A stretch of DNA of 64,000 bases, from positions 186,001 through 250,000 of the forward strand of contig NC_090014.1 in the NCBI RefSeq assembly GCF_036417845.1, in the 5' to 3' direction. Below the pieces are notes generated by a model. The model was given only the letters and a program-made list of their open reading frames with translations. It did no database searches and was not told the origin of the DNA. Both the position numbers and the translations under genes were made by a program. Below, one piece after another: positions 1 to 64,000 of the stretch. How positions within the stretch are numbered: position 1 is the first letter of the stretch; every line of letters begins with the position of its first letter. Source of the stretch: Apteryx mantelli. Lineage: Eukaryota; Chordata; Aves; Apterygiformes; Apterygidae.

Positions 1-316
1 CCCCCTCCCCCTCCCCGCGGCGGGGCCCAGGCGTCCGGGCGGACAGACAGCACGGTGGAAAGGGGGGGATGGAGGACAGGGGGACGGGACACACACGGGG
101 ACGGACGGACAGACAGACAGACAGCCAGCCAGAGCCACGCGCCGGGGGGGGGGGGGACGGCGGACGGGGGGGGCCATCAGGGCCGTGCAGCGCCCGAGGC
201 GGCGGGGGCGGGGGGCTGCTCCCCCCGGGGGCGGGGGGGGGGGGAGGGGGAGGGGGGGAGGGGGGTTGCCCGCATGCAGGGGCCCAGGCGTCCGGGGGCA
301 AGGCCGAGGCGCCTAC
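1..316. other. MARK2 intron, left edge
   Basis: C- and G-run sequence with CAGGCGTCCGG motifs and several GACAGACA/GACGGACG tetramer-type runs (about 95-125). No exon is seen; the missing KA1 exons must lie further left. Confidence 0.6.
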
Positions 317-21813
<21,497 letters not shown>

Positions 21814-22130
21814 GGCGGCCCCCCCCGCCCCCGGCGACTATCGCGATAGGGGGAAGCCGTGGAGGGCGGTGTGGAGCGGCGGGGGGGGGGGGGGAGGGGG
21901 GCGGGAGGGAAAAGGGAGCCCCGGGCCGCGCTCAGGGGGCGGGGGGAGGCCAAGCTACCGGCATGGGGGAGGCCGGGGAGGGGGAAGGGAGAGGAAAAAA
22001 GGGGAAAGGGGAAAAAGGGGGGAACCGGGGGCGAGTCCGCCCGGCCCGGCCGCCGCCGCTGCCGCCGCCTCACGCTCGCGCCTCCTCAGCGCCCAGCGGC
22101 TCCCAACATGGCCGCCGCCGCCGGCCCTCG
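21814..22130. promoter_or_regulatory. MARK2 promoter / CpG island
   Basis: CpG-dense sequence directly upstream of the MARK2 start. The palindrome TATCGCGATA lies at 21839-21848. ATGGCGGCC overlaps the MARK2 start codon on the plus strand and CAACATGGCCGCC lies near 22104; both resemble YY1 sites. No TATA box is seen. The transcription start is not determined. Confidence 0.65.
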
Positions 22131-22625
22131 GCCATTTCCGCCGCCGCGCCGGAAACACCCGACACGCCTCCCGCGCCGCTTCGGCTCTTTCCGCCTCTCC
22201 CTTCGGGTCTTCCCGGCCGGTTTCGCCTCGCCCCGCCCCTCTCCGAGGAGGCTCGGTTGCCACCGCCCCCGCCATCCCGCTTCGGCTCTTTCCGGCGGCT
22301 TTCCGGAGATACCCGATGTCGCGCCTCGCTGCGCTCCGCCCTTCCCGGCTTCGGGTATTTCCGGCGGCTTTACGGAAAGGCCCGACTCCTCGCGTGGGCC
22401 CCACCCCAGCGCGGAGCCCTGCCGGAAATAGCCGAAGCTCCCTTCGGTAATTTCCGCCGAGTCCTCCGGAAAGAGCCGAGTTCCCCCCCCCCCCCCCACA
22501 CACACACATACACACTCCGTCGGCGCCGGAGTCGCCGAGTGTCTCCGGAAACACCCGAACCCTCTGGCTGGGACATCGGGCATTTCCGGAAAGCCGACGG
22601 AAACAGCCGAGCGGGGCCGAACCCC
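22130..22625. repeat. Diverged array with dense TTTCCGG/CCGGAAA between MARK2 and ZFTA
   Basis: Loosely repeated segments such as TTCGGCTCTTTCCGGCGGCT, CGGGTATTTCCGGCGGCTTT and CCGGAAAGAGCCGA. They carry at least a dozen ETS-type GGAA cores in both orientations. A short CA-rich run (CACACACACATACACAC) lies near 22498-22515. Confidence 0.7.
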
Positions 22626-23391
22626 CCCCCCTCACTTCCCCCCTCCTCGCTGGGGCTGTCACCCCAAAGGGGGGAGGGGGGGACTGAGGGGGCCCTGGCC
22701 GCTGGGGGGAGGGGCGGGGGGAGGAACTGGGAGCACTGGGAGGGGGACACTGGTCTGTGGGGAAGGGCCCGGGGCGGAGGGGGGGTGGGCCTGACAGCTG
22801 GGGCAGGGCCAGCTGTGGGGCACAAGCCACGCCCCCGGCCCCAGAGAGGGGGGAGGGGCGTGGCCAGGCGGCGGTCATGCCCCCGGCCCCGGGGGAGGGG
22901 ACAGAGCCAGGTGGTGGCCACGCCCCCATGGTCCAGAGGGGCGGGGCCAGGCGGGGGCGGGGGTGGGGTGCCTCCGTGGGTGCCCCATAGGCCCGGGGAC
23001 CCCGAGGTGCCGCAGCAGGGCCCGGCCTGGGGGGGTGGGGTGGGGAAATGGGGGGGTTGGGTGGGGGAGGGGAGCATCTGGGGGCTCCCCACTCCCCCCC
23101 CACCGATTTTACAGGATGGGGTTTATCCCCCCCCCCAGTCTGATGTGGGGGGGTGGGCTGAGACCTGGCTGCAACTCATTGCACCCCCCCCCACCGCCCC
23201 CTCCGCCATAGCGAGGGGCGGCGAGCTGGGGGTGGTGGTGGGGGGGGGGAGCCCCCGCACGGGAGGAAAAGCGCGCGGCCCCTTTAAATTTACCCAGGAG
23301 CCCTTAAAGGAGCCCCAGGGGCCCCACGGCGGCGTCCCCACCCCGGCCGGCCCCAGCCGCCGCCGCCGCCGCCCCGGACCCCCGGCCCGGC
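22625..23391 (+). promoter_or_regulatory. ZFTA: ZFTA upstream region and 5' UTR
   Basis: GC-rich with several CCACGCCCCC boxes (about 22825-22930). An AT-containing element CCCTTTAAATTTACCCAG near 23279 and CCCTTAAAGG near 23302 lie about 90-110 bp upstream of the start codon. No precise start site can be assigned. Confidence 0.5.
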
Positions 23392-29455
<6,064 letters not shown>

Positions 29456-31600
29456 ACCCGGGGGGACACCGAGACCCGGGGCCACCTGGACCCAAGGGGA
29501 CGTCAAGGCCTGGAGCCACCTGGATCCATGGGGACACCAAGACCCGGAGCCACCTGGACTTGTGGGGACACTGAGACCCAGAGCCACCTGGACCTATGGG
29601 GACACTGAGGCCTGGAGCCACCTGGACCTGAGGGGACACCGAGACTCGGGGCCACCTGGACCCGAGGGGACATCAAGGCCTGGAGCCACCTGGATCCATG
29701 GGGACACCGAGGCCTGGAGCCAGCTGGACCTGAGGGGACACCAAGGCCTGGAGCCACCTGGACTTGTGGGGCCACCGAGACCCGGGGCCACCTGGACTCA
29801 TGGGGACATCAAGGCCTGGAGCCAGCTGGACCTATGGGGACACTGAGGCCTGGAGCCACCTGGACTCGTGGGGACACCAAGGCCTGGAGCCAGCGGGACT
29901 CAGGACACCGAGGCCTGGAGCCAGCTGGACCTGAGGGGACACCAAGGCCTGGAGCCACCTGGACTCATGGGGACACCGAGGCCTGGAGCCACCTGGACTC
30001 ATGGGGACATCAAGGCCTGGAGCCACCTGGACCCGTGGGGACACCGAGGTCTGGAGCCAGCGGGACTCAGGACACCGAAGCCTGGAGCCAGCTGGACCTG
30101 AGGGGACACCGAGGCCTGGAGCCACCTGGATCCATGGGGACACCAAGGCCTGGAGCCACCTGGACCTGAGGGGACACCAAGGCCTGGAGCCACCTGGACT
30201 CATGGGGACACCAAGGCCTGGATGGACGCAGCCGTGGGTCCCTGTCACCCCCCAAGTCCCCGGATGTGGCCGGGGGGGGGGGTCGAGCCAGGAGCACCCT
30301 GGGGATGGGCGGGTTGTGGGGGGACCCTCGCGGTGCCACCGCGCGTCCCCTTTGGCGTCCCATGGTGGGAGCAGTCCCCTGCGGCGCCGTGGTCCCCTCA
30401 ACGGTGACACCGGTCCCAGTGGGTCCCCCATGGAGCTGTGGGTCCCCTCGGAGGCGTCACTGATCCCCTGTGGGTCCCTCCATGGCGTCACCGATGTCCC
30501 AAGGGTCCTCCAAGAGCCGTGGGTCCCCTTGATGGCGTCCCCTGTCCCCTGCGGGGCCCCCCATGGTGTCCCTGGTCCCCCGTGGGTCCCCTCGACGGTG
30601 TCCCTGGTCCCCCATGGGTCCCCTCAACGGTGTCCCACGTCCCCCCTGGGCCCCCTGTGGTGTCACCAGCGCCCTGTGGGTGCCCCCGGTGGCAGCACTG
30701 ATCCCCCACGGTGTCACCACCACCCCGCGGGTCACCTCAATGGTGTCACCAATCCCCCCGTGGTGCCACCACCACCCTACGGATCCCCTCGCTGGTGCCA
30801 CCACCACCCCATGGGTCCCCTCGGCAGTGTCACCGATCCCCCCGTGGTGTCACCACCACCCTGTGGGTCCCCTCAGTGGTGGCACCGATCCCCCTTGGGT
30901 CCCCTCAGTGGTGTCATCAACCCCCCCGCGGTGTCACCACCACCCCATGGGTCCCCTCAATGGTGTCACCAATCCCCCATGGTGCCACCACCACCCCGCG
31001 GGTCCCCTCAACGGTGTCACCGATCCCCCCGTGGTGCCACCACCACCCTGCGGGTCCCCTCAATGGTGTCACCAATCCCCCATGGTGCCACCACCACCCC
31101 GCGGGTCCCCTCAACGGTGTCACCGATCCCCCCGTGGTGCCACCACCACCCTGCGGGTCCCCTCAATGGTGTCACCGATCCCCCTATGGTGCCACCACCA
31201 CCCCATGGGTCCCCTCAATGGTGTCACCAATCCCCCATGGTGCCACCACCACCCCATGGGTCCCCTCAGTGGTGTCACCGATCCCCCTATGGTGCCACCA
31301 CCACCCCGCGGGTCCCCTCAACGGTGTCACCGATCCCCCCGTGGTGCCACCACCACCCTGCGGGTCCCCTCAATGGTGTCACCGATCCCCCCGTGGTGCC
31401 ACCACCACCCTGCGGGTCCCCTCAATGGTGTCACCGATCCCCCCGCGGTGCCACCACCACCCCATGGGTCCCCTCAATGGTGTCACCGATCCCCCCGCGG
31501 TGCCACCACCACCCTGCGGGTCCCCTCGGCGGCGTCCCCGTCCCCCCGCGCCCCCTCCTTTTCTACGCCCCCCCCCCCCAATAAAGGTGCTCCGTGGGGC
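29456..31600 (+). other. ZFTA: ZFTA 3' UTR filled by two minisatellites
   Basis: 29460-30225 is a unit of about 39 bp (CTGGAGCCACCTGGAC and GGGGACACCGAGGC); 30230-31545 is a unit of about 54 bp (TGGTGCCACCACCACCCC and GGGTCCCCTCAATGGTGTCA). Treating it as 3' UTR is an inference from the stop at 29455 and the first good poly(A) signal downstream. Confidence 0.65.
31580..31585 (+). terminator. ZFTA: AATAAA poly(A) signal, probably of ZFTA
   Basis: AATAAAGGTGCTCC directly after the 3' UTR repeats and about 120 bp before the opposing RTN3 signal. Confidence 0.65.
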
Positions 31601-31708
31601 GCCCCCCCCCCAGCCACGCTCCCACCCTCCCTCCCTCCCTCCCGCGCTCCGTCCTCGCCGGCGCCGCCGGAGCGAGGGGCGACGAGGGGCGACCTCCGGC
31701 GCGGTGCT

Positions 31709-31714
31709 TTTATT
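31709..31714 (-). terminator. RTN3: AATAAA poly(A) signal, probably of RTN3
   Basis: TTTATT on the plus strand within CTTTTATTAATACG. It would give RTN3 a 3' UTR of about 0.8 kb (31690-32488) converging on ZFTA. Confidence 0.65.
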
Positions 31715-32488
31715 AATACGTCATCGCACGGGGAGGGGACGGGGGGCAGCATCCCGCTCCGGCCCCGCTTCCCGCTTGCTTCCCGCCGCCGGGGCCGGCA
31801 CGGAACCGCCCCCCTTCCCCTCGCTTCCCGGCGGCCCCGCGGCAAGGGGGACGCGGACGGGGAAGCCCCGGAGAGGCTTCGGGGTGGGGGGCGCCAAGGG
31901 AGGCGGCGCCGGAGGATCCTGCGGCCCCGGAGGATCCCGTGGCACCGGCGGGGCAGGAGGGGGGCGAGTCGGAGCTTTCCGGCTTTTCCCCGGACGGCTC
32001 CGTGCCGGTGCGGAGCTGCGGACGGGACCCGGCGCCTTTTCCGCGGGGTTTTTACAGCAGTTACAGACATTTCACCTCGTCGTCGAAAATAACATTAAAA
32101 AAGAGAAAATAATAATAAAGGGAAGAGAAAGAACAGAAAAAAGGGAGGGAAGGGCAGGCGGGAAAGGCCGGAGCGGCCGGGAGCCGGGGCGGAAAAGCCC
32201 CCTCCCATCCCCGGGGCCGCGGCAGCACGGTGCCAGGGCAGTGCCGAGGCTGGATCCGCTCGGCCCAGCCCGGCGCTCCGGCCGGAGGAACCGGGACGAG
32301 CGCCCGGCATGGGGACGGAGGGGGGGACGGGGGCTCAAGCGGCCACGGCTCCCCGCTCCGGAGGTGCCGGCGGCGCGGAGCAGCGGGCGGGCAAGGGGGG
32401 GACGCGCGCGCGTGCGCGGAGAGGGACAACGGATGCGGACCTGGATTTTCCCCGCCGCTGCCGCCGCCGCTCCCTTTCCCGGCGGCTT

Positions 32489-32534
32489 TTACTCCGGCTT
32501 CTTCTTGGCCAGGCCCGGGAGCTTCGCTTGGATC
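32489..32534 (-). CDS. RTN3: RTN3 last coding exon
   Basis: [14 protein letters not shown] and TAA at 32489-32491. The lysine-rich C-terminus is typical of reticulons. Confidence 0.95.
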
Positions 32535-35500
32535 CTGCGGGCAGAGGGGTGAGGTGAGAGGCGGGGGCCGCGCTCGGCTCCGGATACAGCGCTGGTGCTG
32601 GGATGCCTTTTGCCGGGACGGTCGCCGGCGGAGGAAGCGCGGAGCGCGGCGGAGGAAGCGCGGAGCGCGTGGCAGAGGAAGAGGAGCGCGTGGCAGAGGA
32701 AGCGCGGAGCGCGCGGCGGAGGAAGAGGAGCGCGCGGCGGAGGAAGCGTGGAGCGTGGCGGAGGAAGCGTGGAGCGTGGCGGAGGAAGCGTGGAGCGTGG
32801 CGGAGGAAGCGTGGAGCGCATGGCAGAGGAAGAGGAGCGCATGGCAGAGGAAGAGGAGCGCATGGCAGAGGAAGAGGAGCGCGGAGCGGCGGAGGAAGCG
32901 CGGAGCGTGGCAGAGGAAGAGGAGCGCGTGGCAGAGGAAGAGGAGCGCGTGGCAGAGGAAGAGGAGCGCGTGGTGGCGGAGGAAGCGCACAGCGTGGCGG
33001 AGGAAGAGGAGCGCATGGCAGAGGAAGAGGAGCGCGGAGCGGCGGAGGAAGAGGAGCGCGGAGCGGCGGAGGAAGCGCGGAGCGTGGCAAAGGAAGAGGA
33101 GCGTGGCAGAGGAAGAGGAGCGCGGAGCGGCGGAGGAAGCGCGGAGCGTGGCAGAGGAAGAGGAGCGCGTGGCAGAGGAAGAGGAGCGTGTGGTGGCGGA
33201 GGAAGCGCAGAGCGTGGCGGAGGAAGAGGAGTGCGGAGCGGCGGAGGAAGCGCGGAGCGTGGCAGAGGAAGAGGAGCGCATGGCAGAGGAAGAGGAGCGC
33301 ACGGCAGAGGAAGAGGAGCGCGGAGCGCGTGCCGAGGCGGCGCGGCCGGGACGCCACTCACTTCTCCACCAGCGCCTTGCTCTGGTCCCGGGCGATGCCC
33401 ACGTAGCGATCGATCTGCGTCTGCGGGAGAAGCGGGATGGCGTTAGCGGGGCCGGCGCCGCCGGAGCGGGAGGAAGAGGAGGAGGAGGATGAAGAAGAGG
33501 AGGAGGAGGAGGAGGAGCGGCACGGCCCCCCGGCGCTCACCTTGTACTTCTCGTAGACGAGCGGGAGGGTGAAGACGAGCAGCTCGCCTGCGGAGAGAGC
33601 GACGGGACGCGGCTCAGGCGGGAGCGCGGGCAGCTCGGCTCCCGCCCCGACGGAACGGGTGGGCGCCGGCCGCCCCCCGCGCCGGGGTTTTTGGGCACCC
33701 GGCCGCCGTGCCGGGGTTTTTGGGCGCCCAGCCCCCGTTCCGGGGTTTTTGGGCGCCCGGCCCCCGTGCCGGGGCGGCGGCGGCGGCGCTTACCGAGGAT
33801 GAGCAGCGTGATGCCGTTGAAGACGGCTCCCACGTAGGTCATCAGCCACATCACCACGGCCAGCTGCGGAGGGGGGGACAGAGCGCACCGCGGTGGCAGT
33901 GGCATCAGCGAGGCCGATCGTCCCCCGCCACGGATGCTGCCCCGTGGGATGGGAGGAGGAGGGGGAGGGGGAGGAGGGGGAGGAAGGCTGCTCACCTTCA
34001 GCGAGTCCACCAGGTCCTCCACCAGGAAGAGGCGGATGATGAGGCGCAGCGCCCGGTTGACGTGCACCATGGCCGCGTTGACGTAGTTGTGGAAGGCCTC
34101 CGAGGAGAGCGCGATGTCCAGGTCCAGGTAGGCCCTGCGAGGAAGAGGAGAAGGAGGGAGCAGGGGGAGAGAAGGAGGGAGCAGGGGGAGAGAAGGAGGG
34201 AGCAGGGGGAGAGAAGGAGGGAGCAGGGGGAGAGAAGGAGGGAGCAGGGGGAGGAGAAATAAGCAGAAACAGAAAAAGAAGAAGGAAGAGAAGCAGAAAC
34301 AGAAGCAGAAGCAGAAGGAGAAGGAGAAGGGGAAGGAGAAGGAGGAAGAGAAGGAGAAGGAGGAAGAGAAGGAGAAGGAGGAAGAGAAGGAGAAGGAGGA
34401 AGAGAAGGAGAAGGAGGAAGAGAAGGAGAAGGAGGAAGAGAAGGAGAAGGAGGAGGAGGAAGAGAAGGAGGAAGAGGCCGTGAGCTCCCAGGGACGCCCC
34501 GCGCGCCACCCTCCCACCTCCCTGGGGCCACCGCGAAGCCGCAGAGGCCTCCAAACCCGTGGGATTTTGTCCTTCCCCTCGGGAAAACGCCTCCGCCCTA
34601 ACCAAGGCGGGGGGGCGAATTTGCCTTCCCTTTGCCCCGGGGCCGCGGGGGCCGGCGCCGCGATCCCAGCCCATCCCGGGTCGGAGCGCTCACTTAAACG
34701 GGTGCCCTTCCTCGGACTTCTGCACCGCCTGGACGACGGACTTGTAGACGCGGAAGCTGATGGTGATGGAGAGCAGGGCCAGCACGAGGTAGGAGACGAC
34801 GCTGATGACGCTGAAGGCGGCCAGCGAGAGCAGCAGCAGCAGGGTGGTGCCGAAGACCAGGCCCGTCTTCCGGACGTCCCGCCAGGAGACGAGGTCGCGG
34901 GCTGCCGGGGGCGGCGAGGGGGAGGCGGCTGCGTCACGGGGGCCCCGGCGGTGCCGCCCGGTTTCCGTCCCCCCCCTTTCCCGGTGCCGGAGGACGACGG
35001 AGCCCCCGGGGAGAAGCTCCGCTTTGGGGGGCCACCGACCTGCTCCCAACGCGGCGCTCGGCATCCCGACCCAGCCGCGGAGGAGAGACGCTGCCCCGCG
35101 GGCACCGTTCCCAGCCGGAGACGCCACCGGAGCCAACACCGCCTTCCCGGGATTTGTTAGCACGGGGAGGGGGGAGGAAAAAGGGGGCCTAATCCATTCC
35201 CCCCCACTCCCAGGGTCGCTACAGGCGGAGCCACAAGCGGACGAGCTCCCGCTTGGCCCGGCGGGAGCGGGATGAGGACGGCGCCGCCGAAGCTCGCCGG
35301 AGACGGGGCCGTCGGCGCCGCACGTTTAGCCTGCCGGACCGCTCGGAAGCGACGGGCGCCGCCGGAGCAGCCGCCCCCGAACCGCCGGGTTTTCCGGCGC
35401 CGCCGCGGTATTTCCACGCTGCGCCGCGCGCTGGGAAGACGGGAGCGGGAAGGGAAGGAGGCGGTTGCTCCCCGGCACGGCACGGCTTTACCTGAGAGCG

Positions 35501-38500
35501 CGGCCAGCAGCTCGGCTAGCGCACGCTCTGCCGGGCTCGCGGCCGTCCCGTCCCGCCGGCCGGAGCCGGGCGCCGGCTCGGGGGGCTGCGGGACGCACGG
35601 AGGCGCCGGCACGGGCGCGGGGCTCCGACCCCGCGGCTCTTCGCCCAGCTCGCGCAGGGCCCGGATCGTCTGCTGCTCCTGCTCCAAGTGCCCGGCCGCC
35701 GCGGGGGAGCCGGGAGCCGGCTCGGCGGAGCCGTCGCCGCGCCGCGGAGCGGGAGCCGGGTTTCCGGGGCGCTCGCGGCCCCCGGGGTTGAGGCATTCCC
35801 GCATGAAGGCCACGAAGCTCTCGCCGCCGCCGCCGCCGCTGCCGCCGTCCGGGCGCTCCCGCTCTTCCGCCGGCCCTTTCGGAAGCGGGGAGGCACCGGC
35901 GGGTTTCTCTTGGGCCACCAGATCGACGTCGCTGCCGCCACCGTTGCCGCTTCCCGGCCCAGCCGCCGGCGGCTCGCGCGCTTCCCGGGGAGGCACCGGC
36001 GCATCCTCGATGACGGTGTCGTCCGACTCGCCGGAGCTGTCGGCATCGTCGGCCGGAGCCGGCCAGCCGGCGTCCGCTTTGGGGGCAGCGGCGGGAGGCG
36101 GCGGCGGCGGTGGCGGGGGGCGCTCGGAGGCCGCCGGGGCGCTCGGCACGCGGACAGCGGCCGTTCCGGGCTCGTCGGCACTGCCGCCGGATCTCTCGGC
36201 TTGCTCCGCCAGGTCCCAGTGCAGCAGCTCGCTGGTGAAGCTGTGCATCTCCCGCACGCACTTGGACACCTCCTCGAGGGCGGCGGCGGTGCCCGAGGCC
36301 TGGCGCGAGATCCCGGCCGTGCCGGCGGTGCCGGCGGCGCGGGGCGGCGCGCGGAAGTCGCACACGCCGTCCTCGGGGATCTTGGCCAGCAGCTCGCCGC
36401 GAGCCGCCCAGCCGGCGGCGCCGGTGCCGGCATCCAGCAGCGACTCCTTGTATTCCCTGTCGAAGGCGGCTCGGTCGAGGATGAGCTCGAAGGGCGACTC
36501 GGGCGACTCCTTCTCCTTCGCCGCGGCGTCGGCATCGGCATCGGCGTCGCCGGCGGGCGGCAGGGTGAAGGCCGCCCTTGCTGCCGGCTGCCCGTTCTCC
36601 GGCCCGGAGCCGCCCGGCGAGGCCGTGCCGGGGGAGCCTTTGGCCGCCGGAGCCTCCGGAAGCGCCCCGCAGGGAGGAGCGGCGCCCGCTGAGGCCGGAG
36701 ATTTGAGAGAGGAGGGGAGAAGGGGGGAAGGAAGGAAGGAAGGAAGGAAGAGATTCAAGTGCCGTGAGGGAGCGGACGGACGGACGGGCAGGCAGGCAGC
36801 ATGCGCTCCGAGCAGCCGGAAGCGGGCCGGACCGCGTTAGCCGGGATTTGCCCCCCTCCCGCCCAAGATTCGCCGGCGGAAAAGCGCCCCGGCGTCCGTT
36901 TGGCACTCGAGGCCGCTTGGAAACGTGCGGTTTGGGGCTGCCGCCGTCGGTTCGGGGCCGGCCGGAGACGCGAGCCCTTTCCGAAGGCGAGACGCTTTTC
37001 CGGAGATGAGTTGGGGATCCTGCGGGATGGGGGGGGCCGGGCTCCGCTTTGCCACAGGGGAATAAACCCCCCCGGCGGCAGGTGCCGGGCGAAGGCGGAA
37101 GCGGCTCGGAGAGAAGCGGAGAGGCGGCGCGCGACTCCCGGCTCCAAGGGCCGGATCAGCACCAGCTCCTCCCGACTCCGAAGGCTGGATCGGCACCGGC
37201 TCTTCCCGCAAGGAGCCAGGGCTGTTTTTGAGGAGTTTTTTTTCTTTTTTTTGTCGGCGCAGGCGGACAATCCCGGCGGCTCGGGGCGTTTCGGAGGCCC
37301 CGCGCTCCGGCGGCGGCGGCACATGGACACGGACACACACACAAACACGCAGGCGCCGGCAACGGAGCGCGGCCACGGAGCGGGCAGCTTTCCGGACCGA
37401 AGCCGAACACCAAGGCAGAAGCTCAACGTGCAAAGCGGAGGCGGCAGGCACGGCGCACGGAATGGCACCCGGCACCCGGCATGCGAGCTGGCAGGCGCTC
37501 AGCAAAGCCGCGGCACGCGGGATGCTCCGAGCTCGGGCGCCGCTTCGGAATCGGAGGGGAAAAGAGCGAAAGAAAAATGTCTTTGGGAAAGGCTGTAACC
37601 GGCTGCGGAGGATTCCCGGCGGAGAAGGAGCCGCGGCAGGCGCCCGCCGCTCCTGAAAGCTCGGCGCTCGCCATCTCCCCAGCGGAAAAGCCCCGGAATG
37701 AGCCCCAAACTGTGCTGGCCCCCAAAAATGGCACCAACAAACTTATTTCTCCGGCAGAGCCCGGCCTGCGGCAAAGCCCCTTCCACGGGGTGGCTCCGGC
37801 CAAGGAGCCGGGAATATCACTCTTGGGAATGGCAGGGCGCCTGGAGCGCCGTGACCCTGCCGGGTTTCCGGGCCAGCAGTGGGGCCGGAGGTGCGGACGA
37901 AGCCGTCGCCGCGCTCTCCGACCTGCTAGCTGGGAGGTTTCCGGAGGGCTCTTTCCCCCGGGAATATCCCAGTGGCGAGGGATACCTGGCAGAGAAGGGG
38001 AGGGGGATGCGCTTCCCTGCCTCGCTCCCAACATGCCTGGAGCAGCTCCAGCGCGGAGCCTCGCCGGGGCCGGGAGCGGCACGGAGACCCCCCGCCATCT
38101 CCGGCTCCCTGAGCTCGGCCTTTCCCGATGGGGCGGGGGATCCCCGGATTTCGCCTCCGAGTGGCCCCCGGAGCCGCCCGGCGCCCCGGTTACAGCCTCT
38201 CTGCCGACATTTTTCCGTGGGGAGCGGAGAGGGAAACGCCAGACTTGCCTTGTGAAGCCGCAAAGAGAGGGACAGGCTGAGAGCAAGAAACAAGGGAATC
38301 TGCAAGAAAATATATAGATAGAGGGTGAGAAGTGCGGAGCCGCGCGGCAGCGGGAGAAGCCCCGGCTTTGCCGGGAGCCGAGCGACCCCCCTCCCCGCTC
38401 CGGAGCCGCTCCCGAGGCCGCGGCGGGACCCGGACGAACCCCGGGATCCCTCGGCTTTACGGGCTCTGGTGCCGGGCGTGCGCCCCGAACGGGTTAGTTC

Positions 38501-41500
38501 CCGCGCAGTGTTCCGAGCTTTTCCCCCCCCAAAAAGAGGCGCCGGATTGTCAGTGGTTTTAGCGGAGCGAGGGCGGCCCCCTCCGTACCTGGGACGCCGA
38601 GGGGCGGCGCGGCTCCGGCGCGGAAGGGACGGGATCGCCCGGCGCTACAACGGACACAGCTTAGGCGGAAGGTCGCCCGGGAAGAGCCCGGCGGTGCCGC
38701 TCGCCCCGGCCCCCTTTCCGGATGGGAGGCCTCCGGCTCGCCGTAACGCGGCCGCCGGGATGGCGGAGCGGTTGCGGAGGTTTCCGCCTCTCCTTCCGCG
38801 ACGGGCGCCCGCGGCCAAGCCGGGGATTTCGCTTCCTTCCGGGGTGCCGGCGGCTTGAGAGCCCCGGAATCAACGCGGGCTGGGAGGCCTCCGGGATCGC
38901 CGGCGTCCTGGCCGGAGCCGGGATCGAGCCGCATCCGGCGCCGCGTTGCTGTTTTCCTCCAGCTGAAAGCCGGCTCCGGTGGTCCGCTAGCGACAGCGAT
39001 GCCTCTCTCTGGCCCCCTCCCGGAGGGCTCGGAAGTTTTTCAAGGATGCTCCAGGCATCTCTAACGAAGGGCACCGCTAACGAGGGGCAGGCGGGAGCCC
39101 CTCCGTTTCCGAGAGCTCCTCCATTTCCGAGAGCTCCTCCATTTCCGAAGGCTTCGTGGCAGGACAAGGGGAGGAACTGGGACAGGCGGAGGCAAACGCA
39201 GGGACACGGAGGCCGGTGGCGCCGGGATTCGAGGCCGACGCTCCCAGAACTTTTCCATGCGCTCTGCCTGGTCACCCGGAAAAGGGGCCAGGGGCTTTCC
39301 AAGGATCCCCATCTCTCCCGAGGGGCCAGGAAGGAGGCGCTCCGAGGAGGAATTCGGCTCACAGGTTGGAGGCAGATACCGAGCGCGGGCGGCTGAAACC
39401 CCGTTGGCTCGCCGCGAGGTCAGGACGAAGAACCGATCCCTTCCGCCCCTTCCCGGGAAAACGAGCCGTCTCCAAGGAAAGCGGCGGCTCCACGAGCCAC
39501 CACCACGCATCCGACGGCGACTTCGGCGGCCTCCGGCGGCGCACGGAACGGCGCAAAGGCGTTTCGGGGCGAAACCGGCAACCGCGTGCTCCGGCGGGGG
39601 GATCGCGACCCGCCTCCGCCTGGGGAAGCGGCTCCGCTGCCCACGGGGTGGGAAAAGCCCCCGGGAAAACCTCGGGAAGCTCCCCCCCTCAATCCCAAAT
39701 GGTGCCGAGCACCATCCGGAGAGAGGACCGCCCGGAACGGCGGCTTTTTCGGGGCTGTTACGTGCACCGACACCGCCGGTGCTCTGCGGACGGGTTTTAC
39801 TGCGGGGGTTCGCTCCGAATAAAGCGCCGGCGTTCGGCGAAGCTCCGTAATCGCCCCGTTCCGGCCGGCGGCTACCGCCGGAGAGGCCTTGGCAGCCTCC
39901 GAAGGTGCCGACTCATCCACGGCTCCGGCAGAGCTGCGGGGAGCCTCCCATCGCCGGCTTTTTGCCGAGCATCCGACCTCGGCACCTGGCCCGGCGGGGG
40001 CAGCTCGCCCCCGCTCATCCCTCCTCGCCGGCCGAGCCGGTTGGCCGCTGCTCCGAGCCTGGGTTTTCCCAAGCGGCTCCCGGCGGCAACGGCGGTCCCG
40101 CTCTCCGCCCCCTCCCTCGGCGCTCCCGGGAAGCAGCCGCACTGCGGATCTCGGCGCCCGGCTCGCCGGAGACACAATGGCGACCTCCCGCCGTCGCCGC
40201 CGCGCGCGGAGGGGGGGGGATTCGGAGCCGGACGCTCCTTTGTCCGGGATCCTTTCCCACGTCGGCTCCCGTCCCCGTTCCCGGCGGAACAAAAGGGAGG
40301 TTTTGGCACCGCGCCGGGGCGGTGGCTGTGGGGGGGGGACGACACTGTCTCACAGGGGTCCCGGCACCTGCCGCCGCGCGTTGGCCGCGTCTCCTCGGCT
40401 GCTCCGATTTCTGGCAGGGGGCAACGTTCCCTTCGGGAAGGGCGTGGGAGCGGGACGAGGCGGCTCAGGGCTGGAAGCGGTGGGGAGACGCCGCGGAGCT
40501 TGGTGCCATCCGACCCCACCCCCCCTCAAACCACAGGCCTGTGTCGCCGCGCCCCGAAAATCACCCCCTCGACGTGCCCCCACCCCGCGTCGCGTCACCC
40601 CCGGCTCTGCCGCAGCCCCGGATTCGGGGAGACTCCCCCCCCGTCCCCCCCCCCGGGGCTGATCCGCACCCCTCCGCCGCGGGGGGCCTCGGGGCAGGTG
40701 TCGCACAGACGCTCCCCCGGGTCCCCCCCTCCCCGAAATAACGGCGGCCGCCGGCCACCTTTCCTCTCATGCCCCCCCCCACTGCGAAAGGGCTCTCGGC
40801 CCCCATCTGCCCCCCCCAAAATGGCTCTTCTCCCTCCCCATTCTCTGCCCCCCCCAAAATAGCTCTTCTCCTTCCCCATCCTGGCCCCTGACAAAAGGCC
40901 TCTTCTTCCTCTTCCTTCCCCCAAAAGGGCTCTTCCCCCCTCCCTGTCTCTGCCCCCCCCCAAAACGGCTCTTCCCCCCTCCCTGTCTCTGCCCCCCCCC
41001 AAAACGGCTCTTCCCCCCTCCCTGTCTCTGCCCCCCCCCAAAACGGCTCTTCTCCCCCTATATTTGCCCCCCCCCCCCAGGAGGGCTCTTGAGCCCTTTT
41101 GGGCAAGCAGAGACAGGGAGGGATGAAGAGCCCTTTTGGGGGGCAAATATAGGGGGAGAAGAGCCCTTTTGGGGGGGCAGAGACAGGGAGGGATGTTCTT
41201 CCCCCATATTTGCCCCCCAAAAGGGCTCTTCACCTCTCTGTCTCTGCCCCCCAAAAGGGCTCTTCACCCCCCATATTTGCCCCCCAAAAGGGCTCTTCTC
41301 TCCCCATATTTGCCCCCCAAAAGGGCTCTTCTCTCCTCCCTGTCTCTGCCCCCCTAAAACGGCCTCCTCCCCCCATATTTGCCCCCCCAAGAGGGTTCTT
41401 CATCTCTCCCTGTCTCTGCCCCCCCAAAAGGGCTCTTCACCCCCCATATTTGCCCCCCAAAAGGGCTCTTCACCCCCCATATTTGCCCCCCAAAAGGGCT

Positions 41501-41991
41501 CTTCTTTTCTCCCTGTCTCTGTCCTCCTAAAACGGCCTCCTCCCCCCATATTTGCCCCCCCGAAACGGCTCTCCTCCCCCCATATTTGCCCCCCAAAACG
41601 GCTCTTCTACCCCCATATTTGCCCCCCCGAAACGGCTCTTCTCCCCGTGTTTGTGCTCCTCAGAGAGGCCTAGCCCCTCCCCCGTATTTATGCTCCTCCA
41701 GAGAGCTCTCAACCCCCCCCAAACGCGTCTCCCCCCAACATGTCAGCGTCCCCCTGCCGCTCCCCGTGCCCCCCCCCGTCCCCGTGCCCCTCCCGGTGCG
41801 CCCCCACCCCCCTCCGCGCCGGGCCCTTCCCCTCACAGCCCCGCCAGGCCCTTACCAGCACATGACGGGGAACCGGCCCCTTTGCAGTCCCGGGCCCCCG
41901 GCGGGGGGTGAGGGACGCCGGGCTCAGGGTGGCCGGCGGCGGAGGAAGAAGAGGAAGAGATGTAGGGGGATTGGGTGGCGGGGTCGGCCAT
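32489..41991 (-). CDS. RTN3: RTN3, reticulon 3 (long isoform)
   Basis: ER membrane-shaping protein; the long form is an ER-phagy receptor for tubules. Exons in transcript order: 41856-41991, 35492-36688, 34694-34901, 33996-34134, 33794-33863, 33541-33587, 33362-33420, 32489-32534; 1902 nt, 633 aa. The reticulon homology domain (about 445-633) has two membrane hairpins, one from [20 protein letters not shown] and one from [20 protein letters not shown], and ends in the ER-retrieval-like KKKPE. RTN3 rather than RTN4 is shown by [20 protein letters not shown] and [18 protein letters not shown]. The N-terminus [17 protein letters not shown] matches RTN3. The long exon is about half the human size and rich in Ala, Gly and Pro. 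Confidence 0.96.
32625..33345. repeat. GAGGAAGCGCGGAGCGTGGC minisatellite, last RTN3 intron
   Basis: About 40 copies of two 18-21 bp variants (GCAGAGGAAGAGGAGCGC and GGCGGAGGAAGCGCGGAGCG) between the 59-nt exon and the last exon. Its Glu/Ala/Arg-rich open frames on both strands are artefacts. Confidence 0.92.
33362..33420 (-). CDS. RTN3: RTN3 59-nt exon
   Basis: [19 protein letters not shown] plus the split Lys codon; donor GTGAGT. Confidence 0.95.
33541..33587 (-). CDS. RTN3: RTN3 47-nt exon
   Basis: [16 protein letters not shown]. The first residue is Gly where mammals have Ala. Donor GTGAGC. Confidence 0.95.
33640..33785. repeat. GGGGTTTTTGGGCGCCCGGC repeat, RTN3 intron
   Basis: About four units of roughly 33 bp (CCCCCGTGCCGGGGTTTTTG) upstream of the donor of the 70-nt exon. 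Confidence 0.85.
33794..33863 (-). CDS. RTN3: RTN3 exon, second RHD hairpin
   Basis: 70 nt. [20 protein letters not shown] then LIL; donor GTAAGC. Confidence 0.95.
33996..34134 (-). CDS. RTN3: RTN3 exon, RHD loop
   Basis: 139 nt. [20 protein letters not shown] to [12 protein letters not shown], the RHD-66 loop. Confidence 0.96.
34138..34472. repeat. Pure purine tract (GGAGAAGGAGGAAGAGAA)n, RTN3 intron
   Basis: Over 300 bp almost wholly A/G on the plus strand, so polypyrimidine in the RTN3 transcript. 34145-34255 is an AGAAGGAGGGAGCAGGGGG array; 34310-34470 an 18-bp GAGAAGGAGAAGGAGGAA array. Confidence 0.92.
34694..34901 (-). CDS. RTN3: RTN3 exon, first RHD hairpin
   Basis: 208 nt. [20 protein letters not shown] to [10 protein letters not shown], the typical first RHD exon size. 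First membrane hairpin. Confidence 0.96.
34902..35491. other. RTN3 intron before the RHD
   Basis: 590 bp of GC-rich single-copy sequence. No exon or repeat is seen. Confidence 0.6.
35492..36688 (-). CDS. RTN3: RTN3 large isoform-specific exon
   Basis: 1197 nt, residues 46-444, normally skipped in short RTN3. Conserved islands among Ala/Gly/Pro-rich filler: [48 protein letters not shown] and [21 protein letters not shown] sits in the position of a family F-x-x-I motif of the LC3-interacting type (inferred). The human exon is roughly twice this length. Confidence 0.9.
36689..40740. other. CpG-dense single-copy part of RTN3 intron 1
   Basis: About 4 kb resembling MARK2 intron 1: very CpG-rich, frequent CCGGAA/TTCCGG, no strong tandem array. 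Short runs: (GGAA)n near 36729-36750 and CACACACACAAACAC near 37333. No coding exon is supported. Confidence 0.55.
40780..41730. repeat. CCAAAAGGGCTCTTCTCCCC minisatellite, RTN3 intron 1
   Basis: About 25 units of 30-37 bp (CATATTTGCCCCCCAAAAGG and CCCTGTCTCTGCCCCCCC). A short inverted segment lies at about 41095-41200, giving self-complementary sequence. Confidence 0.9.
41856..41991 (-). CDS. RTN3: RTN3 coding exon 1
   Basis: [17 protein letters not shown] to SPSCA, 136 nt, ending in phase 1 (G|) before GTAAGG. It joins the next exon as GCG (Ala). Start codon at 41989-41991. Confidence 0.93.
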
Positions 41992-42099
41992 GGCGGCGAG
42001 CGCGGAGCCTCGGCGAGGAACGTCCGTCGCTCTCGGCGGGCACGCACCGACTGACAGGGCGCGCGGCGGGGCGCGGCGGCGCGGGGGCGTCGGCGCCGC

Positions 42100-42470
42100 C
42101 GCCGCGCATGCGCCAACGGCCGCCGCGCCCCGCGCATGCGCCAACGGCCGCCGCGCCCCCGCGCGCGCCGCTGCCCCCGCCCTCCACCTCCCCGCAGCCG
42201 GGGCGCCGCCGCGCATGCGCCAACGGCAGCTCTCCCCCAAACAAACACACACCTCCCCGCAGCCGGGGCGCTGCTGCGCATGCGCCAAAGGCCTCTCCCC
42301 TCCACCTCCCCGCAGCCAGGGCGCTGCTGCGCATGCGCCACCGGCCGCTCCCCTGCGCCTCCCCCCCCCTCACCTCCCCGCAGCCGGGGCACCGTCGCGC
42401 ATGCGCGAGGCCGGGACGGGACGGGGGGGGCGAAGCGTCCCCCCCCCCCCTCCTCGGCGCATGCGCTCTT
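42100..42470. promoter_or_regulatory. RTN3: Array of seven NRF1-type sites upstream of RTN3
   Basis: Perfect palindromes GCGCATGCGC at 42104, 42130, 42211, 42276, 42329, 42397 and 42457 (start positions). Several are embedded in a 50-65 bp repeat with CTCCCCGCAGCCGGGGCGC. The motif equals the NRF1 consensus core. They lie 113-476 bp upstream of the RTN3 start codon. Confidence 0.8.
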
Positions 42471-42552
42471 TCGCCGAGGCGGGGGCGGGTGGTGCACCCC
42501 GTCGCCATGACACCCTATGTTTCCCAGAGCGCACCGCGGCACCGGTGCGCGT

Positions 42553-42573
42553 TGCCTGCTGGGAGTTGTAGTC
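42553..42573 (-). promoter_or_regulatory. ZNF143/Staf-type site
   Basis: On the minus strand ACTACAACTCCCAGCAGGCA, the classical ZNF143-bound promoter motif, between RTN3 and PC. Confidence 0.75.
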
Positions 42574-42839
42574 TTCCCTCCACCTCCTCCGGCATATAGG
42601 GACGGCTCTTGGGGGGGGGGGTCGCGCCGGGCCCAGGTGTCCATACGGTCCCCTAGGGTGCCCATATGGCCTCCTGTAACGAGGATGGCGCTATAGCGTG
42701 AGCCCTAAGGGAATAGAGGCATAGCATATTCCGCATAGGGGATGCTGAGTCCTTATGGCCGTCTGTAGGTCATAGAGACCCTATAGGCGAAGTGCGCCAT
42801 AAGCTGTCCCCGACAGGGACTGGGGCGCAGCGGGATGTT

Positions 42840-43326
42840 GTGGTCACGTGCCCGCCCGCCCCGCCGCATGAATGAGTCACGCGGCCCCGGCCCCCCATTG
42901 GCCACGCCCTCGGCCAATCGCCGCCCTCGCAGGCGCCGCAGGCGTCTGCCAATGGCCACGCGGGGCGCAGCCGTAACGCCACGCGCCCCGCCCCCGCAGC
43001 CGCCGGCGGGCACACGGTGTGTTTGTGTGTGGGGGGGAAGCGGCCCCTTCTGGCGTGATTGACACCCGCTTTGTCCAATAGCAGGGCGAGGCGGGAGGCG
43101 GCTGGCCAATGAGGCGCGCCCGCCCCCGCCTCCCGCCGGCTAGAGGGCGCAGCGGGGGGCCGCTGAAGTGAAGTGACAGGCCAGGAGGGGCGGGGCCTAG
43201 AGGGCCTGGGGGCAGGGCGCCGGCTGGCCAATGGGGACCGGGGGGCGGGGCCAGCGGGACAGACCGGGACGCGGGGGGGGAGAAAGCGGGCAGCGGCGGC
43301 GGCGGCGGCAGGCGGGTGGCGGAGCG
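42840..43326 (+). promoter_or_regulatory. PC: PC promoter and probable first non-coding exon
   Basis: Six CCAAT boxes in both orientations: 42897 (ATTGG), 42914, 42949, 43075, 43106 and 43228. GTCACGTG lies near 42843. A donor GAGCG|GTGAGT at 43327 would end a non-coding first exon. Assignment to PC is by position and orientation. Confidence 0.55.
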
Positions 43327-43559
43327 GTGAGTGGGGGGGGGAGGCGACCCGGGACCGGGGGTCGCGTGACCCGGGAGGCTCCGTCACGTGACGTGGGCCG
43401 GAACGCGGCCCCCCCTCCTCCCCCCCCCCCCCAAAAAAAATGCACCGGGACCCACGTGACCTGAACCGGGGACCGGCCCGCTATGAACCGGGACTCCCGG
43501 TGCCGACCGGAACCCACGTGACCCCGGCCGGACCCCCCCCCCCCCGTCACCACCATATG

Positions 43560-44420
43560 GACCGACCCACGTGACCTGCCCCCCTATAGGGACCGGGAAC
43601 CCCCCCCCCCCCGTAGGGACTGGGAGCCTCCTATAGGGACCGGGGACCCCCTATAGGGACCGGGACCCCCCTATATGCACCAGGGACCCCCCTATAGGGG
43701 TCGGGACCCGCCTGCCCAGGCTTGGGACCCTCCATATGGGCTGGGACAGCTGGGACCTGGTCCAACACCTCCTCCACCTATAGATCACAGACACCCCCCC
43801 CCCATACCTACTGGGACCCCCCCATACGTATCAGGATCCTCTATATGTACCAGGACTCTTCCATATGTACTACGATGTGCTTATACATACTGAGATACCC
43901 CCCATATGTGCCAGGATCTTCTATACGTATCCGGCCCCCCCATATGTGCCAGCACCCCTATACATTAGCCTTGGGCCCCCCCCCCTTATAAACCAGGCCC
44001 CACTTCCCCTGGCTGGGACCCCCCTATAGACCAGCCCCCCCATAGGCACTGAGGCCAGTGTATACTGGGCCGGGACCCCTGATATGAATCAGTTCCCCCC
44101 CCCAGGATGGGAGCCCCTATAGAGCCTGCGGGCTCTTATATAGACCAGGCCCCCACGCGCGTTGGGCCAGGACCCCCTATACGGGCTGAAATCCCCTATG
44201 GACCAGAAGCCATGTGCACGAGGGCTTCCCCCATGTGCCCTCTGGGGTCTCCTATAGGGCCTGGGAGCCCCCATACGGGACTGGGAACCCCTATATGAGC
44301 CAGCCCCCATGTGCCCCAGTCCCCGTTATAGGGGCTGGCTCCACCCCTGAGGACCCTATAGGGCTGGGGAGCCCCTATACGGCCCGGCCCCCCCTCCCAG
44401 TACAGCCCAGTGCCCCCAGT
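43560..44420. repeat. CCTATAGGGACCGGGACCCC region, PC 5' intron
   Basis: Degenerate repeats with CCCCTATAGGGACCGGG, CCATATGTACCAGGA and CCCTATAGGGCTGGG. The proportion of TATA/CATATG words is unusual. Confidence 0.75.
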
Positions 44421-44689
44421 TGGTCTCCGCTGCTCCCCAGTTCCCATCCGTGCGTCCCGGCGCCCGGCGGGGGGGGGGGGACGTATGGATGCCATAGGGG
44501 GCCGGGCGGGGGCGGGAGGTGAACGGTCGCGGGGGCCCCGGGGCGCCGGACTTCGCCCCTCCGCCGCCGCGGCCCGTCAATGATTTACCCGGGGGCCGGG
44601 GGGGCCGGGGCGCGCGAGGAGCGTGCGAGGAGCGGGCGGGCGCGGGGCGGGCGCCGGCCTCCCGCTGCTGCCCGGGGCGGCTGCCGGGC

Positions 44690-45110
44690 GCGCGTGCGAG
44701 GCGGGCGCGCGTGCGAGGGGACACTTGTGCGAGGGGGGATCTCGTGCGAGGAGGGATCTCGTGCAAGGGGGACGCTCGTGCAAGGCAGGTGCTTGTGCAA
44801 GGGGGGATCTCGTGCAAGGAGGGATCTCGTGCAAGGGGGGATCTCGTGCAAGGAGGGCTCTTGTGCAAGGCAGGTGCTCGTGCAAGGGGGGGATCTCGTG
44901 CAAGGGGGACGCTCGTGTGAGGGGGACGCGCGTGCAAGGCAGGTGCTCGTGCAAGGGGACACTTGTGCAAGGGGGGATCTCGTGCGAGGGGGGATCTCGT
45001 GCAAGGCAGGTGCTTGTGCAAGGGGGGGATCTTGTGCAAGGAGGGATCTCGTGCAAGGCAGGCGCTCGTGCAAGCGGGACTCTCGTGCGAGGGGAACCAG
45101 CCAGCGCGGG
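44690..45110. repeat. About 18-bp GATCTCGTGCAAGGGGG minisatellite, PC 5' intron
   Basis: About 22 units of GGATCTCGTGCAAGGAGG and GGTGCTCGTGCAAGG variants. Confidence 0.9.
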
Positions 45111-45354
45111 TGCTGTGAGCCGCGCGAGGGAGGCACACGCACGGGGGGGGGTGCGTGTGCACGGCACACGCGTGTGCACCCGGAGCATGTGTGTGCACCC
45201 GGAGGGGGGGGGCAGGGGGCTCCCCCAGGGTCCCGGCGCCCCCCCCCGCCCCCCTCCAGCCCCAACTGGGGGAACCGGGCCCCGCGCAGGGTCCCGCGGC
45301 TGCCGGCGCGTCGGGGGATTCTCCGGCGGCTCGTACGGGGTTGTGCCCCCGCCG

Positions 45355-45520
45355 GGCGGCCGGGCGGCGTTTGATCTCATCTCTCCTGCCGCTTAGCGCC
45401 TGTTAATTAGGGACAGAACAAAGAGGCCTAATTCGATTCGGCCCGCGGCGCTGCTTCCAGAGGCCCTTTGTGCCGGGCGGCTGAGGCCGTGCCAGCTCGC
45501 TGCATGCCTGGGGCCGCAGG
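45355..45520. other. Single-copy AT-containing island in PC 5' intron
   Basis: GCCTGTTAATTAGGGACAGA and ACAAAGAGGCCTAATTCGAT stand out from the surrounding repeats. It contains a GTTAAT half-site and an ACAAAG core. Possibly a regulatory element; no gene seen. Confidence 0.35.
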
Positions 45521-45879
45521 CGGCAGCGGGCAGAGGCCTGTCCCAGCCTCCTCGGCAGCCGCCGGCTTTCGGGGCTCCTCCGAGGGGGGGGGGGACGGGT
45601 GCCCCCCCCAGCACCCAGCTTGGCAAGGTGGAGGGGGGGGGACCCCTGGGCACGCGCCCTCCCGCCGCTTCCCCCTCCGCGGGGCTCTTCCCGGGGCGCC
45701 GGGGGCCGGCCGCAGGCTGGCGCGGACGTGTCCCGCTTCCCAAGGAGGGGGAGGCCTTGCCCGGCCTGGCGCCCGCCCAGCGCCTCCCCGGCTTGGCACC
45801 GGCCTCCGTCTCAGCCCGCACTCGGCTCTTGAGCGCAGGAGGGGGAAGCGCGGCACCTTGCGCAGGGGGTGCTGCAGGG

Positions 45880-46555
45880 CGGCTCTTAGGTGCCTTACGG
45901 TAGCCCCCCAAACGACGGGGCTGGGGGGGATATACAGCGCCTTGCACAGGGGTGCTGTGGGGTGCTTTCTTAGGTGCGTTATGGCGCTGGTGGTGCTGGG
46001 GGGGGCTCTTAGGTACACTACGGTAGCAATGGGGGGGCTCTGGGGGTGCCTCGTGGATGCCCTACAGTATTCAGCTGCTTAGGATGTCTCTTAGGTGTAT
46101 TATGGTAGCGGGGGAGTGCTATGGGGTGACAGTGGGGGAGTCTCTTAGGCACAGTACGGTCCTGGGGTGCAATGGGGTGTCTCTTAGAGGCACTACGGTA
46201 CTGGGGTGCAGTGGGGCATCTCTTAGGAGCGCTATGGTACTGGGGTGCAATGGGGTATCTCTTAGGGGCACTACGGTACTGGGGTGCAATGGGGCATCTC
46301 TTAGGGGCACTACGGTACTGGGGTGCAGTGGGGCGTCTCTTAGGGGCACTACGGTACTGGGGTGCAACGGGGCATCTCTTAGGAGTGCTATGGTACTGGG
46401 GTGCAATGGGGCGTCTTTTAGGGGCACTACTGTACTGGGGTGCAACGGGGCATCTCTTAGGAGCACTACGGTACTGGGGTGCAACGGGGCATCTCTTAGG
46501 AGCGCTATGGTACTGGGGTGCAATGGGCGTCTCTTAGGAGCAGTACGGTATGGGG
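45880..46555. repeat. About 41-bp GGCACTACGGTACTGGGGTG minisatellite, PC 5' intron
   Basis: Ten to eleven clear units between 46143 and 46555, each with TCTCTTAGG and TGCAATGGGG. More diverged copies with CTTAGGTGC lie from 45880. Confidence 0.92.
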
Positions 46556-46559
46556 GGGA

Positions 46560-47110
46560 GGGCAAAGGAGGGGATTCTCTGATGTCTCGTATAGGGGTTG
46601 CTCCCCCCCCCCCCCGGCCACGTTTCGGGGTCAGAGGGCACCGGGGCAGGGGTGGCTGCCCGGACGCCTGGGCCCCTTCGCCTGGGGGTGGCCGCCCGGA
46701 CGCCTGGGCCCCTGGGAGGGGATTCTCGGATGTGTCATATAGGGGTTGCGCCCCCCCCCCCCACCCCACCCCCGCCACGGTTTCGGGGTCAGAGGGCACC
46801 GGGGCAAGGGTGATGGGCCGGACGCCTGGGCCCCTTCGCCTCCGCGTGTGGTGGGGGTGGGAGGCCCGGACGCCTGGGCCCCCTGCTGCGGGGGAGGGGG
46901 GAGGAGGGATCCTCTGATGTGTCATATAGGGGTTGGGCCTCCCCCCCCCACCACACCTTTTGGGGGGGGGGGAGTCAGAGGGCACCGGGGCAAAGGCGAG
47001 CGCCCGGACGCCTGGGCCCCTTCACCCGGACGCCGGGGCCCCTCGCTGGCGGGGGTGGGTGGATTCTCCGCTGTCTCGTATAGGGGTTGTGCTGCCGGGG
47101 CCGGTTTCGG
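46560..47110. repeat. 150-190 bp tandem repeat next to the PC start exon
   Basis: Four copies beginning GATTCTCTGATGTCTCGTAT or variants (about 46573, 46720, 46908, 47060), each with GTCAGAGGGCACCGGGGC and GGACGCCTGGGCCCC. Confidence 0.88.
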
Positions 47111-47231
47111 GAGCCGGGGGGGGGGTGCCGGGAGCGCCCGGACGCCGGGGCCCCTCGCTGCGGCGGGGCAGGGGCAGGGGCGGGGGGGGCCGCGGAGCCT
47201 CGCTGACGCCGCGACCCCCCCCCCCCCCCAG

Positions 47232-47364
47232 ATGTCCCCGCTGTGGCTGCGCCGGGGCGGCCGGGCCCTGCTGGGCGCCGGGCGGCTGCGGGTGCTGCGG
47301 GTGCCCCGGGCCGCCCGCGCCGTCGCCTACCGGCCCATCCGCAAGGTCCTGGTGGCCAACCGCG
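47232..47364 (+). CDS. PC: PC coding exon 1
   Basis: Targeting peptide and start of the biotin carboxylase fold, through [12 protein letters not shown]. 133 nt, ends in phase 1. Confidence 0.92.
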
Positions 47365-50300
47365 GTGAGTGTCCCCCCGCGTCCCTGTCCCCCCCCCCCG
47401 GGTGTCCCCCTGTGTGTCCCCGTGTCCCGGGGTTGGTGGCCGGGCGAGGTCACCCCAGGGGCGTCCCCGTGTCCCCATGTCCCTGTGTCCCCATGTCCCC
47501 GTGGGCCCCCGCGTCCCTGTGTCCCCACAGTCCTGCGTCCCCGTGTCCTTGTGTCCCCATGACCCTGTCCCCATCCCCGTGTGCCCCTGTCCCCACATCC
47601 CTGTGTCCCCACATCCCACATCCCCTTGTCCCTGTGTGTCCCCGTGTCCCACATCCCCATGTCCTCACATCCCCACGTCCCCATATCCCTGTGTCCCCAT
47701 GTCCTTGTGTCCCTGTGTCCCCATGACCCTGTCCCCATCCCCGTGTCCCCCCTTGTCCCCACATCCCCCCGTGTCCCCATGTCCTTGTGTCCCCGTGTCC
47801 CCTTGTCCCCACACCCCCCCATGTCCCCTCATGTCCCCGTGTCCCCCCGTGCATCCCCATGTCCCCCCTTGTCCCCACAACCCCCTGTGCCCCCCGATGT
47901 CCCCGGGTGCCCCCATGTCCCCCCGTGTCCCCCCATGTCCCCATGTCCCTGGGTGCCCCCCCGTCCCCCCGCATGTCCCCGCGTGCCCCCACGTCGCCCC
48001 GTGTCCCCTCGCAGGCGAGATCGCCATCCGGGTGTTCCGGGCGTGCACGGAGCTGGGCATCCGCACGGTGGCCGTCTACTCGGAGCAGGACACGGGCCAG
48101 ATGCACCGGCAGAAGGCGGACGAGGCCTATCTGGTGGGGCGGGGGCTGCCGCCCGTGCAGGCCTACCTGCACGCGCCCGACATCCTGCGCGTCGCCCAGG
48201 TGCGCCCGGACGCCGGGGCCCCTTTGCGGGGGGGGGGGGGGGGGGGGGGCCGGACGCCTGGGCCCCTTTGGGGGGGGAGCCCGGACGCCTGGGCCCTGGG
48301 GCGCAGGCCTACCTGCACGCGCCCGACATCCTGCGCGTCGCCCAGGTGCGCCCGGACGCCGGGGCCCCTTTGCGGGGGGGGGGGGGGGGGGCCGGACGCC
48401 TGGGCCCCGTGGGGAGGGGGGAGCCCGGACGCCTGGGCCCTGGGGCGCAGGCCTACCTGCACGCGCCCGACATCCTGCGCGTCGCCCAGGTGCGCCCGGA
48501 CGCCGGGGCCCCTTTGCGGGGGGGGGGGGGGGCCGGACGCCTGGGCCCCTTTGGGGGGGGGGAGCCTGGACGCCTGGGCCCTGGGGCGCTGGGGTGGGTC
48601 GAGGACGCCTGGGCCCCAGGGAGCCAGCGGTGCCCGGACGCCTGGGCCCCCAGGGTGCTGGGGGGAAGGTCGGAGGACGCCGGGGCCCCAGGATGCTGGT
48701 GGCGCCCGGACACCTGGGCCCTGGGGAGCCGGCAGCACCTGGGCACTGGGGTCCCGGGATGCTGGGGGGGGTCGAGGACGCCTGGGCCCTGGGATGCTGG
48801 GGAGGGGGATGTGGAGGATGCTGGGTCCCCGGGATGCTGGGGGGGATCGAGGATGCCTGGGGGGGGACGCGGAGGACGCCGGGGCCCCCGGGAAGCTGAC
48901 GGCACCCGGACCCGGACGCCTGGGCCCTGGGATGGTGGGGGGGGACGTGGAGGACACCAGGTCCCCAGGATGCTGGTGGCGCCTGGACGCCTGGGCCCCG
49001 GGATGGTGGGGGGGGGTTGAGGACGCCTGGGCCCCGGGATGCTGGGGAGGGGGACGCAGAGGACGCCGGGGCCCCGGGATGCTGATGGCGCCCGGACGCC
49101 TGGGCCTCGGGATGCTGGTGGGGGTTGAGGACACCTGGGCTCCGGGGAGCCGGCAGCGCCCGGATGCCTGGGCCTCAGGATGCTGGGGAGGGGGATGTGG
49201 AGGACGCCGGGGCCCCGGGAAGCTGGTGGCACCCGGACGCCTGGGCCCCGGGATGCTGGGGAGGGGGATGTGGAAGATGCTGGGTCCCCGGGATGCTGGG
49301 GGGGATCGAGGATGCCTGGGCCCCGGGGAGCTGGTGGCACCCAGACGCCTGGGCCCCGGGATGCTGGGGAGGGGGTCGGGGACGCCTGGACCCCAGGGAG
49401 CCGGTGGCACCCGGACGCCTGGGCCCCGGGATGCTGGGGAGGGGGGACGCGGAGGACGCCGGGGCCCCGGGATGCTGAGGAGGGGGGGACATGGAGGACA
49501 CCGGGGCCCCGGGATGCTGGTGGCTCTCGGACGCCTGGGCCTCGGGATGCTGGGGAGGGTCGAGGACGCCTGGGCCCCCAGGATGCTGGGGAGGGGGTTG
49601 GGGACACCTGGGCCCCGGGGAGCCAGCAGCGCCCGGACGCCTGGGCCCCGGGATGGTGGGGGGGGGGACGTGGAGGACGCCGGGGCCCCGGGAAGCTGGT
49701 GGCACCCGGACGCCTGGGCCCCGGGATGCTGGGGAGGGGGATGTGGAAGATGCTGGGTCCCCGGGATGCTGGGGGGGATCGAGGATGCCTGGGCCCCGGG
49801 GAGCTGGTGGCGCCCGGACGCCTGGGCCCCGGGATGCTGGGGAGGGGGTCGGGGACGCGGAGGACGCCGGGGCCCCACGGCGCGCCCGCCTCGCCCCGCG
49901 CAGGAGAACGGCGTGGACGCCATCCACCCGGGCTACGGGTTCCTGTCGGAGCGGGCCGAGTTCGCGGAGGCCTGTGCCGGCGCCGGGCTGCGCTTCGTGG
50001 GCCCCTCGCCCCGCGTCGTGCGCATGATGGGCGACAAGGTGGAGGCGCGGCGGCTGGCGCAGCGCGCAGGTGGGGGGCGGCGCGAGGCGGGGGGGGCCGG
50101 GGGGCCGGGAACGGGGGCAGTTATGGGGGGTTATGGGGCGGGAATGGGGGGTTATGGGGGGGTTATGGGGCGGGAATGGGGGGTTATGGGGGGTTATGGG
50201 GGTTATGGGGTGGGAATGGGGGGTTATGGGGCGGTTTTGGGGGTTATGGGGTGGGAATGGGGGGTTACGGGGCGGTTTTGGGGGTTATGGGGCAGGAATG

Positions 50301-53300
50301 GGGGGTTACAGGGGGTTATGGGGTAGGATTAGGGAGTTATGGGGTGGGAATGGGGTGGAAATGGGGGGTTATGGGGGTTATGGGGCGGGAATGGGGGGTT
50401 ATGGGGGGGTTATGGGGTGGGAATGGGGGGTTATGGGGGGTTATGGGGTGGGAATGGGGGGTTATGGGGTGGTTATGGGGGTTATGGGGCAGGAATAGGG
50501 GGTTATGGGGGGTTATGGGGTGGGATTAGGGAGTTATGGGGTAGTTATGGGGTGGGAATGGGGTGGAAATGGGGGGTTATGGGGGTTATGGGGCGGGAAT
50601 GGGGGGTTATGGGGGTTATGGGGTGGGAATGGGGGGTTATGGGGTGGTTATGGGGGTTATGGGTGGGAATGGGGGGTTATGGGGTAGTTAGGGAGCGGGA
50701 ATGGGGGGTTATGGGGGGGTTATGGGGTGGGAATGGGGGGTTATGGGGGGTTATGGGGTGGGAATGGGGGGTTATGGGGTGGTTATGGGGGTTATGGGGC
50801 AGGAATAGGGGGTTATGGGGGGTTATGGGGTGGGATTAGGGAGTTATGGGGTAGTTATGGGGTGGGAATGGGGTGGAAATGGGGGGTTATGGGGGTTATG
50901 GGGCGGGAATGGGGGGTTATGGGGGGTTATGGGGTGGGAATGGGGGGTTATGGGGTGGTTATGGGAGTTATGGGGTGGGAATGGGGGTTATGGGGGGTTA
51001 TGGGGTGGGAATGGGGGGTTATGGGGTAGTTAGGGAGCGGGAATGGGGGGTTATGGGGGTTATGGGGTGGGAATGGGGGGTTATGGGGTAGTTATGGGGT
51101 GGGAATGGGGTGGAAGTGGGGGGTTATGGGGCGGGAATGGAAGGTTTTGGGGTGGTTATGGGGGTTATGGGGTAGTTATGGAGAGGAATTGGGAGGTTAT
51201 GGGGCGGAAATGGGGGGTTATGGGTGGTTATGGGGCAGGAATAAAAGGTTTTGGGGGGGTTATGGGGGTTATGGGGTGGGAATGGGGGGTCTGGGGGGTT
51301 ATGGGGCAGGAATGGGGGGGTTGTGGGGGTTATGGGGAGGGATTGGGGGTTATGGGGTGGGAATGGGGGGTTATAGGGGTTATGGGGCAGGAATGAGAGG
51401 TTATGGGGGGTTATGAGGTGGTTATGGGGGTTATGGGGTAGGAATGGGGGTTATGGGTGGCAATGGGGGGGTTATGGGGGGTTATGGGGCAGGTTGTGGG
51501 GTTACGGGGTGGAAATGGGGTATAATGGGGTTTATGGGGTGAGAATAGAGAGTTATGGGGTGGTTACGGGGGCTTGTGGGTCCGGCCGTGGGTCCGGCCG
51601 TGGGTCCGACCCTTCTCCCCCCCCCCCCCCCCAGGGGTGCCGGTGGTGCCGGGGACGGCGGCGCCGGTGGCGGCGCTGGCCGAGGCCGAGGCCTTCGCGC
51701 GGGACGCCGGCTTCCCCGTCATCCTCAAGGCCGCCCATGGCGGCGGCGGCCGCGGCATGCGCGTCGTCCGCGCCCCCCAGGTACGCGGGCCCCGGCGGCC
51801 GGGACCCCCCCGACCCCCCCCCGATCCCGCCCCACGGGGCCCCGGCGGCCGGGACCCCCCGACCCCCCCCCGATCCTGCCCCACGGGGCCCCGGCGTCCG
51901 GGACCCCCCGACCCCCCCCCGATCCTGCCCCACGGGGCCCCGGCGGCCGGGACCCCCCCGACCCCCCCCACCCCAACCCCACCCCATGGAGCCCCGGTGT
52001 CCGGGACCCCCCCGACCCCCCCCCGATCCCGCCCCATGGGGCCCCGGCATCCGGGACCCCCCAACCACCCCCGACCTCACCCCACGGGGCCCCAGCGTCC
52101 GGGACCCCCCCGACCCCCCCCGATCCTGCCCCACGGGGCCCCGGCGGCCGGGACCCCCCGACCCCCCCCGATCCTGCCCCACGGGGCCCCGGCATCCGGG
52201 ACCCCCCAACCACCCCCGATCCCGCCCCACGGGGCCCTGGCGTCCGGGACACCCCCGACCCCCCCCAATCCCTCCCCACGGGGCCCCGGCGTCCGGGACA
52301 CCCCCGACCCCCCCCCGATCCAACCCCACGGGGCCCCAGCGTCCAGGACCCCCCCAATCCTGCCCCATGGGGCCCCGGTGTCTGGGACCCCCCCGAACCC
52401 CCCCAACCTCGCCCCATGGGGCCCCAGCGTCCGGGACCCCCCTGACCCCCCCCCGATCCCGCCCCACAGGGCCCCGGCATCCGGGACCCCCCCAATCCCC
52501 CCCAAACTCACCCCACGGGGCCCCAGCGGCTGGGACCCCCCTGACCCCCCCCGATCCTGCCCCACGGGGGCCCCGGCGTCCGGGATCCCTGCACCCTCGG
52601 GTGGGACCCAGGCATCCGGGTGGCTCCAAGCCTTGGGAGACGAGGGGACCCAGGCGTCCGGGTGAAGGACCCAGGCGTCCGGGTGAAGGACACCGATGGC
52701 TCCGTGCCCCGGGGAGGCCCGGACGGGGTGGCACCCGGGGCATCCGGGCGACCGCGGGGCCCAGGCGTCCGGGCGACGTTCCCGCAGGAGCTGGAGGAGA
52801 ACTTCACCCGCGCGTCCTCGGAGGCCCTGGCCGCCTTCGGCGACGGCGCCCTCTTCGTGGAGAAGTTCGTCGAGCGCCCGCGGCACATCGAGGTCCAGAT
52901 CCTGGGTGAGGGGGCGGCGCCGGGGGGGGGGGCCCGGACGCCTGGGCCCCCCGCGGTGGCTGACCCCCCTCCCCACCACCGCAGGGGACCATCACGGCAA
53001 CGTGATCCACCTCTACGAGCGCGACTGCTCCATCCAGCGGCGGCACCAGAAGGTGGTGGAGATCGCGCCGGCCGCCTGCCTCGACCCCCAGCTCCGCGCC
53101 CGCCTGGCCGCCGACGCCGTCCGCCTCGCCCAGGAGGTGCCGCGGGGGGCCCCGGCGTCCGGGCGGCGGTTCCCACCCCCCTCCCTGGGGACCCAGGCGT
53201 CCGGGGAGCCGTCACCCTCCCGGGGGACCCAGGCGTCCGGGGCACCCAAGCATCAAGGGACCCAGGCGTCCGGGGGTGGCGGGACCCAGGCGTCCGGGGG

Positions 53301-56300
53301 TGAAGGGACCCAGGCGTCCAGGATGGTGGGGCCCAGGCGTCCGGGGGGTGGCGGGGCCCAGGCGTCCGGGGGTGAAGGGACCCAGGCGTCCAGGATGGTG
53401 GGGCCCAGGCGTCCGGGGGTGGTGGGGCCCAGGCGTCCGGGGGTGAAGGGACCCAGGCGTCCAGGATGGTGGGGCCCAGGCGTCCGGGGGTGGCGGGGCC
53501 CAGGCGTCCGGGGGTGAAGGGACCCAGGTGTCCGGGGTGGTGGGGCCCAGGCATCCGGGGTGAAGGGACCCAGGCGTCCGGGGGTGGCGGGGCCCAGGCG
53601 TCCGGGGGTGGCGGGGCCCAGGCGTCCAGGGGTGAAGGGACCCAGGTGTCTGGGGTGGCAGGACCCAGGTGTCCGGGGATGGCGGGGCCCAGGCGTCCGG
53701 GCGCCCCGGCGTGGGGGGCCCCGGCGTCCGGGCTGAGGTGCCGGCGGCGCAGGTGGGCTACGAGAACGCCGGCACCGTGGAGTTCCTGGTGGACCAGAAC
53801 GGCTCCTACTACTTCATCGAGGTCAACTCGCGGCTGCAGGTGGAGCACACGGTCACCGAGGAGATCACCGGGTGAGCCGCCCGCCCGGACGCCGGGGCCC
53901 CCGCGGGGTGGGGGTCGGGGTGCCCTGGACACCTGGGTCCCTGGGGGTTGGGGTGTCCCGGACACCTGGGTCCCCAGTGGGTGGGGGGTCAGGGTGCCCC
54001 GGACACCTGGGTCCCTGTGGGTCGGGGCTCCCGGACGCCTGGGCCCGTACAGGGCACTGACGGCCGCGCAGGGTGGACCTGGGTTGGGGGGGGGGGTCGG
54101 GGCTCCCCGGACGCCTGGGCCCCTGGATTGGGGGGGTCGGGGCTCCCCGGACGCCTGGGCCCGCACGGGGCGCTGACAGCCGCGCAGGGTGGACCTGGGT
54201 TGGGGGGGATCGGGGCTCCTGGACGCCTGGGCCCCTGCGGGTTGGGGCTCCCCGGACACCTGGGCCCTCGGGGGGCGGGGGGGGTCGGGGCTCCCGGACG
54301 CCTGGGCCCCTGGATTGGGGGGGGTCGGGGCTCCCGGACGCCTGGGTCCCTGTGGGTCGGGGCTCCCTGGACGCCTGGGCCCGCACGGGGCGCTGACGGC
54401 CGCGCAGGGTGGACGTGGGTTGGGGGGGGGGTCGGGGCTCCCGGACGCCTGGGCCCCTGCGGGTCGGGGCTCCCCGGACGCCTGGGCCCCTGGATTGGGG
54501 GGGGTCGGGGCTCCCGGACGCCTGGGCCCGCACGGGGCGCTGACGGCCGTGCAGGGTGGACCTGGGTTGGGGGGGGTCGGGGCTCCCGGACGCCTGGGCC
54601 CCTGCGGGTCGGGGCTCCCGGACGCCTGGGCCCCTGGATTGGGGGGGGTCGGGGCTCCCCGGACGCCTGGGCCCGCACGGGGCGCTGACGGCCGCGCAGG
54701 GTGGACCTGGTGCACGCGCAGCTGCGGGTGGCCGAGGGCCGCAGCCTGCCGGAGCTGGGGCTGCGCCAGGACGCGGTGCGGGTGCACGGCTGCGCCATCC
54801 AGTGCCGCGTCACCACCGAGGACCCGGCCCGCGGCTTCCAGCCCGACACCGGCCGCATCGAGGTGACGCCTCCCTGGGCACCCTATAGGATCCGTACGGC
54901 CCGGCCCCGGAGCCCTGCACACCCTATGGGGTCCATGTGGCCCGGCCCCAGCATCCCCCTGCACCCTATGGGCTCCATACGGCCCGGCCCCCGTGCCCCA
55001 CACACCCTATAGGATCCATACAGCCCAGCCCCGGTGCCCCACACACCCTATAGGATCCATACGGCCCGGCCCCAGCATCCCCCTGCACCCTATGGGCTCC
55101 ATACGGCCTGGCCCCCGTGCCCCACACACCCTATGGGGTCCATATGGCCCAGCCCCAGAGCCCTGCGCACCCTATAGGATCCATACGGCCCGGCCCCAGC
55201 ATCCCCCTGCACCCTATGGGCTCCATACAGCCCAGCCTCCATGCCCCACGCACCCTATGGACTCCATATGGCCTGGCCCCGGCACCCCCCTGTGCCCTAT
55301 GGGCTCCATACAGCCCGACCCTGAGGCCCTGCACACCCTATGGGCTCCATATGGCCCAGCCCCAGAGCCCTGCACACCCTATGGGCTCCATACGGCCCGG
55401 CCCCAGCGCCCCCCTGCACCCTATGGGGTCTGTACAGCCCAGCCCTGAGGCCCTGGGCACCCTATGGGCTCCATACGGCCCCAGCCACGTGGCCCCGGCA
55501 CCCGTACGGGGTCCATACAGCCTGGCCCTGATGTCCTGGGTCCCCATATGGGGGCTATACGGACTGGTCTGTGTGGCCTGGGCACCCTATGGAGCCCATA
55601 TGGACCAGCCCTGATGCCCTGCACACCCTATGGGGACCATACGGCCCGGCCCTGAGGCCCTGGGCACCCTATGGGCTCCATACGGCCCCAGCCACGTGGT
55701 CCCGGCACCCGTACGGGGTCCATACAGCCCGGCCCCGATGTCCTGGGTACCTGTATGGGGTCTGTATGGACTGGTGTCCCCGTGTGTCCCCCCATGTCCC
55801 CCCATGTCCCCCCATGTCCCCGTGTCCCCATGCACGGCGGTGACACGGCGGCTCCGTCCCCGCAGGTGTTCCGCAGCGGCGAGGGCATGGGCATCCCCGT
55901 GTCCCCATGTCCCCCATGTCCCCGTGTCCCCATGTCCCCCGTGTCCCCATGTGTCCCCATGTCCCCATGCATGGTGGCATGGCAGTGACACGGCGGCGGC
56001 TCCGTCCCCGCAGGTGTTCCGCAGCGGCGAGGGCATGGGCATCCCCGTGTCCCCCGTGTCCCCATGTGTCCCTGTGTCCCCCCATGTCCCTGTGTCCCCA
56101 TGCATGGTGGCAGCATGGTGACACGGCGGCGGCTCCGTCCCCGCAGGTGTTCCGCAGCGGCGAGGGCATGGGCATCCGGCTGGACGGCGCCTCGGCCTTC
56201 CAGGGCGCCCTCATCTCGCCCCACTACGACTCGCTGCTGGTGAAGGTGGTGGCCCACGGCCCCGACCAGCCGGCCGCCGCCGCCAAGATGCGCCGCGCCC

Positions 56301-59300
56301 TGGCCGAGTTCCGCATCCGCGGCGTCAAGGTGCCGCGCGGGGGACGTGACGCGTGCGCGGGGACGTGTGCAGGGGGGTGCGACGCACGGGGACACATGCG
56401 CGGGGCTCGTGCGATGCAGAACGACGCACACGGGGCTCGAGCGATGCACAGGGATGCACACAGGGCTCGTGCGATGCACAGGGATGCGCACGGAGCTCGT
56501 GCGATGCAGAACGACGCACACGGGGCTCGTGCAATGCACAGGGACACACACGGGGCTCATGCGATGCACAGGGATGTGCACGGAGCTCGTGCAATGCACA
56601 GGGACATGCGCAGGGCTCATGCGATGCACAGGGACACACACGGGGCTCATGCGATGCACAGGGATGCACACGGGGCTTGTGCAATGCACAGGGACGTGTG
56701 CAGGGCTCATGCGATGCACAGGGATGCACACAGGGCTCGTGCGATGCACAGGGATGTGCACGGAGCTCGTGCAATGCACAGGGACGTGTGCAGGGCTCAT
56801 GCGATGCGCAGGGATGCACACAGGGCTCGTGCGATGCACAGGGATGTGCACGGAGCTCGTGCAATGCACAGGGACATGCGCAGGGCTCATGCGATGCGCA
56901 GGGATGCACACAGGGCTCGTGCAATGCACAGGGATGTGTTCAAGGCTTGTGCAATGCACAGGGACCTGCACAGGGCTCGTGTGATGCACAGGGGCGTGCA
57001 CAGGGGTGTGTGGCGCACAGGGACACATGCACACGGCTCATGCAATGCACAGGGATGTGCATGGGGCTCGTGCGATGCACAAGGATCTGCACAGGGCTCA
57101 TGTGATGCGCAAGGATGTGTGCAGGAGTGTGCAATGCACAGGGACAGGCACAGAGCTCGTGCAATGCACAGGGACGTGTGCAGGGCTCATGCGATGCACA
57201 GGGATGCACACGGGGCTTGTGCAATGCACAGGGATGTGCAGGGGGCTCGTGCAATGCACAGGGCATGCACAGGGGTGTGCGACGCACGGGGACATGTGCA
57301 CGGGGCTCGTGTGATGCACAAGGACGCATGCGGGGCTCGTGTGATGCACAGGGATGTGCAGGGAGCTCATGTGATGTACAGGGATGTGTGCAGGGCTCGT
57401 GAAATGCACAGGGACGTGCAGGTGGTTCGTGCAATGCATGGGGATGTGCACAGGGCTCATGCAATGCACAGGGATGCGTGCAGGCTCGTGCAATGCACAG
57501 GGATGTGCAGGGGGCTCATGTGATGCACAGGGACGTGCGCGGGGCTCGTGCGATGCACAGGGACGTGCGCAGGGCTCATGCAATGCACAGGGATGTGTGC
57601 AGGGCTCGTGCAATGCACAGGGATGTGCAGGTGGTTCGTGCAATGCATGGGGATGTGCACAGGGCTCATGCAATGCACAGGGATGCGTGCAGGCTCGTGC
57701 AATGCACAGGGATGTGCAGGGGGCTCATGTGATGCACAGGGACGTGCGCGGGGCTCGTGCGATGCACAGGGACGTGCGCAGGGCTCATGCAATGCACAGG
57801 GATGTGTGCAGGGCTCGTGCAATGCACAGGGATGTGCAGGTGGTTCGTGCAATGCATGGGGATGTGCACAGGGCTCATGCAATGCACAGGGATGTGCGCA
57901 GGGCTCATGAAATGCACAGGGACGTGCAGGTGGTTCGTGCAATGCATGGGGATGTGCACAGGGCTCATGCAATGCACAGGGATGCGTGCAGGCTCGTGCA
58001 ATGCACAGGGATGTGCAGGGGGCTCATGTGATGCACAGGGACGTGCGCGGGGCTCGTGCGATGCACAGGGACGTGCGCAGGGCTCATGCAATGCACAGGG
58101 ATGTGTGCAGGGCTCGTGCAATGCACAGGGATGTGCAGGTGGTTCGTGCAATGCACAAGGATGAGCGCAGGGCTCGTGCAATGCACAGGGATGTGCAGGG
58201 GGTTCGTGCAATGCACAGGGATGCGTGCAAGCTCGTGTGATGCACAGGGATGTGCAGGGGGCTCATGTGATGCACGGGGACGTGCGCGGGGCTCGTGCAA
58301 TGCACAGGGATGTGCAGGGGGCTTGTGCCATGCACAGGGGTGTGTGCAGGGGGGTGCGACACACGGGGACACGTGCACAGGGCTCGTGCAATGCACAGGG
58401 ATGTGCAGGGGGCTTGTGCAATGCACGGGGGCATGCGCAGGGGTGTGTGATGCATGGGGACACGTGCATGGGGCTCGTGCGATGCACAGTGACATGCACA
58501 GGGCTCGTGCAATGCACAGGGACGTGCACAGGGCTTGTGCGATGTGCAAGGACGCACATGGGGCTCGTGCGATGCACAGGGACGTGCACAGGGGACGGGT
58601 GACGCGCAGGGGTGTGCGCAGGGCCTGTGCACGGGGCTCGTGCAACGCCTCAGGATGGGGCCTCGTGCGACGCGGGGGGCCCTCGTGCACGGCACAGGGT
58701 GCTCCTCGTGCGACGCACGACTGACTCACGCCGTCGCTTCCCACGGAGCAACATTCCCTTCTTGCAGGACGCGCTGGCCGGGAGCCCTCGTGCAATGCCG
58801 GGGAGCCTCGTGCAATGCCGGGAGCCCTCGTGCGACGCCGGGAGCCCTCGTGCAATGCCAGGAGCCCTCGTGCGATGCCGGGAGCCCTCGTGCGACGCTG
58901 GGAGCTCTCGTGCAATGCCGGGGAGCCTCGTGCAATGCCGGGGAGCCTCGTGCGACGCTGGGAGCTCTCGTGCAATGCTGGGGACCCTTGTGCAATGCCG
59001 GGGAGCCTCGTGCGACGCCGGGAGCTCTCGTGCAATGCCGGGGACCCTCGTGCAATGCCGGGGAGCCTCGTGCGACGCCGGGAGCTCTCATGCAATGCCG
59101 GGGAGCCTCGTGTGCGGCGCGGGGCGCCCCTCGTGCGACGCCCGGCTGACTCACGCCCGTGTTCCTTGCAGACCAACATCCCCTTCCTGCAGAACGTGCT
59201 CGCGCACCCGCAGTTCCTGGGCGGTGCCGTCGACACCCAGTTCATCGACGAGAACCCCGAGCTCTTCCTGCTGCGCCCCGCGCACAACCGCGCCCAGAAG

Positions 59301-62300
59301 CTGCTCCACTACCTGGGTGAGGCGCCGGGGGGGTCCCTGGGGGGGTCCTAGGGGGTCCTTTGGGGTCCTTTGAGGTCCCTAGGGGGGTCCTGGGGGGATC
59401 TAGGGGCGTTCTGGGGGGTTCTTGGGGTCCTTTGGGGTCCCTAGGGGGGGCCGTGGGGGGGTCCTGGGGGGTCCTGGGGTCACTGGGGGGGTCCTGGGGG
59501 GTCCCAGGGGGTCCTTTGGGGTCCTTGGGGGGGTCCCTGGGGTCTCCTGGGGGTCTTGGGGGGTCCCTGGGGGGGTCTAGGGTAGTCCTGGGAGGTCCAT
59601 GGGGTCTCTTGGGGTCCTTGGGGGGGTCCCTGGGGGGTCCCCGGGGTCCTTTGGGGTCCCTAGGGGGATCCCTGGGGGGGTCCTGGGGTCACTGGGGGGG
59701 TCCTTGGGGGTCCCTGGGGGGGGTCTAGGGGCATCCTGGGGGGTCCCTGGGGTCCCTCGGGGGGTCCCTGGGGTCCTTGGGGTCCCTGGGTGGGTCCCTG
59801 GGGGGTCCTGGGGGTCCCTGGGGGGGTCTAGGGGCATCCTGGGAGGTCCATGGGGTCCCTAGGGGGGTCCCTAGGGGGTTCTGGGGGTCTCTGGGGGGTC
59901 TAGGGGAGTCCTGGGGGGTCCCTGGGGACCTTTGGGGTCTCTGGGGGGTCCTGGGGGTCCCTGGGGGGTCCCTGGGGGGGTCTAGGGGAGTCCTGGGGGG
60001 TCCTGGGGGTCCCTGGGGGGGTCCCTGGGGGGTCCTGAGGGAGTTTAGGGGGATCCTGGGGGGTCCCTGGGGTCTCCTGGGGGTCTTGGGGGGTCCCTGG
60101 GGGGGTCTAGGGGGCTTTCTGGGGTCCTTTGGGGTCCCTAGGTGGGTCCCTGGGGGGTCCTGGGGGTCCTTTGGGGTCTCTAGGTGGGTCCTGGGGGGTC
60201 CTGGAGTCCCTGGGGGGGTCTAGGGGCATCCTGGGGGGTTCCTGGGGTCCCTAGGGGGGTCCCTGGAGTCCTTTGGGGTCCCTGGGGGGGTCTAGGGGAG
60301 TCCTGGGAGGTCCCTGGGGTCTCTTGGGGTCCTTGGGGGGTCCCTGGGGGGGTCTAGAGAGATCCTGGGGGGGTCTAGGGGGGTTTCTGGGGTCCTTTGG
60401 GGTCCCTGGGGGTTCTTTGGGGGGGTCTCGGGGGGGTCCAGAAGGGCCCTGGAGGGTCCCTGGGGTCCCTAAGGGGGTCCTGGGGGGTCCCAGGAGGGTC
60501 CCAGGGGTCTTCAAGGGGTCCCTGGGGGGGTTCTGGGGGGTCTTGGGGGGTCCCTGGGGTTCTTTGGGGGGTCTCTGGGGGGGTCCAGAAGGGTCCTGGG
60601 GGGTCCCTGGGGTCCCTAGGGGGATCCTGGGGGGGTCTGGAGGGTCCCAGGGGTCTTCAAGGGGTCCCTGGGGGGGTCTAGGGGCGTCCTGGGGGGTCTT
60701 GGGGGGTCTCTGGGGTCTCCAGGGGGTCTTGGGGGGGTCCCTGGGGGGGTCCAGAAGGGTCCCGGGGGGTCGCTGGGGGTCTCCGGGGTCCCCCCCGGGT
60801 TTGGGGCTCCCCCCCGGGGGTCCCCGGCCCCCCCCGACCCCCCTCTCGCCCCCCCCCCAGGACACGTGATGGTGAACGGCCCCAGCACCCCGCTGCCCGT
60901 GCAGGCCAAGGCGGCGCCCGTGGAGCCCGCGGCCCCCCCCGTGCCCGTGGGTGAGCGTCACACGCGTGTGCTCGGCGTGTTCCCCCTCCCCCGTGCCCGT
61001 GGGTGAGCGTCACACGCGTGTGCTCGGCGTGTTCCCCCTCCCCGTGCCCGTGGGTGAGCGTCACACGCGTGTGCTCGGCGTGTTCCCCCTCCCCGGTGCC
61101 CGTGGGTGCGCGTCACACGCGTGTGCTCGGCGTGTTCCCCCTCCCCGTGGTGCCCGTGGGTGAGCGTCACACGCGTGTGCTCGGCGTGTTCCCCCTCCCC
61201 GTGCCCGTGGGTGAGCGTCACACGCGTGTGCTCGGCATGTTCCCCCTCCCCGTGGTGCCCGTGGGTGAGCGTCACACGCGTGTGCTCGGCGTGTTCCCCC
61301 TCCCCGTGGTGCCCGTGGGTGAGCGTCACACGCGTGTGCTCGGCGTGTTCCCCCTCCCCGTGCCCGTGGGTGAGCGTCACACGCGTGTGCTCGGCATGTT
61401 CCCCCTCCCCGTGCCCGTGGGTGAGCGTCACACGCGTGTGCTCGGCGTGTTCCCCCTCCCCCGTGCCCGTGGGTGAGCGTCACACGCGTGTGCTCGGCGT
61501 GTTCCCCCTCCCCCGTGCCCGTGGGTGAGCGTCACACGCGTGTGCTCGGCGTGTTCCCCCTCCCTGTGCCCGTGGGTGAGCGTCACACGCGTGTGCTCGG
61601 CGTGTTCCCCCTCCCCGTGCCCGTGGGTGAGCGTCACACGTGTGTGCTCGGCGTGTTCCCCCTCCCCGTGCCCGTGGGTGAGCGTCACACGCGTGTGCTT
61701 AGCGTGTTCCCCCCCCCGGTGCCCCCGTGCACGCGAGCCGTGCGATGCGCCCCCCATGCGTGCAAGGTGTGCGAGCCGTGCGAGGCGCGTGCAAAGCGTG
61801 CGTGGTGCCCCGCGTGCGCTGGGTGCGTGCAGCTCCCCACGCGTGTGCCACGCGTGCCCGGTGCCCCTGCGCTCGCATCGCTGTGTGCTGCACATGCGCT
61901 GCACATGCGCTGTGCCTGCGATGCACATGTGCTGCACATGGAATGCACATGCGATGCACATGCGATGCGTGTGCAATGCACATGCACTGCACGTGTGCTG
62001 CACATGCAATGCACATGCAATGCGTGTGCGATGCACATGTAGTGCACATGCACTGCACATGCAATGCACATGCGCTGTGTGTGCAATGCACATGCAATGC
62101 ACATGCGCTGTGTGTGCGATGCACGTCATGCACATGCAATGCACATGCGATGCGTGTGCGATGCACATGTAGTGCACATGCAATGCACATGCAATGCACA
62201 TGCGATGCGTGTGCGATGCACATGTGATGCACATGCAATGCACATGCAATGCACATGTGATGTGTGTGCGATGCACATGCAATGCACACGCGATGCACAC

Positions 62301-63087
62301 GCGATGCACATGCAATGCACATGCGCTGTGTGCGATGCACATGCAATGCACATGCGATGTGTGTGCGATTCACATGCAATGCACATGCAATGCACATGCA
62401 ACGCACATGCGATGTGTGTGCGATGCACATGCACATGTGATGCACATGCAATGCACATGCGATGCACATGCGCTGTGTGTGCGATGCACATGCAATGCAC
62501 ATGCGATGTGTGTGCGATGCACATGCAATGCACATGCAATGCACATGTGCTGTGTGCGATGCACATGCAATGCACATGCGATGTGTGTGCGATGCACATG
62601 CAATGCACATGCAATGCACATGCAACGCACATGCGATGCGTGTGCGATGCGTGTGCGATGCAGATGTGCTGCATATGCAATGCACATGCAACGCACATGC
62701 GATGTGTGTGCGATGCACATGCAATGCACATGCGATGCACATGCGATGCGTGTGCGATGCGTGTGCGATGCAGATGTGCTGCACATGCAATGCACACGCA
62801 ATGCGCGTGCGAGGCGCGTGCGTGTGCGAGCCGGGGGTGACCCGCGGGGGGGGCCGTGTGCGCAGGGCCGCCGCCGGCGGGGCTGCGGGCGGTGCTGGGC
62901 CGCGAGGGCCCGGCGGGCTTCGCGCGGGCGGTGCGGGCGCACCGCGGGCTGCTGCTCACCGACACGACGTTCCGCGACGCCCACCAGTCGCTGCTGGCGA
63001 CGCGCGTGCGCAGCCGCGACCTCAAGCGCGTCGCCCCCTTCGTGGCGCACGCCTTCAGCGGCCTCTTCAGCATCGAGAACTGGGGCG
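47232..63087 (+). CDS. PC: PC, pyruvate carboxylase, 5' half of coding region (continues past window)
   Basis: Mitochondrial biotin enzyme carboxylating pyruvate to oxaloacetate. Exons 47232-47364, 48015-48199, 49904-50069, 51635-51780, 52788-52905, 52985-53136, 53753-53871, 54700-54862, 56147-56329, 59172-59316, 60861-60950, 62866-63087; 607 codons of about 1180. A basic mitochondrial presequence ([19 protein letters not shown]) precedes [17 protein letters not shown]. Biotin carboxylase residues: ATP-grasp [11 protein letters not shown] (193-203), [19 protein letters not shown] (261-279), [14 protein letters not shown] (323-336). The carboxyltransferase start [10 protein letters not shown] (566-575) has the metal-binding Asp. 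The biotinyl domain is off the window. The ATG is the first codon after an AG acceptor, so 5' UTR exons are expected upstream. All junction phases agree. Confidence 0.97.
47380..48005. repeat. TGTCCCCATGTCCCTGTGTC minisatellite, PC intron
   Basis: Short 10-20 bp GTGTCCCCAT-type units filling the intron between exons 1 and 2. Confidence 0.9.
48015..48199 (+). CDS. PC: PC coding exon 2
   Basis: [20 protein letters not shown] to [12 protein letters not shown], 185 nt. Its last 39 nt recur twice in the next intron. Confidence 0.95.
48157..48565 (+). repeat. PC: About 145-bp tandem repeat containing the 3' end of PC exon 2 and its donor
   Basis: The last 39 exon bases (48161-48199) recur identically at 48307-48345 and 48451-48489. 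Each is preceded by CAG and followed by GTGCGCCCGGACGCC. Flanks differ in G-run length and small changes. Copies are 146 and 144 bp apart. Confidence 0.93.
48565..49890. repeat. 60-75 bp GGACGCCTGGGCCCC minisatellite, PC intron
   Basis: Units GGATGCTGGGGAGGGGGATG then GAGGACGCCGGGGCCCCGGG and GGTGGCACCCGGACGCCTGG, about 20 copies with higher-order similarity (49180-49370 and 49655-49860). Confidence 0.9.
49904..50069 (+). CDS. PC: PC coding exon 3
   Basis: [20 protein letters not shown] to [11 protein letters not shown]. 166 nt, ends in phase 1. Confidence 0.96.
50100..51570. repeat. GGGGGTTATGGGGTGGGAAT minisatellite, PC intron
   Basis: About 1.4 kb of G4-rich units (GGGGGGTTATGG) between exons 3 and 4, strongly G-rich on the coding strand. 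Confidence 0.93.
51635..51780 (+). CDS. PC: PC coding exon 4, ATP-grasp glycine loop
   Basis: [20 protein letters not shown] to [18 protein letters not shown]. 146 nt. Confidence 0.96.
51790..52610. repeat. About 60-bp C-rich minisatellite, PC intron
   Basis: Units GGGACCCCCCGACCCCCCCC then GATCCTGCCCCACGGGGCCC and CGGCGTCC between exons 4 and 5; about 14 copies. Confidence 0.92.
52788..52905 (+). CDS. PC: PC coding exon 5
   Basis: [20 protein letters not shown] to [10 protein letters not shown]; contains the EKF...HIEVQ ATP-binding segment. 118 nt. Confidence 0.96.
52985..53136 (+). CDS. PC: PC coding exon 6
   Basis: [20 protein letters not shown] to AVRLAQE, preceded by a 79-bp intron. 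152 nt. Confidence 0.96.
53140..53745. repeat. CCCAGGCGTCCGGGGGTG minisatellite, PC intron
   Basis: Around 22 copies of CCCAGGCGTCCGGGG (or GTCCAGG) at 20-40 bp spacing between exons 6 and 7. Confidence 0.93.
53753..53871 (+). CDS. PC: PC coding exon 7, catalytic Arg segment
   Basis: [20 protein letters not shown] to [17 protein letters not shown]. 119 nt, ends in phase 2. Confidence 0.96.
53880..54711 (+). repeat. PC: Minisatellite with copies of the PC exon 8 acceptor
   Basis: GCTGACGGCCGCGCAG plus GGTGGACCTGG recurs at about 54053-54082, 54170-54199, 54390-54419 and 54537-54566 before the true site (54682-54711). Copies are separated by TCCCGGACGCCTGGGCCCCT blocks. Confidence 0.92.
54700..54862 (+). 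CDS. PC: PC coding exon 8
   Basis: [20 protein letters not shown] to DTGRIE, 163 nt. Its acceptor and first bases recur four times in the preceding intron. Confidence 0.95.
54880..55790. repeat. About 42-bp CCCTATGGGCTCCATACGGC minisatellite, PC intron
   Basis: About 20 units with CCCGGCCCCAGCATCCCCCT and CTGCACACCCTATGGG variants between exons 8 and 9. Confidence 0.92.
55785..56177 (+). repeat. PC: 133-148 bp tandem repeat containing the 5' end of PC exon 9
   Basis: CGGCTCCGTCCCCGCAG plus the first 31 exon bases occurs at 55866-55896, 56014-56044 and, as the true exon start, 56147-56177. Between them lie TGTCCCCATGTCCCC runs. Confidence 0.93.
56147..56329 (+). CDS. PC: PC coding exon 9
   Basis: [20 protein letters not shown] to EFRIRGVK, 183 nt. 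Its acceptor and first 31 nt recur twice upstream. Confidence 0.95.
56335..58700. repeat. About 30-bp GGGCTCGTGCAATGCACAGG minisatellite, PC intron
   Basis: About 75 units over 2.3 kb, with higher-order blocks beginning near 57476, 57685 and 57984. Both strands are open in several frames, purely as a repeat effect. Confidence 0.93.
58697..58790 (+). pseudogene. PC: Diverged duplicate of the PC exon 10 acceptor and 5' end
   Basis: TCGTGCGACGCACGACTGAC then TCACGCC and AGCAACATTCCCTTCTTGCA, reading [11 protein letters not shown], mirrors the true exon start ([11 protein letters not shown] at 59172) with its upstream flank. The AG acceptor is missing (CCACGG). Confidence 0.8.
58780..59130. repeat. 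About 20-bp GGGAGCCTCGTGCAATGCCG minisatellite, PC intron
   Basis: About 17 units separating the two exon 10-like segments. It is related to the 30-bp array upstream through CTCGTGCAATGC. Confidence 0.92.
59172..59316 (+). CDS. PC: PC coding exon 10
   Basis: [20 protein letters not shown] to AQKLLHYL, 145 nt; end of the biotin carboxylase C-terminal domain. A diverged copy of its 5' end lies about 400 bp upstream. Confidence 0.95.
59320..60835. repeat. GGGGGGTCCCTGGGGTCC minisatellite, PC intron
   Basis: 1.5 kb of short units (GGTCCTGGGGGGTCCCTGGG, GGGGGGTCTAGGGG) between exons 10 and 11. Confidence 0.92.
60861..60950 (+). CDS. PC: PC coding exon 11, BC-CT linker
   Basis: [20 protein letters not shown] to PPVPV, 90 nt. 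Its last bases and donor seed a long minisatellite. Confidence 0.93.
60941..61720 (+). repeat. PC: 51-54 bp minisatellite containing the PC exon 11 donor
   Basis: About 15 copies of GTGCCCGTGGGTGAGCGTCA followed by CACGCGTGTGCTCGGCGTGT and TCCCCCTCCCC. The first copy is the real exon end and donor. Fourteen of them keep GGTGAGC; one reads GGTGCGC. Confidence 0.95.
61725..61890. other. GCG/GTGCGAG-rich transition in PC intron
   Basis: CGTGCGAGGCGCGTGCAAAG-type words link the two arrays; no clear unit and no exon seen. Confidence 0.5.
61890..62815. repeat. ATGCACATGCAATGCACATG microsatellite/minisatellite, PC intron
   Basis: About 900 bp of 10-bp units ATGCACATGC, GATGCACATG and GATGCGTGTG, mostly alternating purine-pyrimidine, just before exon 12. 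Confidence 0.95.
62866..63087 (+). CDS. PC: PC coding exon 12, start of carboxyltransferase domain
   Basis: [20 protein letters not shown] to [10 protein letters not shown], with [18 protein letters not shown]. 222 nt, donor GTGAGC. Later exons are off the window. Confidence 0.96.
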
Positions 63088-63089
63088 GT

Positions 63090-64000
63090 GAGCCGCCGCC
63101 GCCCTCGTGCCGCGCGGGGGGCGGGGCTTGCACGGCGGGGGGCGGGGCTTGCACGAGGAAGGGGGCGGGGCTTGCACCGGGACACAGAGGTTTGCACCGG
63201 GAGGGGGGTTGCACCAGGGGACGGGGGTTGCATGGGGGACAGTGGATGTGGGGTGTGCACGAGGGGGTGGGGCTTGCAATAGGTGGGCGGGGCTTTCACC
63301 AGGGGCGGGGCTTGCACGAGGCAGGGGGCGGGGCTTGCACCAGGGCACGGAGCTTTGCACCGGGAGGGGGAGGGGGAGTTGCACCAGGGGATGGGGGTTG
63401 CGTGGGGGACATGGTGGATGTGGGGTGTGCACAAGGGGGAGGGGCTTGCACGAGTTGGGCGGGGCTTGCACCATGGGCGGGGCTTGCACGAGGCAGGGGG
63501 CGGGGCTTTCACGAGGCAGGGGCGGGGCTTGCACCAGGGCAGTTAAGGGTCGCACCAAGGTGGAGGATTGCCCCGGGGTAGGGTGGACGTGGGGGTGTGC
63601 ACAAAGGGGGGCGGGGCTTGCACGAGGTGGGTGGGGCTTGCATGAGGTGTGGGGCGGGGCTTGCACGAGACAGGGGGCGGGGCTTTCACGAGGCAGGGGC
63701 GGGGCTTGCACCGGGGCAGTTAAGGGTCGCACCAAGGTGGAGGATTGCCCCGGGGTAGGGTGGACATGGGGTGCGCACAAAGGGGGGCGGGGCTTGCACG
63801 AGGTGGGTGGGGCTTGCAGGAGATGTGAGGGCAGGGATTGCACTAGAGGGGGCGGGGCTTGCACGAGACAGGGGGGCGGGGCTTGCATGAGACAGGTGGG
63901 CGGGGCTTGCACCAAGCAAACAAGGTTTGTGGGGGGGGGGTGAGTCGCACCGGGATGGGGGGGGGGGGTTGCACCAGGGGACGGTGGCTGCGGGGGCGTG
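63090..64000. repeat. GGGGCGGGGCTTGCACGAGG minisatellite, PC intron at right edge
   Basis: Over 20 copies of GGGCGGGGCTTGCAC (GC-box core) with larger similar blocks at about 63240-63420, 63465-63600 and 63655-63790. Confidence 0.93.

Follow-up and report, generated by a model that had tools for sequence, protein, structure and literature searches.

Probable exon stuttering in an apparent pyruvate carboxylase gene of Apteryx mantelli

Minisatellite families of the Jeffreys type have a short GC-rich core that is common to many arrays, each with private spacers. Repeats at exon-intron boundaries are described in two reports. De Grassi and Ciccarelli (2009; PMC2812944) dealt with human segmental duplications, in which internal tandem repeats occur where exons meet introns. 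Closest to the present case is the “exon stuttering” of chicken dot chromosomes, which includes copies of splice sites (Hron et al. 2026; PMC12954441). The latter report lists 115 chicken genes and 236 introns, names possible alternative transcripts, and gives as traits of the process an intron length that varies between individuals and an ohnolog off the dot chromosomes that is free of it. The preliminary description of the locus analyzed here had known of no established account of such a pattern; the chicken report already provides one.

We analyzed a 64-kb window of contig NC_090014.1, in which exon positions were annotated by hand. The gene with exon-edge copies looks like bird pyruvate carboxylase (PC). 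Its 20 coding exons encode 1177 amino acids in an intact reading frame with a single terminal stop, and the translation matches human PC. Because the gene is intact and has this match, the exon can be regarded as the source of the copied edges. The contig measures 776,894 bp, its first 300 kb having a GC fraction of 0.70 and a tandem-repeat coverage of 0.58, and it may represent a bird dot chromosome. Tandem repeats cover 7.5% of the exons and a fraction of 0.8 or more of most PC introns (0.94, 0.99, 0.92 and 0.89 for introns 2, 7, 8 and 11, and 0.92 for intron 13, which lies beyond the 64-kb window). Screens for RNA families and tRNAs each returned zero hits.

An ungapped boundary-spanning test compared 72 edges of PC, MARK2, ZFTA and RTN3 with the introns. 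Copies in the adjacent intron were detected at four of these window edges, all of them in PC (4 of its own 24), and at none of the 48 edges of MARK2, ZFTA and RTN3, two of which are non-canonical in the hand annotation (MARK2 exon 16 acceptor and RTN3 exon 2 acceptor). The extra copies number two at the exon 2 donor, four at the exon 8 acceptor, two at the exon 9 acceptor and 14 at the exon 11 donor (Table 1). Each of the 22 scores at least 45.5 and matches on both sides of the boundary, splice site included. The four edges have no passing match in non-adjacent introns, where the top score among all 72 edges is 15. That the copies lie intronward is due in part to the fact that introns alone were searched. 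The PC exon 13 donor edge, outside the window, is copied three times in copies of 53 nt, and when PC edges outside the window are counted too, 5 of 39 pass.

The copied coding segment, first put at 8-39 bp, amounts by our count to 10-43 bp in the window copies of the four edges. The 43-nt coding edge is identical in all three copies of the exon 2 donor array, and the 14 extra exon 11 donors match 10-18 nt of coding sequence. A tandem array reported by TRF (54277-54710) extends 11 nt into exon 8, and one TRF row reaches 77 nt into exon 9. The preliminary description had listed tandem exon-edge copies in five PC introns. Those at the exon 2 donor, the exon 8 and 9 acceptors and the exon 11 donor hold, but the exon 10 acceptor has no array; its one diverged copy is a relic with the AG destroyed. 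This copy has a gapped score of 79, whereas the maxima are 30 for 200 mononucleotide shuffles and 27 for non-adjacent introns, in a gapped search that covered two of the 72 window edges. A similar pattern had been suggested for ZFTA intron 3, where five donor-like GTGAGTGC copies are indeed found (at 28392, 28455, 28627, 28690 and 28895), although none of these matches reaches into coding sequence.

Table 1. Positions of exon-edge copies and related arrays in the window
Feature	Positions	Strand	Basis or remark
PC exon 2, last 43 nt, true donor edge	48157..48199	+	ungapped test, exon-only screen, alignment
Intron 2 copy of exon 2 donor edge, 43 nt identical, then GTGCGC	48303..48345	+	100%, 85.7 bits
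Second intron 2 copy of exon 2 donor edge, 43 nt	48447..48489	+	100%, 85.7 bits
Exon 2 donor array, unit ~144 bp, core motif inside with hits at 48252, 48394 and 48535	48157..48589	+	TRF, alignment
PC intron 6, example array of core motif, 24-bp unit	53257..53701	-	TRF, core search
Intron 7 copy of exon 8 acceptor edge, 11 coding nt	54072..54082	+	ungapped test, alignment
Intron 7 copy of exon 8 acceptor edge	54188..54198	+	ungapped test, alignment
Intron 7 copy of exon 8 acceptor edge, one coding mismatch	54408..54418	+	ungapped test, alignment
Intron 7 copy of exon 8 acceptor edge	54555..54565	+	ungapped test, alignment
True exon 8 acceptor edge, array end	54700..54710	+	TRF
Intron 8 copy of exon 9 acceptor edge, 31 coding nt	55866..55896	+	100%, 61.9 bits
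Second intron 8 copy of exon 9 acceptor edge	56014..56044	+	100%, 61.9 bits
True exon 9 acceptor edge	56147..56177	+	hand annotation, ungapped test, alignment
Exon 10 acceptor edge, single diverged 89-bp copy, AG lost	58690..58778	+	gapped score 79
Exon 11 donor array, 51-bp unit: 18 nt of exon 11, true donor, 14 further donors	60933..61724	+	TRF 15.3 copies, 95% matches
ZFTA intron 3, true donor (28088) and five donor-like copies	28088..28902	+	no coding extension

An exon-only screen modelled on that of Hron et al. (at least 20 nt and at least 42.1 bits) was applied to 37 introns. Two introns pass, PC introns 2 and 8, with four matches of 61.9-85.7 bits; among the controls, none of 28 distal matches passes and one of 20 shuffles exceeds the cut (44.1). 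The rate of 2/37 is compatible with the 3.4% given for chicken dot chromosomes in PMC12954441 (P=0.36). Exons 2 and 9 reach the published cut, while the three other window edges, those of exons 8, 10 and 11, fall under its 20-nt or 42.1-bit limit and differ in this from the chicken cases. Inverted copies of exon edges were sought and rejected, as none of 40 opposite-strand matches of at least 20 nt reaches 42.1 bits (best, 40.1). An excess of G-quadruplexes was likewise dismissed: the fractions in the exon-edge arrays are 0.18, 0.19, 0.26 and 0.05, versus 0.17 in all introns, and thus reveal no consistent enrichment.

The PC arrays are probably exon-edge minisatellites of the exon-stuttering kind that arose by tandem duplication. 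On a GC-rich, repeat-saturated small chromosome, a tandem duplication whose two breakpoints fell in the intron and in the exon, the latter from a few bases to some tens of bases past the border, would create a unit consisting of exon edge, splice site and some intron, which slippage or unequal exchange could then multiply. The copies lie in tandem order, and the arrays end 11-43 nt inside the exon. The short and ambiguous junction homology counts against this account, as does the TRF row that reaches 77 nt into exon 9. Selection on the reading frame would halt array growth into the exon. The resulting decoys would mostly be tolerated, with exon definition favouring the exon-proximal site, and would persist as near-neutral passengers that cause occasional mis-splicing.

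What sets off the duplications may not be the boundary itself. Array growth from splice boundaries, as first proposed, is one reading. It is equally likely that an intronic repeat captured the exon edge, because the units of exons 2 and 8 also hold an 18-bp core, or a close variant of it, that is found in many other introns (10 of 37 at up to three mismatches). This core, GGGRCCCAGGCGTCCGGG, has 7,724 exact copies in the genome, versus none for its reversed control. In rows anchored on half-cores, which replaced rows picked by core match, conservation is 0.76-0.99 in core columns and 0.33-0.60 in the flanks, indicating sharp borders. Core arrays on contigs C2, C11 and C37 place one core at many loci with unrelated spacers, and sharp-edged isolated copies also occur. 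The copies are concentrated outside the ten first contigs, and those on large chromosomes, among the matches listed, lie mostly near the ends; contigs C1-C10 account for 40 among the matches listed, a count whose completeness is judged from the order of those matches. Tentatively, intron instability might not be purely local: a sharply bounded core, dispersed over thousands of positions on small contigs and towards the ends of the largest contigs, would seed many minisatellites. Some of these would go on to engulf exon edges together with splice sites, as would have happened at exons 2 and 8 of PC. That the PC arrays themselves nucleated on this core and not on splice boundaries, with adjoining exon edges swept in, is nonetheless doubtful, since the units of exons 9, 11 and 13 lack it, PC introns 12-19 contain no exact 11-mer of it, and many tandem arrays of the 64-kb window are coreless. 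Such seeding would be compatible with exon stuttering and differs from it in the trigger. The core could have spread between chromosomes by template switching or ectopic conversion. A literature search with an 11-mer of the core in both orientations returned no bird paper by title, a result of little weight, repeats being seldom printed in text. The 18-mer occurs in two viral contigs, and the doubled core was not found in viral_contigs.

As the preliminary description anticipated, the repeat units include exon edge and splice site and yield decoys, 21 of the 22 in the window lying within 0.5 bits of the true site when scored with a frequency matrix. Decoys this similar to true sites might have been retained as alternative splice sites or micro-exons, and an in-frame 39-nt block of exon 2 between AG and GT points the same way, as do two decoy donors of exon 13 (+258 and +402), from which the frame is open through to the natural end. 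We nevertheless consider such a function very improbable. The micro-exon acceptor scores 0.2 with the same matrix. When the sequence is read through exon 12, extension to the decoy meets a stop in 2/2, 3/4, 2/2 and 13/14 cases for exons 2, 8, 9 and 11, and the two stop-free window extensions (exons 8 and 11) are out of frame. Differences between repeat units are also not significantly rarer in coding (5/491) than in intronic sequence (17/899; P=0.26, exon 13 included). The slower coding part obtained without exon 13 (1/332 versus 15/842, P=0.052) could hint at constraint on the decoys, but the value with exon 13 led us to reject it. Poly-G runs and arrays of this type are hard to assemble, and the copies could in principle be products of mis-assembled low-complexity sequence. 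This seems highly unlikely, given that the copies vary among themselves by substitutions and indels, which speaks against simple assembly duplication. Moreover, PC is a single locus, with no second locus or haplotype among 22 matches (the rest are weak, on C1, C9, C17 and C22), and chicken stuttering was checked in raw reads for one gene, according to PMC12954441.

The PC arrays are a clear new example of the exon stuttering described in chicken. The present genome is a different one, with 1.504 Gb in 408 contigs; the chicken genome is smaller. In both systems the adjacent intron carries imperfect tandem copies of a lateral exon part together with the splice site, and both have tandem-repeat-filled introns, an intact exon, gene-local copies and a similar passing rate. 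The chicken report (PMC12954441) stresses a local origin, whereas some PC units contain a genome-wide core. With the human repeats of PMC2812944, PC shares the principle that minisatellite expansion at a boundary can alter splicing; those repeats lengthen exons or create introns in recent paralogs, whereas in PC the frame is intact and the copies are intronic. A short GC-rich core that recurs in many arrays, each having spacers of its own, and that on large chromosomes is mostly found close to the ends, resembles Jeffreys-type families, but the core is a different one, is also found in sharp-edged isolated copies and is concentrated outside the ten first contigs.

PC adds five edges in one metabolic gene, and one relic, to a process not known to have been detailed outside chicken (2026). 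Real copied edges are overlooked when exon sequence alone is screened with a minimum of 20 nt, and the shared core provides a testable handle on what starts the expansions.

To identify copies of exon boundaries (edges), each annotated edge was compared with its adjacent intron by ungapped alignment spanning the boundary, each side having to contribute 6 points or more, and the same edges were compared with non-adjacent introns as a control. Four of 72 edges in the window pass, all in PC (see table), and none of the 48 edges of MARK2, ZFTA and RTN3 does so. All 22 copies score at least 45.5, compared with a best non-adjacent score of 15 over all 72 edges, and the copies noted in the preliminary description for the exon 2 and 11 donors and the exon 8 and 9 acceptors are upheld. 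A copy of the exon 10 acceptor, also proposed earlier, is present (score 79, versus at most 30 in 200 shuffles), but it is a single, diverged 89-bp copy that has lost its AG. ZFTA intron 3 had been considered similar; however, the donor-like GTGAGTGC repeated five times there carries no coding extension. Among 15 further edges in PC exons 13–20, only the exon 13 donor passes, such that 5 of 39 PC edges are copied. The exon 12 donor, retested against its full intron, has no copies.

Genes, copied exon edges and examples of the core word in the window and just past it
Feature	Position	Strand	Copies in adjacent intron
MARK2	window	minus	
ZFTA	window	plus	
RTN3	window	minus	
PC, coding exons 1–12	window	plus	
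PC exon 2 donor			2
PC exon 8 acceptor			4
PC exon 9 acceptor			2
PC exon 11 donor			14
PC exon 13 donor (53 nt coding), copies in intron 13	L009:120-678 (G000:C37:250120-250678), just past the window		3
Core GGGRCCCAGGCGTCCGGG, examples	4695-5396, 46662-47154, 48208-49876, 53188-53729, 54109-54675		

Arrays called by TRF enter exons 2, 8, 9 and 11 by 43, 11, 31 and 18 nt, with a second row entering exon 9 by 77 nt. As had been anticipated, these arrays create decoy splice sites: by a frequency matrix, 21 of 22 decoys score like the true site. The ∼144-bp exon 2 unit additionally holds a 39-nt block flanked by AG and GT that is in frame as a micro-exon, but with an acceptor scoring 0.2 by the same matrix, where the true acceptor of exon 2 reaches 10.0. 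When read through exon 12, extension to a decoy meets a stop with both exon 2 decoys, three of the four exon 8 decoys, both exon 9 decoys and 13 of the 14 exon 11 decoys; the remaining two extensions (exons 8 and 11) are out of frame. Of the three exon 13 decoys, one gives an early stop, whereas the decoy donors at +258 and +402 leave the frame open as far as its natural end.

MARK2, ZFTA and RTN3 are presumed identities based on reading their translations. The 607-amino-acid part of PC matches mitochondrial pyruvate carboxylase in PDB (7wta, 1059.9 bits), and addition of the next 17 kb yields 20 coding exons and a 1177-amino-acid frame with a single terminal stop. A GC dinucleotide, not GT, serves as the donor of MARK2 exon 15 as placed here (3132-3260). 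Tandem-repeat coverage is low in MARK2 intron 1 (11168-21756; 0.14), RTN3 intron 1 as placed here (34903-35491; 0.00) and the 5′ intron of PC (43329-47231; 0.27), in contrast to most internal introns. ZFTA intron 1, at 0.84, departs from this pattern, and a coverage of 0 is also seen in several introns shorter than 140 bp.

The window corresponds to G000:C37:186001-250000; contig C37 is 776,894 bp long, and the genome comprises 1.504 Gb across 408 contigs. GC content is 0.70, and tandem-repeat coverage is 50% for the window and 58% for C37:1-300000. Gene content and composition suggest that C37 is a bird dot chromosome. Although the pattern had been thought to lack an established description, the main text of Hron et al. 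2026 (PMC12954441) describes it in chicken as exon stuttering, with totals of 115 genes and 236 introns, 190 of them among 5,572 introns on dot chromosomes. That text also notes that splice sites are copied and that alternative transcripts may result, shows that intron length varies among individuals, and mentions expansions in birds other than chicken and, without presenting the data, in gerbils. Neither the full name pyruvate carboxylase nor ZFTA occurs in it, but PC may be on the gene list in the supplement. Judged by title and the start of the abstract, no other publication among those listed by the literature searches describes the pattern. An exon-only BLASTn screen in the published style (20 nt, 42.1 bits) returns four proximal hits (61.9–85.7 bits) in 2 of 37 introns, and none of 28 distal hits passes; the cut is imperfect here, since a single shuffle among 20 exceeded it, at 44.1 bits. 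At the chicken dot-chromosome rate, at least 2 of 37 introns has P = 0.36. In these terms the window is typical of such a chromosome.

Slippage, unequal exchange and end joining are possible mechanisms. Junction homology is short and ambiguous (2 nt for exon 2, for example). Divergence among units does not differ significantly between coding and intronic portions (5/491 versus 17/899, P = 0.26; without exon 13, 1/332 versus 15/842, P = 0.052). Growth solely towards the intron would fit selection on the reading frame, although the search covered introns alone, and exon definition could allow decoys to be tolerated.

Whether all arrays arose locally can be weighed against the distribution of an 18-bp core, GGGRCCCAGGCGTCCGGG, which the exon 2 and 8 units hold exactly or as a close variant. 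The window contains 137 matches to its 15-mer GGACGCCTGGGCCCC at up to 2 mismatches, distributed over both strands, versus 4.1 expected. The core is found in 10 of 37 introns at up to 3 mismatches, including isolated copies (PC intron 5 and MARK2 intron 3, for example), and one exact 14-mer is common to eight introns, versus 2 or 3 in 50 resampled sets. PC introns 12–19 lack the core as an exact 11-mer. A GGGACATGGGGACAC-like word is also shared, as exact 14-mers, by five introns across three genes (PC introns 1 and 8, MARK2 intron 11, and ZFTA introns 2 and 3), possibly through convergence because it resembles a short-period repeat.

Among words in C37:1-300000 that pass a low-complexity filter, the core is the most widespread 16-mer, present in 33 of 60 bins, compared with 9 for the unrelated family that ranks next. 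Its borders are sharp, such that anchoring on half of the core in this region gives a conservation of 0.76–0.99 per column in the other half and 0.33–0.60 immediately outside. Genome-wide there are 7,724 exact copies of GGGRCCCAGGCGTCCGGG, versus none of the reversed pattern. Of the first 100 matches listed, in contig order, 40 lie on C1–C10. For C1 and C2, the contigs of known length, 26 of the 27 listed are no more than 2.03 Mb from a contig end. The core also occurs with different spacers in arrays on C2 and C11. This wide spread argues against every array having arisen purely locally, and the core is the part of these results most worth following.
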